Source of the DNA: Microbispora catharanthi
Lineage (GTDB): Bacteria; Actinomycetota; Actinomycetes; Streptosporangiales; Streptosporangiaceae
NCBI RefSeq assembly: GCF_006334915.2
Contig: NZ_VDMA02000014.1
Span: 186,001 to 250,000, forward strand
Direction of reading: 5' to 3'
Length of the DNA: 64,000 nt
Shown: positions 1 through 64,000 of the stretch, one piece after another
How positions within the stretch are numbered: position 1 is the first letter of the stretch
How the letters are laid out: each line of letters starts with the position of its first letter
The notes under the pieces: model-generated
Database searches by the model: none
Told to the model about the DNA's origin: nothing
What the model saw: the letters and a program-made list of their open reading frames with translations, nothing else
Made by a program: the position numbers and the translations under genes

Positions 1-28
1 CCGTTTAGGCAGGAAGTTCGCGAGAGCC

Positions 29-1285
29 GTGTCCGAGGCTCGTCAGGATCTGGCCTATCGCCCTCGCCTGCCCCGCCCCGGGCGCCTGCGCAAGACGGTT
101 CCCCTCATCGCCGTGGCGCTCGTCACCGTGCTGACGGTCGACGTGCTCGTGCTCGGCGAGCTCGGGTCGGAATCCACGAACTCGGGCGTGGTCACGGCCC
201 TGTCCGAGCGGCGCACGGGCCACGGCTACGTGGCGGCGGCCCGGCAGGCCCGCGACGTGTCGGCTCTGCCCCCGGAACGCCAGGCCCCGGCCGCCCAGAC
301 GGTGACGCAGCAGCCGGTGGCTCCGCTGGAGCGGCTGATCCGCCCGCACCTGTTCGTGGTGGCCAACCGGCCCCTTCCCCCCGAGGTGGTGGAGAAGGTG
401 CGCAAGGCGAAGGGCGTGACGGCCGCCGAGGTGACCGGCGCGGCCGACGTGGCCGTGGACGGCAAGCGGGTGCCGACGATGGGCGTCGACCCGTCCACCT
501 TCCGGTCGTACACGCCGAAGGTGACGGCCTCCTCCGACGAGCTGTGGCGCAACATCGCCGCCGGCGACATGGCGGTCTCCTTCGAACTCGGCAACGACGG
601 CGGCGTGCAGCTGGGCTCGCAGGTCCACAGCGGCGCCAGGCGCCTGCGCATCGGCGCGTACGCCACGGTGGGCATGGGTTCGATCGCGGCGATCGTCTCG
701 AAGGGGACGGCGGCGGCGCTCGGCATCCCGGACGGCAACGCCCTGGTCGTGAGCGCGCCGAAGGTCGACTCCCGCAAGCTCCGCCTCAGGCTGCTGAAGA
801 TCCTGCCCAAGGGCAGTCAGGTCGCCACGATCAACCCGGTGGTGGTGACGCCCAAGGGACGCACGGTATGGCCGCAGACCGCGTTCATGTCCGCGGAGCA
901 GCTCAAGGTCGCGCTCACGGCGGCCGTCGGCAAGCTCGGCCGGCCGTACGTGTGGGGCGCCGAGGGGCCCGACAGCTTCGACTGCTCCGGGCTCGTGCAG
1001 TGGGCGTATGCGCAGGCGGGCGTGCGCATGCCGCGGGTGACGTACCAGCAGTGGGTCACCGGCCCGCAGGTGCCGCTGTCGCAGGCGCAGCCGGGCGACC
1101 TGCTGTTCTGGCGCAACGATCCGACCAACCCCGGCTACATCTCGCACGTCGCCATCTACTGGGGCAACGGGAAGATGCTGCACGCCCCGCACACGGGTGA
1201 CGTCGTGAAGATCGCGAACGTCTACACCAAGAACCTCGCCGGGGTCGTCCGGGTCAGTCCGCAGATCTCCGCGCGCGTCCGCTGA
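29..1285 (+). CDS. NlpC/P60-family peptidoglycan hydrolase, membrane anchored or secreted
   Basis: The 418-residue product has a basic N-terminus, one hydrophobic segment at about residues 25-47 (uncleaved anchor or signal peptide), a long middle region without recognised motifs, and a C-terminal NlpC/P60 domain at about residues 300-410. The catalytic Cys (DCSG, about C319) and His (SHVAIYWG, about H373) are visible. The family cleaves stem-peptide bonds of peptidoglycan outside the membrane, so a role in wall remodelling is inferred. The GTG at 29 is the first usable start; the upstream promoter is outside the window. Its 3' end overlaps the convergent TetR gene by 32 bp. Confidence 0.85.
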   Translation: MSEARQDLAYRPRLPRPGRLRKTVPLIAVALVTVLTVDVLVLGELGSESTNSGVVTALSERRTGHGYVAAARQARDVSALPPERQAPAAQTVTQQPVAPLERLIRPHLFVVANRPLPPEVVEKVRKAKGVTAAEVTGAADVAVDGKRVPTMGVDPSTFRSYTPKVTASSDELWRNIAAGDMAVSFELGNDGGVQLGSQVHSGARRLRIGAYATVGMGSIAAIVSKGTAAALGIPDGNALVVSAPKVDSRKLRLRLLKILPKGSQVATINPVVVTPKGRTVWPQTAFMSAEQLKVALTAAVGKLGRPYVWGAEGPDSFDCSGLVQWAYAQAGVRMPRVTYQQWVTGPQVPLSQAQPGDLLFWRNDPTNPGYISHVAIYWGNGKMLHAPHTGDVVKIANVYTKNLAGVVRVSPQISARVR

Positions 1286-1850
1286 CCGCGCCGGCGGCCA
1301 GTCCGTCCAGCACGAGCGAGAACAGGTGCTCGCTGCGCTCGGCGACGACCGGGCCCTGCTCGGCGATCCAGCCGACGGCGCTGACGAGCGCGAACACGTC
1401 CATCCCGTCGACGTCGGGCCGGATGCGGCCGTCGTCCTGGGCCCGTTCGACCAGGCGTCCCGCGGCCTCCCGCATCGCGGAGCACGACGCGTGGAGGGGA
1501 GAGCCCTCGTCGCTGATCGTCGTCATCATCGAGGCGGTCAGGCCGCGGTAGGTGCTCGCGCCGCCGAGGAACTCCCGCAGCCACTGCCGCAGCGCCTCGT
1601 GGGAGTCGCCCGCGCCCTCCAGTTCCCCGGCGCGGGCCGCCAGCCGGTCGAACCGCTGCCGGAGCAACGCCTCCAGCAGCGCCTCTCTGGTGGGGAAGTG
1701 CCGGTAGAGCGTGCCCATGCCCACCTCGGCGCGGCGCGCGATGTCGCGCAGGGACGCCTGTGTCCCCTGCTCCTCCACCACGGTTCTGGCGACCTCCAGG
1801 ATGCGCTCGTAGTTGCGCTGCGCGTCCGCGCGCTGCTGCCGGCCTGTCAT
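1254..1850 (-). CDS. TetR-family transcriptional regulator
   Basis: This 198-residue protein begins with a TetR helix-turn-helix at about residues 10-57 (the segment SLRDIARRAEVGMGTLYRHF) and continues with a helical ligand-binding domain. I chose the ATG at 1850 because the helix-turn-helix then lies at the usual distance from the N-terminus; longer in-frame starts would run into the operator region. It is divergent from the oxidoreductase at 1947, and two copies of an inverted repeat lie between them. It is therefore probably the repressor of that gene and of itself. The inducer is unknown. The 3' end overlaps the NlpC/P60 gene. Confidence 0.85.
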   Translation of the reverse strand: MTGRQQRADAQRNYERILEVARTVVEEQGTQASLRDIARRAEVGMGTLYRHFPTREALLEALLRQRFDRLAARAGELEGAGDSHEALRQWLREFLGGASTYRGLTASMMTTISDEGSPLHASCSAMREAAGRLVERAQDDGRIRPDVDGMDVFALVSAVGWIAEQGPVVAERSEHLFSLVLDGLAAGAVSGRARRSAD

Positions 1851-1882
1851 GCGTCGATCCTCGCACCTCGTCATCCGAAGCA

Positions 1883-1929
1883 TTGACATCCGGAGCGGCG
1901 CTCCGATTATTATCTGGAGCACCGCTCCG
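1883..1929 (+). promoter_or_regulatory. Promoter with two TetR-type operators for the oxidoreductase
   Basis: A perfect -35 TTGACA (1883-1888) and a -10 TATTAT (1908-1913), 19 bp apart, face the gene at 1947. Operator 1, CGGAGCGGCGCTCCG (1891-1905), is a perfect 7-1-7 inverted repeat inside the spacer. Operator 2, TGGAGCACCGCTCCG (1915-1929), is the same motif with two arm mismatches, just downstream of the -10. Their centres are 24 bp apart. Binding there would block RNA polymerase. The assignment to the adjacent TetR protein is inferred from position. Confidence 0.7.
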
Positions 1930-1946
1930 AATCAACAGGAGGATCG

Positions 1947-2942
1947 ATGCCAACGATGAAGGCCGTCCGCATGCACAGGACCGGCGAGCCCGGCGTTCTG
2001 GCGGTCGAGGAGGTTCCCCGCCCCGAGCCGGGAATCGGGGACGTGCTCGTCCAGGTCCACGCGGCCGGGCTGAACCCGCCCGACTGGTACGCCCGCAAGG
2101 GCTTTTCGAACTTCCCGGAGGAACTGCGGCCCCCGCTTTCCCTGCCGTACACCCCGGGCTCGGACATCTCCGGCGTGGTCGCCGCCGTCGGCCACGGCGT
2201 CACCCAGTGGCGGGAGGGCGACGAGGTGTTCGGCCTCGTGCGCTTCCCCTCCGTGGAGCGCGGAGGAAGGGGATACGCCGAATACACCACCTCGCCCGCG
2301 TTGCAGCTGGCCCGCAAGCCGGCCGTCCTCGACCACGTGGAGGCGGCCGCCGTGCCGATGGCGGGGCTCACCGCCTACCAGTACGTCTTCGATCACATCA
2401 AGCTCGACGAGGGTCGCAGGGTGCTGGTCAACGGCGCCGCCGGCGGGGTCGGCCACTTCGCGGTGCAGCTCGCCAAGGTGCAGGGCGCGTACGTCATCGG
2501 GCTCGCCTCGGGGCGGCACGAGACGTTCCTGCGCGAGCTGGGCGTCGACGAGTTCCTCGACTACACGACCACCCGTGTGGAGGACGAGGTGCGGGACGTG
2601 GACGTGCTCATCGACACCGTCGGCGGGCCGGACGGGCACCGCTTTCTGCCGGTCCTGCGGCCCGGCGGCGTGATCAGCCCGGTCTTCCCTGGCGATTACC
2701 ATCGGGAGCGCGCGGCCGAGCTGGGCATCACGTTCCGATCCGGCCAGGTCCACTCGGACGGACAGCAGATGGCCGAGCTGGGACGCCTGTTCGAAGAGGG
2801 CCGCCTGCGCGTCGGCATCGACTCGGTCTTCCCGCTCGCGGAGGCCGCGAAGGCCCACGAGCGGGCCGAGCGCGGGCACATCCAGGGGAAGATCGTCCTG
2901 CGGGTGGCGCCCGATCAGATCGGGAGCCCGGCCTCCAGGTAG
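1947..2942 (+). CDS. NADP-dependent MDR-family oxidoreductase (quinone reductase/zinc-less alcohol dehydrogenase type)
   Basis: The 331-residue product has the medium-chain dehydrogenase/reductase layout: a GroES-like N-terminal domain to about residue 120, then a Rossmann domain with the cofactor motif NGAAGGVGHFAVQLAK at about residue 158. The zinc-ligand pattern of classical alcohol dehydrogenases is not evident, which fits the quinone-reductase branch. The ATG is preceded by AGGAGG at 1938-1943. Expression is probably controlled by the divergent TetR through the paired operators. The substrate cannot be told from sequence; such TetR-controlled reductases often detoxify reactive carbonyls or quinones. 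Confidence 0.8.
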   Translation: MPTMKAVRMHRTGEPGVLAVEEVPRPEPGIGDVLVQVHAAGLNPPDWYARKGFSNFPEELRPPLSLPYTPGSDISGVVAAVGHGVTQWREGDEVFGLVRFPSVERGGRGYAEYTTSPALQLARKPAVLDHVEAAAVPMAGLTAYQYVFDHIKLDEGRRVLVNGAAGGVGHFAVQLAKVQGAYVIGLASGRHETFLRELGVDEFLDYTTTRVEDEVRDVDVLIDTVGGPDGHRFLPVLRPGGVISPVFPGDYHRERAAELGITFRSGQVHSDGQQMAELGRLFEEGRLRVGIDSVFPLAEAAKAHERAERGHIQGKIVLRVAPDQIGSPASR

Positions 2943-3547
2943 CCGAGGGCCTCGTCGAGCAGCACGGGCAGCGGCGTCCTGCCGTCCTGTTCCACCCATG
3001 TGAAAATTGCCGTGAGCATGACCCCCATGACCGCGCCGACGAGCGTCCGTACGGCGGGGCTGCGGGGGTCGCGGCCCGCCCGCTCGGCCACCGCGGTCGC
3101 AAGCATGTCGATCGTGGCGAACAGTCCTTCCACGGTCCGCGCCCGCAGCGCGGGCACGGAGGTGGACAGCTTGGTCCGGGCGAGGACCTGATCGAGCTCC
3201 TCGGCCCCGATCGACTCGAAGGCGGTGCGGAACGCGGCGCGCAGCGCGGCCAGCGGGGGCAGGTCCGCCGGCTGGGCCTTGATCGCCTCCATGAGGATCG
3301 GGTCGTAGTCGTCCTGGGTGACCACGTCCTCCTTCGTGGGGAAGTAGCGGAAGAACGTGCTCGGGGAGACCTCCGCCGCCTCCGCGATCTGCTCGACCGT
3401 CGTGGCCTCATACCCCTGCTCGGCGAACAGTCGCAGGGCCTCCTCCTGGATGGTCCTGCGGGTCTTGGCCTTCTTGCGCTCGCGCAGGCTCGTGACAACG
3501 CGACCGGAGGGGTGCGGGGTCCGGTCAGCGCGCTGTGGTGAGCTCAT
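2915..3547 (-). CDS. TetR-family transcriptional regulator next to a broken MFS pump
   Basis: This is a 210-residue TetR protein with the helix-turn-helix at about residues 25-70 (TTVEQIAEAAEVSPSTFFRYF) and a helical C-terminal domain. The ATG at 3547 lies 23 bp inside the 3' end of the truncated MFS gene on the same strand. This arrangement suggests an ancestral pump-regulator operon. Its 3' end overlaps the convergent oxidoreductase by 28 bp. With the pump reduced to a fragment, its present target is unclear; it may act at the palindrome around 4153-4173. Confidence 0.8.
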   Translation of the reverse strand: MSSPQRADRTPHPSGRVVTSLRERKKAKTRRTIQEEALRLFAEQGYEATTVEQIAEAAEVSPSTFFRYFPTKEDVVTQDDYDPILMEAIKAQPADLPPLAALRAAFRTAFESIGAEELDQVLARTKLSTSVPALRARTVEGLFATIDMLATAVAERAGRDPRSPAVRTLVGAVMGVMLTAIFTWVEQDGRTPLPVLLDEALGYLEAGLPI

Positions 3548-4181
3548 GCCCCGATTCTGCCGTCTTTCCGTCCTCGGCCGTACTCCCCGGTAGGAAGACC
3601 GCCACCAGGACGGCGGCCAGCACCGACGCGGCGCCGCACACCAGCAGGACCAGGTCCATGCCGCTCAGGAACGCCTGCCTGGCGGCGTCCAGGAGCGCGG
3701 CGTTCCCCGTGCGCGCGGCCAGGGTCACCGCCGCCGTGATCGAGTCGCCCGCCGCCTCCGGGACGCCCTCCGGCAGTCCGGAGGCGTACGCCGCCGAGAG
3801 CACGCTGCCGAGGCCGGCCACGCCCAGTGCGCCGCCGACCTGACGTACGGTCTGCAGGGTCGCCGATCCCGAGCCCGACCGCTCCTCCGGCAGCGTGGCG
3901 AGCACGCCGTCCATGGCGGGAACCATGGCCAGGCCCACGCCCGCGCCGAGGACGGCCAGCCACGCCGCGACGAACCCGTACCCGGAGGACATCGAGGTCG
4001 TCGCGCCCAGACCGAAACCGGCGGCGAGCACGACCAGGCCCGTCGGCATCACCACGCGCAGGCCGAGGCGCGCCGTGAGCCGCTCTCCGGTCAGGCCGCC
4101 GAGCATGAGCCCGGCCACCATCGGGATCACCCGTACGCCGGTGCCGAAGGCATTTTGAAAGTAACTCTCAAAAAGTAGCAA
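3525..4181 (-). pseudogene. C-terminal remnant of an MFS drug-efflux transporter (DHA2/14-TM type)
   Basis: The readable product (up to 218 residues) matches only the second half of a DHA2-type major facilitator: several hydrophobic helices and a conserved segment with VRQVGGALGVAGLGSVLSA near the middle. Intact relatives are about 470-500 residues, so the N-terminal half, about seven or eight helices, is absent. The DNA further upstream encodes an unrelated gene on the other strand. The only upstream start is a TTG at 4181 without a ribosome-binding site, and an imperfect palindrome lies exactly at the breakpoint. I read it as an internally deleted gene. It could still be translated as a fragment. 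Confidence 0.7.
4153..4173. promoter_or_regulatory. AT-rich imperfect palindrome at the MFS breakpoint
   Basis: The 21-bp element has arms TTTTGA and TCAAAA with matching inner AGT and ACT; only the centre and one position in each arm deviate. It is AT-rich in a very GC-rich setting and stands where the promoter or 5' half of the MFS gene should be. It could be the operator of the TetR at 2915-3547, retained by a deletion that fused promoter DNA to the distal half of the pump gene. Confidence 0.4.
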
Positions 4182-4211
4182 CTGTCAATCTCGGCCCGTC
4201 ACTGCGCAGCG

Positions 4212-4229
4212 ATGTAATGTTGATTACAT
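4212..4229. promoter_or_regulatory. Palindrome overlapping the -10 and start codon of the RHH-like gene
   Basis: ATGTAATGTTGATTACAT is a perfect 7-bp inverted repeat with a 4-bp spacer. It contains a plausible -10 (TAATGT, 4215-4220), and its last two bases are part of the ATG at 4228. No Shine-Dalgarno sequence is present, so the transcript is probably leaderless. The position is ideal for autorepression. Confidence 0.5.
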
Positions 4230-4746
4230 GAATTCAGAAGAGCAGTTGAGTGCCTGGTTCGCCGGCCGATTGCCGGGAGACTGGTTCGCCGAGTCCCCCA
4301 AGGTCGTGGTGGACCGCGAGGAGATCAGCGTGCTGGGCACGCTTCCGCCGCTGTCGGCGGCCGAAGGGCTCCCCGACGTGGAGCGTGCGGCGGCGATGGA
4401 GGGGTACGTCGAGCGGTTCCGTGAGGAGACGCGCGAACGCAGGATCGACATCGCCAGGGAGGCCGAGCACCGCTTCCGCCGCAAGGTCTCCTGGGGCGTC
4501 GTCGTCGGTGACGAGACAGTGATGTTCACCACTCTTTCCGTCCCCGTCATGACCCGGCTGCGCCAGCCGGAACGGCAGGTCCTCGACACCCTGGTCGCCG
4601 CGGGTGTCGCGCGCAGCCGCAGCGACGCGCTGGCCTGGTGCGTCAGGCTCGTCGGCAGACACACCGACACGTGGCTCGCTGACCTGCGCGATGCCCTGCA
4701 GCACGTGGACCGGATCAGGGCGGAAGGCCCCGGCGGATTGGACTGA
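4228..4746 (+). CDS. Hypothetical protein with a C-terminal ribbon-helix-helix-like segment
   Basis: The 172-residue protein is not one I recognise as a named family. Residues 1-100 are acidic and mixed. From about residue 107 the pattern VPVMTRLRQPERQVLDTL, followed by VAAGVARSRSDALAWCV, resembles a CopG/MetJ-type ribbon-helix-helix: a strand of alternating residues, then two helices around G-x-SRSDA. That placement at the C-terminus is unusual. With a palindrome over its own start, it may be an autorepressor. The ATG at 4228 has no ribosome-binding site but an appropriately spaced -10, so a leaderless message is likely. Confidence 0.65.
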   Translation: MNSEEQLSAWFAGRLPGDWFAESPKVVVDREEISVLGTLPPLSAAEGLPDVERAAAMEGYVERFREETRERRIDIAREAEHRFRRKVSWGVVVGDETVMFTTLSVPVMTRLRQPERQVLDTLVAAGVARSRSDALAWCVRLVGRHTDTWLADLRDALQHVDRIRAEGPGGLD

Positions 4747-4747
4747 A

Positions 4748-4791
4748 CCAATTCCCGCAGAGGTCTGGACCATTCGAATTGGCCTATACCA
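4748..4791. promoter_or_regulatory. Two GntR/DasR-like operator boxes upstream of pckG
   Basis: AGGTCTGGACCA (4761-4772) and TGGCCTATACCA (4780-4791) each match 10 of 12 positions of TGGTCTAGACCA, the core of the DasR (GntR/HutC) dre element. Their centres are 19 bp apart. The first is enclosed by a further inverted repeat, CCAATTC (4748-4754) and GAATTGG (4776-4782). They lie about 240 bp upstream of pckG, just after the stop of the preceding gene. Control of pckG by a GntR-type repressor is inferred. The rest of the gap to 5025 holds a ribosome-binding site (AAGGAG, 5012-5017) and nothing else I can name. Confidence 0.45.
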
Positions 4792-5025
4792 ATGTGTAAG
4801 CCCGGCCAGGCGGGTAAGGGGGAGAAGGACGTTTTTTCGACAGGGCCAGAGTGGGTAAGGTCCCACAACATCACCGCTGCTGCCTGCGCTGATGCTGTCC
4901 GAGGCCGTGAAGTCGAGAATGGCGCCGATTTAACGGAGTGGAAACACGATGGTCTACTCCAATTGGATTCGGAAGCCATTTTCGCTGATGATGCTCTGGC
5001 CCTGGGAGATTAAGGAGCCGCCCCC

Positions 5026-6894
5026 GTGTCCATTTCAGTAGAGGTACCGACGCCCACCACTCACAGCGATCTGGCGGCCTGGGTGACGCAGATCGCGGAG
5101 CTGACCCAGCCGGACCGGATCGAATGGTGCGACGGCTCCGAGGCCGAATGGACGCGCCTGACCAACCTTCTGGTCGAGCAGGGCACCCTCAAGCGGCTGG
5201 TCAAGCGTCCCAACAGCTTCTACGCGGCCTCGGACCCGAGCGACGTCGCCCGCGTGGAGGACCGCACGTTCATCTGCTCCGAGCGTGAGGAGGACGCCGG
5301 GCCGACCAACAACTGGATCGCGCCCGACGAGATGCGCCGCACGTTCGCCACCCTGTTCAAGGGCTGCATGCGGGGCCGGACGATGTACGTCGTGCCGTTC
5401 TGCATGGGCCCCCTGGGCGGGACCATCTCGCAGCTCGGCGTCGAGATCACCGACTCGCCGTACGTCGTGGTGTCGATGCGGATCATGACCAGGATGGGAG
5501 AGGAGGCGCTGCGCCTCATCGAGGAGCGCGGAGCGGCGCGAAAGGCCCGGGAGAGCGAGGCACGCGCCAACGAGGGCCGCGGCAAGCGCGACCAAGAGCA
5601 CAGCGACTTCGTCAAGGCGGTTCACTCGGTGGGCGCGCCGCTGGAGCCCGGCCAGGCCGACGTGCCGTGGCCGTGCAGCCAGACCAAGTACATCAGCCAC
5701 TTCCCGGAGACCCGCGAGATCTGGTCGTACGGCTCGGGTTACGGCGGCAACGCGCTGCTGGGCAAGAAGTGCTACGCGCTGCGGATCGCCAGCACGATGG
5801 CCCGCGACGAGGGCTGGCTGGCCGAGCACATGCTGATCCTGAAGCTCACGCCGCCGCGGGGCGAGGCGCGGTACGTCGCCGCGGCCTTCCCGTCGGCGTG
5901 CGGTAAGACGAACCTCGCCATGCTCCAGCCCACGATCCCGGGCTGGAAGGTCGAGACGATCGGCGACGACATCGCCTGGATGCGCTTCGGCCCCGACGGC
6001 CGGCTGTACGCCATCAACCCGGAGGCCGGCTTCTTCGGCGTCGCGCCCGGGACCGGCCAGTCGACGAACGCCAACGCGATCGAGACACTGTGGGGCAACA
6101 GCATCTTCACGAACGTCGCGCTGACCGACGACGGGGACGTCTGGTGGGAAGGCCTCACGGACGAGCCGCCCGCGCACCTCACCGACTGGAAGGGCCGTGA
6201 CTGGACGCCGGAGTCCGGCGAGCCCGCCGCCCACCCGAACGCCCGGTTCACCACTCCGGCCGAGCAGTGCCCGACGATCGCCCGCGAGTGGCAGGACCCG
6301 GCCGGGGTGCCGATCTCGGCCATCCTGTTCGGCGGCCGCAGGGCGACCGCGGTGCCGCTGGTGACCGAGTCGCTGAGCTGGCAGCACGGCGTCTTCCTGG
6401 GCGCCAACGTGGCCTCGGAGAAGACCGCGGCGGCCGAGGGCAAGGTCGGCGAGCTGCGCCGCGACCCGTTCGCGATGCTGCCGTTCTGCGGCTACAACAT
6501 GGGCGACTACTTCGGGCACTGGCTCGAGGTCGGCAAGATGACCGACCCGGAGAAGCTGCCCAGGATCTACTACGTGAACTGGTTCCGCAAGGACGCGAAC
6601 GGCCGCTTCCTGTGGCCGGGCTTCGGCGAGAACAGCCGGGTGCTCAAGTGGATCGTCGACCGGCTGAACGGCATGGCCGACGCCGTGCCCACGCCGATCG
6701 GCAACCTGCCGGCCTCGCTCGACACCGAGGGTCTCGACATCGCGCCCGAGGACATGGAGCTCCTGCTCAGCGTCGACCCCGAGGTGTGGCGCGAGGAGGC
6801 CGCGCTGATCCCGCCCCACTTCGAGACCTTCGGCGACCACATGCCGAAGGAGCTGTGGGACGAGTACCGCGCCCTGCTCCAGCGGCTCGGCTGA
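5026..6894 (+). CDS. pckG: Phosphoenolpyruvate carboxykinase (GTP)
   Basis: The 622-residue protein is full length for the GTP-dependent PEPCK family. It converts oxaloacetate plus GTP to phosphoenolpyruvate, CO2 and GDP, the entry step of gluconeogenesis in the cytosol. The P-loop/catalytic cysteine motif FPSACGKTN (C292) is intact, as are the substrate-loop segment [14 protein letters not shown] and the Mn-site region around GDDIAWM. The GTG at 5026 follows AAGGAG with good spacing. GntR-like boxes upstream suggest carbon-source control, and glpX in the same window is the other gluconeogenic enzyme. Confidence 0.97.
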
Positions 6895-6920
6895 GTCCAG
6901 CGGCTCGCTGATCCACGCGT

Positions 6921-7000
6921 ACGGCCCGCGCACCCGCTCCCTTCGGACGGAACTTTCCCCGTGAAGGCTTCGTCTACGGGACAGACGGGGCGCGGGCCGT
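6921..7000. terminator. Long inverted repeat downstream of pckG
   Basis: ACGGCCCGCGC (6921-6931) and GCGCGGGCCGT (6990-7000) are perfect 11-bp arms around a 58-nt loop that itself contains complementary CCCGT/ACGGG segments. There is no U-tract, as is common for actinobacterial terminators. It lies 27 bp after the pckG stop in a 318-bp gap before the prenyl transferase, and nothing else recognisable is in the gap. It may be a terminator or a structured leader of the next gene. Confidence 0.4.
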
Positions 7001-7212
7001 CCGACCCGGGCGGTCGACACGCCGCTCGCCTCGCTGGGCGGGTCGAGGGCGGACGCGCGGGACTTCGTCTCCTGGCTGCGGGCACGTGGGCGTCTCTGAC
7101 CGCGAAGCGGGTTACTCCGGCCGTGCCCAGGAAAGCCTGAGGAGGGCAGGGCATGCCGGTTCGCCCGCGATAATTGGTGATCGAGCCCCACCGTCGCGAG
7201 GAAGAGGGTCGC

Positions 7213-7968
7213 ATGCGCGATCTCGTGTACAAGCTGTACGAGCGCAGGCTCGAACGGACGCTGTCCTCCGACCAGATTCCCCGCCACGTCGGCGTCATCG
7301 TGGACGGCAACCGCAGGTGGGCGCGGGCGATGGGCCTGCGGGACGTCAGCCGCGGTCACCAGAAGGGCGCCGACAAGATCTCCGAGCTGCTGGTGTGGTG
7401 CCGCGAGGCCGGGGTCGAGTACGTGACGCTGTGGCTGCTGTCCACCGACAACCTCGGGAGGGACAAGGACGAGCTGGGGCCGTTGCTGCAGGTGATCGAG
7501 AACCTCGTCCAGGATCTCGTGGACCAGGGCTGGCACCTCAACCCCATGGGCTCGCTCGACCTTCTGCCCGATCACACGGCTCGTGTCCTCAAACACGCAA
7601 AAGAAACCACATCGCATCGTCCAGGCCTGATTGTGAACGTTGCCGTTGGGTATGGAGGAAGGCGTGAGATCGCTGATGCGGTGCGCTCCCTCCTCCAGGA
7701 GCATGCCAGCAAGGGCGCGAGCATCGAGGACCTCGTCGAGGTCCTCGACGTCGAGCACATCGCGGAGCATCTCTACACGCGCGGCCTGCCCGATCCGGAT
7801 CTCGTCATCCGGACCTCGGGAGAGCAGCGACTCTCCGGATTCCTGCTCTGGCAGAGCGCCCACTCCGAGTTCTACTTCTGCGAGGCCTACTGGCCCGACT
7901 TCCGCAGAGTCGACTTCCTGCGGGCGCTCCGCTCGTACGCCGCACGGCACCGTCGGTACGGCTCCTGA
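7213..7968 (+). CDS. Z-prenyl diphosphate synthase (UppS/Rv1086 family)
   Basis: This 251-residue cis-prenyltransferase adds isopentenyl units to an allylic diphosphate. The signature HVGVIVDGNRRWA with catalytic Asp about D31 is present, as are the downstream DPDLVIRTSGEQRLSGFLLWQ and the final WPDF segments. Family members make Z-polyprenyl diphosphates, either short (Z-farnesyl, like Rv1086) or long carrier lipids (UppS). Its short length and position near phoH2 favour the Rv1086-like branch, but chain length cannot be decided here. The ATG at 7213 follows GAGGAAGAGGG; an in-frame GTG 39 bp upstream is less likely. Confidence 0.9.
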   Translation: MRDLVYKLYERRLERTLSSDQIPRHVGVIVDGNRRWARAMGLRDVSRGHQKGADKISELLVWCREAGVEYVTLWLLSTDNLGRDKDELGPLLQVIENLVQDLVDQGWHLNPMGSLDLLPDHTARVLKHAKETTSHRPGLIVNVAVGYGGRREIADAVRSLLQEHASKGASIEDLVEVLDVEHIAEHLYTRGLPDPDLVIRTSGEQRLSGFLLWQSAHSEFYFCEAYWPDFRRVDFLRALRSYAARHRRYGS

Positions 7969-8024
7969 GACGGTACGTGACCAGCATCTTTTAGCCTGCG
8001 TAAACCTATTGGGCTGGGGAGATT

Positions 8025-8036
8025 CGTTACGTAACG
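8025..8036. promoter_or_regulatory. Perfect 12-bp palindrome upstream of phoH2
   Basis: CGTTACGTAACG is a perfect palindrome in the 246-bp gap between the prenyl transferase and phoH2, about 180 bp before the phoH2 start. It could be an operator. I do not recognise the cognate regulator. The rest of the gap has no gene, only a purine-rich ribosome-binding region at 8203-8210. Confidence 0.35.
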
Positions 8037-8214
8037 TGGTAGCTGAGCGGCCGTCGAGGGGATCGGCGGCCACCACCTCGGGAGAGGGCCCGTCCTTGCG
8101 CGACCACCATGCGAGGAGGGCCGGAGCCCCGGTCTGCCTTCGCAGGTCACGGGCCCGGTCCGTTCACCACCAGTCAAGGCAGGGCGCCCACCTCAGGCGC
8201 CCGGGGGAGAACGC

Positions 8215-9525
8215 GTGGCAGTGTCCTCGAGCAACCCGTCCACATCCCGCACCTACGTTCTGGACACGTCCGTCCTGCTCGCCGACCCGGCGGCGATGAG
8301 CCGCTTCGCCGAGCACGAGGTCGTCGTCCCGATCGTCGTCATCACGGAACTGGAGGCCAAGCGCCACCACCCCGAGCTCGGCTACTTCGCCCGGGAGGCG
8401 CTGCGCTTCCTCGATGACCTCAGAGTGCGGTACGGACGGCTGGATGAGCCCATGCCGATCGGCGACGGGAACATCCGGGTCGAGCTGAACCATAGTGATC
8501 CGTCCTGCCTCCCGGCGGGCTTCCGCCTGGGCGACAACGACACCCGCATCCTCACCGTCGCGCAGAACCTCGCGGCGGAGGGCAAGGACGTGGTGCTGGT
8601 GTCGAAGGACCTTCCGATGCGGGTCAAGGCGGCGTCCATCGGCCTCAGCGCGGAGGAGTACCGCGCCGGCATGGTGGTCGAGTCCGGCTGGACCGGCATG
8701 GCGGAGCTCCAGGTCACCACGGAGGAGATGGACGCCCTCTTCGAGGCCGGCACGGCCGACATCGACGAGGCGCGCGAGCTGCCGTGCCACACCGGCCTGC
8801 GGCTGCTGTCGAGCCGCGGCTCCGCGCTCGGCCGCGTCCTGCCGGACAAGTCGGTACGTCTGGTGAGGGGCGACCGTGAGGTCTTCGGGCTGCACGGCCG
8901 GTCGGCGGAGCAGCGGATCGCGCTCGACCTGCTGATGGACCCCGACGTCGGCATCGTCTCGATGGGCGGTCGTGCCGGCACCGGCAAGTCCGCGCTGGCG
9001 CTGTGCGCGGGCCTGGAGGCGGTGCTGGAGCGCCGCCAGCACCGCAAGATCATCGTCTTCCGCCCCCTGTACGCCGTGGGCGGCCAGGAGCTCGGCTACC
9101 TGCCCGGCTCGGAGAACGACAAGATGGGCCCGTGGGCCCAGGCGGTCTACGACACGCTGGGCGCGGTGACGTCCCCCGAGGTGATCGAGGAGGTCATCGA
9201 CCGGGGCATGCTGGAGGTCCTGCCGCTGACCCACATCCGCGGCCGTTCCCTCCACGACGCCTTCGTGATCGTGGACGAGGCGCAGTCGCTGGAGCGCGGC
9301 GTGCTGCTGACCGTGCTGTCCCGCATCGGGGCCAACTCGCGGGTCGTGCTCACCCACGACATCGCCCAGCGCGACAACCTGCGGGTGGGCCGGCACGACG
9401 GCGTCGTCGCCGTGGTGGAGAAGCTCAAGGGCCACCCGCTGTTCGCCCACATCACGCTGACCAGGTCCGAGCGGTCGCCGATCGCCGCCCTGGTGACCGA
9501 GATGCTGGAGAACATCACGCTCTGA
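8215..9525 (+). CDS. phoH2: PhoH2: PIN-domain RNase fused to a PhoH ATPase
   Basis: The 436-residue protein has an N-terminal PIN domain at about residues 15-150 (acidic motif [12 protein letters not shown], conserved [17 protein letters not shown]). A PhoH P-loop ATPase domain follows at about residues 220-436, with Walker A GRAGTGKS near residue 253 and Walker [12 protein letters not shown]-PhoH proteins of mycobacteria are RNA helicase-RNases. The gene is a member of the conserved block with fumarase and glpX. The GTG at 8215 follows GGGGGAGA at 8203-8210; a second GTG two codons on is equally possible. Confidence 0.92.
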
Positions 9526-9535
9526 TCGGATCACG

Positions 9536-10093
9536 TCACGGGGGGAGATGGCCGTCCTTGGGGGCCAGATCCCAGAACTCCCGGCAGGTGTGGACCTTCA
9601 GGGGGCCGTTCCTGTCGGGAGTCGCGTGAGCGATCTCCACGGCCCAGATCTCCGGGCGCAGCCGCGCCGAACAGGTGATTTGGGCCATGGCGGTCCTGGT
9701 GATCTTCCAGCCGCTCACGAACAGCCGTACGCGCAGGCTGAGGGTGTTGTCGGGGTCGTTGCGGCTGCCCGCGTCCGGGGCGTACCTGACGAGCTGCACC
9801 TGGGCCAGCGTGAGCCCGGTCAGCGCGGTGGACAGCCGGTTCGACGTCCGCCCGCTGGCCGCGAACAGCGCGTCCAGCACGTCGTTGACGTGCGGCGAGC
9901 GCGCCGCGACCCGGGTGGGCCACAGCCGGCCGTCCCGCAGCAGGTAGATCGTGACGAGGGTGGGGGTGCCGCTGATGACCGGCGCAGGACCGGCGTCGAC
10001 CACCCCGGTCGGCGCGACCCCGCAGGCCGCCGGCGCCATGAGCAGCCCCGCGAGCAGGGCCGCGGCCGCGCGTCTGATCCGTCTCCTGCTCAT
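9536..10093 (-). CDS. Lipoprotein encoded with the AfsQ-type two-component system (GerMN-like)
   Basis: The 185-residue product has a short basic N-terminus, a hydrophobic stretch and a lipobox ending in PAAC at residue 24, so it should be a lipid-anchored extracellular protein. The region with VTIYLLRDGRLWPTRV and SPHVNDVLDALF resembles the GerMN (sporulation/spore germination) fold. Its ATG overlaps the stop of the sensor kinase by four bases, so it is the third gene of that operon. By analogy to the lipoprotein next to Streptomyces afsQ2, it may modulate signal sensing. That role is inferred. Confidence 0.75.
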   Translation of the reverse strand: MSRRRIRRAAAALLAGLLMAPAACGVAPTGVVDAGPAPVISGTPTLVTIYLLRDGRLWPTRVAARSPHVNDVLDALFAASGRTSNRLSTALTGLTLAQVQLVRYAPDAGSRNDPDNTLSLRVRLFVSGWKITRTAMAQITCSARLRPEIWAVEIAHATPDRNGPLKVHTCREFWDLAPKDGHLPP

Positions 10094-11535
10094 GGTTTCG
10101 GGATCCAGACGCGGAAGAGAGTGCCGGGGTCGCAGCGCTCGGCCGTGATCGAGCCGCCGTGCAGCTCGGCGTTGGCCTTGGCGATGGACAGGCCGAGACC
10201 GCTGCCCACGCTCCTGGCCCGGTCGGTGCCCGCCTTGTAGAAGCGGTCGAAGACGAGGGGGAGGACCTGCTCGGGGATGCCGCTCCCGTGGTCGCGCACG
10301 GTCACCTCGAGCGCTCCGTGATTCTCGCCGCCGACCGCCACCCGCGCGCTCACCACCACGGGGGGCGCGCCGTGGTTGAGCGCGTTGCCGACGAGGTTGG
10401 CCACGATCACGTCGAACCTCCGGGCGTCCAGGGAGAACGTGAGCCCGACGGGCACGGTGAGCTTCACCCGGTCGGCCCAGCCCCGCACCTCCAGGCAGTC
10501 GGCCAGCGTGTCGCCCACGTCGACGGTCTCCCGGCGGAGCGTGGCGGCGCCCGCGTCGAACCGGCTGATCTCGATGAGGTGCTCGACCAGCACCCGCAGC
10601 CTGTCGATCTCGCGGACGACGATCCGCACGGCCTCCCCGGCGTCGTCCGGCAGGTCCTCGGCGTCCTCCGACAGCATGTCCGTCACCGCGGTCATCGCGG
10701 TCAGCGGCGTGCGCAGCTCGTGGGAGACGTCGGCGACGAACCGCCGCGACATCGACTCCAGCGTCCGCAGCTCTGAGACGGTGTCCTCCAGTGCCGCCGC
10801 CGTCTCGTTGAACGTCGCGGTCAGCTCCGCCAGCTCGTCCCTGCCCCGCACGGGGAGGCGGACCTGCAGCTCACCGGCGCCGAGGGCGCGGGCGGCCGCG
10901 CCCAGCCGCCGTACGGGCAGCAGCACCCGCCGGGCCGACAGCAGGGCCAGGGTCAGCGCCAGGACGAGCGTGATGCCTCCGGCCTGCGCGAGGGCGGCCC
11001 TGAGGCGGGACAGCACGGCCTCCTCCTCCGACAGCGGCACGAAGACGTAGGCCGTCAGGCCCGTCGGGCGCAGCACGCCGTCGCGGGTGGCCCGCTGGAT
11101 CTGCGTGGCGACGATCAGCCACGGATGGTCCCCGAACAGCACCCTCTGGTAGACCAGCCGCCGGGCCGCCTGCCAGCGGAGCTGGTCGGGCACGTCGGTC
11201 ATGGTGAACCTGGCGCCGGTGTTGGAGCGCCGGTGGTCGCCGTAGGTCACGATGACGGTCCGGTCCGGGGCCTCGAGCGCCTGCACCACCCCGCCGAGGT
11301 CCTCGTCGGTGACGGTGGTGTCGCTCGGCCAGACCACGTCGCTCGCGCCGATCGGCAGCGTGATCCTGGACAGCGTCTCGCGCACGTCGGCGACGGCACC
11401 CCGCTCCGCGCGCTCCAGGAGCCCCCGGCGGACGATCTGGTATCCCAGGCCCGCCACCATGGCGGACGCGGTGACCGCCACCAGCAGGAAGGTGATCACC
11501 AGCCGGGCCCGCAGCCCGGTGGGCACCCAGGTCAT
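10090..11535 (-). CDS. afsQ2: Sensor histidine kinase, AfsQ2-like
   Basis: The 481-residue membrane kinase has a first TM helix at about residues 10-32, an extracytoplasmic sensor region, a second TM at about 185-205 and a HAMP linker. Then come HisKA with the phosphoacceptor in DVSHELRTPL (H272) and a HATPase domain with the N box (VANLVGNALNHG) and G boxes (DHGSGIP, GSGLGLSIAKA). It should autophosphorylate and pass phosphate to the response regulator encoded 7 bp upstream. The AfsQ2 name rests on the gene order regulator-kinase-lipoprotein and on the close match of the partner regulator to AfsQ1. Confidence 0.8.
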   Translation of the reverse strand: MTWVPTGLRARLVITFLLVAVTASAMVAGLGYQIVRRGLLERAERGAVADVRETLSRITLPIGASDVVWPSDTTVTDEDLGGVVQALEAPDRTVIVTYGDHRRSNTGARFTMTDVPDQLRWQAARRLVYQRVLFGDHPWLIVATQIQRATRDGVLRPTGLTAYVFVPLSEEEAVLSRLRAALAQAGGITLVLALTLALLSARRVLLPVRRLGAAARALGAGELQVRLPVRGRDELAELTATFNETAAALEDTVSELRTLESMSRRFVADVSHELRTPLTAMTAVTDMLSEDAEDLPDDAGEAVRIVVREIDRLRVLVEHLIEISRFDAGAATLRRETVDVGDTLADCLEVRGWADRVKLTVPVGLTFSLDARRFDVIVANLVGNALNHGAPPVVVSARVAVGGENHGALEVTVRDHGSGIPEQVLPLVFDRFYKAGTDRARSVGSGLGLSIAKANAELHGGSITAERCDPGTLFRVWIPKP

Positions 11536-11542
11536 GGCGGGG

Positions 11543-12217
11543 TCATGGCGGGCTGAAGCGGTACCCGAAGCCGCGCACGGTGTGGATGTAGACGGGGTCG
11601 GCGGGCACCGGCTCGATCTTGGCCCTGATGCGCTGCACGCACGCGTCGACCAGCCGCGAGTCCGCCACGTGCGTGTGGTCCCAGACGGCGCGCAGGAGGT
11701 AGCGGCGGTTGAGCACCTGACCGGGGTGGCGGACCAGTTCGAGCAGCAGGCGCAGCTCGGTCGGGGTGAGGTGGATCTCCTTGCCCGCGAGGCTCACCTT
11801 GAGGGCTCCGCGGTCGATCACGAGGTCGCCGAAGGTGAGGCGGTCGGGCGAGGCCGACTCGAGGCGGCGCAGAATGGCGCGGATGCGGGCGTCCAGGACC
11901 CGCGGCTCGACCGGCTTGACGACGTAGTCGTCCGCGCCCGCCTCCAGACCCACCACCACGTCGAGGTCGTCGCCCCTGGCCGTGAGCAGGATGATCGGCA
12001 GCGGATCGAGCCTGCGGATGCGGCGGCACACCTCGACCCCGTCGATGCCGGGCAGCATGACATCGAGGATCGCGATCTCGGGACGGCGGGAGCGTACGTG
12101 GTCGAGGGCCTCCTCGCCGGTGGCGTACGCGGTCACCGAGTGGCCCTGCCGGGTGAGCGCGAGCTCGAGTCCGGCACGGACCGAGGGGTCGTCTTCGACC
12201 AGGAGGATGCCTGCCAC
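11543..12217 (-). CDS. afsQ1: OmpR-family response regulator, AfsQ1-like
   Basis: This 224-residue regulator has a receiver domain (acidic pocket E8-D9-D10, phosphoacceptor D52 in LDVMLPG, switch T in LLTAR, K in DDYVVKP) and a C-terminal winged helix with SRLVDACVQRIRAKIE as the recognition region. The sequence closely follows Streptomyces AfsQ1. A GTG start at 12217 has a -10-like CATAAT about 7 nt upstream and no ribosome-binding site, so the mRNA may be leaderless. A perfect AfsQ1-type box lies 40 bp upstream, consistent with autoregulation. AfsQ1 controls antibiotic production and nitrogen metabolism in Streptomyces; the regulon here is unknown. Confidence 0.85.
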   Translation of the reverse strand: MAGILLVEDDPSVRAGLELALTRQGHSVTAYATGEEALDHVRSRRPEIAILDVMLPGIDGVEVCRRIRRLDPLPIILLTARGDDLDVVVGLEAGADDYVVKPVEPRVLDARIRAILRRLESASPDRLTFGDLVIDRGALKVSLAGKEIHLTPTELRLLLELVRHPGQVLNRRYLLRAVWDHTHVADSRLVDACVQRIRAKIEPVPADPVYIHTVRGFGYRFSPP

Positions 12218-12256
12218 CCGGTCATTATGGTGCGGACCTCACCAATTCCCCTATTT

Positions 12257-12272
12257 GTCACAGTCCTGTGAC
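12257..12272. promoter_or_regulatory. AfsQ1-type binding box
   Basis: GTCACAGTCCTGTGAC fits the published AfsQ1 consensus GTnAC-n6-GTnAC exactly and is also a perfect 7-2-7 palindrome. It is centred about 47 bp upstream of the regulator start and about 35 bp upstream of the candidate -10 (12224-12229). That is a position suited to activation of the regulator operon, but it could also serve the divergent transglycosylase gene. Confidence 0.6.
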
Positions 12273-12347
12273 CTCGCCCGCACGCCATCATCAAGAAGCG
12301 GGAGCAGGCTGGTGCCGGGCACCCATGCCTCTCCCTGTGGCGCAAAG

Positions 12348-12363
12348 TGTGATCAAAATCACA
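12348..12363. promoter_or_regulatory. CRP-type binding site
   Basis: TGTGATCAAAATCACA matches the CRP consensus TGTGA-N6-TCACA at all ten defined positions. It lies 107 bp upstream of the transglycosylase-like gene start and about 130 bp from the afsQ1-like gene. Mycobacterial Crp regulates the muralytic gene rpfA, so control of the downstream wall-acting gene is a reasonable inference. Confidence 0.6.
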
Positions 12364-12469
12364 TTATGGGGGAAAGTCCATGTGATCGGCGGTCGGGTCA
12401 AGACGTCACCAAACAGGTACCACGATTCGGTTGCGGAGCACCCCCCACCACAGGGCAAGCTCATAAGCC

Positions 12470-13180
12470 GTGAGCTCTGGTCAGCAGTTGAAGGATCGCC
12501 CCCGCGCCTCCCGGCCCCGGCGGGGAGCTGACGGCCGCTCCGGGTCGGGCCGGCTGACTCCCAAGCGGATCGCGATCCTCGGCGTCAGCGTGGCCGTGCT
12601 CGCGGGCGGGACGGCCTTCGTGGTCCGCACCTCGATCGAGCACGGCAACGCGCCCAAGCAGGTGCTGGGCCCGGACAGCTTCCTCGCCCTCGACCCGAAC
12701 GCGCCCGACCCCGAGACCGACATCCTCAAGGAGCAGGCGGTCCAGGCGCTGCGCAAGGACAGGCTGCAAAGCACCCGCGACGACCGGAAGAAGGGTCTCG
12801 ACCCGGTCGAGATCGCGCAGAAGGCCCCCGGCGGCGGTGGCTTCACCCCGGCCGACTTCCCGCCCGGCTCCACACCGGACCCCGGCAGCAACAAGGCGCT
12901 CGGCAAGCAGATGGCCGAGGCGCGCGGCTGGGGCGGCGAGTGGGGCTGCCTGGAGAAGCTGTGGGACAGGGAGAGCCACTGGAACGAGCGGGCCATGAAC
13001 CGCTACAGCGGCGCCTACGGAATCCCCCAGGCGCTGCCCGGCAGCAAGATGGCGAGCGCGGGCTCCGACTGGCAGACCAACCCCGCCACCCAGATCAAGT
13101 GGGGTCTCGGCTACATCGCCGGCCGCTACAAGACGCCCTGCGGCGCCTGGGGGCACTCCCAGTCCACCGGCTGGTACTGA
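12470..13180 (+). CDS. Secreted/anchored lytic transglycosylase-like protein
   Basis: The 236-residue protein has a basic Arg/Gly/Ser-rich N-terminus, one TM or signal segment at about residues 33-52 (IAILGVSVAVLAGGTAFVV), a charged linker, and a C-terminal domain from about residue 143. The motifs there are CLEKLWDRESHWNERAMNRY, SGAYGIPQALPG and IKWGLGYIAGRYKTPCGAW. This is the lysozyme-like fold found at the C-terminus of actinobacterial resuscitation-type and aggregation-promoting proteins, with the probable catalytic Glu in DRESHW and a cysteine pair. It should act on peptidoglycan outside the cell. Upstream sites for CRP and AfsQ1 suggest control by carbon state and envelope signals. The GTG start lacks a strong ribosome-binding site. 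Confidence 0.8.
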   Translation: MSSGQQLKDRPRASRPRRGADGRSGSGRLTPKRIAILGVSVAVLAGGTAFVVRTSIEHGNAPKQVLGPDSFLALDPNAPDPETDILKEQAVQALRKDRLQSTRDDRKKGLDPVEIAQKAPGGGGFTPADFPPGSTPDPGSNKALGKQMAEARGWGGEWGCLEKLWDRESHWNERAMNRYSGAYGIPQALPGSKMASAGSDWQTNPATQIKWGLGYIAGRYKTPCGAWGHSQSTGWY

Positions 13181-13282
13181 GCCTCTCCCAGGTCCGCCTG
13201 GTCCGCGAAACTCTGGTCAGGGTTTCTCGACCTTTCGGCAAGCCCGCGCGTACGGCGGGGGTCGCACTGCACCCTTGGCCTC

Positions 13283-15244
13283 ATGGGTGTGAAGGTCAGC
13301 GTGGTTATGCCCGTGTCCAACCCCGGGCTGTCGAACGACGCCTTCGGCGCGTGTGTGCGCTCGGTGCTGGAGCAGTCGCTGCCGCCGGACGAGTACGAGG
13401 TCGTCTTCGCGGACGACGGGTCGACGGACGGGACCCGCAGGCGGCTCGACGCGATCGCCGAGCAGCGCGACAACGTGCGGGTCCTGCACCTCGACCACAG
13501 CGGCTCGCCCGCGCGCGGGCGCAACGTCGGCCTGTCGGTGGCCCGCGGCGAGTACGTCTACCTGCTCGGCCAGTACGACAGGCTTGAGCCGCACGCACTG
13601 GAGCGGATGTACGACAGGGCCGTGGAGACCGACGCCGACGTGCTGATCGGCAGGCTCGCCGACCAGGGGCCGCCGCCGGCCACATTCGCCCGCGACCGGG
13701 ACCGGGCCGACGTGCTGCGCGACCACCTCCTCGCGCTGCCGACGGCGCACAAGCTGTTCAGCCGCGACTTCCTGGAGACCTGCCAGCTCCGCTTCGCCGA
13801 CCGGCCGCTGTCCGAGCAGGCGTTCGTGACCAGGGCGTACCTCGCCGCGAAGGTGATCGCCGTGCTGGCCGACGAGATCTGCTGCCACCTGGGCCCGGCT
13901 TCCTCGGGGACGGCGGAGGAGGCGCCGGACGCCGAGGCGCTCTTCGACGGCCTGAACGCGATCTTCGATGTGGTGGACGCCTACACCGAGCCGGGCTCGC
14001 AGCGGGAGCGCATCCAGGCCCACTGGTATCGGACGCTCGGGCTGCGCCGTCTCGCGGGCGCGCGGTTCCTCGCCGCCGAGCCGGACGAGCGGATGGTCCT
14101 GTTCTCCTTCCTGCGCCGCTTCACCCTCGACCGCTTTCCCGCCTCGCTCGACGTCCACCTTCCCGCGCACCTGCGCGCCCGTACGGCGCTGCTGCGCCTG
14201 GACCGCCTCGACGCGCTGGTCGCGCTCGCCGAGGCGTCCCGGGGCACCAGGCTCAGCGCGGAGCTGCGGGAGCTGCGCTGGGACCAGGGCGTGCTGCTGC
14301 TCGACCTGAGCGTGGAGATCCTCCGGGCCGGGGGCGGCCCGCTGTGGCTGCGGCAGCGGGGCGACCGGCTGCTGTGGACTCCGCCCCCCGGGGTCGAGGG
14401 CCTGCTCGACGGCCTGCTCGACGACGAGGGCGCCGACGTGACCGACGCGGTGCGCAGGGCCCGTGTGGAGGTCTGCGTCCGCCACGTGGAGACCGGCGTG
14501 GTCCACTCCCTGCCGGTCACCTGCTCGGTGGGCCGCGCGGGCCTCGGGGACCAGGCGCGCGGCGGCCAGGTGCGCGTGTGGGTGAGCGGCCAGGCCCGCC
14601 TCGACGCCGGCGCGGCGGCCATCGGACGGCCGCTGCCCGCCGGGCTGTGGGAGGTCCACGTGCGCATGCGGGGCATCCATGCGGGCCGCACCCGGGTGGC
14701 CCGCCCCGCCCTGCCGATGAGCTGCGCGGGCGCGCTCGCCGGCGAGCCCAGGCGGCTCGTCGTGCCGTGCTGGTCCGAGCGTGGCGAGCTGGGCGTCTGC
14801 GTGGAGCCGAAGTCGTTCCCCGAGTCGATCGCACTGGTCTCGTCCCGGGCCACCGTGGCCAGGCAGGAGGGGCACGTCTTCGTGGTCGTGCCCGTGCCGT
14901 ACGTGCCGCCGAGCGGCGGGCCGCCGGCCGAGCTGGTGCTGCGCGAGCAGGACGGGCGCGGGCGCAGCATGGTCGTGCCCGCGCTGGTCGAGCCGGGGAT
15001 ACCCGGCCGGGTGGCCGGGCAGCTCGTCGCGCGGGTGCCGGTGAGCCGGATCGGCGGGGACGAGTGCCTCGGCCCGGGGTCCTGGCGGCCCGCGCTCCGG
15101 GTCGACCAGAAGGACGTGGACCTGCTGTTCGGGCTGACGGTGCGCCGCGGCGGGCAGGTGCACGTGCTGCCCGCCGGGGCGTCGCCGCAGGCCCCCTCAC
15201 TGCTGCGGCGCATCGCCGTCCGCGTCCTGCGCGAGCGCCGCTGA
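13283..15244 (+). CDS. Family 2 glycosyltransferase with long C-terminal extension
   Basis: The 653-residue protein starts with a GT-A domain (VSVVMPVSN, then VVFADDGSTDGTRRR with D44/D45/D49, and GSPARGRNVGLSVARGEYV). Where the DxD metal motif is expected there is LLGQYDR (residues 94-100), so only one Asp is kept. After about residue 280 come two beta-rich regions with no family I can name; their layout recalls wall-polymer glycosyltransferases such as TarP/TarS. A role in teichoic acid or surface glycan decoration is inferred. It is a single gene, and the ATG at 13283 has no clear ribosome-binding site. Confidence 0.75.
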   Translation: MGVKVSVVMPVSNPGLSNDAFGACVRSVLEQSLPPDEYEVVFADDGSTDGTRRRLDAIAEQRDNVRVLHLDHSGSPARGRNVGLSVARGEYVYLLGQYDRLEPHALERMYDRAVETDADVLIGRLADQGPPPATFARDRDRADVLRDHLLALPTAHKLFSRDFLETCQLRFADRPLSEQAFVTRAYLAAKVIAVLADEICCHLGPASSGTAEEAPDAEALFDGLNAIFDVVDAYTEPGSQRERIQAHWYRTLGLRRLAGARFLAAEPDERMVLFSFLRRFTLDRFPASLDVHLPAHLRARTALLRLDRLDALVALAEASRGTRLSAELRELRWDQGVLLLDLSVEILRAGGGPLWLRQRGDRLLWTPPPGVEGLLDGLLDDEGADVTDAVRRARVEVCVRHVETGVVHSLPVTCSVGRAGLGDQARGGQVRVWVSGQARLDAGAAAIGRPLPAGLWEVHVRMRGIHAGRTRVARPALPMSCAGALAGEPRRLVVPCWSERGELGVCVEPKSFPESIALVSSRATVARQEGHVFVVVPVPYVPPSGGPPAELVLREQDGRGRSMVVPALVEPGIPGRVAGQLVARVPVSRIGGDECLGPGSWRPALRVDQKDVDLLFGLTVRRGGQVHVLPAGASPQAPSLLRRIAVRVLRERR

Positions 15245-15282
15245 GATCGCGCGGGGCTGTCCGCGCGGGCCGTCCGCGCTGA

Positions 15283-16302
15283 CTATCCGCGCAGGTGCGC
15301 GAGCAGCGCCGCGCGGAACTCCGCCGGCTTGTCGAGGTGCGGGCCGTGGCCGGCGCCCTCGACGACGACCTCCCGGTAGGCGCCGTAGCGGTCCAGCACG
15401 GCCCGCGTCTGGGTCACCATGGGCTGGGCGGGCGTGCCGTCCCACCCGGGCACGGCGCCGATCGCACCCAGGTGCGCCAGGTCGAACAGCGACGTGTCCG
15501 AGACGATCACGTCCTGGTCGCCCCTGATCCAGAGGATGGGCGGCTTCGGGTCGATCTCGTGCAGGTCGTCGATCCGGAAGTTGGTCGGCGCGATCGTGTT
15601 GAGCACGCCCCGCTTGCCGGGGGCCACGCCCGGCCAGGCGTCCGAGGGCAGGGAGTCGCCCGGGTAGTGGTCCTCGCCGATCCGGGTGGACAGCATCGAC
15701 TCCACGAACGCGTCCTCCTCCTCGCCCAGGTCGGTTCCGGCGGCGACGTACGTGGCGCGCAGCACGGTCCGGGGCGAGACGGGGGAGTCGGCCGACCGGT
15801 CGCCCGCCCGGAGCGCCGCCACGAACTCGGGGTTGGCCGCGCCGCCGCCGGAGCCCACGCCGTCGGGGCTGGTGAGCACGCCGTCCGGGCCCGTGGTGCC
15901 GCCGAAGCCGTACGGCGAGACGGGGTTGACCAGCGTGGCGCTGCGGACCGCCTCGGGCCGGTCGCGCATGGCCTGCATGACGACCCCGCCGCCGAGGCTC
16001 CAGCCCACGAGGTGCGCGGGCCCGATCCGGTCGAGCAGCGCGAGCAGGTCGTCGGAGTAGTCGCGTACGCCCCGGCTCGCGTCCACCGGCTCGGGGTCGG
16101 AGTCGCCGAAGCCGCGCAGGTCGAGCGCGTACGGCCGGAACCCCTCCGCCGCGATCGCGGTCATCGTCGAGCACCAGAACGCGCTGGAGGAGACGTTGCC
16201 GTGCACGAACACCACCGGGTCGCCCGCCGAGTCCGGCACGGACAGGACGTTGAGAGTCAGACGGGGCGTGCTGACGCGCTCGGCGGATATGGGCAGGGTC
16301 AT
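15283..16302 (-). CDS. Alpha/beta-hydrolase, last gene of the 3-hydroxybutyrate-like operon
   Basis: The 339-residue cytoplasmic hydrolase has the oxyanion region VVFVHGN at about residue 30, the nucleophile elbow GWSLGGG, and the acid/base region WIRGDQD...GAGHGPHLDKP. The ATG at 16302 overlaps the stop of the upstream secreted hydrolase by four bases (ATGA), which indicates translational coupling. Given its neighbours it may cleave 3-hydroxybutyrate oligomers or activate a related ester inside the cell. The substrate is not shown by sequence. Confidence 0.8.
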   Translation of the reverse strand: MTLPISAERVSTPRLTLNVLSVPDSAGDPVVFVHGNVSSSAFWCSTMTAIAAEGFRPYALDLRGFGDSDPEPVDASRGVRDYSDDLLALLDRIGPAHLVGWSLGGGVVMQAMRDRPEAVRSATLVNPVSPYGFGGTTGPDGVLTSPDGVGSGGGAANPEFVAALRAGDRSADSPVSPRTVLRATYVAAGTDLGEEEDAFVESMLSTRIGEDHYPGDSLPSDAWPGVAPGKRGVLNTIAPTNFRIDDLHEIDPKPPILWIRGDQDVIVSDTSLFDLAHLGAIGAVPGWDGTPAQPMVTQTRAVLDRYGAYREVVVEGAGHGPHLDKPAEFRAALLAHLRG

Positions 16303-17633
16303 GGTGTTGCTCCCAGGGTGCAGGTGTTCTCGAGGTCGCCCGTGGCCGGGCGAGGCAGAGTGGCGTCCGGGGGCGGCGGCGTGCCCGTGCCGATCCACGC
16401 CTCCAGCGCGGTGAACGCGCTGCGGAAGCAGGGGAGCAGGGGCCGCAGGCGGTCGGGGAAGGCCGGGTAGAGGCTGTCGACGTGGTTGCCGCCCTCGACA
16501 CGGTAGTAGCGCAGCAGCCGGTCGCGGTGCCGGTCGGCGATCATCTTGGCGTAGACGTCGGAATCCTCGCGGATCGGCAGCAGCGTGTCCAGGGTGCCGT
16601 GGACGATGACCAGCGGTCGCTTGATCTTCCCGGTGAGGCTCACCCGCGCGACCGCCTGCTTCACGGCCGCGGGCCTGGAGGCGTAGTCGTAGTCCGTGTC
16701 GCAGCCGGGCGTGCCGGAGGCGCAGAACGGCGTGCCCGCCTCGGCGTCGCCGTCATAGGTGGGGTCGAACTCCTCACGGTAGAGGCGCTGGGTGAGGTCC
16801 CAGTAGTACTGGTAGTGGAACGGCCACAGGAAGTCGGACTCGGGCGCGAAGCCCGCCGCCGCGACCCCGGCCGTGTCGCCCTTCGCGTACGCGCGCAGCG
16901 CGGGCGGCAGGAACGTCAGCAGGTTGGGTCCGTCGGCGGTGAAGAGCGTGCCCTCCCAGTCGACGCCGCCGTCGAACAGGTCGGGACGGTTCTCGATCTG
17001 CCAGCGGACCAGGTAGCCGCCGTTGGACTGACCGGCCGCGATCGTCGTGCGGGCCGGCCTGCCGTACCGCTGCCGGACGACGGCCTTGGCGGCGACCGCC
17101 AGCTCGCTGACCCGGCGGTTCCACTCGGCCACCGCGTCGCCGGGCCGTGCGCCGTCGCGGTAGAAGTAGACGCCGGTGTTGCCCTTGTCGGTCGCGGCGT
17201 ACGCGTAACCCTTGGCCAGCGCCCAGTCGGAGATCGTGAAGTCGTTGGCGTACGTCTCCCGGTTGCCGGGCGACCCGGCGACGACCAGGCCGCCGTTCCA
17301 GCGCTGGGGCAGCCGGATGACGAACTGCGCGTCGTGGTTCCAGCCGTGGTTGGTGTTCCCGGTGGAGGTGTCGGGGAAGTAGCCGTCGACCTGCATGCCG
17401 GGCACGCCGCCGGGGTTGACGGCGCCGGGGGAGTTGAGGCCCGACCAGTCCGACTGGTCGGTGTGACCGGAGGCCGACGTGCCCTTCGTGGTGAGATCGT
17501 CGAGGCAGGCGATCACCTGCTTCTGCGCGCCCGGCACGGTCACCCCCGGGCAGGCGGCGGCCTCGGACGGGATGGCGGCGGCCAGGGGGAGGGTCAGCGC
17601 CAGGGCGGCCAGCATGACGGCACCGGCGCGCAT
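16299..17633 (-). CDS. Secreted alpha/beta-hydrolase, 3-hydroxybutyrate-oligomer hydrolase/tannase-like
   Basis: The 444-residue protein begins with a clear signal peptide (residues 1-27, ending SEAAA). A mature domain follows in which the serine nucleophile sits in AAGQSNGGY and later motifs include IVHGTLDTLLPI and GGNHVDSLYP (acid and His). Several cysteines suggest disulfides. The layout fits the tannase/3-hydroxybutyrate-oligomer hydrolase group better than ordinary lipases. It overlaps the transporter stop by one base (TGATG) and is followed by a second hydrolase. The substrate assignment rests on the hydroxybutyrate dehydrogenase nearby; a feruloyl or other ester is an alternative. Confidence 0.65.
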   Translation of the reverse strand: MRAGAVMLAALALTLPLAAAIPSEAAACPGVTVPGAQKQVIACLDDLTTKGTSASGHTDQSDWSGLNSPGAVNPGGVPGMQVDGYFPDTSTGNTNHGWNHDAQFVIRLPQRWNGGLVVAGSPGNRETYANDFTISDWALAKGYAYAATDKGNTGVYFYRDGARPGDAVAEWNRRVSELAVAAKAVVRQRYGRPARTTIAAGQSNGGYLVRWQIENRPDLFDGGVDWEGTLFTADGPNLLTFLPPALRAYAKGDTAGVAAAGFAPESDFLWPFHYQYYWDLTQRLYREEFDPTYDGDAEAGTPFCASGTPGCDTDYDYASRPAAVKQAVARVSLTGKIKRPLVIVHGTLDTLLPIREDSDVYAKMIADRHRDRLLRYYRVEGGNHVDSLYPAFPDRLRPLLPCFRSAFTALEAWIGTGTPPPPDATLPRPATGDLENTCTLGATP

Positions 17634-18970
17634 CAGGCCTCCTTCACGATCGCGGCGGCCTGGGCGGCGCCCGAGGTCGGCTCGATGGCGGACAGGTCGC
17701 GGTCGCGGGTCTCTCTGGAGGCGATCACCGCGATCATCGTGAGGATCGCCGCCGCCACCACGTAGACGGAGATCGGCACGCTCGATCCGTACGCGTCGAG
17801 CAGGGCGACCGCGATCAGCGGGGCCACGCCCCCGGCCACGATCGAGGCGAGCTGGTAGCCGATCGACACGCCCGAGTAACGCATCCGGGTGGCGAACAGC
17901 TCGGAGAAGAACGCCGCCTGCGGGCCGTACATCGCGCCGTGGAGCAGCAGGCCGACCGTCACCGCCACGGTGACCAGGGCGAAGTTCTTGGTGTCGATCA
18001 GCGGGAAGAACGCGAAGGCCCACAGGCCGACGCCGACGGCGCCGAGAAGGTAGACGGGCCTGCGGCCGATCCGGTCCGACAGCGCGCCCCACAGCGGGAT
18101 CGTGACGAAGTGGAACGCCGAGCCGATCAGCACGGCGTTGAGCACGGTGCCCTTGGGCAGGCCCGCCGCCGTCGTGCCGTACACGAGGACGAACGCGGTG
18201 ATCACGTAGTAGGAGACGTTCTCCGCCATGCGGGCGCCCATCGCCACCAGGACGTCGCGCCAGTGATGGCGCAGCACGCCGACGATGGGAGCCTTCGGAG
18301 CGGGCTCCTGCCGCTCCAGCGCCTCCTGGAACACCGGCGACTCGGTGACCGTCAACCTGATCCACAGGCCGATCAGCACGAGCACGCCGGACAGCAGGAA
18401 CGCGATCCGCCAGCCCCAGGCGAGGAAGGCGTCGTCGGGCTGCACCGCGGCCAGCAGCGCCAGCACCCCGGTGGCGATCAGGTTGCCGCCGGGAGCGCCG
18501 GCCTGCGGCCAGGACGCCCAGAAGCCGCGGTTGCGGGGGTCGCCGTGCTCGGAGACCAGCAGCACCGCGCCGCCCCACTCGCCGCCGAGGGCGAAACCCT
18601 GCACCAGGCGGAGCACGGTCAGCAGCAGGGGCGCGCCGGCGCCGAGCGCGGCGTACGTCGGCAGGCAGCCGATGAGGAACGTCGACCCGCCCATCATGAG
18701 CAGGCTGATGACCAGCAGCCGCTTACGGCCGAGCCGGTCGCCGTAGTGGCCGAAGACCAGCCCGCCGAGGGGCCGGGCGACGAAGCCGACGGCGTAGGTG
18801 AGGAACGCCAGCAGTGTGCCGGTCAGCTCGTTCTCGGTGGGGAAGAACAGCTTGTTGAATACCAGGGCGGCGGCCGAGCCGTACAGGAAGAAGTCGTACC
18901 ACTCGATGGTGGTGCCGATCAGGCTGGCCCCGACGACCTTTCCGATCCGGGCAGGTGGGGTGTTTGCCAT
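17633..18970 (-). CDS. MHS-family MFS transporter (proton symporter), probably for a small organic acid
   Basis: The 445-residue protein has twelve predicted helices and the metabolite:H+ symporter marks GTTIEWYDFFLYG near the N-terminus and an Arg-rich loop GDRLGRKRLL. Known relatives carry proline/betaine, shikimate, citrate or alpha-ketoglutarate. The ATG at 18970 is preceded by GGAGGA at good spacing, so I prefer it to the longer start 30 bp upstream. It is the first gene of a coupled three-gene unit with two hydrolases. In this setting uptake of 3-hydroxybutyrate or its oligomers is the best guess. Confidence 0.8.
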   Translation of the reverse strand: MANTPPARIGKVVGASLIGTTIEWYDFFLYGSAAALVFNKLFFPTENELTGTLLAFLTYAVGFVARPLGGLVFGHYGDRLGRKRLLVISLLMMGGSTFLIGCLPTYAALGAGAPLLLTVLRLVQGFALGGEWGGAVLLVSEHGDPRNRGFWASWPQAGAPGGNLIATGVLALLAAVQPDDAFLAWGWRIAFLLSGVLVLIGLWIRLTVTESPVFQEALERQEPAPKAPIVGVLRHHWRDVLVAMGARMAENVSYYVITAFVLVYGTTAAGLPKGTVLNAVLIGSAFHFVTIPLWGALSDRIGRRPVYLLGAVGVGLWAFAFFPLIDTKNFALVTVAVTVGLLLHGAMYGPQAAFFSELFATRMRYSGVSIGYQLASIVAGGVAPLIAVALLDAYGSSVPISVYVVAAAILTMIAVIASRETRDRDLSAIEPTSGAAQAAAIVKEA

Positions 18971-19007
18971 GGGAACTCCTCCGATGGGGGGTTCCGCCAC
19001 GGTACGC

Positions 19008-19023
19008 AGTGACCGAGGTCACT
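19008..19023. promoter_or_regulatory. Operator-like palindrome upstream of the transporter-hydrolase operon
   Basis: AGTGACCGAGGTCACT is a perfect inverted repeat (7-bp arms, 2-bp spacer). It is centred 45 bp upstream of the transporter ATG, in the 76-bp gap after the GAF-PucR regulator gene. It is a candidate binding site for that regulator. Confidence 0.5.
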
Positions 19024-19046
19024 CCTATGGGGCGTCGCCACACACC

Positions 19047-20969
19047 TCAGGCGTCCGGCATGTGGGTGCGCAGCCGGTGCAGCCGCAGGGCGAGCTGGAT
19101 CTCCAGGGCGCGCTCGGGCTCCTGCCAGTCCTCGCCGAGCAGCTGCCCCACCCGGTCGAGCCGCTGGGTCACCGTGTTGACGTGGATGTGCAGGGCCTCG
19201 GCCGTACGCGACAGCGAGCCGCCCGTGCCGAAGTAGGCGTTCAGCGTCTTGACCAGGGCGGTTCCCCGGCGCGCGTCATAGTCGAGCACCGGCCCGAGCG
19301 CGCCGGACAGGAAGCCGGACACCTCGCGCCGCTCGCCCACGAGCAGGCCGACGAAGCCCAGCTCCTCGGCGCTCGCGCCGTCACCCGTACGGCCGAGGGC
19401 CACCAGCGCCCCCGCACAGCGAAGGGCCTCCTGGTAGGCGGACGCCACCGCCGTCACCGGCCCGGAGGCCGGCGCGGCCCCCGCCGTCGCCGGGCGGCCG
19501 AGCGAGGCGCTCAACTCGGCCGCGACACGCCGGGCCAGCGCGCCGGGCCGGTCGCCGGGCAGCAGCAGCACGACCTCGTCGCCCCGGGCGGTGGCCAGCC
19601 CGTGGGCCAGCGTCGCCTGCGACGACGCCCAGAAGGCGCCGCGCTCCCGCTGCCCGTCGTGCCGCGCCACGACCAGCACGTGCGGCACGTCGAGGTCGAC
19701 ACCGAGCCGTCGCGCCCGGTCGTCCAGCCCGCGCAGCTCGGGACGGGAGACCAGGTCGTCGAGCAGTTCACCGCGCACCCGTCCCTCCGCCTCGGCCACG
19801 CTGCGGCGGAACAACAGCAGCAGCGCGGTGACGATCGCGGCGCGCTCCAGGATCCGCTGGTCGGTGTCGGACACCGGGTGGTCGGTCCGCAGGACCAGCG
19901 TGCACAGCGGCGCCGCCCCGACGTCCACCGACGCGACGTACGCGTCGCCCCGCTTCACCGTGCGGCCCAGCGCCCGCGAGGACTGGGCGGCGTCGAAGAC
20001 ACCCGTGTCCAGGTCGCCGGACTCGCCCACGAGGGGGCGGCCCTCGTCGTCCAGCACGGTCAGGCGGCCGCCCAGCACCTCGGTGACGACCGCGGCGACG
20101 TCCTCGACCCCGCCGCCGCGCAACACGAGGCCGGTCATCCGGTCGTGCGCGTCGGCGGCCCGCTCGATCGACTCGCTGTGCGCCCTGATCAGCGTGTTCG
20201 CCTCGCTCAGCTCGGCCAGCGCGGCCCGGGTCTCCTGCAGCAGCCGGGCGGTGTCGATGGCCACGGCGGCGTGCGCCGCCAGCGAGCACAGCAGCGCCAC
20301 CTCCTCCTGCACGAACGGCCTTGCGCTGCGGTTGGCCGCGAACAGCACGCCGATGACCTGCGTGCCGAGCCGCAGCGGCACCCCGAGGATCGCCACCAGG
20401 CCCTCCTCGTGGACGGCCACGTCGATCGTGCTCGTGTGCCGGAACCTGGGGTCGGCGAAGTAGTCCGCCGTGTTGTACGGCGTGCCGCTCTGCGCGACCA
20501 GCCCGCCCAGCCCGGCGCCCATGGGCAGCCGCAGCCGCCGGAAGCTGGCCGAGATCGACCCGTCGGTCACCCGCATGTAGGTGTCGCCGCGCTCGGGGTC
20601 GTTCAGCGTCATGTACGCGATGTCGGTCGCGAGCAGCTGCCTGGCCCGGTGCACGATGGCCTCGAGCACCGCGTCGAGGTCGCGCAGCCCGGCCAGGTCG
20701 CTGGCGGTGTCGAACAGCGCCGACAGCTCCGCCTCGCGCTTGGCCCGCCGGCGCAGCACGGCCCGCACCTGCAGCGCCGCGACCTTGGCCCGCTCCAGCT
20801 CCTCCAGCGTCGCGGAGTCGGCCCCGGCCGCCCTGGCCTGCAGGATCGGGCCCTCGAACTCGACCGCCGACGCCTCACGGGCGAGCAGGTCGAGGTAGGC
20901 GTACGCGCCGTCCGTGTTTCTGGGGGCCGTCGTGTTCTTGGGAGCCGGAGTGGTCAGCGCGCGCTCCAT
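19047..20969 (-). CDS. GAF-domain transcriptional regulator with PucR/CdaR-type C-terminal HTH
   Basis: The 640-residue regulator has an N-terminal helical/coiled region, a GAF sensor domain at about residues 85-240 (DLAGLRDLDAVLEAIVHRA, IGVLFAANRSARPF), a second sensor-like region, and a C-terminal PucR helix-turn-helix (TLNAYFGTGGSLSRTAEALH, then IHVNTVTQRLDRVGQLL). Such proteins are usually ligand-responsive activators of adjacent catabolic genes. The ATG at 20969 overlaps the 3' end of the dehydrogenase gene by 16 bp, so both are likely on one transcript. A palindrome right after its stop codon may be its target. Confidence 0.8.
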   Translation of the reverse strand: MERALTTPAPKNTTAPRNTDGAYAYLDLLAREASAVEFEGPILQARAAGADSATLEELERAKVAALQVRAVLRRRAKREAELSALFDTASDLAGLRDLDAVLEAIVHRARQLLATDIAYMTLNDPERGDTYMRVTDGSISASFRRLRLPMGAGLGGLVAQSGTPYNTADYFADPRFRHTSTIDVAVHEEGLVAILGVPLRLGTQVIGVLFAANRSARPFVQEEVALLCSLAAHAAVAIDTARLLQETRAALAELSEANTLIRAHSESIERAADAHDRMTGLVLRGGGVEDVAAVVTEVLGGRLTVLDDEGRPLVGESGDLDTGVFDAAQSSRALGRTVKRGDAYVASVDVGAAPLCTLVLRTDHPVSDTDQRILERAAIVTALLLLFRRSVAEAEGRVRGELLDDLVSRPELRGLDDRARRLGVDLDVPHVLVVARHDGQRERGAFWASSQATLAHGLATARGDEVVLLLPGDRPGALARRVAAELSASLGRPATAGAAPASGPVTAVASAYQEALRCAGALVALGRTGDGASAEELGFVGLLVGERREVSGFLSGALGPVLDYDARRGTALVKTLNAYFGTGGSLSRTAEALHIHVNTVTQRLDRVGQLLGEDWQEPERALEIQLALRLHRLRTHMPDA

Positions 20970-21727
20970 CCTCCGTCGATGGGGATCGAGACGCCGGTGA
21001 CGAACGATCCCTGGGGGCCGCACAGGTAGGCGACCATGTCGGCCACCTCGTCCGGCTCGATCAGCCGCTTGATCGCCGCGGGGGCGAGCATGATCTGCTC
21101 CACCACCTCGTCCTCGCTGATCCCGTGGGTGCGCGCCTGGTCGGCGATCTGGTTCTCCACCAGCGGCGTCCGCACGTAGGCGGGATTGACGCAGTTGGAG
21201 GTCACGCCGTGCGGCGCCCCTTCGAGGGCGATCACCTTCGACAGGCCCTCCAGCGCGTGCTTGGCCGTCACGTAGGCCGCCTTGAACGGCGAGGCGCGCA
21301 GGCCGTGCACCGAGGAGATGTTGACGACGCGGCCCCAGCCGCGCTCGTACATCCCGGGCAGCACGTCCCGCACGAGCAGGAACGGCGCCTCGACCATCAC
21401 CCGCATGATCTTGCTGAAGATCTCGGGCGGGAACTCCTCGATCGGGGCCACGTGCTGGAACCCCGCGTTGTTCACGACGATGTCGGCTCGGAGGTGGGTG
21501 GCCGGCGAGGGCGGGAGCTGACCCCGCCAGGCCACCAGGAACTCCGGATCGGACAGGTCGACGGCCACCGGCGTGCCGCCGATCTCGGCCGCCACCTTGC
21601 CCGCGGCCTCGGCGTTGATGTCGGCGACGACGACGTGCGCGCCCTCGGCGGCCAGGCGCCGGGCACACGCCCGTCCGATGCCGCTCCCCGCGCCGGTGAC
21701 GAGGGCCGTACGCCCTTCAAGGCTCAT
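20954..21727 (-). CDS. 3-hydroxybutyrate dehydrogenase (SDR family)
   Basis: The 257-residue short-chain dehydrogenase has the NAD motif TGAGSGIG, NNAG, the catalytic Ser in NISSVHG, and YVTAK (Tyr/Lys). The segment SVHGLRASPFKAAYVTAKHALEG and the Gln in NAGFQHVAPIEEFP are characteristic of D-3-hydroxybutyrate dehydrogenases, which oxidise D-3-hydroxybutyrate to acetoacetate with NAD. It is the first gene of the same-strand cluster running to 15283. The cluster thus reads as uptake, hydrolysis and oxidation of hydroxybutyrate, with its own regulator. Confidence 0.82.
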   Translation of the reverse strand: MSLEGRTALVTGAGSGIGRACARRLAAEGAHVVVADINAEAAGKVAAEIGGTPVAVDLSDPEFLVAWRGQLPPSPATHLRADIVVNNAGFQHVAPIEEFPPEIFSKIMRVMVEAPFLLVRDVLPGMYERGWGRVVNISSVHGLRASPFKAAYVTAKHALEGLSKVIALEGAPHGVTSNCVNPAYVRTPLVENQIADQARTHGISEDEVVEQIMLAPAAIKRLIEPDEVADMVAYLCGPQGSFVTGVSIPIDGGWSAR

Positions 21728-21794
21728 GCTGCCTCACGATAGGAACCACGCTCTTCCGGGCACATGGCGGTCGGCGACATAGATGCCCGCCTTC

Positions 21795-23186
21795 CTATGT
21801 GGGGCTGGTCATGGACAGCACGTCCAGCGCCTGGTCGAGCTGCTCCTCGGTCAGCGCGCCGCTCGCCACGTGACCGCGCTCGATGACGACCTCCCGGATC
21901 GTCTTGCGCTCCTTCAGCGCCTGCTTGGCGATCTTGGCGGCCTCCTCGTACCCCACATATCGGTTGAGCGGGGTGACGATCGAGGGCGACGACTCGGCGT
22001 ACTCGCGCAGGCGCTCCACGTTGGCGGTGATCCCGCCGACGCACCGGTCGGCGAGCAGCCGCGACACGTTGGCCAGCAGCCGGATCGACTCCAGCACGTT
22101 GCGGGCCATCACCGGCAGCATCACGTTGAGCTCGAACGATCCCGAGGCCCCGGCCATCGTGATCGCGGCGTCGTTGCCCACGACCTGCGCGGCCACCATC
22201 GTGACGGCCTCCGGGATCACCGGGTTGACCTTCCCCGGCATGATCGACGAGCCCGGCTGCAGGTCGGGCAGGTTGATCTCGGCCAGCCCGGCGCGCGGGC
22301 CCGACCCCATCCAGCGCAGGTCGTTGGCGATCTTGTTGAGCGATACGGCGATCACCTTGAGCATGCCCGACAGCTCGACCAGGCCGTCACGCGCGCCCTG
22401 CGCCTCGAAGTGGTCCCTGGCCTCGGTGAACGGCAGGCCGGTCGTCCGGCTCAGCTCGGCGATCACGGCCTGTGCCCAGCCGGGACCGGGCACGTTCACG
22501 CCGGTGCCCACGGCCGTGCCGCCCAGGGGCAGCTCGGCCAGGCGCGGCAGCGCCGCCTGAAGCCGTTCGAGCGCCAGCTCGACCTGGGTGGAGTAGCCGC
22601 CGAACTCCTGGCCGAGCGTGACCGGCGTCGCGTCCATCAGGTGGGTGCGGCCCGACTTCACCACGTCGGCGAACTCGGTCGCCTTCTCCTCCAGCGCGGT
22701 CGCCAGGTGCTCCAGCGCGGGCGTCAGTTCGTGGACCACGGCGTACGTCGCCGCGACGTGGATGGAGGACGGGAAGACGTCGTTGGACGACTGGGCGGCG
22801 TTGACGTGGTCGTTGGGGTGGACGGCCCGGCCGAGCCGCTCCTGTGCCAGCGTGGCGACCACCTCGTTCATGTTCATGTTCGACGAGGTGCCCGAGCCGG
22901 TCTGGAAGACGTCCACGGGGAACTGGTCGTCCCAGCGACCCTCGGCGACCTCCTCGGCCGCCTCCTGGACGGCCTGCGCCATGTCCTTGTCGATGACGCC
23001 GTACTCGGCGTTGACCTTGGCGCAGGCGGCCTTGATGCGGGCGAGCGCCGCGATGTGCGGCGGCTCGAGCCCCCGGCCGGACACCGGGAAGTTCTCCACC
23101 GCCCGCTGCGTCTGGGCCCGCCACTTGGCACGGGCGGGCACCCGGACCTCGCCCATGGAGTCGTGCTCGATGCGGAATTCGTCCAT
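21795..23186 (-). CDS. fumC: Fumarate hydratase class II
   Basis: The 463-residue protein is a complete class II fumarase of the aspartase/fumarase superfamily, with the signature [11 protein letters not shown] and early substrate-binding motifs [12 protein letters not shown] and [14 protein letters not shown]. It hydrates fumarate to L-malate in the TCA cycle without a metal cluster. The ATG at 23186 follows AAGGACTGAGG. A class I iron-sulfur fumarase is encoded at 29098-30750, so the strain has both an oxygen-stable and an iron-dependent isozyme. The adjacent NACHT gene is on the same strand, 21 bp upstream. Confidence 0.97.
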
Positions 23187-23207
23187 GCCTCAGTCCTTCG
23201 GCTCTTC

Positions 23208-26096
23208 CTACGGCACGTTCCTGCCCGGATCCGCGTCTTCTGAACGGTCGGTCTCGACCACCGCGTCGGGCAGCTCAGAGCCCGTCGCCCTCCGAAAGGC
23301 CGCCGCGACTCTTTCGGGGTCGTTACGGTACTCATCACGCAGGTCTGCCGTGATCGCCTCGATCGTCTCCCGCATTCCCCTGGTGAGCCGCCACGCGGCG
23401 GCCAGGTGCTCCACGGCCTCTTCGCTGTAGCTGAAGAGTTGGGCGGCGGAGCGGAGGTCCGCGGCCATGATCGCCGGCTCGGCGGCCTCGGCCAGCCCGT
23501 CGAGTTCCCGATCGCCACGAAAATGCACCATGTTGAGTGTGTGAGGACTCGGCGGGGTCCCCTCCTCATCCCAACCGGGTTCGAAGCCGCCTACTCGCCG
23601 GTGGTCGCCGTCGCCGATGTACCGGACGATCAGATCGCGGTTGCCATGCTGGAATATCCGCTCGACCTGGAAGTGCCGGACCAGGCTCTCGAAGGCCTTT
23701 CCGCTCAGGCGCGCGTACCAGAGAGACGTCAGGTGAGGCCAGGAGCGGACGGGGTGTCCGTCGCCGGGGAACAGCCGGCCAGCGGTGATTCCGTCGGCGA
23801 CGAGGGAGGCGAGGACGACCAGGTTGGCCGTGTAATAGGCGCACCGGGTGACGAACGTGTTCCTCCCGGGCCGGTAGTCGGCGTAGCTCTGGTCGGTCCG
23901 GGTCTCGGCCCCGTGCAGCAGGCGGACGAGCAGGTCGGTCGCGGGCTCGCGGTCGAGGGCGGGCAGCAGGTCGCGGAGGAACTCCACGGTCGGCTGCCGC
24001 TCGGTCAGCAGTGAGAACGACAGCAGCGCGTGGAGGAGCCCGTCGTCCGGCTGCGGGGGAGCGAAGAACGGATCGGCCGCCGCCGCCGTCTCGCGGGCGA
24101 CCATGCCGCGCAGGACGTCGCGCGTCATCCGCGCGACGAGGTACTCGCCGAAGGTGGCGTGCAGGAACTCGTAGGTCTGGAGTTTGGCGCCGTCCCTTTC
24201 CGCGGACGCCTGATGGACGAAGAAGAACTTCCCGATCACCCGGTCGGCTCGGGAGAGGGGCGCCTGGAAGCTCGTGGTCTGGGCCGCCTGAGCCGGGAGC
24301 AGCGCGGTCAGGTCTCTGTTGAGGCTCTTGGTCGTGACCCACTGCCTGCCGCGGTTGAACATCGCGAACGCCGCGACGGCAAGGGTGCGCAACTCCAGCT
24401 CCACGGCCTGCGCCGCCGCCGTCTCCGGCAGTCCCGGCTGGTGCTTGTCCACCTCGCGCCGGGCGAAGCGGGTCAGCAACCGCTCGTACAGCTCGGCCTG
24501 GCCGAGCCCGGTCTCGCCGCGCCGCAGGGCGTTGGCGTCGGCGTCGTACAGCGCGAGCATCAGCAGCAGCAGCGGCTGCGACGCCAGGTCGCCGTGCGCC
24601 AGCGCCGTCTCCGGCGGCAGTGGTTCCAGGCCGTGCGCGGTGAAGTAGTCCTGGTTCGCGGCGTTCCACACCGCCAGCCAGCGGCGGACCTGCTCCACGC
24701 TGAAGGGTTCGAGCCGGATCGTCAGGCACCCCGGCGGGAAGCGCATCCGGTCGGCGACGGCCGTGCGTGTGGTCACGAGCACGACCGCCGGGCGGCCCAG
24801 CTCCGCCTCCCGGCGCTGGAAGTCGGCCACCCGGCTCAGATAGTCGGACCGGTGGACGCCCGTGGCCTGGAGCAGCTCGTCCAGCCCGTCCAGCATGATC
24901 ACCGGCAGCGCGCCGTCCGCCGACCGCGCCAGCTCAGGCCAGCTGAGGTGCTCACCGGTGGCCTCCCGCACCGCGGCCTCGATCTGCTCCTGGATCGTCC
25001 CGTCGGCAGGCACCTCCCGCAGCGGCACGCGCACCGGGAGATAGTCGCCGGCCGGGAGGCGACCGGCCAGGATCTTGGTGAGCACGGACTTCCCGGCACC
25101 GGGCTGGCCCAGCACGACCAGCGGCATCCTGGTGGCCTCGGGCGAAGTGAAGTGGCGGGCCAGGAAGCCTGCGATGTCGTCGCTCGGCTCCCTCTGGTCC
25201 CACCACGATTCTGCGCTGGGATCGTCCTGCGTTCCGTACTCGGCCGGCCGGAAGCGCGGGTTCACGTACGCCTCGACGAGGGTGGGCATGCGCATGCCCG
25301 AGGGGACCTCACCGGACTGCGCGATCGGCCGATCGAGGACGGCCCGATGGGCGCGCGACAGCGTGTGCCGGTGCTCCGGCGTCCTGGTGCGGGCGGCGAC
25401 CTCGGTGAGCAGTCTCTCCAGCTCGCCGAGGCCCGTGGTCACGTGCCTGCGCTCGATCGCGTCACGCCACAGTGCGAACTCGGGGATGTCCGAAGCCAGC
25501 CGCCGGTGGAGTTCCTCGTATCTCCGGCAGGCGGCCTCGGGCAGTTCCTCCTCGATCGCCCTCTTGGCGCGTGCCCATTCGGTCGCGTCCAGCCGGTCGC
25601 GGACCGCAAGCCCCGAGACGAACCTGGTCAGCGCCGACGCGAGCCCGTGGTGGTAGGCCTCGATCGAGCCGAGCATGTCCGCGTAGGAGCGATCGGCCCG
25701 GAAACCGGCCGGCGCGATCCTCATCAGCGTGTCGACCATCGATCCCGGTCGTGGGCCGGCTCCGGCCAGTGCCGCCTCCTCGGCCCCGGTGAGGCGGAGT
25801 TCCTTCGGATCGAACGGCAGGCGCAGCTCGTCGAGGGCCTCGAAGAACGCCGCGACGACGAGGACGGCCTGGGCCGCCTCCAGCCGGGCCGTACGGTCAT
25901 ACCGGTTCAGGCCCGTCACCCGGTCGCGAAGCACGCCGGTCGCCTCGCCCGCCAGCCGTACGGCCTCGTCCTTGATGTCGAACAGGGACAACACCGGTAC
26001 GGCATCGATCAGGGTGCCGGTGAGGGCCTTCACGACCTTGCTCTCCTGCCCGAGCAGGCGGACGGCGTCGGCGTAGCTGATCCCTTTACGAATCAT
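23208..26096 (-). CDS. NACHT-domain STAND NTPase with N-terminal helical domain
   Basis: The 962-residue protein has an all-helical N-terminal region (residues 1-250) beginning MIRKGISYADAVRLLGQ, which resembles the NACHT N-terminal helical (NNH) domains of actinobacterial STAND proteins. The NACHT NTPase follows: Walker A GQPGAGKS (K336), Walker B VIMLDGLDELLQ (D403, D406, E407), sensor-type TTRT. The C-terminal half is helical, without obvious LRR, TPR or WD repeats. Its ATG overlaps the kinase stop (ATGA), so the two are translationally coupled. STAND NTPases in bacteria are often signal-triggered switches in phage defence or cell-death responses; that role here is inferred. No separate effector domain is visible. 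Confidence 0.82.
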   Translation of the reverse strand: MIRKGISYADAVRLLGQESKVVKALTGTLIDAVPVLSLFDIKDEAVRLAGEATGVLRDRVTGLNRYDRTARLEAAQAVLVVAAFFEALDELRLPFDPKELRLTGAEEAALAGAGPRPGSMVDTLMRIAPAGFRADRSYADMLGSIEAYHHGLASALTRFVSGLAVRDRLDATEWARAKRAIEEELPEAACRRYEELHRRLASDIPEFALWRDAIERRHVTTGLGELERLLTEVAARTRTPEHRHTLSRAHRAVLDRPIAQSGEVPSGMRMPTLVEAYVNPRFRPAEYGTQDDPSAESWWDQREPSDDIAGFLARHFTSPEATRMPLVVLGQPGAGKSVLTKILAGRLPAGDYLPVRVPLREVPADGTIQEQIEAAVREATGEHLSWPELARSADGALPVIMLDGLDELLQATGVHRSDYLSRVADFQRREAELGRPAVVLVTTRTAVADRMRFPPGCLTIRLEPFSVEQVRRWLAVWNAANQDYFTAHGLEPLPPETALAHGDLASQPLLLLMLALYDADANALRRGETGLGQAELYERLLTRFARREVDKHQPGLPETAAAQAVELELRTLAVAAFAMFNRGRQWVTTKSLNRDLTALLPAQAAQTTSFQAPLSRADRVIGKFFFVHQASAERDGAKLQTYEFLHATFGEYLVARMTRDVLRGMVARETAAAADPFFAPPQPDDGLLHALLSFSLLTERQPTVEFLRDLLPALDREPATDLLVRLLHGAETRTDQSYADYRPGRNTFVTRCAYYTANLVVLASLVADGITAGRLFPGDGHPVRSWPHLTSLWYARLSGKAFESLVRHFQVERIFQHGNRDLIVRYIGDGDHRRVGGFEPGWDEEGTPPSPHTLNMVHFRGDRELDGLAEAAEPAIMAADLRSAAQLFSYSEEAVEHLAAAWRLTRGMRETIEAITADLRDEYRNDPERVAAAFRRATGSELPDAVVETDRSEDADPGRNVP

Positions 26097-27487
26097 TTGG
26101 CGAAGATGAAGACGCCCAGGAGGATCAGCGCGAGGACGCCGACGAGCACGATCCCCATCGTCACGAGCACCCGGGCCTGCGTCTTGGCGTCCGGGCCGGT
26201 GGGTCCTTGCATTGTGAACAGGTCCGTGCCCAGGCTGGGCGGCCTCCCCGGGACGGGCGGACCGGCGGGAGGCCCCGGCATGACGGGCGCGGGACGGTCG
26301 GGACGATTCTCGGCGACGGGGCCGGGGAGCGGGGGCGTCGCCGGTCCCCGCCCGGGCAGCCTGCCGGGCACCGTGGTGCTGTGCCTGTCGGCGGCCTCGG
26401 GGACGGGCTCGCCTGCGCCGGCGTTCCGGGACTGGCCAGGGGGCGGGGAAGGCAGGCGGAGGCCGCCTGCGGGGCGGGGGACGACCATTGTGCGGTTCGC
26501 GTCGTCCTCGTCGCCTTCGGTCATGTTCTCTCCAGGGGGTGGGGCGACGGCCGCTGCGGCGGCCGAGCCGTCGCCGTCGGGGCGCGCCTTCGCGGCACCT
26601 GTGGGCGCCGGGGCGGGCGTGGGGGGCGGGGGCGGTGCCGGGGGCACCGCGGGGATGGAGCCCGTGGGGGTGTCGGCGATCAGGCGCAGCATCGCGGCGG
26701 CGCGCTCCGGCGTGAGGCGCGCGGTGTGGTCCTTCACCAGCAACCCCTCGAGGACCTGACGCAGCGGCCCGGCCTGGGCGGGTGGGTCGGCCTCCTCCGT
26801 CATCAACGCGGCCAGCGTCTCGCCGACGGTCGAGCGCTCATAGGCCGGTCGTCCCTCGACGGCGAAGTACAGCGTCGCGCCGAGCGACCACAGGTCGGAC
26901 TCGGGGCCGGTGTAATCGCCCCTGGCCCGCTCCGGGGCGGTGTATCCCGGCGAGCCGATCACCATGCCGGTCTGGGTGAGTGCGTGGTCGCCCAGCGCCT
27001 TGGCGATGCCGAAGTCGGTCAGCACCACTCTGCCGGTCTCGGTCAGCAGCACGTTCGCCGGTTTGACGTCGCGGTGCAGGATGTCCTGGGCGTGGGCCGC
27101 CCGCAGCGCGCCGAGCAGGTCGTAGCCGATCTCCGCGACCAGACGCGGCGGCAGCGGCCCCTCTTCGTCGATCACCTGTTCCAGCGAGCGGCCCTCGACG
27201 AGCTCCATGATGATCCACGGGATGCCGTCGGACACGATCACGTCGTGGATGGTGGCGACGGAGGGATGGCTGACGCGCGCCGCCATGCGGCCCTCGCGCA
27301 TCATGCGTTCGCGCAGCTCCTGCCGTTGCCGTGGGCTGAGCGAGGGGTCCTGGCGGATCTCCTTGACCGCGATCTCCCGGCCCAGTGACCGGTCGTACGC
27401 CCGCCAGACGGTGCCCATGGTGCCCCGGCCGATGCGGGTGCGCAGCTCGTAGCGGTCGGCGAGCGGCCGAGGGTGCTGTTCCGGCAT
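26093..27487 (-). CDS. Ser/Thr protein kinase, tail-anchored, coupled to the NACHT NTPase
   Basis: The 464-residue protein has a complete Hanks-type kinase domain at residues 13-270 (glycine loop IGRGTMGTVW, K42 in AVKE, HRDVKPANV with D140, DFG with D158, APE region). A Pro/Ala-rich linker follows, and a hydrophobic helix at about residues 441-462 ends two residues before the C-terminus. There is no extracellular sensor domain, so it is tail-anchored with the kinase inside the cell. It overlaps the NACHT start by four bases. The likely substrate is the NACHT protein, but this is inferred only from coupling. Confidence 0.88.
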   Translation of the reverse strand: MPEQHPRPLADRYELRTRIGRGTMGTVWRAYDRSLGREIAVKEIRQDPSLSPRQRQELRERMMREGRMAARVSHPSVATIHDVIVSDGIPWIIMELVEGRSLEQVIDEEGPLPPRLVAEIGYDLLGALRAAHAQDILHRDVKPANVLLTETGRVVLTDFGIAKALGDHALTQTGMVIGSPGYTAPERARGDYTGPESDLWSLGATLYFAVEGRPAYERSTVGETLAALMTEEADPPAQAGPLRQVLEGLLVKDHTARLTPERAAAMLRLIADTPTGSIPAVPPAPPPPPTPAPAPTGAAKARPDGDGSAAAAAVAPPPGENMTEGDEDDANRTMVVPRPAGGLRLPSPPPGQSRNAGAGEPVPEAADRHSTTVPGRLPGRGPATPPLPGPVAENRPDRPAPVMPGPPAGPPVPGRPPSLGTDLFTMQGPTGPDAKTQARVLVTMGIVLVGVLALILLGVFIFAK

Positions 27488-27491
27488 ATCT

Positions 27492-27527
27492 AGAAAGATA
27501 GCGATTCCACCTTGGAAATCGCTTTCT
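27492..27527. promoter_or_regulatory. Hairpin/inverted repeat between the two kinase genes
   Basis: GCGATT (27501-27506) pairs with AATCGC (27517-27522), and the outer AGAAA (27492-27496) with TTTCT (27523-27527), leaving a 4-nt bulge and a 10-nt loop. It fills the 42-bp gap between the two kinase genes. It could be a weak terminator for the upstream kinase, an attenuator, or an operator for the kinase-NACHT unit. Confidence 0.4.
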
Positions 27528-27529
27528 GG

Positions 27530-28999
27530 TTACTTGATGAAGATTCTCGGCCAATACCGGCGCGGGAGCAGGATCTTGATCATCTTTGCCACGTGCCGCA
27601 TCATGGGGATGCGTACGACGTGGTGGAGGGCGGGCTCCGGCGGCTTGCGGTGCAGGCCCTCGCTCGGCCGCCGCCGCTGGGACGGCACGGCCGGCGTCTC
27701 CCGCGAGTAGCCGTAGTCGCGCGGATAGCCGCGGTGGCCGGACTGCCCCGGCTGCCCCGACTGCTGGTGCGGGCCGCTGAAAGAGCCGCTGTGTGGGCCG
27801 CTGAGCGGGCCGCTGTGCCGCAGCTGACCGCTCTGGCTGAACTGTCCATACTGTCCGGACTGCCCGTGCGGGCCGTACAGGTCGTACCGACCCGAGGTGT
27901 ACAGGTCGTATCGCCCGGAGGTGTACGGGTCGTACGGATGGGGCTGGGCGTACTCCCCGGGCCGGTGCGGCTGGCCGTACGACCCCTGCTGGCGGTGGGG
28001 CCCGGAGTCGCGGTCGCGCGGGGTCACCTTGGGCGTGGGCCGTGAGTCGGCCCGATGCTGTCCCCGCTGGCTGCGCTGCGGCGGCTTGCGGGGTTCGGGA
28101 GCGGTGGGCTGCGGGGCGGTGGGCGGCGGCGTGGGCCGGCCGGCCCGCAACGGGGACGCGAACGGGTCCTCGGCCGAACCTCCGGCGGCGATCCTGGACA
28201 GCGCGTGGGCCGCGCGGACGCCGTCGAGCCTGGCCGCGGGGTCGATCTGGAGCAGGCCGCGAAGGACCGGGGCGAGCGGCCCCGCCTTGTCCATGGGGAT
28301 CGGAGCGCCGCTGGTCAGCGCCGCGAGCGCGGCTGCCGCCGTACGGCGGCCGTGCAGGCCGCGGCCCTCGACGGCGGTGTAGAGGGTGGCCCCCAGCGAC
28401 CACAGGTCGGCCGCCGGGCTCGCCTTGTCGCCGAGGACGCGTTCCGGGGCGATGTACCCGGCGGAGCCGAGGACGATCCCGGCCTGGGTGATGGAGGCGT
28501 CGCCCTCCAGTGCGGCCAGCCCGAAGTCGGTCAGCACCGCCCGGTCGTCGTCGGTCACCAGCACGTTGCTGGGCTTCACGTCCCGGTGCAGGATGCCCTT
28601 GGCATGCACGGCGCGCAGCGCGCCGAGCACCTGCCTGCCGATGTCGGCCACCCGGCGCGGCGGCAGCGGGCCCTCCTGACGGATCAGCTCCTCCAGCGAC
28701 CGCGCCCTGAGCAGCTCCATCACGATCCAGGGGCGGTCGTCCTCGGTGATGACGTCGAAGACCGTGATGACCGAGGGGTGGGCGACCATGGCGGTCGCCC
28801 GGCCCTCGCGTTCGGTGCGCGCGCACAGCTCCGCCCGCAGGTCCTCGTCGAGGACCAGGGGGAGCCGCACCTCCTTGACAGCCACCTCGCGGTCGAGCAG
28901 CTCGTCACGCGCGCGCCACACAGTGCCCATCCCGCCGCGCCCGACCGGCTCGATCAGCCGATAGCGCGCGGCTAACAGGTATCCGGACGGCGCACGCAT
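27530..28999 (-). CDS. Ser/Thr protein kinase with Gln/Gly/Ser/Tyr-rich low-complexity tail
   Basis: The 489-residue kinase aligns without gaps to the neighbouring kinase through the N-lobe (RYRLIEPVGRGGMGTVWRA, K42, HRDVKPSNV with D140). That alignment supports the start at 28999 over an in-frame ATG 45 bp upstream. After about residue 285 the tail is disordered: Pro-rich, then rich in Gln, Gly, Ser and Tyr with a tandem YTSGRYDL repeat, and finally a basic segment (LLPRRYWPRIFIK). No membrane helix is evident. It is probably a tandem paralogue of the tail-anchored kinase, read on the same strand 42 bp upstream of it, so the three genes may be co-expressed. Confidence 0.85.
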   Translation of the reverse strand: MRAPSGYLLAARYRLIEPVGRGGMGTVWRARDELLDREVAVKEVRLPLVLDEDLRAELCARTEREGRATAMVAHPSVITVFDVITEDDRPWIVMELLRARSLEELIRQEGPLPPRRVADIGRQVLGALRAVHAKGILHRDVKPSNVLVTDDDRAVLTDFGLAALEGDASITQAGIVLGSAGYIAPERVLGDKASPAADLWSLGATLYTAVEGRGLHGRRTAAAALAALTSGAPIPMDKAGPLAPVLRGLLQIDPAARLDGVRAAHALSRIAAGGSAEDPFASPLRAGRPTPPPTAPQPTAPEPRKPPQRSQRGQHRADSRPTPKVTPRDRDSGPHRQQGSYGQPHRPGEYAQPHPYDPYTSGRYDLYTSGRYDLYGPHGQSGQYGQFSQSGQLRHSGPLSGPHSGSFSGPHQQSGQPGQSGHRGYPRDYGYSRETPAVPSQRRRPSEGLHRKPPEPALHHVVRIPMMRHVAKMIKILLPRRYWPRIFIK

Positions 29000-29060
29000 G
29001 GGTGGCAGCTTACCGATTTGTGTAGTGCGACCTGTAGAGACCATGCCGGGAAATTGTTGA

Positions 29061-29078
29061 GATCTTCTGTCAAAGATC
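29061..29078. promoter_or_regulatory. Inverted repeat upstream of the kinase genes
   Basis: GATCTTCTGTCAAAGATC has perfect 6-bp arms and a 6-bp spacer. On the minus strand it includes a TTGACA that could be a -35 for the kinase genes, and it overlaps a second repeat TGTCA-N7-TGACA. It lies between the class I fumarase stop and the kinase start. It is a candidate operator for the kinase-kinase-NACHT unit. Confidence 0.4.
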
Positions 29079-29097
29079 CTGACAACCTCCCTGTAGA

Positions 29098-30750
<1,653 letters not shown>

Positions 30751-30943
30751 CGTCCTCGGTTCCTCGTGGTCTGCCTGGTGGGGCGCGCCCGGCGTGCGGA
30801 CCGCCCATGGTCTTTGCACAGCGTACGGCGCGCGGGCGGCGGTCATCATGTCCGGGCTGTGAGTAGGTTTTGAGGAACTTCATACTGAATATTCGACCAC
30901 AAAGCGGGATAATTAAGACATAGGACAGTAGAGGGGAGGGGTC

Positions 30944-31195
30944 ATGAACGCCGAAGTATGGGTCATGGTCATCTTCGCGATCGGCATTCTCGTGGCCCTG
31001 GCGGTGTCGCTGCTCACGCTCGTGCTGCGGCAGGTCAAGGACGGCGACATCACGTGGTTGTCCCCTCCCGGGGCGCGAGCGACGCCACGCGAGGAGCCGC
31101 GGCCAGCTGAGCAGCCTGCCGAACGGGCGGCTGAGCGGGTGGCTGAGCGGGCAGACGCGGTGAGGGCGAGCGGAGCCCGAGGGCGATCCCGCTGA
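30944..31195 (+). CDS. Small single-pass membrane protein of unknown function
   Basis: The 83-residue product has one TM helix (residues 6-28) followed by a hydrophilic Ala/Glu/Arg tail with repeated AERxAER units. The ATG at 30944 follows GAGGGGAGGGG, a strong ribosome-binding site. A -10-like GATAAT lies at 30908-30913. The 3' third overlaps the convergent DMT transporter gene by 146 bp, so one of the two C-termini may be shorter in reality. No family recognised. Confidence 0.6.
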   Translation: MNAEVWVMVIFAIGILVALAVSLLTLVLRQVKDGDITWLSPPGARATPREEPRPAEQPAERAAERVAERADAVRASGARGRSR

Positions 31196-32012
31196 TCACG
31201 AGGGCCGCTCCCGCCAGGTCGGCCGCGGAGGGGACGGCGATCCCCAGAAGGGCGGCCGTGGCGAGCGCGCCGACGGGGATCATCCCGGCGAACAGCCCGG
31301 CCCGGTCCGCGCCCAGGTGGGGCAGCGAGCGGTACCACAGGAAGAACGCCACGGTCGTCACCACCAGGGCGAGGTAGGCGAGGCCGCCCGCCTCCGCGGC
31401 GGTCGGCGCGCGCAGCACGTGACGGCCGTCCAGGGCGATGCCCGCCAGCAGCAGGAACGGCACCGCGAGCGCGGCCGTCCAGGCCGACAGCCTGACGGGA
31501 CCGATCAGCGGCAGCAGCGGCAGGGCCAGCAGCGAGAAGCAGAGCTCGCAGACCAGGGCGCCAAGGGACCACAACAGCCCGGTCAGGTTGCCGCTGCCGG
31601 CGCCGGTCGCCAGAGAGGCCCCGGCGACCACCACCAGACCCGCCGCCACGACGCGCGGGGACGGCCGGGCACCCGTGAAGATCGGGCCCACAAGGGCGAG
31701 CGCCAGTGGCACGGTGCCGAGGACGATGCCGGGCAGCGCGGGCCCGGCCGCGCGGGTCGCCTCGACCACGCAGACGTTGAACAGCACGAGCCCCGTCAGC
31801 GACAGCGCGGCGAGCAGCGCCCATTGCCGCGGCCGGAGCCGCACGAGGCCGAGGCCGCGCGCCCGGGCGACGGCGAGCAGGATCACGGCGGCGAGGGCGT
31901 AGCGGAGCGCCTGACCCCCGTAGACCGGATAGTCCGCGATAACGCCGGAGACCGCCGCCAACGTCCCCACGAGGAACATCGCACCCGCAGCTCCGGCCGC
32001 ATGAGTGTTCAT
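31050..32012 (-). CDS. EamA/DMT-family transporter
   Basis: The 320-residue membrane protein has about ten helices in two EamA repeats typical of drug/metabolite transporters. It ends in a Pro/Gln-rich tail that overlaps the small membrane protein gene. It starts 67 bp from, and divergent to, a MocR/PdxR-type regulator, with an inverted repeat between them. This is a common arrangement in which the regulator controls an exporter. The substrate (often amino acids or amines) cannot be told. Confidence 0.82.
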   Translation of the reverse strand: MNTHAAGAAGAMFLVGTLAAVSGVIADYPVYGGQALRYALAAVILLAVARARGLGLVRLRPRQWALLAALSLTGLVLFNVCVVEATRAAGPALPGIVLGTVPLALALVGPIFTGARPSPRVVAAGLVVVAGASLATGAGSGNLTGLLWSLGALVCELCFSLLALPLLPLIGPVRLSAWTAALAVPFLLLAGIALDGRHVLRAPTAAEAGGLAYLALVVTTVAFFLWYRSLPHLGADRAGLFAGMIPVGALATAALLGIAVPSAADLAGAALVISGIALGLRSPSPRLPAQPPAQPPVRQAAQLAAAPRVASLAPREGTTT

Positions 32013-32033
32013 GTCAGGTGATGCTAGGGACGG

Positions 32034-32081
32034 ATTGGTCCTGGTTCATGGTCCAATCGATGGCCGTTAGTGTGGGCCAAT
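32034..32081. promoter_or_regulatory. MocR-type operator region with leaderless start
   Basis: ATTGGTCC (32034-32041) and GGTCCAAT (32050-32057) form an inverted repeat with one mismatch. A third half-site, GGCCAAT, is at 32075-32081, overlapping the regulator ATG. Multiple half-sites in both orientations are typical of MocR/PdxR regulators. TAGTGT (32068-32073) is a plausible -10 placing the transcript start at the ATG. Confidence 0.5.
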
Positions 32082-33459
32082 GGCCGATCTTCATCTCATG
32101 GTCGACAGAGCCGCCGGCGGGCTCGCCGGGCAGATCGCCCGCGAGGTGCGCGAGGCAGTCCGGTCCGGGCGGCTCGTCCCCGGCGTCCGTCTGCCCGCCA
32201 CCCGCGACCTCGCCCGGGATCTCGGCCTGTCGCGCGGCGTGGTGGTCGAGGCGTACGAGCAGCTGGTGGCCGAGGGAGTCCTCGAATCCAGAACGGGCGC
32301 GGGCACCAGGGTCGCGGCGGGGGCCGGGCGGCAGGCCGCCCCCGGGCGCCCCGGGGACGAGCGGGAGAGCTGCTGGCCCCACTACGGCCATCGGCCCACG
32401 TCGCCGGATCTCGGCCTGTTTCCCCGGCAGGCATGGCTCGCCGCCGTCCGTCACGTCCTGGCCACGCTGCCCAACGACGCGCTCGACTACGGCGACCCCG
32501 GCGGTGTGCCGGCACTGCGCCGCGAACTCGCCGCGTACCTCGGCAGGGTGCGCGCGGCCGACGCGTCAGCGGACGACGTCGTGGTCGTGACCGGGGTGGC
32601 TCAGGGGCTCAGCCTCGTCGTCCAGGCCCTGGCGCGCGACCGGGGCCGCGGGATCGTCCTTGCCGTCGAGGACCCGACGAGCGCGCGTCAGCTTCCGCTG
32701 CTCCGGCGGGCCGGGGCGGACATCGTCCCCGTGCCCGTCGACAGCGAGGGGATCGTCGTCGGGGCCCTGCCGGGCGACGCCGACGCCGTGGTGGTCACTC
32801 CCGCGCACCAGTACCCGACCGGCGTCGTCCTGTCCCCGGCCCGCCGCGCCGCGCTCGTCGACTGGGCGGCCCGCACAGGCGCCCTCGTATTGGAAGACGA
32901 CTACGACGCGGAGTTCCGCTTCGACCGCGACCCCGTCGGGTGCCTGCAGGGCCTCGCGCCCGACCGGGTCGTGCTCGCCGGCAGCGTGAGCAAGGCCCTC
33001 GCCCCGGGGCTGCGGCTCGGCTGGATCGCGGCGCCCCCGCGCGTCGCCCGTGCCGTACGGCTCGCGCGCGGGGAGTTCGACCTCGGCTCGCCGGTCATCG
33101 ACCAGTACGTGCTCGCCCACCTCATCGACGGCGGGGCGTACGACCGGCACCTGCGCCGGATGCGCCGGGAGTACCGGCGGCGCAGGGACGCTCTCGTCGG
33201 CGCCCTGGCCGAGGACCTGCCCTGGATGAACGTGCGCGGCATCTCGGCCGGGCTGCACCTGTACGCCGAGGTGGACGACGGGGGCGACCCGTCCGGCCTG
33301 GCCGAGGCCGCCCGCGCCGTGGGTCTGTCCGCAGAGGTCGTGACGTCGGCCCACGGATCGCCGGGGCTGGTGCTCGGCTTCGCCCGCCTGCCCGCCCACC
33401 GTGTCGCCGAGGCCGTACGCGCCCTGGCGGGGAACGTCGAGGGGGATGTCAGGGGGTGA
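32080..33459 (+). CDS. MocR/PdxR-family regulator (GntR HTH fused to aminotransferase fold)
   Basis: The 459-residue protein has an N-terminal winged helix (about residues 10-80; GVRLPATRDLARDLGLSRGVVVEAYEQL) and a fold-type I aminotransferase-like domain. The PLP-binding lysine is in LAGSVSKALAPGLRLGW. Such proteins bind PLP and an amino compound to control transcription. It is divergent to an EamA transporter and converges on an MFS gene with an 11-bp overlap. The neighbouring transporter rather than pyridoxal synthesis genes suggests amine or amino-acid export control rather than a true PdxR role. Confidence 0.88.
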   Translation: MADLHLMVDRAAGGLAGQIAREVREAVRSGRLVPGVRLPATRDLARDLGLSRGVVVEAYEQLVAEGVLESRTGAGTRVAAGAGRQAAPGRPGDERESCWPHYGHRPTSPDLGLFPRQAWLAAVRHVLATLPNDALDYGDPGGVPALRRELAAYLGRVRAADASADDVVVVTGVAQGLSLVVQALARDRGRGIVLAVEDPTSARQLPLLRRAGADIVPVPVDSEGIVVGALPGDADAVVVTPAHQYPTGVVLSPARRAALVDWAARTGALVLEDDYDAEFRFDRDPVGCLQGLAPDRVVLAGSVSKALAPGLRLGWIAAPPRVARAVRLARGEFDLGSPVIDQYVLAHLIDGGAYDRHLRRMRREYRRRRDALVGALAEDLPWMNVRGISAGLHLYAEVDDGGDPSGLAEAARAVGLSAEVVTSAHGSPGLVLGFARLPAHRVAEAVRALAGNVEGDVRG

Positions 33460-34660
33460 CGACGGTGGTCGCGGTGGCCGGGTCGGCCGTACGCGGCTGG
33501 AAGCCGCGCGCGAGCAGGATGATCGCGGCGGCGAGGACGAGCGGCGCGGCGAAGGCGACGCGGAAGCCGGAGGCGTCGGCGAGGCCGCCGACGAGCGCGG
33601 CTCCGACGATGAACCCCACGTAGTTGAACATGTTGACCCGGGCGATCGCCACGCCCGTGCCCGCGGGGTCGAGGCGGCCGGCCGCGGAGAACGACTGCGG
33701 GGCGACGACGGACAGGCCGATCCCGGTGAGGGCGAAGCCCGCGATCGCCAGCGGCACCGTCGGGGCCGCCACGATCGCGACGAAGCCCAGCGTCGCGACG
33801 GCGCCCCCGGCGCGCACGATGGCCGCCGGGCCCCACCTGCGCACCGCGAAGTCGCCGCCGACGCGCACCAGGAACGTGGTGAGCTGGTAGGCCCCCAGGG
33901 CCAGCGGGATCACGGTCGCCGAGGCGTGCAGGACCTTGTCCATGAAGACGGTGCCGAAGTTGGAGACCGACGAGTCGCCGACGTAGAGGAACGCCATCGC
34001 GAGGCAGAGAGGGATGATCGGGCGCCACGCGACCCCGGCCGGCCTGCCGGCGCCCGCGTCCTGCGCCCGGACCACGGCCGCGACCGCGTGGTGCTCCTCC
34101 TCCGGCCGGTAGAGCCGGAGCGAGGACAGGACGGCGACGACGGCGGCCGGGACGAGGGCGATCGAGAACGTGACGGGCAGGCCGAGGCCGAGCGTGGCCG
34201 CCGCGGAGGCCCACAGCGACCCGATGACCGCCGCCACGCTCCACAGCGCGTGGAACCCGGTGAGCACCGCCCGGCCGTACTCGCGTTCGACCGCGACGCC
34301 CTGCATGTTCATGCCCGCGTCCACCCCGCCCAGGCCGAGGCCGAACAGGACGTTGGCCACCACCAGCATGGGGACGTTCGGGGCGAGGCCCGCGAGCACG
34401 ACGGCGGCGCAGGCGAGCGGCTGCACCAGGCGCAGGATCAGGCGGCTGCCCCACCGGGACGCGGCGGCGCCGGCGAGCGCGCTCCCGGCCCCCGCGATGA
34501 GCGGGACGACGAGGAGCAGGATGGTCAGCTCGCCGTCCGACAGGCCGTGCTTCTTCTGCAGCGCCGCCACCTGGGTGAGCAGCGTGGCGAAGGTGAGGCC
34601 CTGGACGAAGAACACCGCGAACGTGGCGAGCCGCGCCTGCCGGTCGCGAGGAGTGGGCAC
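33449..34660 (-). CDS. MFS transporter, 12-TM
   Basis: The 403-residue protein is a major facilitator with two six-helix halves and a central loop rich in Glu/His (RPEEEHHAV). Motifs GLGLGGVDAGMNMQGVAVE and NMFNYVGFIVGAALVG point to the FucP/fosmidomycin-resistance-like sugar or drug group; the substrate is unknown. I start it at the GTG at 34660, which follows GGAGG, rather than at a TTG 30 bp upstream. It overlaps the MocR gene by 11 bp, tail to tail. Confidence 0.8.
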   Translation of the reverse strand: MPTPRDRQARLATFAVFFVQGLTFATLLTQVAALQKKHGLSDGELTILLLVVPLIAGAGSALAGAAASRWGSRLILRLVQPLACAAVVLAGLAPNVPMLVVANVLFGLGLGGVDAGMNMQGVAVEREYGRAVLTGFHALWSVAAVIGSLWASAAATLGLGLPVTFSIALVPAAVVAVLSSLRLYRPEEEHHAVAAVVRAQDAGAGRPAGVAWRPIIPLCLAMAFLYVGDSSVSNFGTVFMDKVLHASATVIPLALGAYQLTTFLVRVGGDFAVRRWGPAAIVRAGGAVATLGFVAIVAAPTVPLAIAGFALTGIGLSVVAPQSFSAAGRLDPAGTGVAIARVNMFNYVGFIVGAALVGGLADASGFRVAFAAPLVLAAAIILLARGFQPRTADPATATTVVTP

Positions 34661-34741
34661 CGGTCCTCCACGAACATGAGGGGGGTTCAAGTTTTCGCCA
34701 GCGTAGGAGCCGCCACCCGCCCGGTCAATGGGGTGAGCGGG

Positions 34742-37132
34742 TCAGGACCGGCCGCTCGCTTCGCGTGCGGCCATCCAGGCGGCGATCTGGGCCCGGGAGG
34801 CGAAGCCGAGTTTGTCCAGGATGTGCTCGACGTGGCCCTCCACGGTGCGCTGCGAGATGACGAGGGTGGAGGCGATCTCCTTGTTGCTCCGTCCCTGGGC
34901 GATCAGCTCGGCGATCTCCTGCTCACGCCGGGTGAGCGGGGACGGCTCGGCCGCCGAGACCGCCCTCGTGGGGCGGCCGGGCGGCGTGGGCTCGGCCTCC
35001 GCGACCGTCTCGTCCGCGCGCGCAGGCCCGCCCGCGGCGCGCTCGCCGAGCGCCTCCCCGATCGCCTCGTCCATCGTCAGCCGGTTTCCCCTGCGGGTCT
35101 CGCGGCTCAGGGCCCGGTCGCCCAGGCTCGTACGGAGACCGGTCAGGCACCGCTCGTGGAACTCGGCGAACCGCTTGTCGCGGGACGGCGTCAGGCCCAC
35201 CGTACGGCCGATCTCCTCCGAGGCCGCGAGCAGCCGGGCGGCGCAGGGGTGGCGGCCTTCGCCGGTCTGCACCCAGGCGATGACCTCCAGGTTCAACGCG
35301 ATGTTCATCCGGTCGCCCAGGTCGCGGCCGAGAAGGAGGGCCTCGCGTGCCATCGCCAGCGCGCGGACGTTCTCCCCGCCCTGCCACAGGTGGACGGCGA
35401 AGATCGTGAACACCCAGGCCCGGCCGGAGCACTCGCCGTGGGCCTCGGTCAGCGCGAGAGCGCGCTCGAACAGCTCCGTGGCGCGGGCCCGGTCGCCGAG
35501 GTAGCCGACGCCGGCCGCGAGCGTGATCAGGGCGACCAGCAGGCCGCTCAGGTTGCCGACGGCCTCCTCTTCAGCGACCGCCCGTTCCAGCAGCGGGATG
35601 CCCCTCGCGTAGTCGCCCGCGTAGTGCTCCGCCATCCCGGCGACCAGGGACGTCTGGGCGAGCGCTTCCGGGTCGCCCAGTTTCTCGGCGAGTGCCCGGC
35701 TTTCCGCCAGCAGACGCCGGCCCCTGTCGGTGTCGCCCTGGGTGAGCACCAGTTCCGCGTCGGCGCACAGCGCCAGCGCCCGCAGGACGGTGGGCTCGGG
35801 CGCCGCCCACAGCATGCGGTCCAGCCAGTGACGGCCCTCGTTGTAGTACGCGTTGGCAAGCCAGCAGGGGTCGGTCAGGCAGAGGGCCATCCGCAGCCCG
35901 GCCTCCGCCTCGCAGGGCTCCTGCAGGCAGAAGTCCATCGCGGCGCGCAGGTTCGCCTGCTCCAGGTCGAGCCGCCTGAGCCAGGAGAACTGGTCGGGGC
36001 CGAACCACTCGGCGGCCGCCTGCCGCGACAGCAGGAGATAGTGATCCCGGTGCCGCCGCTGGAGCGACCGGCGCTCCGCCGGCCCGCCGAGCCGCTTGCG
36101 GCCGAACTCGCGCAGGGTGTCGAGCATGCGGTAGCGGACCGTGTCGGAGTGCTCCTCGCGCAGCAGCAGCGACTTGTCCAGCAGCGCGTCGAGCAGGTCG
36201 AGCACGTCGTCCCGTTCGATGCCGCCGCCGGTGCACACCGCCTCGACGGCGTCCAGGTCGAAGTGAGAGGGAAAGATCGACAGCCGGGTCCACAGCGTCC
36301 GCTCGGCGCCGGGCAGCAACTGGAAGCTCCAGTCGACCAGCGCGTGCAGGGTCTGCTGACGCGGCACCGCCGTACTGCTGCCCCCGGTGAGCATGCGGTA
36401 GCGGTCGCGCAGGCGCTCGACGAGCGCGTTCACCGACAGGGCCCGCAGCCGCACGGCGGCGAGTTCGATGGCCAGGGGGATGCCGTCGAGCTGGCGGCAC
36501 AGCTCGGCGACGGCCGCCTGGTTGTCCTCGGTGACGGTGAAGCCGGGCAGGACCGCCGCCGCCCGTTCCGTCAGCAGGCTGATCCCGTCGTACAACTCCA
36601 GAGACCTGCGGCTGAGCGGCCGGTCCGGCTCGGGGACGGGCAGCGGCGAGATCTTCATCTGGTGCTCGCCCGTGATGCCGAGCGACTGCCGGCTCGTCGC
36701 GAGGATGCGCAACTCGGGGGCCGTGCGCAGGAGCCGGTCGGCGAGCACGGCGCAGGCGTCACGCAGGTGCTCGCAGTTGTCCAGCACGAGCAGGGTCCGC
36801 TGCGAGGACAGCACGTGCTCCAGCGCGTCCACCGGGCAGGCCGCCGGCTCGTCCCGCACGCCCATGGTCGCCGCCACCGTCTCCGCCACGAGCGCGGGAT
36901 CGGTGACGGTGCTGAGGTCCACCAGCCAGACGCTGTCGAACGCGCGGCGCTGCTCGGCGGCCGCCCGCAGGGCCAGCCGGGTCTTGCCGACGCCGCCCAC
37001 ACCCGTGAGGGTCACCAGACGCGACGCCGAAAGCAGCCGCCTGATCTCGGCCAGCTCACGCCTTCGGCCGACGAAACTCGTCAAGTCGGCCGGAAGGTTG
37101 CCGACCTGCCGTGTCACCGCCCCCGCGACCAC
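34742..37132 (-). CDS. Large ATP-binding LuxR-family (STAND/LAL-like) regulator
   Basis: The 796-residue regulator has an AAA/NB-ARC-type ATPase in residues 15-300 (Walker A GVGGVGKT near residue 46, Walker B LLVLDNCEH). Helical repeats follow to about residue 680, then a LuxR-type helix-turn-helix at residues 730-790 (LTRREQEIAELIAQGRSNKEI, then STLVISQRTVEGHVEHIL). These regulators couple nucleotide-dependent switching to transcription, often of secondary metabolism or transport. No target gene is obvious; the divergent neighbour is a DUF1707 protein. The GTG at 37132 or one five codons later could be the start. Confidence 0.85.
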   Translation of the reverse strand: MVAGAVTRQVGNLPADLTSFVGRRRELAEIRRLLSASRLVTLTGVGGVGKTRLALRAAAEQRRAFDSVWLVDLSTVTDPALVAETVAATMGVRDEPAACPVDALEHVLSSQRTLLVLDNCEHLRDACAVLADRLLRTAPELRILATSRQSLGITGEHQMKISPLPVPEPDRPLSRRSLELYDGISLLTERAAAVLPGFTVTEDNQAAVAELCRQLDGIPLAIELAAVRLRALSVNALVERLRDRYRMLTGGSSTAVPRQQTLHALVDWSFQLLPGAERTLWTRLSIFPSHFDLDAVEAVCTGGGIERDDVLDLLDALLDKSLLLREEHSDTVRYRMLDTLREFGRKRLGGPAERRSLQRRHRDHYLLLSRQAAAEWFGPDQFSWLRRLDLEQANLRAAMDFCLQEPCEAEAGLRMALCLTDPCWLANAYYNEGRHWLDRMLWAAPEPTVLRALALCADAELVLTQGDTDRGRRLLAESRALAEKLGDPEALAQTSLVAGMAEHYAGDYARGIPLLERAVAEEEAVGNLSGLLVALITLAAGVGYLGDRARATELFERALALTEAHGECSGRAWVFTIFAVHLWQGGENVRALAMAREALLLGRDLGDRMNIALNLEVIAWVQTGEGRHPCAARLLAASEEIGRTVGLTPSRDKRFAEFHERCLTGLRTSLGDRALSRETRRGNRLTMDEAIGEALGERAAGGPARADETVAEAEPTPPGRPTRAVSAAEPSPLTRREQEIAELIAQGRSNKEIASTLVISQRTVEGHVEHILDKLGFASRAQIAAWMAAREASGRS

Positions 37133-37236
37133 CTCCTCACGCTAAGCGGCCGCGAAGTCCCTGGTCAATGCCGGGTTCGACGTCGGCGCCGCGTCGCGTG
37201 GTGACCGGCGCGCGTCGACCGCTTACTCTCGATGGT

Positions 37237-37884
37237 GTGAGCAGCAGCGAGTCCTCAGCCGTGAAGTGGATCTCCGCCTTCCTCTCGCCGCGCACCCCGG
37301 ACACGCCCGACCCTGCCCTGCTGCGGGCCTCCGACGCCGATCGGGAGCGCATCGTCGCGGTGCTCGCGGACGCCGTCGCCGACGGGCGGCTCACGCCGCT
37401 GGAGCACGAGGAACGGGTGGAGCGCGTCTGGGCCGCGCGGACCCTCGGCGAGCTGGCCGAGCTGACCGTGGACCTGCTGCCGCCGGAGAGCCAGCCGTTC
37501 CGGATGGACAGCCGTCCCGTCACCGCCTTCTTCCGTACGGAGACCCGTGGCGGCCGGTGGGTCGTGCCCTCCCAGGTGCCGGTGACGTCCCTGGGCGGCA
37601 CGGTCACGATGGACCTGTGCGAGGCGCTGCTCCAGTCGCGGCACGTGGTGGTGCAGCTCGCCGTCATGGCCGGCACGGTCAACCTGACGGTCCCCGAGGG
37701 TGTGCGGATCGTGACCGCCCCGGACGCCCGTGTCCGGTCGCTCAGGAACGAGGTGCGGCTCCCGCCGGGCGCGACCGGCTTCGCGCCGGACGCGCCCGTG
37801 ATCGAGCTCGCCGGGTTCGTCTTCGGCGGCAAGGTCGTCGCCCGCTCGCCGAAGCGCCCCCGCCGCCGCCTGTTCGGCCGTTGA
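37237..37884 (+). CDS. DUF1707-domain protein
   Basis: The 215-residue protein carries the DUF1707 motif near its N-terminus (LLRASDADRERIVAVLADAV, then GRLTPLEHEERVERVWAARTLGELAELTVDL), followed by a beta-rich C-terminal region resembling the cell-wall-active antibiotics response domain. DUF1707 is widespread in actinobacteria and its function is not established. The GTG at 37237 has a -10-like TACTCT at 37224-37229 and no ribosome-binding site, so the message is probably leaderless. It converges on glpX. Confidence 0.85.
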   Translation: MSSSESSAVKWISAFLSPRTPDTPDPALLRASDADRERIVAVLADAVADGRLTPLEHEERVERVWAARTLGELAELTVDLLPPESQPFRMDSRPVTAFFRTETRGGRWVVPSQVPVTSLGGTVTMDLCEALLQSRHVVVQLAVMAGTVNLTVPEGVRIVTAPDARVRSLRNEVRLPPGATGFAPDAPVIELAGFVFGGKVVARSPKRPRRRLFGR

Positions 37885-37888
37885 GGTC

Positions 37889-38917
37889 TTACACGGCTGT
37901 GTCGAAGTTGATGGCGCTGTAGGCGCCGAGCTTCCAGAGCTGGTGCTCGCTCTCGATCTTGCGGATCGTGCCCGACCGTCCCCGCATGACGAGGGAGTGC
38001 GTGACCGCCGCCCCGCCCTGGAACCGCACGCCGTGCATCAGTTCGCCGTCGGTGATGCCGGTCGCGGCGAAGAACACGTCGTCGGAGCGTACGAGGTCGT
38101 CGGTCATGAGCACCTGGTCGAGGTCGAGCCCGGCGTCGAGGGCCTTGCGGCGCTCCTCCTCGTCGCGCGGCCACAGCTTGCCCTGGATGACGCCGCCCAT
38201 GCACTTGAGCGCGCAGGCGGCGACGATGCCCTCGGGCGTGCCGCCGATGCCGAGCATCAGGTCGACGCCGGTGCCGTTGCGCGCCGCCATGATCGCGCCG
38301 GCCACGTCGCCGTCGGTGATGAAACGGATCCGGGCGCCGGTCTCCCGGATCTCCTTGACGATCCGCTCGTGCCGGGGCCGGTCCAGGATCACCACGGTGA
38401 CGTCGGACGGTTTGGCGCCCTTGGCCCGGGCCACGGCGCGGATGTTGTCGGCGACCGGGGCGTCGATGTCCACATGCTCGGCCGCCTGCGGGCCCGTGAC
38501 GAGCTTCTCCATGTAGAAGACCGCGGACGGGTCGTACATCGAGCCGCGCTCGCTGACCGCGATCACGGAGATCGCGTTGTTCATGCCGAGCGCGCACAGC
38601 CGGGTGCCGTCGATCGGGTCCACGGCCACGTCGCACTCGGGGCCGGTCCCGTCGCCGACCTCCTCGCCGTTGTAGAGCATCGGGGCGTTGTCCTTCTCGC
38701 CCTCGCCGATCACCACGACGCCCTTCATCGAGACCGTGTTGATCAGCTGGCGCATGGCGTTCACGGCGGCGCCGTCCGCCCCGTTCTTGTCGCCGCGTCC
38801 CACCCAGCGCGCGGCCGCCATCGCCGCCGCCTCGGTCACCCTGACCAGTTCCAGAGCCAGGTTGCGGTCGGGTGCGTGTTCCCCCGTCGCCAGAGCGGCC
38901 GGTACGTGATCAGCCAT
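37889..38917 (-). CDS. glpX: Fructose-1,6-bisphosphatase class II
   Basis: The 342-residue GlpX protein hydrolyses fructose-1,6-bisphosphate to fructose-6-phosphate, the committed gluconeogenic step. Seen are the metal-binding segments [18 protein letters not shown] and [12 protein letters not shown], and the GIGGTPEGI loop. GlpX is the usual essential FBPase in actinobacteria. The ATG follows AAAGGGG. The upstream region has a GGTCTGAACC element (38982-38991) similar to the boxes before pckG, suggesting a shared regulator of gluconeogenesis. DUF4245 lies just beyond on the other strand, as in mycobacteria. Confidence 0.95.
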
Positions 38918-39063
38918 TGATCCCCTTTTAGGTAGGTGCCGTTCTAGCGATCGTAGTTCGCGAAACCCTTCTTGTCCGATTGGTCTGAACCTGTTGGGCC
39001 AGGTAGAAGGCCATTTACGGGCGCGGACCCCCGGAAAGGACGGGTCGGAGATATCGTCGCCGC

Positions 39064-39657
39064 ATGAGCGGCGACACCGAACGACCAGTGACGACGCGCA
39101 CGTCGGAGCGCGGCGCGGCGACCCGGGGAGCTCTCCTGGACGCCGCGAAGGAGACGTTCATCACGAGCGGCTTCGCCGAGGCGGGCGTCACCGACGTCGT
39201 GGCCAGGGCCGGCGCCAGCGTCGGCAGCCTGTACCACCACTTCTCCGGCAAGGCCGATCTCTACCTGACGCTGTTCGAGGAGTTCCAGAAGCGGCAGACC
39301 CAGCGCACCCGGCAGGCCGTGCAGGAGGCCAGGGCGGCCGGGGAGACCGACCCGATGCCCCAGTTCCTCGCCGCCGCGCGGGCCTACCTGGAAGGCTGCC
39401 TCGCCGAACGCGATCTCGCCGCGCTCTTCCTGCGCGGCGACGCCCCGCCCGGGTTCGAGGTCATCATGCGCGACCGCCTCCGGCAGTGGGCCAGGCGCAC
39501 CGCCGCGCTGTTCGAGCACGAGGACGCCCTGGTCGTCGTCGTCACCGGCGCCCTGGCGGCCGTCGTGCAGGAGGTCACGCTGTCCGACGACCCGGAACGG
39601 GCCCGGAAGATGGCCGAGGACGCTCTTCGCATCATCGGCGATATTCGGCACCCGTGA
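39064..39657 (+). CDS. TetR-family transcriptional regulator
   Basis: The 197-residue protein has a TetR helix-turn-helix at about residues 15-60 ([20 protein letters not shown], then [11 protein letters not shown]) and a helical C-terminal domain. It is inserted between glpX (divergent) and DUF4245 (same strand, 46 bp downstream). A -10-like TATCGT about 10 nt before the ATG and no ribosome-binding site suggest a leaderless transcript. Its targets are unknown; the glpX promoter region is the nearest candidate. Confidence 0.85.
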
Positions 39658-39703
39658 CGGCCGGTACGGCCACCGCCCGCTCCACCGACTAATCTCGCAT
39701 TAC

Positions 39704-40252
39704 GTGGGACGATTCACCCAGGGCTTCTACGGCTACGCGTTCGCGCTCTTCGTCTGCCTCGCCGCCGTCGGAGTGTTTCTGCTCATCACGCCGCAGAGCC
39801 GCACCGAGCACATCCCGCGGGTGGAGTTCTCGATCGACAGGGCCAACGCGGCGCGCACGGCGTCGTACGAGGTCGTCGCCCCGAGCCAGGTGCTGCCCAA
39901 CTGGGTGCCCAACAGCTCGTCGCTGACACAGAAGAGCGGCGCCGTGACGTGGCGGCTGGGATTCGCGACCGCCAAGCGGCAGCACGCCATGCTCGCCCAG
40001 AGCGACGAGAGGCCGTCCGCGGACTTCGTCAACCGCATGGCCAACACCGACAAGGCCGGCGGGAACCGCCAGATCGACGGCGTGACCTGGGAGGAGCGGT
40101 TCCGCCAGGACAAGAACCAGCGGACGCTGGTCCGCGTCTTCCCCGATCACGCGGTGGTCGTCACCGGAACGGCCGACTGGGACGAGCTGACCGCCCTCGC
40201 CCGGACGCTCACGCCGCAGCCCAAGCCCTCTCCGGTGCCGTCATCGGGCTGA
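39704..40252 (+). CDS. DUF4245-family membrane-anchored protein
   Basis: The 182-residue protein has a TM helix at residues 8-29, then an extracytoplasmic domain with motifs typical of DUF4245 (YEVVAPSQVLPNWVPNS and TAKRQHAMLAQSDERP). The family is a constant neighbour of glpX in actinobacteria, but its role is not known. The GTG at 39704 has TAATCT at 39690-39695 as a -10, so it is probably leaderless. The 3' end overlaps the LysR gene by 12 bp. Confidence 0.88.
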   Translation: MGRFTQGFYGYAFALFVCLAAVGVFLLITPQSRTEHIPRVEFSIDRANAARTASYEVVAPSQVLPNWVPNSSSLTQKSGAVTWRLGFATAKRQHAMLAQSDERPSADFVNRMANTDKAGGNRQIDGVTWEERFRQDKNQRTLVRVFPDHAVVVTGTADWDELTALARTLTPQPKPSPVPSSG

Positions 40253-41158
40253 ATCCGGATCCCGGCTGACGGTCGCCAGCAGGTGCGCGACCAGGGGGCT
40301 CAGGTCGTCCTTACGCCAGCCGACGGCGACCCGGGTGCGCGCGTTGGGCTCGACCGTGCGGAAGGCGACGCCCTTGAGCCGGATGCGCCGGATGCTCGCC
40401 GGAGCCAGGGAGACGCCCAGGCCGGTCTCCACGAGGGCGCATACGGTCTGCCATTCCACCGCCCGCTGGGCGACCCAGGGGGTGAAACCCGCCGCCGCGC
40501 ACAGGCCGGTGATCTGGTCGTGGAGCCGCGGGCCGGTCTCGCGGGGCAGGAGCACGAAGGGCTCGTCCGCCAGCCGCGCGAGCCTCACGGTACGCAAGGC
40601 GGCCAGCGGGTGGGCGGACGGCAGCACGGCCACGAAGGGCTCGGTGAGCACCGTCCTGAAGGCGAGTTCCGCCTCGTCGGAGGCGTCGTCGGCAGGGGGT
40701 TCGCGCAGCAGTCCGACGTCGATGGATTTGTCGCGCAGGGCGGCGATCTGCGGCGCGGTGGTCATCTCGCGGATGTCCAGGCGGACGTCGGGGAAACGCC
40801 CACGGAACGCGCGCAGCAGACCGGGCAGGACGGTCAGGGCGAGGGAGGCGGCGAAGCCGATCCGCAGGTGCCCGGCCCGGCCGCTGCCGACGGCCCGGGC
40901 GGCGGCCAGCCCGTCGGCGAGATCGGTGAGGGCGCGGCGGGCGGCGGGCAGCAGTTCGCGACCCGCCGCGGTCAGGGCGACACGTCCCGGTTCGCGGGTG
41001 AACAGCGCGTGGCCCACCTTGTCCTCCAGGCGGCGGATCTGCTGGCTGAGCGGCGGCTGGGCGATGCCCAGGCGGGCCGCGGCGTGGCCGAAGTGCAGTT
41101 CCTCGGCGAGCACGACGAAGGCGTGCAACTGCGCCAGGGGGAGTTCGGGGCGCTCCAT
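40241..41158 (-). CDS. LysR-family transcriptional regulator
   Basis: The 305-residue regulator has the LysR helix-turn-helix at residues 5-65 (LHAFVVLAEELHFGHAAARL, then GIAQPPLSQQIRRLEDKVG) and a periplasmic-binding-like effector domain. The ATG at 41158 puts the helix-turn-helix at the normal N-terminal position. It is divergent to the RidA-family gene 73 bp away, the classical LysR layout, so it probably activates that gene in response to a small-molecule effector. Confidence 0.88.
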   Translation of the reverse strand: MERPELPLAQLHAFVVLAEELHFGHAAARLGIAQPPLSQQIRRLEDKVGHALFTREPGRVALTAAGRELLPAARRALTDLADGLAAARAVGSGRAGHLRIGFAASLALTVLPGLLRAFRGRFPDVRLDIREMTTAPQIAALRDKSIDVGLLREPPADDASDEAELAFRTVLTEPFVAVLPSAHPLAALRTVRLARLADEPFVLLPRETGPRLHDQITGLCAAAGFTPWVAQRAVEWQTVCALVETGLGVSLAPASIRRIRLKGVAFRTVEPNARTRVAVGWRKDDLSPLVAHLLATVSRDPDSAR

Positions 41159-41231
41159 ACGCACAGAGATATCAGACCATGCCTGAGGATGTATTAGACG
41201 TATCGATGGGCGTCGGCCTAGCGTTCGGCGC

Positions 41232-41621
41232 ATGACGGAGCGACGCGTGATCCTCAGCGGCTCGACGTTCGAGGAGCAGATCGGCTATGCCCGGGCCGTG
41301 GTGGACGGTGACCGGGTGCATGTCTCCGGGACGACCGGTTTCGACTACACCACCATGACGATCTCCGAGAGCGTGGTGGAGCAGGCCGAACAGTGTCTGC
41401 GCAACATCGAGGCCGCGCTGGCCGAGGCGGGGTGCGGCTTCGCCGACGTGGTGCGGGTGCGCTACCTGCTGCCCGACCGGGCCGACTTCGAGCCGTGCTG
41501 GCCGGTCCTGCGCCGCCGCTTCGGTGACGTGCGGCCGGCGGCCACGATGATGGAGTGCGGTCTGGCCGACCCCCGCATGAAGATCGAAATCGAGGTCGAC
41601 GCGCGGCGGCCCGGCGTCTGA
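41232..41621 (+). CDS. RidA-family protein (enamine/imine deaminase-like)
   Basis: The 129-residue protein belongs to the RidA/YjgF superfamily: VHVSGTTGFDYTTMTI, a trimer-fold core, and MKIEIEVDA near the end. RidA enzymes hydrolyse reactive enamines and imines made by PLP enzymes. The conserved Arg of the RidA active site is not in the canonical PVAR context here (ECGLADPRMKIEIE), so it may belong to one of the Rid sub-families of uncertain activity. It is probably controlled by the divergent LysR. Confidence 0.85.
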   Translation: MTERRVILSGSTFEEQIGYARAVVDGDRVHVSGTTGFDYTTMTISESVVEQAEQCLRNIEAALAEAGCGFADVVRVRYLLPDRADFEPCWPVLRRRFGDVRPAATMMECGLADPRMKIEIEVDARRPGV

Positions 41622-41645
41622 CGGCCCGTCACGCCGGACGCACGC

Positions 41646-42212
41646 TCACGTCGGCGGATTGCAGCCGTAGACGATGACCTCGGCCATGTTCCGGACGACG
41701 TCCCTGGTGACGTGCTCCGGTGGTGCGCTGACCAAGGTGAACAGCGCACCACCGTAGAGCGCGATCACGGCGGGGATCCTCCCGCGTGGAATGCCGAGGC
41801 CGAGTTCGTCGTGGTGCCCGGCGGTGACCAGCGACGCCGTGTCCTGCAGTCCCGCGAGCGCCGAGGCGATCACCGGCCGGCGCGCGGCCTCCAGTTGCAG
41901 TTCGAAGATCGCGAGGTAGCGGGTGCGCAGCGTGGTCGCCGCTGTGAACAACGATTCCGTCAGCAGGTCGACCAGCGTCGCTGGCTGCTTGACGGCCTGA
42001 GCGGTGTCGGCGTGATGCAACTCGGCGATGCGCTCCGCGGCGGCCACCAGCAGCGCTTCCCGGCTGCGGAAGTAGTTGGAAGCCGTTCCCGGCGGGACGT
42101 CCGCCGCTTTCTCCACCGCCCGGTGGGTCAGGCCGTGCACGCCCGATGACGCCAGCAGTTCGATGGCGGCATCGGTCAGGGCCCGGCGACGGGCCGGATT
42201 AGTGGGCGGCAC
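41646..42212 (-). CDS. TetR-family transcriptional regulator
   Basis: This 188-residue TetR protein has the helix-turn-helix at about residues 12-52 (GLTHRAVEKAADVPPGTASN, followed by YFRSREALL) and a helical C-terminal domain. It is divergent from the FAD monooxygenase gene, with overlapping palindromes in the 58-bp gap, so it should repress that gene and itself. Confidence 0.88.
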   Translation of the reverse strand: MPPTNPARRRALTDAAIELLASSGVHGLTHRAVEKAADVPPGTASNYFRSREALLVAAAERIAELHHADTAQAVKQPATLVDLLTESLFTAATTLRTRYLAIFELQLEAARRPVIASALAGLQDTASLVTAGHHDELGLGIPRGRIPAVIALYGGALFTLVSAPPEHVTRDVVRNMAEVIVYGCNPPT

Positions 42213-42232
42213 GGGGCCATGCTACCAATAGC

Positions 42233-42250
42233 CGTACTAGTACGATCGTA
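42233..42250. promoter_or_regulatory. Overlapping palindromes between TetR and the monooxygenase
   Basis: CGTACTAGTACG (42233-42244) and TACGATCGTA (42241-42250) are perfect palindromes that share four bases. They lie between the divergent starts at 42212 and 42271 and are natural operator candidates for the TetR. Confidence 0.6.
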
Positions 42251-42270
42251 GTGAATGAGCGGGAGGTCTC

Positions 42271-43446
42271 ATGAGGATCGTGGTGGTCGGCGCCGGGCTC
42301 GGAGGAGTGGCGGCGGCGGTGGGGCTGCATCGCCTGGGTCATGAGGTGACACTCCTCGAACGGGGCGCCGAGCTCAGGGAAGCGGGCACCGGGATCGTGG
42401 TCATGCCCAACGGGCTTCGCGCGCTGGACGCACTGGGGCTGGCCGAAGACGTTCGCGGGCACGTCATCCATGCGGCCCGCGGGGGATTGCGGGACTGGCG
42501 CGGACGGCCGCTGCTGGTCACCGACCTGGTCAGGGCGCAGCAGGAGGGTGGAGCGCGGCAGGAGGTCGGGGCGCCCGACATGCTCGAGCGAGCGGAACTG
42601 CACCGATCGCTCCGCGCCCCGCTGCCGTCCGAGCTGGTGCGGACCGCGACCCCGGTCGAGCGCCTGGAGTCCGGCCCCGCCGAAGTGACCGTGATCAGCG
42701 GAGGCGAGCCCGTGGCGAGAGCGGACGCCGTGATCGTGGCCGACGGCATCGGCAGCACGCTGCGCGCGCAGCTCTTCCCCGGTCACCCCGGGCTGCGGCG
42801 GACCGGCCGAATGGACCTGCGCGGCATGCTGCCCCGCCCTCCCGGAATGGCGCAGGACCTGCTCGTCAGCCAGTTGGTCGACCGTCGCAGCGGGGCGATG
42901 TTCGGCCTTTTCCCCGTCGGCGAGGACCGCCTGTACTGGTTCACCGACTCTGTCCTGCGCGGTACACCGCCAGGCGCGGACGAGGCGCGCCGGCAGATGC
43001 TGTCCCTGATGGCCGACTGGCACCCTGTCGTCACGGCACTGATCGAGGCGACCCCGCAGGCCGACATCTATGTCGACCCGATCGCCCGCCTGGCCGAACC
43101 CCTGCCTTCGTTCGCGACCGGCAGGATCGCACTCCTCGGCGACGCCGCGCACGCCATGTCGCCGGACCTCGGCCAGGGCGCCAGCCAGGCATTCGAAGAC
43201 GCCGCCGCACTGTGTCGCCACCTGGCCCGCCATCCGGCCGGCGCCGAGCCGGCCGACGTCGCCCAGCGACTCCTGCGCTACGACGCCGAGCGCAGGCCCA
43301 GGGCCAATCGCATGATGCTGGCGGCGTCCCGGCAGTCGCGGCTGACCTCCCGGACCGGCGTCGCCGCGTGGCTACGCGACACGTTGCTGCGGGCCGTGCC
43401 GTCCCGGCTGGCCACCCGGCAGCTCGCCGCCCTCTGGCACGCCTAG
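42271..43446 (+). CDS. FAD-dependent monooxygenase (aromatic hydroxylase type)
   Basis: The 391-residue flavoprotein has the ADP-binding GAGLGGVAAA at the N-terminus, a DG-type motif (IVADGIGS), and the second FAD motif GDAAHAMSPDLGQGA. This is the single-component class A monooxygenase layout, using NAD(P)H and O2 to hydroxylate an aromatic or related substrate. The ATG follows GGGAGG. Control by the divergent TetR through the double palindrome is likely. The substrate is unknown; antibiotic inactivation, such as tetracycline or rifampicin hydroxylation, is one possibility for this family. Confidence 0.87.
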   Translation: MRIVVVGAGLGGVAAAVGLHRLGHEVTLLERGAELREAGTGIVVMPNGLRALDALGLAEDVRGHVIHAARGGLRDWRGRPLLVTDLVRAQQEGGARQEVGAPDMLERAELHRSLRAPLPSELVRTATPVERLESGPAEVTVISGGEPVARADAVIVADGIGSTLRAQLFPGHPGLRRTGRMDLRGMLPRPPGMAQDLLVSQLVDRRSGAMFGLFPVGEDRLYWFTDSVLRGTPPGADEARRQMLSLMADWHPVVTALIEATPQADIYVDPIARLAEPLPSFATGRIALLGDAAHAMSPDLGQGASQAFEDAAALCRHLARHPAGAEPADVAQRLLRYDAERRPRANRMMLAASRQSRLTSRTGVAAWLRDTLLRAVPSRLATRQLAALWHA

Positions 43447-43460
43447 CCGCCTGCCCGGTG

Positions 43461-43718
43461 TCAGAAGGGCGCCTCTTCGGGGCCGTTCGGCTGAGGCTCC
43501 TGGCGCTGGGCCATCGCGGCGGCCAGCTTCGCGCGGGCGCCCTGGAGCCACTCCTCGCAGATCGCCGCCAGCCGCTCTCCCCGCTCCCACAGCTCTATCG
43601 ACTGCTCCAGCGTGAGCCCGCCGGTCTCCAGACGGCGCACCACCTCGGTCAGCTCCTCGCGGGCCTGCTCGTACGACGGGGTCTGCCTGTCCGGCGGGGT
43701 CTGCTTGTCCTCAGCCAC
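43461..43718 (-). CDS. xseB: Exodeoxyribonuclease VII small subunit
   Basis: The 85-residue protein has the XseB core SYEQAREELTEVVRRLETGG, followed by LTLEQSIELWERGERLAA, a helical hairpin that wraps the large subunit. ExoVII degrades single-stranded DNA in both directions. Normally xseB directly follows xseA; here the two are on the same strand but about 2 kb apart with asnB inserted on the opposite strand. xseB therefore needs its own promoter. The 134-bp gap to asnB contains an imperfect inverted repeat (AGAGGCC at 43730-43736, GGCCTCT at 43753-43759). Confidence 0.92.
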   Translation of the reverse strand: MAEDKQTPPDRQTPSYEQAREELTEVVRRLETGGLTLEQSIELWERGERLAAICEEWLQGARAKLAAAMAQRQEPQPNGPEEAPF

Positions 43719-43852
43719 GTCCCCACCTTAGAGGCCGGGGCCGACACTCCGTGGCCTCTTAGGCGTGTCCGCTTTGGGCATAAATCGAATAGTTTGTCCG
43801 TTACTTAGGTGTACTAACCATCTTCGGGGGCGATGATCGGGGGGTCATCTTC

Positions 43853-45694
43853 ATGTGTGGAATCAGCGGCTGGGTGGACTACGGACGTGACCTTCGTCGC
43901 GAACGGGAGACCGTGCAGGCCATGACGGACACGATGGCGTGCCGGGGGCCCGACGCCGAGGGGATGTGGCTCGCTCCGCACGTCGCGTTCGGCCACCGGC
44001 GGCTGGCCATCATCGACATCGAGGGCGGGCGCCAGCCGATGGCCGCCGAAACCGGCGGCGATGTCGTGGCCGCGCTCACCTACAGCGGCGAGGTCTACAA
44101 CTTCAGGGAACTGCGCGCCGAGCTCACCCGGTGCGGGCACCGGTTCCGGACCCAGAGCGACACCGAGGTCGTCCTGGAGGCGTACCTCGAATGGGGTGAG
44201 GACTTCGTCTCCCGCCTCAACGGCATGTACGCCTTCGCCATCTGGGACGCGCGCCGCGAGGAGCTGCTTCTCGTGCGCGACCGTATGGGGATCAAGCCCC
44301 TGTACTACTACCCGACACCCAACGGGGTGCTGTTCGGCTCCGAGCCCAAGGCCGTCATGGCCAACCCGCTCGCCGAGCGCGTGATCGACGCCGACGGCCT
44401 GCGCGAGATCCTGGCCTTCGTCAAGACGCCGGAGAGCGCCGTCTTCCGGGGGATGTACGAGGTGCGGCCCGGCCAGGTGGTGAAGGTGCGGCGCGAGGGC
44501 CTGAGCAAGCGCCGCTACTGGCAGCTGGAGGCCCGCGAGCACACCGACGACCTGCAGACCACCATCCGGACGGTGCGGGAGCTGCTCGACGACATCATCG
44601 AGCGGCAGCTCATCTCCGACGTGCCGCTGTGCACGCTGCTGTCCGGCGGGCTCGACTCCAGCGCGGTCACCGCGCTCGCGGCCCGCGCGCTGGCCGGCCA
44701 GGGCGGGGTGCGGTCGTTCTCCGTCGACTTCGCCGGCTACAGCGAGAACTTCCAGGCCGACGACATGCGCGACACCCCGGACACGCCGTACGTCCACGAC
44801 GTCGTGCGGCACGTCGGCTCCGATCACACGGACATCGTGCTGGACTCGGCCGACCTCATGGATCCCGCCGTGCGTGCGGCCGTCCTGCGGGCGAGGGACC
44901 TCCCGCTCGGCATCGGCGACATGGACACCTCGCTCTACCTGCTCTTCAAGGCGATCAGGGGGCACTCGACGGTGGCGCTGTCGGGGGAGTCCGCCGACGA
45001 GGTGTTCGGCGGCTACCGGTGGTTCCACGATCCCGAGGCGGTCAACTCCGGCACCTTCCCGTGGCTCGCCATACAGGGCCAGACGGGCCTGTCCAGCCGG
45101 GGCGAGTTCCTGCACGAGGAACTGCTGCGCAAGCTCGACATCCCCGCCTACCGCGCGGACAGCTACCAGCGGGCGCTGGCCGAGGTGCCCCGGGTGCCGG
45201 GGGAGACCGGGCTGCAGAAGCGGATGCGGGAGGTCAGCTACCTGCACCTGACCCGGTTCGTGCAGATCCTGCTCGACCGCAAGGACCGCATGAGCATGGC
45301 CGTCGGGCTGGAGGTCCGGGTGCCGTTCTGCGACCACCGGCTGGTCGAGTACGTCTTCAACGCGCCCTGGGCAATGAAGACCTTCGACGGGCACGAGAAG
45401 AGCCTGCTGCGCGCGGCGACGGCCGACGTGCTGCCCCGGTCGGTGGTCGAGCGCCGCAAGGTGCCGTACCCCTCGACGCAGGACCCGGCGTACGAGCGTG
45501 CGCTGCGTGCCGAGGTGACCCGCGTGCTCGCCGGGGACCCGGCCATCGGCTGCCTGGTGGACGCGGGCAAGGTGCGCACGATGCTCGACCAGCCCATGGG
45601 CGCGGTCAGCCTGCAGGGCGCCCGGACGTCGCTGGAGGGCATCCTGCAGATGAACGCGTGGCTCGGCGCCTACGACGTGCGCCTCGCGATCTGA
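43853..45694 (+). CDS. asnB: Asparagine synthase (glutamine-hydrolysing)
   Basis: The 613-residue protein has the N-terminal Ntn glutaminase with nucleophile Cys2 (MCGI), RRLAIID and DRMGIKPLYY, and the synthetase domain with PPi loop SGGLDSS at residue 264. It converts aspartate, glutamine and ATP to asparagine. The oxyanion-hole motif reads YSGEVYNF with Ser (S78) where Asn (NGE) is usual, a variant I believe also occurs in other actinobacterial copies. It sits between xseB and xseA on the opposite strand, so it is an insertion into a normally contiguous pair. Some such enzymes amidate peptides or wall components rather than free aspartate. Confidence 0.9.
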   Translation: MCGISGWVDYGRDLRRERETVQAMTDTMACRGPDAEGMWLAPHVAFGHRRLAIIDIEGGRQPMAAETGGDVVAALTYSGEVYNFRELRAELTRCGHRFRTQSDTEVVLEAYLEWGEDFVSRLNGMYAFAIWDARREELLLVRDRMGIKPLYYYPTPNGVLFGSEPKAVMANPLAERVIDADGLREILAFVKTPESAVFRGMYEVRPGQVVKVRREGLSKRRYWQLEAREHTDDLQTTIRTVRELLDDIIERQLISDVPLCTLLSGGLDSSAVTALAARALAGQGGVRSFSVDFAGYSENFQADDMRDTPDTPYVHDVVRHVGSDHTDIVLDSADLMDPAVRAAVLRARDLPLGIGDMDTSLYLLFKAIRGHSTVALSGESADEVFGGYRWFHDPEAVNSGTFPWLAIQGQTGLSSRGEFLHEELLRKLDIPAYRADSYQRALAEVPRVPGETGLQKRMREVSYLHLTRFVQILLDRKDRMSMAVGLEVRVPFCDHRLVEYVFNAPWAMKTFDGHEKSLLRAATADVLPRSVVERRKVPYPSTQDPAYERALRAEVTRVLAGDPAIGCLVDAGKVRTMLDQPMGAVSLQGARTSLEGILQMNAWLGAYDVRLAI

Positions 45695-45741
45695 CCCGCT
45701 GCGGCCCGCGGCCCCCGCGGCCCGCGCGCCACGGCCCCGGT

Positions 45742-46947
45742 TCAGGCGTCCTGGGCGGTCACCGTCACGCGGTCGTCGGAGAAGCGGATCGTGAGCTCGT
45801 CACCCGGCTTGACGTCCCCGGCCAGGCGGACGACCTCTCCGGAGGGACGCTGCGCGATGGCGTAACCCCGCTCCAGGGTCGCTGCGGGGGAGAGGGCCAC
45901 GAGCCGGGCCCTGAGATGTTCCAGCGAGTCGGCCGAGCGGTCCAGGGACGCCGAAAGGCAGCGCCTGGACCGCTCGCGCAGCGCGTCGACCTGCTCGGCC
46001 CGCCGGTCGAGCTCCCGGACGGGATCGGCGAGCGACGGCCGGGAGCGCACGGACTCGAGCCAGGACATCTCGCGCTCGACCCAGCCCCGCAGCACCCGGC
46101 GGCCCCGGTCTCTGAGCTGGTGGACGAGCGTGAGCTGCTCGCCCACGTCGGGCACGACCTTCTTGGCCGCGTCCGTCGGGGTCGAGGCGCGCACGTCGGC
46201 CACGAGATCGAGCAGCGGACTGTCCTGCTCGTGGCCGATCGCGCTCACCACCGGCGTGCGGCAGGCCGCGACGGCCCGCACCAGCGACTCGTCGGAGAAC
46301 GGCAGCAGGTCCTCGAGGGAGCCGCCGCCCCTGGCGATGATGATCACGTCGACCTCGCGATCGGCGTCGAGCTTGCGCAGCGCCTCGGTCACCTCGCCCA
46401 CGGCGTACGACCCCTGGACGGCGACCTGCTCCACCTTGAAACGGACGGCGGGCCAGCGGCGGCGGGAGTTCTCCAGCACGTCACGCTCGGCCGCCGAGTC
46501 GCGCCCGCAGATGAGCCCGACGGTGCCCGGCAGGAACGGCAGCCGTCTCTTCCTGTCGACGTTGAACAGGCCCTCGCCCGCCAGCACCTGGCGGAGCCGT
46601 TCGAGCCGGGCCAGCAGTTCGCCGATGCCGACCGGACGGATCTCCAGGGCCGTGAACGCGAACGAGCCCTTGTTGACCCAGAAGTCCGGCTTGACGTGCA
46701 TCACGACGCGCGCGCCGTCGACGGGACGCGGCACGCTCGCCTCGTATACGCCCCGGGCGCAGGTGATCCGCGCCGAGACGTTCGCCACGGGATCGCGCAG
46801 CGTCAGGAAGACGGTGCCGCCCCTGGCGGTCAGCTCGGTGATCTGCCCTTCGACCCAGACGGTGCCCAGCTTGCCGATCCACTGGGCGACCATCTGCAGC
46901 ACCGACCTGATCGGCAGCGGCGCCTCCGGGGACGTCTTCGCGCTCAA
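45742..46947 (-). CDS. xseA: Exodeoxyribonuclease VII large subunit
   Basis: The 401-residue protein has the N-terminal OB fold ([11 protein letters not shown], then [19 protein letters not shown]), the catalytic domain ([52 protein letters not shown] with the acidic and His residues), coiled coils and a C-terminal segment. It forms ExoVII with XseB, digesting single-stranded DNA. It is intact, but separated from xseB by asnB. Confidence 0.95.
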
Positions 46948-47073
46948 ATGCCCTCCTCGCCTGGCCCGGCTCGCACCTGCAGGCTAGCCGTACCTGCCGA
47001 CAATCCGCAGACGGCCAGGCGGAGGACGCCTCACCCATCCGCCCGGCGTACGGCCGGGCGGGCGCGACCGGGA

Positions 47074-48060
47074 TCAGGACTCGGACTGGAGCTTGGACAG
47101 CCGGTTCTGGAACATCCGGACCACTTCGGGGCGGTTCAGGTGCGCCTGCTCGTAGTCCAGCAGCGCGTGCACCTGCTCGGCCGACTTGCCACGCATACGC
47201 GCCCGCAGCGACGCCACGGAGAGGTTCGCGTAGCCCGGCATCGGCTCCGCCGTCTCGGCGGTCGTCTCGTCCGTCGCCGGCTGTCCCACGGGCTGCTGAG
47301 CCGGCTCGGCCGCTGCGGCGACGGGCTGCTCCGCCGGCGCCTCGGCCGGGCTCTCCGGCGCCTTCGCGGCGGCGGGCTTCCTGCGGGTCCTGGTGGCCTT
47401 CGGCGCGGCGGTGGTCGTGCTCTCGGCACCGCTCGCGGCCTCGGCGGCTTCGGTCGTGGCCTTGCGGCGCGTGCGCGGCTTCTTGGCCTCGGCGGGCGCG
47501 GCCTCTTCCACGGTCTCCGTGGTCTCCGCGGTTCCAGCGGTTCCAGCGGTTTCGGTCGTCTCGGCGGTTCCGGCGGTGGCCTTGCGGCGGGTGCGCGGCT
47601 TCTTGGGCGCGGCGGTCCCGTCCGCTACCTCGGCGACGGCCGGGGGCTCGGCCTCGACGGGGGCGGCGGGCAGGTCGAGCTTCTCCGCCTCGGCGGCAGG
47701 GGCGGCCTCGGGCTTCGGCTCGGCGGCGGCCTCCACGTCCTCGACGGACGGAGTCTCAGCGGCCGGCGCCTCGGTCGTCACCGCCTCGGCCTGCTCAGCC
47801 TTCTCGTGCTTCTCGGTCTTGCTCGGGCGGGGGGCGAAGATGACGGGCTCCCGGCGCGCGGGCCGCTCCCCGGCGGCCTGCTCGGCGGCCTCCTCGGTCC
47901 GCGTGGCCTCGGCGGTCTCGGGACGTTCGCCGTCCTGCGCCTCGCCACCGGCGAAGCGCTCCTTGATGGTGGTCTTGATCTTGTCGCCGACCAGCAGCGC
48001 CTGTCCGACCCCGTTCAGAGCGGTCTGTAGCACTGTCGTTATTGCTCTAAGGACGGACAT
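47074..48060 (-). CDS. Ala/Glu-rich protein with basic KPRTRRK repeats (neighbour of ispH)
   Basis: The 328-residue protein has an N-terminal amphipathic region (MSVLRAITTVLQTALNGVGQ), a long Ala/Glu/Thr/Pro-rich disordered stretch, and three basic motifs (KKPRTRRKAT twice and KATRTRRKPA) like AT-hooks or histone-tail repeats. The compact C-terminus reads ANLSVASLRARMRGKSAEQV, followed by HALLDYEQAHLNRPEVVRMF. That C-terminus resembles the end of actinobacterial lipid-droplet-associated proteins encoded beside lytB/ispH in mycobacteria. Whether it binds DNA, lipid or both is not known. The ATG at 48060 follows GGGAG. It is divergent to ispH. Confidence 0.7.
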   Translation of the reverse strand: MSVLRAITTVLQTALNGVGQALLVGDKIKTTIKERFAGGEAQDGERPETAEATRTEEAAEQAAGERPARREPVIFAPRPSKTEKHEKAEQAEAVTTEAPAAETPSVEDVEAAAEPKPEAAPAAEAEKLDLPAAPVEAEPPAVAEVADGTAAPKKPRTRRKATAGTAETTETAGTAGTAETTETVEEAAPAEAKKPRTRRKATTEAAEAASGAESTTTAAPKATRTRRKPAAAKAPESPAEAPAEQPVAAAAEPAQQPVGQPATDETTAETAEPMPGYANLSVASLRARMRGKSAEQVHALLDYEQAHLNRPEVVRMFQNRLSKLQSES

Positions 48061-48149
48061 TTCTGCTCCCGGGGAGATGCGTATCTGGTACACCCAGTCT
48101 TGCAAGACCAGGGTCAAGGGGCGGCTCGCGTTCCACATAGCATAGGAAC

Positions 48150-49115
48150 ATGGACGTGCAGACCTCAGCGACCCGCCGTGTCCTGGTCGCCAAGCCCCGC
48201 GGCTACTGCGCGGGTGTCGACCGCGCGGTGCAGGCGGTCGAGCGGGCGTTGGAGCAGTATGGCGCGCCAATCTACGTTCGCAAGCAGATCGTGCACAACA
48301 CCCACGTCGTGAAGACGCTGGAGGAGCGCGGCGCCGTCTTCGTGGAGGAGACCGAGGAGGTCCCCGAGGGCGCCATCGTCGTCTTCTCCGCGCACGGTGT
48401 CGCGCCCGCCGTGCACGAGGAGGCCGCGAGCCGCCGTCTCCGGACGATCGACGCGACGTGCCCGCTGGTGACCAAGGTGCACAACGAGGCCAAGAGGTTC
48501 GCGGCCAAGGACTACGACATCCTGCTCATCGGGCACGAGGGGCACGAGGAGGTCGAGGGCACCGCCGGTGAGGCGCCCGAGCACATCCAGCTCGTGGACG
48601 GGCTCGACGGCGTCGAGAACGTGTCCGTACGGGATCCGGAGAGGGTGGTCTGGCTCTCCCAGACGACCCTCTCGGTGGACGAGACCACCGAGACGGTCGC
48701 CCGGCTGCGGGGGCGGTTCCCCAACCTCATCGACCCGCCGAGCGACGACATCTGCTACGCCACGTCCAACAGGCAGACGGCCGTCAAGCAGATCGCCGCC
48801 GAGTCGGACCTGGTCATCGTCGTCGGCTCGGCCAACTCCTCCAACTCCAAGCGGCTCGTCGAGGTAGCCAAGGACTACGGCGCCGCCGCGTCCTACCTCG
48901 TCGACGACGCCTCGTTCGTGCGGGACGAGTGGCTGGAGGGCGTGCGCACGGTCGGCCTGACCAGTGGCGCCTCCGTCCCGGAGGAACTCGTGCGGGCAGT
49001 GCTCGCCAAGCTGGCCGGCCACGGTTTCACCGAGGTCGAGGAGGTCGAGTCGGTGCAGGAGAGCATGCGGTTCGCCCTGCCCCACGAACTCCGCAAGGAC
49101 CTCCGCACGGTCTAG
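48150..49115 (+). CDS. ispH: 4-hydroxy-3-methylbut-2-enyl diphosphate reductase
   Basis: The 321-residue IspH (LytB) catalyses the last step of the MEP isoprenoid pathway, reducing HMBPP to IPP and DMAPP. The three cysteines that hold the iron-sulfur cluster are C20 (GYCAGV), C104 (ATCPLV) and C202 (ICYATSN). Conserved substrate residues in VHNTHVV and the SANSSNS motif are present. The prenyl transferase at 7213 in the same block would use its products. Confidence 0.96.
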
Positions 49116-49139
49116 CCCAGGTGCGGCGCGAATCCGGGT

Positions 49140-49640
49140 TCACTCGTCGGCGGCCCTGCCGTACACGCGGGGCTCGAAGTAGCCCTCCGGCTCCGGGTCG
49201 AACGTGCGGACGCGCCCACGGCGCGAACGGAAGCGGGAGGCCGGAGTCGGTGTGGGCGCGGGCGCGCCGCGCAGCTCCCTCAGGCTGGCGGGCAGGCCGC
49301 GCACCCACGCGATGCCCAGCGCCAGAGCGGACCCGAGGAACAGCCACGGCGCGCCGGACGACAGCGCGGTGAACATCCCGAGCCCGAACGTCTGGAGCAT
49401 CGAGCCCGAGCTGAGCGCCCGCACGAGTTCCACCAGCAGCGCCGCGACGAAGAAGACCAGCGGAGGCGTCACCACCAGCGGCAGCAGGTCCCGGGGACGC
49501 ACCAGCAGGACCGCGGCGAGGCAACCAGCCACGAACGCGGGCCCGGGCAGGAACGGCATGCCCACCAGAGTGATCACGAAGAGCATGACGATCGCCCCCC
49601 GAGCGGTCAGCCGCAGCCCCGCTCGACCGGTGCCTGTCAT
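49140..49640 (-). CDS. DUF6542-type membrane protein
   Basis: The 166-residue protein has about four TM helices in residues 12-112 (RGAIVMLFVITLVGMPFL and onwards) and a polar C-terminal tail with RSRRGRVRTFDPEPEGYFEP. It matches the small membrane protein found between ispH and ychF in mycobacteria (DUF6542). Its function is unknown. It converges on ispH and lies 10 bp after the end of rmuC on the same strand. Confidence 0.75.
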   Translation of the reverse strand: MTGTGRAGLRLTARGAIVMLFVITLVGMPFLPGPAFVAGCLAAVLLVRPRDLLPLVVTPPLVFFVAALLVELVRALSSGSMLQTFGLGMFTALSSGAPWLFLGSALALGIAWVRGLPASLRELRGAPAPTPTPASRFRSRRGRVRTFDPEPEGYFEPRVYGRAADE

Positions 49641-49650
49641 CGGGCCCCCC

Positions 49651-50973
49651 TTACGACAAGTCTCGCGTCAATTTACCGTTCTGACGATGCGGGGGAGGGG
49701 GGCTTACCCGCTCTTCACCTTCGAGTTCGGGGATGGCGACCGGCCGGGGGACCTCCTCCACCGCCGACGGGGCGTCGAGCGGGTAGTCCACCAGACCGAG
49801 GTCGTTCATCCTCCGCGCGCTGACCAGGACCCTGCTCTCCAGCGAGCCGACCGTCTGGTTGTACGCGGTGACCGCTCTCGTGAGCGCCTTGCCCAGGCCG
49901 TCCACGTGCCGTCCGAGGCCGCCGAGCCGCTCGTACAGTTCCTTGCCCAGATCGAAGACGGCCTTGGCGTTCTCGCTGACCGAGGTCTGCTGCCAGGCGT
50001 ACTGCGCGGTGCGGAGCATCGTGACGAGCGTCGTGGGAGTGGCGATGTGGACGCGCCTGCGCATCGCGTACTCCAGCAGCCCCGGGTCGCGCTCCAGCGC
50101 GGGCGCGAGGAACGCCTCGCCGGGGATGAACAGGACCACGAACTCGGGCGACGGATTGAACGCCTGCCAGTAGGACTTGGCGGCTAACCGGTCCACGTGC
50201 TCGCGCACGTGCCGCGCGTGGGCGTCCAGCCGGGCCGAGGCGAACTCGGGATCGGTGGCCTCGGCCGCCTCCAGGTAGGCCGCGAGCGAGACCTTCGCGT
50301 CCACGATGACGTTCTTGCCGCCGCTGAGCCGTACGACCATGTCGGGCCGGACCACGCCGTCGCGGGTGACGGCGCTCACCTGCTCGTCGAAGTCGCAGAA
50401 GCGGGCCATCCCGGCGATCTCCGCCACCCGGCGCAGCTGCAGCTCACCCCACCGTCCCCGGGCCTCCGGCCGCTGGAGCGCCCGTACCAGCGCGTCCGTC
50501 TGGGCCTTGAGCCGATCGGAGCTCTCCCGTACGAACTCCATCTGCTTGCTCAGCTCCGCGCGGGCGGCACGGGCGCCCGACTCGCTCTCCCTGAGCTGGC
50601 TCTCCACCTTGGAGAGCGTCTCCCGCAGCGGCGCGACCAGGTTCTCGACCGCCTGCCTGCGCTGGTCGAGGTCCCCGGCCGCCTCGGCCCTCGTGGTGTT
50701 CAGCCGGTTCTCGGCGAGTTCGAGGAAACGCAGGTTGGCCACGTCGAGGGCGTGTGCGGAGATGGCCTGGAACCGCTCGGTGAGCTGGTTCTCCATGTAG
50801 GCCACCTTGTCCTCGGCCGCCCGCGTCCGCGCCTCGGCCTCGGCCACCCTGGCGGCCCCCTGGGCGGTACGGCCCGCGGTCCGCATCCCGGCCAGGGCCG
50901 CTCCGACCACGACGCCGATCACCAGTCCCAGTGCGAGAGCCACGACATCCACGGTCTGGATGATTTCAGGCAT
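49651..50973 (-). CDS. rmuC: RmuC-family DNA recombination protein
   Basis: The 440-residue protein has a TM helix at residues 9-30, a long coiled coil (to about residue 190), and a RmuC nuclease-like domain (RGRWGELQLRRVAEIAGM, VIVDAKVSLAAYLEA, IPGEAFLAPAL, ATPTTLVTMLRTAQYAW). RmuC limits inversions and anti-phage or recombination events in E. coli. The ATG at 50973 is chosen because the TM and coiled coil start there. It is divergent from ychF with an 88-bp gap. Confidence 0.92.
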   Translation of the reverse strand: MPEIIQTVDVVALALGLVIGVVVGAALAGMRTAGRTAQGAARVAEAEARTRAAEDKVAYMENQLTERFQAISAHALDVANLRFLELAENRLNTTRAEAAGDLDQRRQAVENLVAPLRETLSKVESQLRESESGARAARAELSKQMEFVRESSDRLKAQTDALVRALQRPEARGRWGELQLRRVAEIAGMARFCDFDEQVSAVTRDGVVRPDMVVRLSGGKNVIVDAKVSLAAYLEAAEATDPEFASARLDAHARHVREHVDRLAAKSYWQAFNPSPEFVVLFIPGEAFLAPALERDPGLLEYAMRRRVHIATPTTLVTMLRTAQYAWQQTSVSENAKAVFDLGKELYERLGGLGRHVDGLGKALTRAVTAYNQTVGSLESRVLVSARRMNDLGLVDYPLDAPSAVEEVPRPVAIPELEGEERVSPPPPHRQNGKLTRDLS

Positions 50974-51061
50974 TGGCGTGCCAAACAGGGAGGCGCGCCT
51001 GGGAGCGGGCCGAGGCCGTCGATGTCCGGCGCACCCTCCGAGGCCCCTAAACTCGTGGTAC

Positions 51062-52150
<1,089 letters not shown>

Positions 52151-52170
52151 ACCGGCCCTGTCCGCCCTGC

Positions 52171-52454
52171 TCATGCCTTCGGGGGCTCGTTCCGGGGCAC
52201 ATCTGGGGCACACGACCAGGCGTCATCTACCGCTCGGCGAGTCCGTTCCTCGGAGTCCGGCATCAGGTGACCATAGGTCGAGAGAACGAGGTTGGCGTTC
52301 TCGTGCCCCAGACGTTCGGCCACGACGATGACCGATTCATCCTGCATCAGGGTTCCGCCTCGGCATGGCGTCAGCCAGCGCCCGCACCTGGTCTACGGTC
52401 AGCGGGACGATCCGTTCCCGATGCGCGGTCGGCAACGTCAGCCGGACGACGGGC
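52171..52454 (-). pseudogene. Tyrosine recombinase/integrase remnant
   Basis: Two integrase pieces are readable on the minus strand. The first is VVRLTLPTAHRERIVPLTVD, followed by QVRALADAMPRR (core-domain start), upstream. Then, after a frame change, comes VVAERLGHENANLVLSTYGH, followed by LMPDSEERTRRAVDDAW, which holds the catalytic His (LGH) and nucleophile Tyr (STYGH). The catalytic Arg and the HxxR region, about 90 residues, are missing at the junction near 52340. So the gene has an internal deletion with a frameshift and no functional product is expected. Confidence 0.8.
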
Positions 52455-52804
52455 GAGCGGGTGACGGACTCGCACGTGCGGTCGGCGAGGTGAACAGCCG
52501 GCTGCGGCGCGACGAGTTCACCAGCGTGATTGTCGTCAGCCTGACGGATGTCGGCGGTTCGTGGCTGTGATGTGGGGGTGCAGCGCAACGCTCTGCTCCG
52601 TCCTGTTCCTCCGGAACGCGGAAGATGAAACCGCTGAAACGCAAAATCCCAGCTCACAAGCGGCGCCGGAGGTTTGCCGCAGCAGAGACGGGATGGACAG
52701 CCAAGGGCGTGGCTGTACGCCTACGAGCCAGCCATCGAGGCGTGACATGTCGATCGAAGGTAAGATCACCGCGCCCCAATCCTGGGCTAACTTGTGGAGA
52801 ACCC

Positions 52805-53506
52805 GTGTCTCAGCCCCCATACGACTCGCGGGGATACCCGGACATAGACAGCCAATCTCGCCCGCCATACGCGGAGTCAGACGGCCAGCCCGAATACCAG
52901 GACAGCGGCCAACCGCCCGACCCCGCCTACCCCAGGCCTTCGACGTCTCCACCAACAAGGCGCGACGTCAGCAGGATCATCCTCATCGTTCTTGCCGGGC
53001 TGGCCATTGCCGTCGGTAGCGCTGCTGTCTTCAAGGACCACATCCAGCGCAGTGTGCAGACGCACGTCGTCGAACCGAAGACACTCAACGGTCGGCCCAA
53101 GTTCGTGGACACCGATTTTCGGGCGCTCGCCGACCAGACGGCTGCCGATGTGAAGAAGGGGATACCGGAAGCGACTGGCGTATTCACTGCCTACTATGGC
53201 GACCCGACAAGCCTGGTCATGATCGTCGGCCTGTCAGCTCACATCACCGCCCAGGACGCGAAAGCCAGACAGCTCATCGCCATCGTGGCCGACGGGCTGA
53301 AGGTCACCAACGTGAAGCCAGTCGAGCCGGGTCCGCTCGGTGGCGTCGCTAAATGTGGCGACGCTAGTGTCGCCGGCTTTCCGAGTGGCGTCTGCACCTG
53401 GGCCGACAGTGACACCATGGGGATGATCTTGATTTACCTCAAGTCTGGTGATCAGGCTGCGGCCGAATTCGTAAAGCTGCGCAGTGAGATCGAGCAGCGC
53501 AACTGA
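52805..53506 (+). CDS. Membrane-anchored protein of unknown function, element cargo
   Basis: The 233-residue protein has a Pro/Gln/Tyr/Asp-rich cytoplasmic N-terminus (residues 1-60), one TM helix (RIILIVLAGLAIAVGSAAVF) and an extracytoplasmic domain with two cysteines (KCGDAS, GVCTWAD) that may form a disulfide. No family recognised. I start it at the GTG at 52805, which follows GGAGA at 52796-52800; an upstream extension would be Arg-rich and atypical. It is less GC-rich than the core genes and lies between att copies 1 and 2. Confidence 0.75.
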   Translation: MSQPPYDSRGYPDIDSQSRPPYAESDGQPEYQDSGQPPDPAYPRPSTSPPTRRDVSRIILIVLAGLAIAVGSAAVFKDHIQRSVQTHVVEPKTLNGRPKFVDTDFRALADQTAADVKKGIPEATGVFTAYYGDPTSLVMIVGLSAHITAQDAKARQLIAIVADGLKVTNVKPVEPGPLGGVAKCGDASVAGFPSGVCTWADSDTMGMILIYLKSGDQAAAEFVKLRSEIEQRN

Positions 53507-53694
53507 CCCCGTCGAGCCACCTTGCCCCGCAGGGTCCAGGACGCAGCATGATCAGAGGAACGCTGGCCGCTGGGGGCACGTACGGGGCGCAAGACACCGT
53601 GAAACGTCGGCAACGAACGACCACCGACGTGAGACCAGAAGACCGCGCGACCAGCACGGAGAGCTCCGCACGCAGATCACCTGAGCGACGGTCA

Positions 53695-53715
53695 GAGTTC
53701 CGCTTCAACGTCTGA
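53695..53715 (+). repeat. Attachment-site repeat, copy 2
   Basis: This is identical over 21 bp to the last 21 bp of ychF, followed by CCC as in copy 3. It is not part of a gene. Upstream TCAG is also shared with copy 3, so copies 2 and 3 resemble each other over about 27 bp with one mismatch. Confidence 0.75.
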
Positions 53716-53799
53716 CCCGGCGCGAGACCGCTCAGGCGGCCGGCCGGGTCCGCGCCGCGGGTTGCGGCGCGGACACGGCCGACCGGTGTCACCGCCGGT

Positions 53800-56217
53800 T
53801 CAGCTGCGCGACCACTTCTGGTTCGCGCCGCCGTTGCACGTCCAGATCACCAGCTGCGTGCCGTTGGCGGTGCCGGCGCCGTAGGCGTCCAGGCACTTGT
53901 TCGAGCCGACCCCGACGATCGTGCCGTCGGAGTTGAGCGTCCACTGCTGGTTGGCGCCGCCGTTGCAGTCGTAGATGTCGACCCGGGTCCCGTCCGCCGT
54001 GCCCTGTCCGTAGGCGTCCAGGCACTTGGTGCCGTAGACCATCAGCTGCTTGGACGGCGTGAGGGTCCAGGTCTGGTTGGCGCCGCTGTTGCAGTCCCAG
54101 AGCGCGACCTGGGTGCCGTTGGTCTGGGACGAGTTGGGGACGTCGACGCAGCGGCCGGAGGCCTGGCCCCTGATGGGGCCGACGCTGCTGTCGCCGTTTC
54201 CGCCGCTGGTCGCGGTGACGGAGAGGTTGTCGAACATGTCGGTCTGGTATCCGACCACTCCGAGCCCGACCTGTCCGGTGTAGTAGGAGCCGTCCGTCAC
54301 CGAGCCGAGCGCGGCGCCGTCGAGGGTGGCGCTGATCTGGTTGCCCGAGAAGCTGAGCGTTACCGTGTGCCAGGTGTTGGTCCCGAGCGAGCCTCGGGAG
54401 CCCGAGGTTAGGGTGCTCACCGTGCCGGACGTGGTGCTCTTGGCGATGGACCAGGCTCCGGAGCTGTTCAGCCGCAACTGGTAGGCCGCCTGGTGGCTCT
54501 GCGGGCGCTGCTGCGTGTTCGCCCGCCCGAGCAGCGTGATGGTGCCGGCCTGCTGGAAGTCGACGTCCACGCTGACCTTGTAGTTGCTCCAGGACGGGTC
54601 GCCGACCAGGCCGAAGGCGTCGCTGTCGTCCTGCCATTCGATCGGACGCTGGGGGGTCACCTGCTGCAGGCACTGACCGGCGCGGCCGGCGGCGCAGGGC
54701 CGGACCTCGAAGGATCCCTGCATGTCGGAGAAGTACTTGGCCTCGGTGCGGGAGGCGTAGGCGTCGAAGTCGTCGGAGTACGGCAGAGCCAGCGGCGCGC
54801 TCGCCGGGCCGGCCTCCGTGCCCTTGCCCTGGCCGGTGGTCGTGGTCACCGAGTAGATCCGGTTCGGCTGCATGGTGAGTGAGTAGGAGCCGTTGCTGGG
54901 GGTGATGTCCGGCTGCCTGACGAACCAGTCGGCGGGGTTGTTCGAGCCGAGGTTGGTAGACCACACGTGCACGGTCCCGGTGCTCAGCCCACCTGTCACG
55001 CTGACGTTCACGGTCTGCGTGGTCGTCGACGTGGTGGTCTCGTAGATGGTCGAGTAGTCGGTGTTGTTCGTGGACTTCAGGGAGATGTAGCTGCCGTTGC
55101 TCCGGTTCCCGCCGAGGTATCCGCTCGCGGAGCCGGTGAGGAAGCGCCAGCCCGGCTGGGTGAACTGGGCGACCTGGGCGTTCGCCCACAGGCTGCGGCC
55201 CAGCTGATAGGAGCCCGACCACGGTGAGTTGGCGACCGCCAGGGCGGTGGTGTTGAAGGGCAGGTTCGGGTAGAGCGCGGCCACCAGCGGCCAGTTGACG
55301 AAGCCCGTCATCTGGCCGTCGAGGTATCCGCGGGTGATGCTGCGGATGTAGGGGGCCGAGCCGCTGATGTAGTCCTGCGATCCGAACTCGCTGTTCCAGA
55401 TCGGCTTGCCGGTGGCCACGGCGTTCGCGCTGGACGGACACGAGGTGGCGTCGCCCAGGTAGCCGCACAGGTAGTGCGACCCGACCACGCCGACCGCGGC
55501 CTTGAACGCGGGGTCGCTCTGCATGTCGTCCGCGGTGGACAGGCCGAAGCTGTCGTCGCTGACGATCTGCACGTTGCCGTAGCCGTTGGAGTTTAGGGCC
55601 GACCGGAGGTTCTCGTACCAGGTCTTGTTGTGCCCGCGCTCGTTCCATCCGCCGATGTAGTTGATCGTCAGGCCGTGCTGCTTGGCGCAGTTGAGCCAGG
55701 AGATGTCGTAGTCGATCATGTCCTGGGACCAGAAGTTCCCGCCGCCGATCCAGCCCGGCGCGGTCCACGGCAGCGCGATCAGCTTGATGTTCGGGTTGCG
55801 CGCCACCGCCTGCTCGCCCAGCCAGAACTCGTAGCCGACGTTGCAGTTGATGTCACCGCGGGTGTGCTCGATGCTGGGCTCGGAGCCGTCGGTGGAGTTG
55901 GCGTCACCGCCGATCTCCAGTTTCAGCAACTGCACCGCCGCGCCGTACCCGGGCTTGAACAGGTAGTCCAGGATCTGTGAGCGCTGCGTCTCCGGGTAGT
56001 CGATGAGCAGCCGGGAGTTGCCGCCGCCGCCGCTGATCGCCCCCACCCCGTCGAACGTGCGTCCCGTCGAGCCGCCGTTCACCGTGATGGTCGTCGTGGC
56101 CGCCTGGGCCGCCGGCGCGGTCATCACCACGGCGCCGGCGCCGGTCACGGCCGCCGCGACCGTCGCCATCATGATGCGGACCCATTTCCTGTCGCCGACT
56201 AGTCGACGTTTGCGCAT
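53800..56217 (-). CDS. Secreted GH59 galactosylceramidase-like glycosidase with C-terminal ricin-type CBM13
   Basis: The 805-residue protein has a long signal peptide (residues 1-39, ending AQA). A catalytic region like animal galactocerebrosidase follows: FDGVGAISGGGGNSRLL, SQILDYLFKPGYGA, KLEIGGDANSTDGSEPS, LPWTAPGWIGGGNFW. The acid/base is E193 in WNERGHN and the nucleophile E277 in WNSEFGS. A beta-sandwich similar to the GALC lectin domain follows, then a ricin B-type domain from about residue 680 with QxW repeats. It should release galactose from galactosides outside the cell; glycolipid versus plant galactan as substrate is undecided. The ATG follows GGAGG. It is in the second att-bounded segment. 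Confidence 0.85.
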   Translation of the reverse strand: MRKRRLVGDRKWVRIMMATVAAAVTGAGAVVMTAPAAQAATTTITVNGGSTGRTFDGVGAISGGGGNSRLLIDYPETQRSQILDYLFKPGYGAAVQLLKLEIGGDANSTDGSEPSIEHTRGDINCNVGYEFWLGEQAVARNPNIKLIALPWTAPGWIGGGNFWSQDMIDYDISWLNCAKQHGLTINYIGGWNERGHNKTWYENLRSALNSNGYGNVQIVSDDSFGLSTADDMQSDPAFKAAVGVVGSHYLCGYLGDATSCPSSANAVATGKPIWNSEFGSQDYISGSAPYIRSITRGYLDGQMTGFVNWPLVAALYPNLPFNTTALAVANSPWSGSYQLGRSLWANAQVAQFTQPGWRFLTGSASGYLGGNRSNGSYISLKSTNNTDYSTIYETTTSTTTQTVNVSVTGGLSTGTVHVWSTNLGSNNPADWFVRQPDITPSNGSYSLTMQPNRIYSVTTTTGQGKGTEAGPASAPLALPYSDDFDAYASRTEAKYFSDMQGSFEVRPCAAGRAGQCLQQVTPQRPIEWQDDSDAFGLVGDPSWSNYKVSVDVDFQQAGTITLLGRANTQQRPQSHQAAYQLRLNSSGAWSIAKSTTSGTVSTLTSGSRGSLGTNTWHTVTLSFSGNQISATLDGAALGSVTDGSYYTGQVGLGVVGYQTDMFDNLSVTATSGGNGDSSVGPIRGQASGRCVDVPNSSQTNGTQVALWDCNSGANQTWTLTPSKQLMVYGTKCLDAYGQGTADGTRVDIYDCNGGANQQWTLNSDGTIVGVGSNKCLDAYGAGTANGTQLVIWTCNGGANQKWSRS

Positions 56218-56638
56218 GCCGGACCTCCGGGGCTGTCCGTGTGGGGGATGAGTGACGGGCGGTTCGCCGGCCCTGCTGGATTCAGAGCGGTTGGCCCCAG
56301 CACGCTCGGCTCGATACCGTCGGTCACGCTTTCTGTTGGAAGCCGTTTGAAAATGTCAGAGCGGTTGGGACGTGTCAAGACATTGTCAGGATGGAAAGAT
56401 GGCGTGTGAACGTGGTTGAACTGGCGTGCAGCGGAAACGTGCGTGTCGAACGTCGCCTGCTATGAATGTTTCAGGCGTACGCGTACGTTCGGTTGCGCTC
56501 GGTTATGGCAGAGATTGTTGGAACGCGAGCCAGCGAGGTTTCTGCGGCGCGGCGTCAGGTGATGCCTGCGATCCAGCGGTATGACCTCGGTCTCCAGCGC
56601 GGGCCGGACCGGTCCACGTCGCCAGGATGGCGATCAGG
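56218..56638. promoter_or_regulatory. Non-coding region upstream of the GH59 gene
   Basis: About 420 bp without a supported gene. On the minus strand TTGACA (56373-56378 on the plus strand) could be the -35 of the GH59 gene. A 13-bp direct repeat TCAGAGCGGTTGG occurs at 56282-56294 and 56356-56368, 74 bp apart, and may be a regulator site. The part from about 56400 to 56638 shows no gene; it ends in att copy 3. Confidence 0.4.
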
Positions 56639-56657
56639 GTTCCGCTTCAACGTCTGA
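56639..56657 (+). repeat. Attachment-site repeat, copy 3 (distal)
   Basis: GTTCCGCTTCAACGTCTGA is identical to the end of ychF over 19 bp and shares flanking TCAG and CCC with copy 2. It lies 6 bp beyond the 3' end of the GNAT gene, which is probably the original chromosomal neighbour of ychF. Confidence 0.75.
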
Positions 56658-56663
56658 CCCTTC

Positions 56664-57140
56664 TCAGACGAGGTCGCGGTAGTAGTAGAACATCGGCTCG
56701 GTCGCCCCGGGCTCGCTGTTGGCGAAGCCGTGCGCCTCGTAGAAGCGGCGGGTGTCGGTGTCCTCACCGTCGACGTTGATCTCGAGCGTCTCCGCGCCGC
56801 GTTCCCGCGCGACGCGGCACGCCTCTTCCAGCAGGGCGTGCCCGAACCGCTGTCCGCGCGTGCCGGGCCGCACGTACAGCTCGTCCAGGAGCGCGGCCGG
56901 ACCCTCCTGCCAGACGTTGGGCCGGAAGGACAACACCGCGACGCCGACGGCAGGTTCGCCGGTGAGAAGGGCGACAAGGTGGTCCCCGGCGATCATTCGG
57001 CGGAGGCGCGCCGTGAGCACCTCCGTTCCCGGTGACGGCGTGTCGAACTCACGGTTGAAGGCGTCCAGCAACTCGGCGACGACAGCGGAGTCGGCCGCCG
57101 TCGCCCGCCGTACCAGGTGCTCTTGCCGAGGTGTGGCCAC
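56664..57140 (-). CDS. GNAT-family N-acetyltransferase
   Basis: The 158-residue protein has the GNAT acetyl-CoA motif (VRPGTRGQRFGHALLEEACR) after LDELYV, and the typical end FYEAHGFANSEPGATEPMFYYYRDL. The family transfers acetyl from acetyl-CoA to amines; the substrate is unknown. The GTG at 57140 lies 8 nt after AGGAAGG. It converges on the distal att repeat. Confidence 0.85.
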   Translation of the reverse strand: MATPRQEHLVRRATAADSAVVAELLDAFNREFDTPSPGTEVLTARLRRMIAGDHLVALLTGEPAVGVAVLSFRPNVWQEGPAALLDELYVRPGTRGQRFGHALLEEACRVARERGAETLEINVDGEDTDTRRFYEAHGFANSEPGATEPMFYYYRDLV

Positions 57141-57262
57141 CTCCGCAACCTTCCTGCCCGGCCCGGCGGACCGCAAGATATTTTCGAGCATCCGCGGAAG
57201 AGGGCGGAGTCGCTGGCCGTGCGCGACCTCCTGGATCGGCTGCCTGAGGAGCACCGCAGGCA

Positions 57263-57397
57263 CTGCTCGTCCTCGTCCTGGCGGCGACGGCGGGCTCCGG
57301 CGCTTGCGACGATCGGGAACTGGCGAAGATCATTGAGGATCCGCTGGTCCGGACGGTTCGCGTGGCGGACGTCACCTACGATCTCGAACGGCCCTGA
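57263..57397 (+). pseudogene. Lipoprotein N-terminal fragment
   Basis: One frame encodes LLVLVLAATAGSGACDDREL, then AKIIEDPLVRTVRVADVTYD and a stop, a signal peptide with lipobox (AGSGAC) and a short mature part. There is no ATG or GTG in frame, only CTG after GAGGAG at a long spacing, and the protein stops after 44 codons. It looks like the 5' piece of a decayed lipoprotein gene. A tiny real lipoprotein is possible. Confidence 0.4.
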
Positions 57398-57400
57398 GAC

Positions 57401-57517
57401 GCCCGGGTCGTGCAAAGCGGCGGTCATGGCGTGAGCGGCATCACCCGCCACACCTCTCCCTCCGGTCAGATCCTCCACGACCGGCGGAAACGCTTGGGCC
57501 AACTGCCCTAGACGCAT
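57401..57517 (-). pseudogene. Possible remnant of an FAD monooxygenase
   Basis: A short minus-strand stretch reads MRLGQLAQAFPPVVEDLTGG, then RGVAGDAAHAMTAALHDPG. GDAAHAMT is the second FAD motif of class A monooxygenases. No flanking homology is visible, so this is at most a fragment. The remaining sequence to 57706 shows no gene apart from the AAGGGGGG ribosome-binding site of the next gene. Confidence 0.25.
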
Positions 57518-57706
57518 TCGTGAGGCTCGTTGAAGCATCGATATGAGGCCGTTTGGCGCGTAGTCGCCGTTTGAATCCCTTTTCGCGACAAATCTCATCG
57601 GTGCCGTAATCCGGCATGGCGGAAGGGGAGGCGGCCGAATTCGGGCACCGGGAAAAGCCCAGGTGGCCTGACCTGGCGAGGCCCGATCGGGCCCAAGGGG
57701 GGAACC

Positions 57707-58348
57707 ATGCATCGGAAATCCGGACAGCTGGCTCTCGCGGCGATTTTCGCCTCGACGCTCACGGCCGGCGGAATCGCGCTGCTCGGCGGCACCGCCTCCG
57801 CGGCCACGAGCGAGCCCGGCGGCTCGGTGCGGGCGACGTCGTACACCACCACCATCAGCGAGCCGTTGCTGGCGACCGAGGCCGTGCCCATGGCTGGGAC
57901 GGTGCCGATCGGCGTGCCGAGCATCACGATCGCGGAGTTCCCGGCGCAGTGGTCCGCCGGGCGGTACACCGGTTCGAGCCTGCGAAGCGAGGCGTTCCCG
58001 GGCATGGGCGCACCGATGGAGCAGATGGCGGAGGAGGCCCGGCAGAGCATCAGGGACGAGGCGAGCAGCGCCACACAGCAGATCATGCAGGAGGCGGCGA
58101 GCGCGCAGCAGCGCATCGAGCAGATGTCCCAGCGCGCGCAGCAGCGGGTGTCGGAGCAGGAGCAGTCACAGTCGCAGTCGTCGGCCGGCCAGTCGCAGAG
58201 CTCCTCGCTGCCGGAGAGCGCTCCGGGTAGCGCTCTGGGCAGTGCTCCGGAGAACGTCCCGCCGGCGATCTCGGGTCCGGAGAGCGCACCGCCGACGGGC
58301 ATCCTGCCGAAGTCGGGCGAGTCGTCCTCCTCTGGGGCGTGCCAGTGA
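57707..58348 (+). CDS. Secreted Gln/Ser-rich coiled-coil protein of unknown function
   Basis: The 213-residue protein has a signal peptide (residues 1-33, ending ASA). A region of unknown type is followed by a helical Gln/Ala/Glu-rich stretch (residues about 105-155, QSIRDEASSATQQIMQEAAS) that should be a coiled coil, and a Ser/Pro/Gly-rich disordered tail. No family recognised. It has a strong AAGGGGGG ribosome-binding site and is followed by a clear terminator, so it is a monocistronic, probably well-expressed exported protein. Confidence 0.75.
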   Translation: MHRKSGQLALAAIFASTLTAGGIALLGGTASAATSEPGGSVRATSYTTTISEPLLATEAVPMAGTVPIGVPSITIAEFPAQWSAGRYTGSSLRSEAFPGMGAPMEQMAEEARQSIRDEASSATQQIMQEAASAQQRIEQMSQRAQQRVSEQEQSQSQSSAGQSQSSSLPESAPGSALGSAPENVPPAISGPESAPPTGILPKSGESSSSGACQ

Positions 58349-58370
58349 GGGCGCAGGCGTAGTTCGCGAC

Positions 58371-58401
58371 ACGACGGCCCCGCTCCGTGCGGGGCCGTCG
58401 T
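58371..58401 (+). terminator. Intrinsic-type hairpin terminator
   Basis: ACGACGGCCCCGC (58371-58383), loop TCCGT, then GCGGGGCCGTCGT (58389-58401): a perfect 13-bp GC-rich stem 23 bp after the stop of the secreted protein. There is no U-run, as is usual in actinobacteria. Confidence 0.8.
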
Positions 58402-58700
58402 GGTGCGTACGGTCGGTTTCGTTATGCCTGCGAGCTGCGAAGACAGCAATAGGTGGCGGTTAGGTAATCGATGCCCCCGCTGGCCAGGCGTAACGTGCTT
58501 TTCCGCGGAGTGGATAGGTGTGGGGCGCCTCTACGGGATGTAGACCTGGTTTGCTCGGTCGCGGCGATGCTTGCACCATGGGCGTGGCTTACCTGGAAGA
58601 ATTGGCGAGACCGCTAGGGTGAATACTTCAATGCGGTTAACCGGATCGAGAGCAAGAGGAAACCGCGCCAGCCGGAGGGATCGGCGCGAGCGGAGGCGTG
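58402..58700. other. Non-coding region before the secretion-like locus
   Basis: About 300 bp with no supported gene. It holds a 10-bp perfect palindrome CGGTTAACCG (58634-58643) about 60 bp upstream of the TcpC-like gene and a ribosome-binding site CGGAGG (58691-58696). It presumably contains the promoter of the following operon, but I could not assign -35/-10 elements with confidence. Confidence 0.4.
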
Positions 58701-59711
58701 ATGGCTCGCAGGTCAGACGTCCAGCAGGATCCTCGGATCGCTGGCGACCCTGACCCGTACCCACTGGAAGGCTTCGAGGCGGCGAGCGCCGCGCACGGCA
58801 CGGCCCCCCGCCGCAGAGGCTGGAGCGGCGGTGGAGGCCGCTGGCTCGTCTGGACCGGGCGGGTCATCCTCTGGGCACTGATCGTCGTCATCCTGGTCAA
58901 CGGCATACGCGCCCCGTTGGAACGGCTCGCGGGGGACGATCAGCCCACCACGACGCCGACCGGCACGGTCACGTCCGGGTTCCCGGCGACACAGGCGGCG
59001 GCCTTCGCCAACCAGTTCGCGGCGGTCTACCTCAACTACGACGCGGCCAGCCCCCAGCAGCGCGCGGAACGGCTGAAGTCGTTCCTGCCGGAAGGCGCCG
59101 ACGAGCAGTTCGGCTGGAACGGGTACGGACGCATGTCGGCGGGAGCCTTCCAGTTCGCCGGGATCGACGTGATCGACGACCACAACGCCCGGGTGACCGT
59201 GACGTACCAGTCGGGGGGCAGCCGTGGTCTGCTGTCCGTGCCGGTCTACTACGACAACGGCAGGTTCGTGGTCTCGGCCCAGCCGGCTCTGCTGCCCGCG
59301 CCGGGGCCGGCGGGCCTGCCGCAGCTCCCGGACCCCGACCGCGACTCCGCCACCGAGGCCGAACTGCGTCCCCAGCTCGAAGGCTTCTTCAAGGCGTACG
59401 CCGCGGGCAACCAGGTCGACCTCCAGCGTTACGTCGCGAGCGGGGTGACCGTCAACGGGTTCAACGGAGAGTTCACCCTCGCCGAGCTCAAGGACGTCGT
59501 GGTGCCGCCGGGCGGTGCCGACAGCAGGAAGGTCACGGCGGTGGTCGTGTGGGCGGTGGCGTCCGGACAGTCGACGGCGGTGGCGAGCCCGTCGCAGGAT
59601 CCGGCGGCGCAGCCGGCCGGTCTCGAGCAGGCCTATCAGTTGACGATCGAAAAGCAGGGCGGCAAGTGGTTCGTCAGGGACATCCAGGGTGCGAACCGGT
59701 CCGTGGGGTAG
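58701..59711 (+). CDS. TcpC-like conjugal-transfer/T4SS membrane protein
   Basis: The 336-residue protein has a cytoplasmic N-terminus, one TM helix at about residues 48-68 (RWLVWTGRVILWALIVVILV), and a periplasm-side region made of two NTF2-like (VirB8/TcpC-type) domains. The first begins near FANQFAAVYLNYD, the second near LRPQLEGFFKAYAAGN, and the protein ends WFVRDIQGANRS. TcpC is a core channel component of Gram-positive conjugation systems. The ATG at 58701 follows CGGAGG. It is the first gene of a four-gene run. Confidence 0.8.
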   Translation: MARRSDVQQDPRIAGDPDPYPLEGFEAASAAHGTAPRRRGWSGGGGRWLVWTGRVILWALIVVILVNGIRAPLERLAGDDQPTTTPTGTVTSGFPATQAAAFANQFAAVYLNYDAASPQQRAERLKSFLPEGADEQFGWNGYGRMSAGAFQFAGIDVIDDHNARVTVTYQSGGSRGLLSVPVYYDNGRFVVSAQPALLPAPGPAGLPQLPDPDRDSATEAELRPQLEGFFKAYAAGNQVDLQRYVASGVTVNGFNGEFTLAELKDVVVPPGGADSRKVTAVVVWAVASGQSTAVASPSQDPAAQPAGLEQAYQLTIEKQGGKWFVRDIQGANRSVG

Positions 59712-59761
59712 CGCATGCCCGGCAAAGACATCGCTGATCCATACCCCCGGGAGGGCGAGAG

Positions 59762-60049
59762 TTGATACTGAAGACCATCGCGGACCACGTCCTTGATCTT
59801 GCCGCGCCGTCACCGGCGCCGACGACGGGCATCAACACCGAAGGTCTCGCCGACTTCCTCCGGAAGTTCTTCGCTCCGCTCTTCCTCGCGGTCGTCTCCG
59901 TCGTGGCGATCTTCTTCCTCTTCACCCGCGAGATCACCAGGTTCGTCCAGTTCATCATCCTGGCGATCGCGATTGGTGTGATCTTCTACGTTCCCAACAT
60001 CATCGAGGTGACGGCGAAGGCGATCGCGGGCGCACTTGGCATCAAGTGA
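59762..60049 (+). CDS. Small two-TM protein of the T4SS-like locus
   Basis: The 95-residue protein uses a TTG start after GGGAGG. It has a polar N-terminus and two TM helices (about residues 36-54 and 60-80; FFAPLFLAVVSVVAIFFLF, FVQFIILAIAIGVIFYV). Its size and position between TcpC-like and TcpE-like genes match small VirB2/VirB3- or TcpD-like membrane subunits. I cannot assign it more closely. Confidence 0.75.
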   Translation: MILKTIADHVLDLAAPSPAPTTGINTEGLADFLRKFFAPLFLAVVSVVAIFFLFTREITRFVQFIILAIAIGVIFYVPNIIEVTAKAIAGALGIK

Positions 60050-60071
60050 TCGGGCGGAGAGGAGGTTCGGG

Positions 60072-62609
60072 GTGGATCTGCCCACATATACCAATATCTG
60101 GCGCATTGAGAAGCGGCTGTACAAGCTGTACGACCTACGGCTGCCAATGCCGCTTCCGGTCGTCTGGATCGGTGTGTTCGTGGGTGTCTCCGTGCCGTGG
60201 TGGGTCTTCCTCTACCTGATCGGACTGCCGTTCGCGGCCCCCTGGCACGTCATCTACCTCGTTCCTCCGGGCGTGCTCACCTGGCTGTCCACCCGTCCCG
60301 TCATCGAGAGCAAGCGCCTCACCGAGCTGCTCCAGTCGCAGCTCCGCTACATGAGCGAGCCCCGGACCTGGTGCCGCATGGCCCCGTTCGACGAGCCGGA
60401 CGAGATCGCCCTCACGGCGCGCGTCTGGCGGACCACGCCGCCGGCCGCGGCGGCGCACGCCAGGGCGGCCCGTAAGGCGCGCCGCCCGGTCTCGGTCAAG
60501 GTGCCCGTCCCGAAGGTCTCCAGGACCGGCGCACGGGCGGCTTCGGGCGCCGCCGCGCGGGTGGGCGCGCACCAGGTGGACCCCTCGCGTGTCGTCCGCC
60601 CGGCCGTGGCGGCCGCGGCGGCAGCCGCCGCGCCGGTCACCGACACACCCCCCGCCACCCCCTCCCGCGGCGGTGCCGCCGCCCGGGCCGGCGCCACCGG
60701 TGACCGCGTCTTCTACCTCACGGAACCGTCCGCACCGCCCGCGCACCCTGCGGAGCCGCAGATCGGGCACGTCACCGGCCCGGATCGCGACCACGAGCCG
60801 CACGAGGGGCACGGCGGGGGACGTGACGCCCACGAGAGCCATCAGAGCCATGAGAGCCATGAGCAGGGCTCTGTGCAGGGCTCTGTGCAGCAGGCGCTCC
60901 CTGCCGCTCCCGCCGAGGCTTCGGAGGCGCCCGCCGTCCCGCCCATCGGCACCGAGACGCTGCGCCGCCTGCGCCGGCTCGCCGCTTCGGCCGAACCCCG
61001 CGCCGTACGGCCGCCCGGTGCGGCCTCCTTCACCGAGTCGGCCACGGTGGAGCCGGCGCAGGAGGAGCGTCCCGGCGACGCGCGTACGCACGACGCCGAC
61101 ACCATCGACACCATCAACACCAGCGACACCGCAGAGAGCGCAGAGACCGCCGACGACGCGGACCCGGAGAACACGGCACAGCGGGACGCCGAGGCCCTTG
61201 AGCAGCACCGCAAGGGCCGTCCGCCGAGGCTCGTGCGCCCCCGCGTGCCGGCGGGTACGGAGACGGACGAGGACGTGCCGGCCGGGCGGGCCGTGATGGA
61301 GGTCGCGGCCGCGGCGGCTCCTCCGGCGGACGCCACGACCGAGCACGCACCGGCGGCCGACGCCTCCGACGCCTCCGACGCCTCCGACGGTTCCAGGCAG
61401 GACACGCCCACCTGGATCAGGCCGTCCCACGCGCCGCAGGAGGTTCCGGACGACGCCGGTCTCGGCGCGCACCCCGCCTCGTACCCTGCGCGGGAGAGGA
61501 CGCATGCGCCGGGGTCCAGGCCGTACGAGAGCGCCACGGGCAAGGGGGAAGTGACGCCGCCTCCGGCCGGTCCGGCGGGGGTGTCGATCCGGGCCGTGCC
61601 CGCGGGGCCCCGCGCGGCCGGCCCGGCCGGTCCCGCCCGGCCGTCGCTGCCAACCCCGGGAACGACCACCCCCGGCAGGGCGTCGCACGAGGAGCCGCCG
61701 CGGTTGCGCCGCGTCGAGGCCGTCGTCGGGCGCGACACCTCGGGCGGCTGGCGGCGCCTGGCGCAGGTCGTCGTGGGCGGCAGCCGTACGGACGGCATGG
61801 AGGCCGACGAGGCCCGGACCCGCATCCCGCTCACCACGAGCAGGCGGATCATGGTGCTCGGCTGCACGGGCGGCGCCGGGCAGACCACCACGGCGTTAAT
61901 GCTGGGCCACACGCTGGCCCGTTATCGCGAGGACCGCGTGCTCGCGCTCGACGCGAACACCGGAGAGGACACGCTCACGACGAGGATCGCCGCCGAGTCC
62001 CCCGAGACGCTGAGCTCGCTCATCGAGGGCTCGGAAGAGGTGACCGGCTACCTCGGCATGCGGGCGTACACGACGCGCTGCGAATCGGGACTGGAGGTCG
62101 TCGGGGCGGACACCGACGACCGGGTGACGCAGCGCCTGGCGGAACGCGCGTTCCTGGCCGACTGGCGCAGGACGCTCGCCGCGCTCGACCGGCACTACCG
62201 GCTTACCGTGATCGACCCCGCGGCCGCGCTGGCGGCCCGGCTCCTGCCGTACGCCGACCAGCTCGTGCTGGTCGCCCCCGCGAGCGAGGACGCCTCCGAG
62301 GCGGTGGCGATGACCTACGAATGGCTCGACGGGCACGGCTGCTCCGACCTGCGGCGCCGCGCCGTGATGGTGATCAACGGCGTGAGCCGCCGCAGCCTCC
62401 CCGACGTGGAGCAGGCCGAGGCGGTGGCCAGCGGCCGCTGCCGGGCGATCGTCCGGGTGCCCTGGGAGGACGAGCTGGCCCCCGGGCGGCCGGGACCGGT
62501 CGACGTCAATCACCTCCGAATGGGCGGCCGCAGGGCGTACGTTGCGCTTGCGGGAGTGATCGTGAGCGGTCTGGCGGCTGTCCAGGCCAAGCAGGAGGTG
62601 GCCAGATGA
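60072..62609 (+). CDS. TcpE-like membrane domain fused to a MinD/ParA-like ATPase
   Basis: The 845-residue protein has an N-terminal TcpE-type domain (residues 1-110; PTYTNIWRIEKRLYKLYDLR, two TM helices), a very long disordered linker (about 110-560) rich in Pro, Ala, His, Glu and short repeats, and a C-terminal MinD-like domain from about residue 590. The P-loop reads GCTGGAGQTTT, with Gln (Q604) where the essential Lys would be. DANTGED and a late VIDPAAAL region follow. The fusion puts an ATPase-like module on a conjugation membrane protein. The GTG at 60072 follows GGAGG at 60061. Confidence 0.8.
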   Translation: MDLPTYTNIWRIEKRLYKLYDLRLPMPLPVVWIGVFVGVSVPWWVFLYLIGLPFAAPWHVIYLVPPGVLTWLSTRPVIESKRLTELLQSQLRYMSEPRTWCRMAPFDEPDEIALTARVWRTTPPAAAAHARAARKARRPVSVKVPVPKVSRTGARAASGAAARVGAHQVDPSRVVRPAVAAAAAAAAPVTDTPPATPSRGGAAARAGATGDRVFYLTEPSAPPAHPAEPQIGHVTGPDRDHEPHEGHGGGRDAHESHQSHESHEQGSVQGSVQQALPAAPAEASEAPAVPPIGTETLRRLRRLAASAEPRAVRPPGAASFTESATVEPAQEERPGDARTHDADTIDTINTSDTAESAETADDADPENTAQRDAEALEQHRKGRPPRLVRPRVPAGTETDEDVPAGRAVMEVAAAAAPPADATTEHAPAADASDASDASDGSRQDTPTWIRPSHAPQEVPDDAGLGAHPASYPARERTHAPGSRPYESATGKGEVTPPPAGPAGVSIRAVPAGPRAAGPAGPARPSLPTPGTTTPGRASHEEPPRLRRVEAVVGRDTSGGWRRLAQVVVGGSRTDGMEADEARTRIPLTTSRRIMVLGCTGGAGQTTTALMLGHTLARYREDRVLALDANTGEDTLTTRIAAESPETLSSLIEGSEEVTGYLGMRAYTTRCESGLEVVGADTDDRVTQRLAERAFLADWRRTLAALDRHYRLTVIDPAAALAARLLPYADQLVLVAPASEDASEAVAMTYEWLDGHGCSDLRRRAVMVINGVSRRSLPDVEQAEAVASGRCRAIVRVPWEDELAPGRPGPVDVNHLRMGGRRAYVALAGVIVSGLAAVQAKQEVAR
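61362..61388 (+). repeat. 9-bp tandem repeat inside the TcpE-MinD linker
   Basis: GCCTCCGAC is repeated three times in frame, encoding alternating Ala-Ser-Asp. Other short repeats (HES/HQS units at 60834-60862, and cagggctctgtg twice at 60863-60886) are in the same linker. Confidence 0.8.
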
Positions 62610-62639
62610 GGGGCGAGCGAGGAAGCTGGTGAGAGGTCG

Positions 62640-64000
62640 ATGAGCAGGGCGCGCAGTCGCCTCGCGGTGCGTTACTTCGACGATCGCGTTCTCCTCACCG
62701 ACTCGGCGGCCTGGGCCTACTTCCGGCTGCCGACGGTGAGTTACGAGTTCCTCACCCCCGAGGAGCGCGAGGCGCTGGCCACCAACGTCACGATCGCGCT
62801 GGCCGCGATCAGGATGCCCGACGCCGAGGTGCACCTGCGGATCGCGCACCGGGCCTACCCGGCGGCGGAGTGGGCGATGGCGCTCAACTCGACCTCCGAC
62901 GAGGGCCCGGGCTGGCGGGAGTACCTGGAGGAGATGTACCGCCACGTCTGGGCCAAGGACTTCTGGAGCAAGGAGATCTACCTCGGCGTACGGCTCGGGC
63001 CGCGCGGCGCGCAGCTCGGCACCGGCGTGCTGGCCCAGCTCTTCGGCTTCTACCAGCGCAGCGAGAAGGCGCTCGGCATCGAGGACGACCACGTGCCGGA
63101 CAAGGAGATCGCGCGGTGGACCGAGGCCGCCGAGCGGCTCGGCCGGGCCCTGGCCTCCAGCGCGTTGTACGCCCGCCACGCCACCTCCACAGAGATTGCC
63201 TGGCTGTTCCAGCACGCGGCGGCGGGCGGCCTCGGCGAGCCGCTGGCCTCGGCCACGCCGCGCCGCAGGTGGGGCAAGGGCGAGATCGAGGCGCTGGTCG
63301 AGGGGCAGATCCACAACGGCAGGTCGCTGCTGCGGATCGAGCAGCCGGCCGGAGACTCCTACACGGCGCACCTGTCGTTCGCCCGGTTCCCCGATCTCAT
63401 GCCGTTCCCCGACGGCGAGCCGTGGCTGCACTTCGCCGACCAGTTGCCGTTCCCGGTGGAGGTCTCCAGCCGGATGCGGCTGATCCCCCCGGTCAGGGCG
63501 AGCAAGGACGTGGCGCGCAAGCTGGCCCACGCCCGCGACATGGACATCCACATCCGTGAGGCGGGCGCGGAGGCGCCGCTCGCGCTGGCCGAGCAGATCG
63601 ACGCCGCCCGCATGCTGGAGCACGGCATCACCAAGGAACGGCTGCCGTTCGTGTACGGCTGGCACCGGCTGAGCGTCAGCGCGCCGACCGAGGAGATGTG
63701 CGTCCAGCGGGTCGAGGCCGTCGTGGAGCACTACCGCGACCTCGGCATCGACGTCGTCAACTCCACCGGCGACCAGTTCTCGCTGTTCTGCGAGGCCCTT
63801 CCCGGCGAGCGACTGCGGGTCAACGCGTACGCCCAGCGGCAGCCGCTGCGCACGATCGCGGGCGGCATGGCCACCGCGACCGTCGAGCTCGGCGACCGGG
63901 TGGACGAGTCGAACGCTGGATGGATCGGGCCGTACGTCGGGGAGACGCTGGGACGGGCGCGCAGCATCGTGCACTTCGACCCGCTCGTCGCGGCGGCGCG
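62640..64000 (+). CDS. VirB4/TcpF-like secretion ATPase, N-terminal part (cut by window end)
   Basis: The frame from the ATG at 62640 stays open to the end of the window (at least 453 residues). The visible part has the VirB4/TraC-type N-terminal region (RLAVRYFDDRVLLTDSAAWA, a helical middle, YGWHRLSVSAPTEEMCVQRV). The Walker A expected after the last visible segment VHFDPLVAAA lies outside. VirB4-type ATPases power type IV secretion. It starts 31 bp after the TcpE-MinD stop, with AGGTCG just upstream, so it is in the same operon. Confidence 0.75.
   Translation, partial: MSRARSRLAVRYFDDRVLLTDSAAWAYFRLPTVSYEFLTPEEREALATNVTIALAAIRMPDAEVHLRIAHRAYPAAEWAMALNSTSDEGPGWREYLEEMYRHVWAKDFWSKEIYLGVRLGPRGAQLGTGVLAQLFGFYQRSEKALGIEDDHVPDKEIARWTEAAERLGRALASSALYARHATSTEIAWLFQHAAAGGLGEPLASATPRRRWGKGEIEALVEGQIHNGRSLLRIEQPAGDSYTAHLSFARFPDLMPFPDGEPWLHFADQLPFPVEVSSRMRLIPPVRASKDVARKLAHARDMDIHIREAGAEAPLALAEQIDAARMLEHGITKERLPFVYGWHRLSVSAPTEEMCVQRVEAVVEHYRDLGIDVVNSTGDQFSLFCEALPGERLRVNAYAQRQPLRTIAGGMATATVELGDRVDESNAGWIGPYVGETLGRARSIVHFDPLVAAA

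Follow-up and report, generated by a model that had tools for sequence, protein, structure and literature searches.

The 3′ end of ychF in Microbispora catharanthi, most likely a docking site of two mobile elements now in tandem

Described elements at comparable sites

Stacked, decayed actinomycete elements at one site are of a kind already known, as shown by the available part of the report on PAISt, a 674 kb island at the bacA 3′ end of Streptomyces turgidiscabies that was shown to move (PMC4057263). The locus studied here lies in a window of 64,000 nucleotides from Microbispora catharanthi, to which all positions refer. PAISt and the insert in the window have three traits in common: a tyrosine integrase lies at the 3′ end of a protein-coding gene, the tail of that gene is present three times and splits the insert into two modules, and relatives have C-terminal integrase remnants at att sites. 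PAISt differs in its bacA target, its integrase, its 8-bp palindrome and its mobility at 674 kb (PMC4057263), whereas the insert in the window is 4.5 kb long, decayed and known from sequence alone.

The actinomycete integrative and conjugative elements (AICEs) of the pSAM2/RepSA type carry Int, Xis and RepSA genes like those of the Microbispora rosea relative described below (PMC3218068, PMC9513070). The available portions of these two papers describe tandem elements as well as decay to a partial integrase, cargo and two direct repeats. They place tyrosine-integrase AICEs mostly in tRNA genes, the pSLS subfamily excepted, and report 14 of 51 AICEs of one Streptomyces set in protein genes. A possible difference from the AICEs is that no transfer gene was found in the window. 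No FtsK/SpoIIIE-type TraB was seen among those proteins of the window and the M. rosea locus that a general scan covered, and xis and RepSA queries gave no match in the window, where only integrase pieces were detected.

A cis-mobilizable element (CIME) is att-flanked cargo without an integrase. The second segment of the window resembles one in its layout, being integrase-less cargo between att copies 2 and 3, stacked beside a related element. For ychF itself, the literature, as partly available, reports insertions upstream of the gene only, in pneumococci, where prophages use a 14-bp or 26-bp site (PMC6375853, PMC10383233, PMC8637289). These prophages lie beside ychF as in the window, yet not in its 3′ end. 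The literature search returned no paper on Microbispora integrative elements with an attachment site.

Copies of the ychF tail and their flanks

The ychF gene, encoding the YchF GTPase (Pfam YchF-GTPase_C and MMR_HSR1), occupies positions 51062–52150 of the forward strand, and its last codons and stop form the putative attB/attL core. The 19-mer GTTCCGCTTCAACGTCTGA was found at 52132–52150, 53697–53715 and 56639–56657, on the forward strand in all three cases. Copy 1 (52130–52150, the candidate attL core within ychF) and copy 2 (53695–53715, the candidate internal core) have 21 bp in common, of which copy 3 (56639–56657, the candidate outer attR core) has 19. The sequence-only reading had given the same coordinates and lengths for three exact repeats; the additional likeness that it noticed around copies 2 and 3 was measured as 93% identity across 30 bp. 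Target direct repeats are thus present at both ends of the insert. When the window was scanned for the 19-mer with up to three mismatches, three sites were returned, compared with none in 100 shuffled controls. In the 9.25-Mb source genome, the 19-bp tail occurred exactly three times with up to two mismatches allowed, always at the ychF locus, so the repeat is not dispersed over unrelated loci there. In other genomes, a few cores with the right-end motif sit away from ychF (L046, L151).

Past copy 3 lies a GNAT acetyltransferase gene (56664–57263, reverse strand; assigned by Pfam), which forms the chromosomal flank. In an insertion-free congener (L039), ychF is followed directly by the GNAT gene with a single core copy. 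When the outer flanks of copies 1 and 3 were joined, 449 of 466 positions were identical to this allele, which is the empty site that had been predicted from the window.

To characterise the flanks of the copies, a 25-bp ungapped right-end profile, built on six loci in five other genomes, was scored at 127,950 window positions. The flank of copy 3 (56614–56638, forward strand; a probable relic of an element right end) ranked first with 18.0 and that of copy 2 second with 17.8; both therefore look like element ends. The upstream flank of copy 1 is native ychF and not element-like (7.2). In five comparisons, gapped alignments between the 190 bp preceding copy 3 and right ends from elsewhere never beat 200 shuffles. 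The likeness before copy 3 is confined to about 25–30 bp, and the ungapped profile is the sole informative evidence for it.

These flanks bear on a duplication of the ychF tail by slippage or recombination, with no integrase involved. In its favour, the copies are short and exact, and weaker copies in L119, L121 and L123 do follow ychF-like sequence. Copies 2 and 3, however, follow element-type arms and not ychF coding sequence, 15 loci have an integrase end no more than 50 bp from the core, and insertion-free alleles exist. Such a duplication is highly improbable, and in its simple form it was rejected on the profile matches of the two flanks.

The wider occurrence of the core was surveyed by a pattern search, in which 205 of 297 genomes matched; 95 loci from 93 of these were taken, among the matches listed. 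Seven loci had no full ychF alignment and were excluded: three are core copies at the distal end (L080, L086, L106) and L133 is probably another, L151 has a core on its own, and in L118 and L141 the alignment of ychF is split or partial. A downstream core copy was direct in nine of the remaining 88 ychF flanks and inverted in none. An integrase-like match downstream of ychF was found in just three of the 88 (L035, L047, L134) plus the window; most copies therefore came without a recognised integrase.

The integrase segment and its relatives

Segment 1 is a decayed element whose integrase gene lacks its catalytic middle. Two pieces of a degenerate tyrosine integrase were aligned to a 368-aa relative, both on the reverse strand: a C-terminal piece at 52171–52353, which doubles as the element's left end (int51 residues 310–366, 84%; 81% in a second comparison), and a central piece in another frame at 52349–52483 (residues 145–182, 84%; 71% in the second). 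The stop codon of the remnant, at 52171–52173, is 21 bp beyond that of ychF. Residues ~183–309 are missing, including GLRLGE (193) and HDLRHH (299), which we take to be the catalytic R and HxxR motifs. LSTYGHL, presumably the tyrosine motif, is retained in the C-terminal piece. At the junction of the two pieces, a 13-bp match to copy 3 (52346–52358) was considered as a fourth half-core and rejected as coincidence, because on either side it can be read as codons of the integrase.

The cargo of segment 1 is a 232-aa protein (52808–53506, forward strand) with no function assigned, no Pfam family above the cut-off and, by eye, one probable membrane span. It was matched in eight of 150 family genomes including the source genome, which has a second copy. 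The right end (53573–53696, forward strand) consists of a conserved stretch of ~95 bp and a 25-bp TCAGA-type arm, the latter being the copy 2 flank scored above. By alignment it is 81–87% identical to L034, L035, L036 and L046, and 78–81% to L047, L048 and L049.

The best-kept relative element, with RepSA, Xis and Int genes, is that of M. rosea (G187, L035/L050). The order there is ychF, core, integrase, HTH_17 excisionase, the C-terminal half of a pSAM2-type RepSA, core, GH59 and GNAT. Among 25 loci with a related integrase, there were 15, from five genera, in which no more than 50 bp separated the end of the integrase alignment from the ychF core, and ten of these 15 had a further core copy (up to three mismatches) in the fetched DNA. 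By these alignments, the 3′ end of ychF recurs as a candidate attB. Two close relatives of the integrase do not adjoin ychF (L051, L053), and a third (L073) is a fragment where its contig ends.

The integrase gene adjoins one att site, degenerate in the window and open and full-length in L069, L190 and L191, where a near-identical distal core closes inserts of 9–18 kb; intact integrases in this position had been anticipated in the sequence-only reading. Its proposal of an integrase that targets the ychF 3′ end and restores the gene is supported by these open frames together with the empty allele. Complete-looking inserts with open integrases measured 17.7 kb (G005) and 15.5 kb (G118). The joined flanks of G118 matched an insertion-free sister at 445 of 469 positions. 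Its ychF ends GTGTAG, compared with GTCTGA in two sisters and in the distal copy, as if the final bases of ychF had come from the element. An FtsK-like match in L190 was weak (phrog_31069, E 1.9e-6).

In wider searches, no integrase relative at 60% or more was found in phage and plasmid collections, nor any in IMG/VR via back-translated peptides. A class search of 394 genomes gave 30 at E 1e-50 or better, with a top identity of 46%; within ~1.5 kb on each side of these, ychF lay by the integrase in L160 only and tRNA-Arg in L183 only. In the integrase tree, ychF-adjacent rows fell in three places among unlabelled rows. Once the latter are ignored, one change to ychF targeting suffices, and single and multiple origins both fit. 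The ychF attB and its integrase lineage appear to be new. Use of this site also seems to extend to larger inserts and to some IMG/VR contigs. It is unlikely that the ychF 3′ end serves across the Actinomycetota for unrelated classes (RepSA elements, capsid- or tape-measure-bearing elements, temperate phages), with integrase-less cargo of conserved ends persisting there and moved in trans by visiting integrases in an integron-like cargo economy.

As YchF is a conserved housekeeping GTPase, the tail of its gene would offer a dependable landing site with no need for a tRNA gene. Knowing the site helps to delimit elements in Microbispora, Micromonospora, Sphaerisporangium, Catellatospora and Geodermatophilus, where they are easily overlooked, most of the integrases being truncated. 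Open integrases, such as the 371-aa one of Geodermatophilus sp. YIM 151500 (L069), whose cores are 9 kb apart, are candidate tools for site-specific integration.

The GH59 segment and the order of events

Segment 2 carries an open frame on the reverse strand (53800–56217) for an 805-aa GH59 glycosidase (PF02057, E 1.8e-108) with a C-terminal ricin-type lectin domain (PF00652). The segment probably represents an older element that has no integrase. Otherwise, the source genome has no close integrase of the ychF type: long matches were 31–34% identical and short pieces up to 47%.

The ychF tail is most likely the docking site of two mobile elements, now in tandem. We put at roughly 0.85 the probability that the ychF 3′ end is the attB of an integrase lineage, that at least two insertions took place here and that both elements later decayed. 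Its codons F-R-F-N-V and stop would serve tyrosine integrases of small actinomycete integrative elements. Recombination by the integrase within the core, which we infer made the junctions, would leave the ychF frame complete and place a second core at the distal end. The GH59-carrying element would have entered first, given that GH59 lies at ychF in five of the 15 genus genomes, and the second between it and ychF, giving three cores and two segments. Decay would then have removed the catalytic middle of the segment 1 integrase and the whole of any in segment 2, so that cargo was left between att copies. The locus offers a single site at which element decay and cargo retention can be traced species by species.

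The two segments are unequally documented, because no copy 3 was recognised in four congeners, L035, L037, L040 and L045, where GH59 lies between ychF and GNAT (19-mer scans, up to four mismatches). The GH59 segment could therefore have come otherwise, and segment 2 as an att-bounded element rests on end signatures. With this qualification, the two tandem insertions proposed from the sequence are supported. If segment 1 alone were att-bounded, GH59 would already have been placed between ychF and GNAT by ordinary recombination and copy 3 would be the remnant of an unrelated event. The four congeners are in keeping with this, as is the fact that GH59 genes are common among Microbispora genomes (12 of 15). 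It is nevertheless rather doubtful: the copy 3 flank is the top right-end match in the window, a core beside GNAT is hard to account for without an insertion, and in L035, L037 and L040 the GH59 segment starts immediately after a core with ACCGGCGCYGTCCGCC, the left end found in the integrase-bearing element. In the window, the left end following copy 2 is partly diverged.

Two insertions were also weighed against a single integration of a compound element that carried an att copy inside it and later shrank. A three-copy island moving whole or by modules is known from PAISt, according to the available part of its report (PMC4057263), and the window by itself is compatible with more than one order of events. 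L037, L040 and L045, however, have the GH59 segment without segment 1, G125 has another single segment at ychF, and G216 has another segment with a decayed third core. Stepwise gain therefore fits better, and a compound integration is quite unlikely.

GH59 was rejected as an element marker on its 12 of 15 genomes; each of the 12 had at least one match on another contig or distant from ychF (in G168, ychF was not located).

Core copies and the insertion-free allele

Three exact copies of the 19-bp core, the 3′ tail of ychF, were located in the window at 52132-52150 (copy 1, inside ychF), 53697-53715 (copy 2, internal) and 56639-56657 (copy 3, next to the GNAT gene). These repeats had been reported by the sequence-only reading, and a search of the 9,249,895-base genome allowing two mismatches returned no others. 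Copies 1 and 2 have 21 bp in common, and the TCAG and CCC flanks previously noted for copies 2 and 3 were seen within a 30-bp stretch over which these two are 93% identical. No tRNA genes were found in the window.

An insertion-free relative, a comparison which that reading had proposed, was found in a congener (G139, L039), where the GNAT gene directly follows ychF with a single core. When the window flanks were joined at copies 1 and 3, 449 of 466 aligned positions were identical to this allele. In another genus, genome G118 carries two cores bounding a 15.5-kb insert, and its joined flanks and the insertion-free locus L108, from the same genus, agreed at 445 of 469 positions. The ychF gene of G118 ends in GTGTAG, compared to GTCTGA in the same-genus loci L105 and L108 and in the distal copy of G118, which suggests that strand exchange occurs upstream of this last codon and that the gene end comes from the element. 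A motif, CTGCGARGACAGCAATA, was observed 25−36 bp past ychF in L105, L108 and L109 and 6.3 kb past it in the window (58435), so the insertions relative to the genera of those three loci may also include the GNAT gene and the gene at 57707.

Contents, ends and probable order of the two segments

At the start of segment 1 (52151-53696) lies the 3′ portion of a tyrosine integrase gene, in minus-strand orientation. In the alignment with a 368-aa relative whose frame is open (L051), only residues 145-182 and 310-366 are matched, in two frames. The stretch absent from the window contains GLRLGE (193) and HDLRHH (299) of this relative, and LSTYGHL (332) is retained; we take all three to be catalytic motifs. 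At the junction of the two integrase pieces (52346-52358) the sequence is ATCAGGGTTCCGC, the same as the left half of copy 3, probably by coincidence. The remnant is followed by a 232-aa ORF of unknown function, matched in 8 of 150 family genomes including that of the window, which has a second match. A 68% relative of this cargo was seen at 6079-6774 of L241 (G104:C9:329000-341500), with a right-end motif and core (two mismatches) at 9141, 2.4 kb from it and away from ychF. Segment 2 (53716-56638) encodes a GH59 glycosidase of 805 aa that also has a ricin-type lectin domain. Elsewhere in the window genome, the search for integrases of the ychF lineage gave no close match, and both segments are probably unable to move by an integrase of their own.

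A 25-bp right-end profile was built from six loci of five other genomes (L034, L035, L036, L046, L151, L230). The flanks of copies 3 and 2 scored 18.0 and 17.8, scores reached by one and two, respectively, of 127,950 window positions on both strands. The copy 1 flank scored 7.2, and the highest score among 88 native ychF flanks was 9.7; copies 2 and 3 resemble the ends of elements. At the right end of segment 1, a further ~95 bp from 53573 showed 81−87% identity to L034, L035, L036 and L046, and 78−81% to L047, L048 and L049. Ahead of copy 3, similarity did not extend past 25−30 bp. The motif and core also occur away from ychF in L046 (G216:C57, 4819) and L151 (G257:C28, 8781), which may be secondary sites or translocated element ends.

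Microbispora rosea ATCC 12950 (G187; L035, L050) keeps the order of the window with a first segment of 3.2 kb: an integrase split across two frames, an HTH_17 excisionase, the C-terminal half of RepSA, a SnoaL-like gene, core, GH59 and GNAT. Over the first 200 bp past ychF, identity to the window is 97.5%; between both segment ends no blastn match was obtained, hence the cargo differs. GH59 adjoins ychF in 5 of 15 genus genomes (the window, G187, G206, G155 and G097). In G187, G206 and G155, the GH59 segment starts directly after a core, with ACCGGCGCYGTCCGCC as at the left end of the element that bears the integrase. A recognisable copy 3 was present in none of the four congeners with GH59 at ychF, G097 having a weak echo at most. 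From this left-end start and the copy 3 pattern, it is fairly likely that segment 2 is an older, integrase-less element and that segment 1 inserted later, between ychF and segment 2.

Distribution of the site and its integrases

Pattern matches were obtained in 205 of 297 family genomes; from the matches listed, 95 loci of 93 genomes were taken and 88 were alignable. Allowing three mismatches, nine of the 88 had a downstream direct core copy (L034, L035, L036, L049, L102 and, more weakly, L119, L121, L123 and L143), and none had an inverted one. An integrase-like match downstream of ychF was found in only three (L035, L047, L134), plus the window. The proposed role of the ychF 3′ end as an attachment site proved right in substance: the best explanation, with a probability of about 0.85, is that it is the attB of a tyrosine integrase lineage, and that at least two successive insertions were followed by decay. 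The estimate came down from 0.86 because recognised integrases were so few among the 88 loci. Further inserts at ychF, of ~3.4 to 17.7 kb, were found in G005, G118, G111, G090, G101 and G042, and in L242 (G104), L047 and L048 the far end is a decayed core with the right-end motif.

The M. rosea integrase returned 25 loci from the named genome collection, 15 of them adjoining ychF (11 in Micromonospora and one each in Microbispora, Catellatospora, Sphaerisporangium and Geodermatophilus). In all 15, the integrase alignment ended less than 50 bp from the core, and in 10 a further core (up to three mismatches) was present within the fetched DNA. Eleven of these integrases are C-terminal fragments; L050, L052 and L054 retain a longer stretch but are broken, and one is open at full length. 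The last, of 371 aa in Geodermatophilus sp. YIM 151500 (L069) with cores 9 kb apart, supplies the intact integrase beside ychF for which a search had been suggested. Seven of the 25 were remote relatives (36−38%), each with tRNA-Arg(CCT) within ~400 bp of the integrase; of the other three, L051 and L053 lacked both ychF and core and L073 was cut at a contig end. At ychF, G288 has an integrase-like gene (38%) and G162 an integrase fragment, the right end and core of the latter being on a different contig. G005, the genome with the 17.7-kb ychF insert, also carries another integrase together with an excisionase-like gene, away from ychF (L243, G005:C2, 9479-10606).

Known systems and viral contigs

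Among published accounts, passages on Streptococcus pneumoniae describe insertions upstream of ychF (PMC6375853; PMC10383233; PMC8637289), and a passage of PMC12811286 merely names YchF as a phylogenetic marker. AICEs are described as mainly targeting tRNA genes, the pSLS subfamily excepted, with tandem elements and a three-repeat case in the same source (PMC3218068). Streptomyces elements decayed to a partial integrase, cargo and two repeats are described in PMC9513070, and the bacA system, as presented in PMC4057263, resembles the arrangement here in having three copies, two modules and C-terminal integrase remnants. The arrangement at ychF is itself a further example of an already known kind. 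No ychF 3′ insertion site was found in the searched literature, supplementary tables aside; what appears to be new is this attB, how widely it occurs and the lineage of integrases using it.

L069, with 9 kb between its cores, carries a phage major capsid gene. A tape-measure-like gene is present in each of the G118 and G005 inserts, with a D5-type primase in G118. Tail tape-measure-like genes lie at 8991-12677 of L190 and 10049-13219 of L191, both in 15−18 kb inserts at ychF, and no capsid was found among the few proteins scanned; these may be satellite or conjugative elements. The core, with C or G permitted at two positions, was found in 17 IMG/VR contigs. Eight of these have an integrase homologue within ~700 bp of it (L244, L245, L248, L251, L255, L256, L259 and L260, with L244 and L248 alike) and nine do not. 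An arm, GTTTCYGCAGGT, is common to four IMG/VR contigs, L102 and the distal end of the G111 insert. Given these nearby homologues and the common arm, candidate temperate phages may use the same ychF attB. On the viral contig L246 (IMGVR_UViG_3300031454_000147), an integrase piece at 10851-11564 was observed to share 64% identity with the integrase of the G118 insert, and a ychF-type core lies 8.7 kb from it, at 2154.
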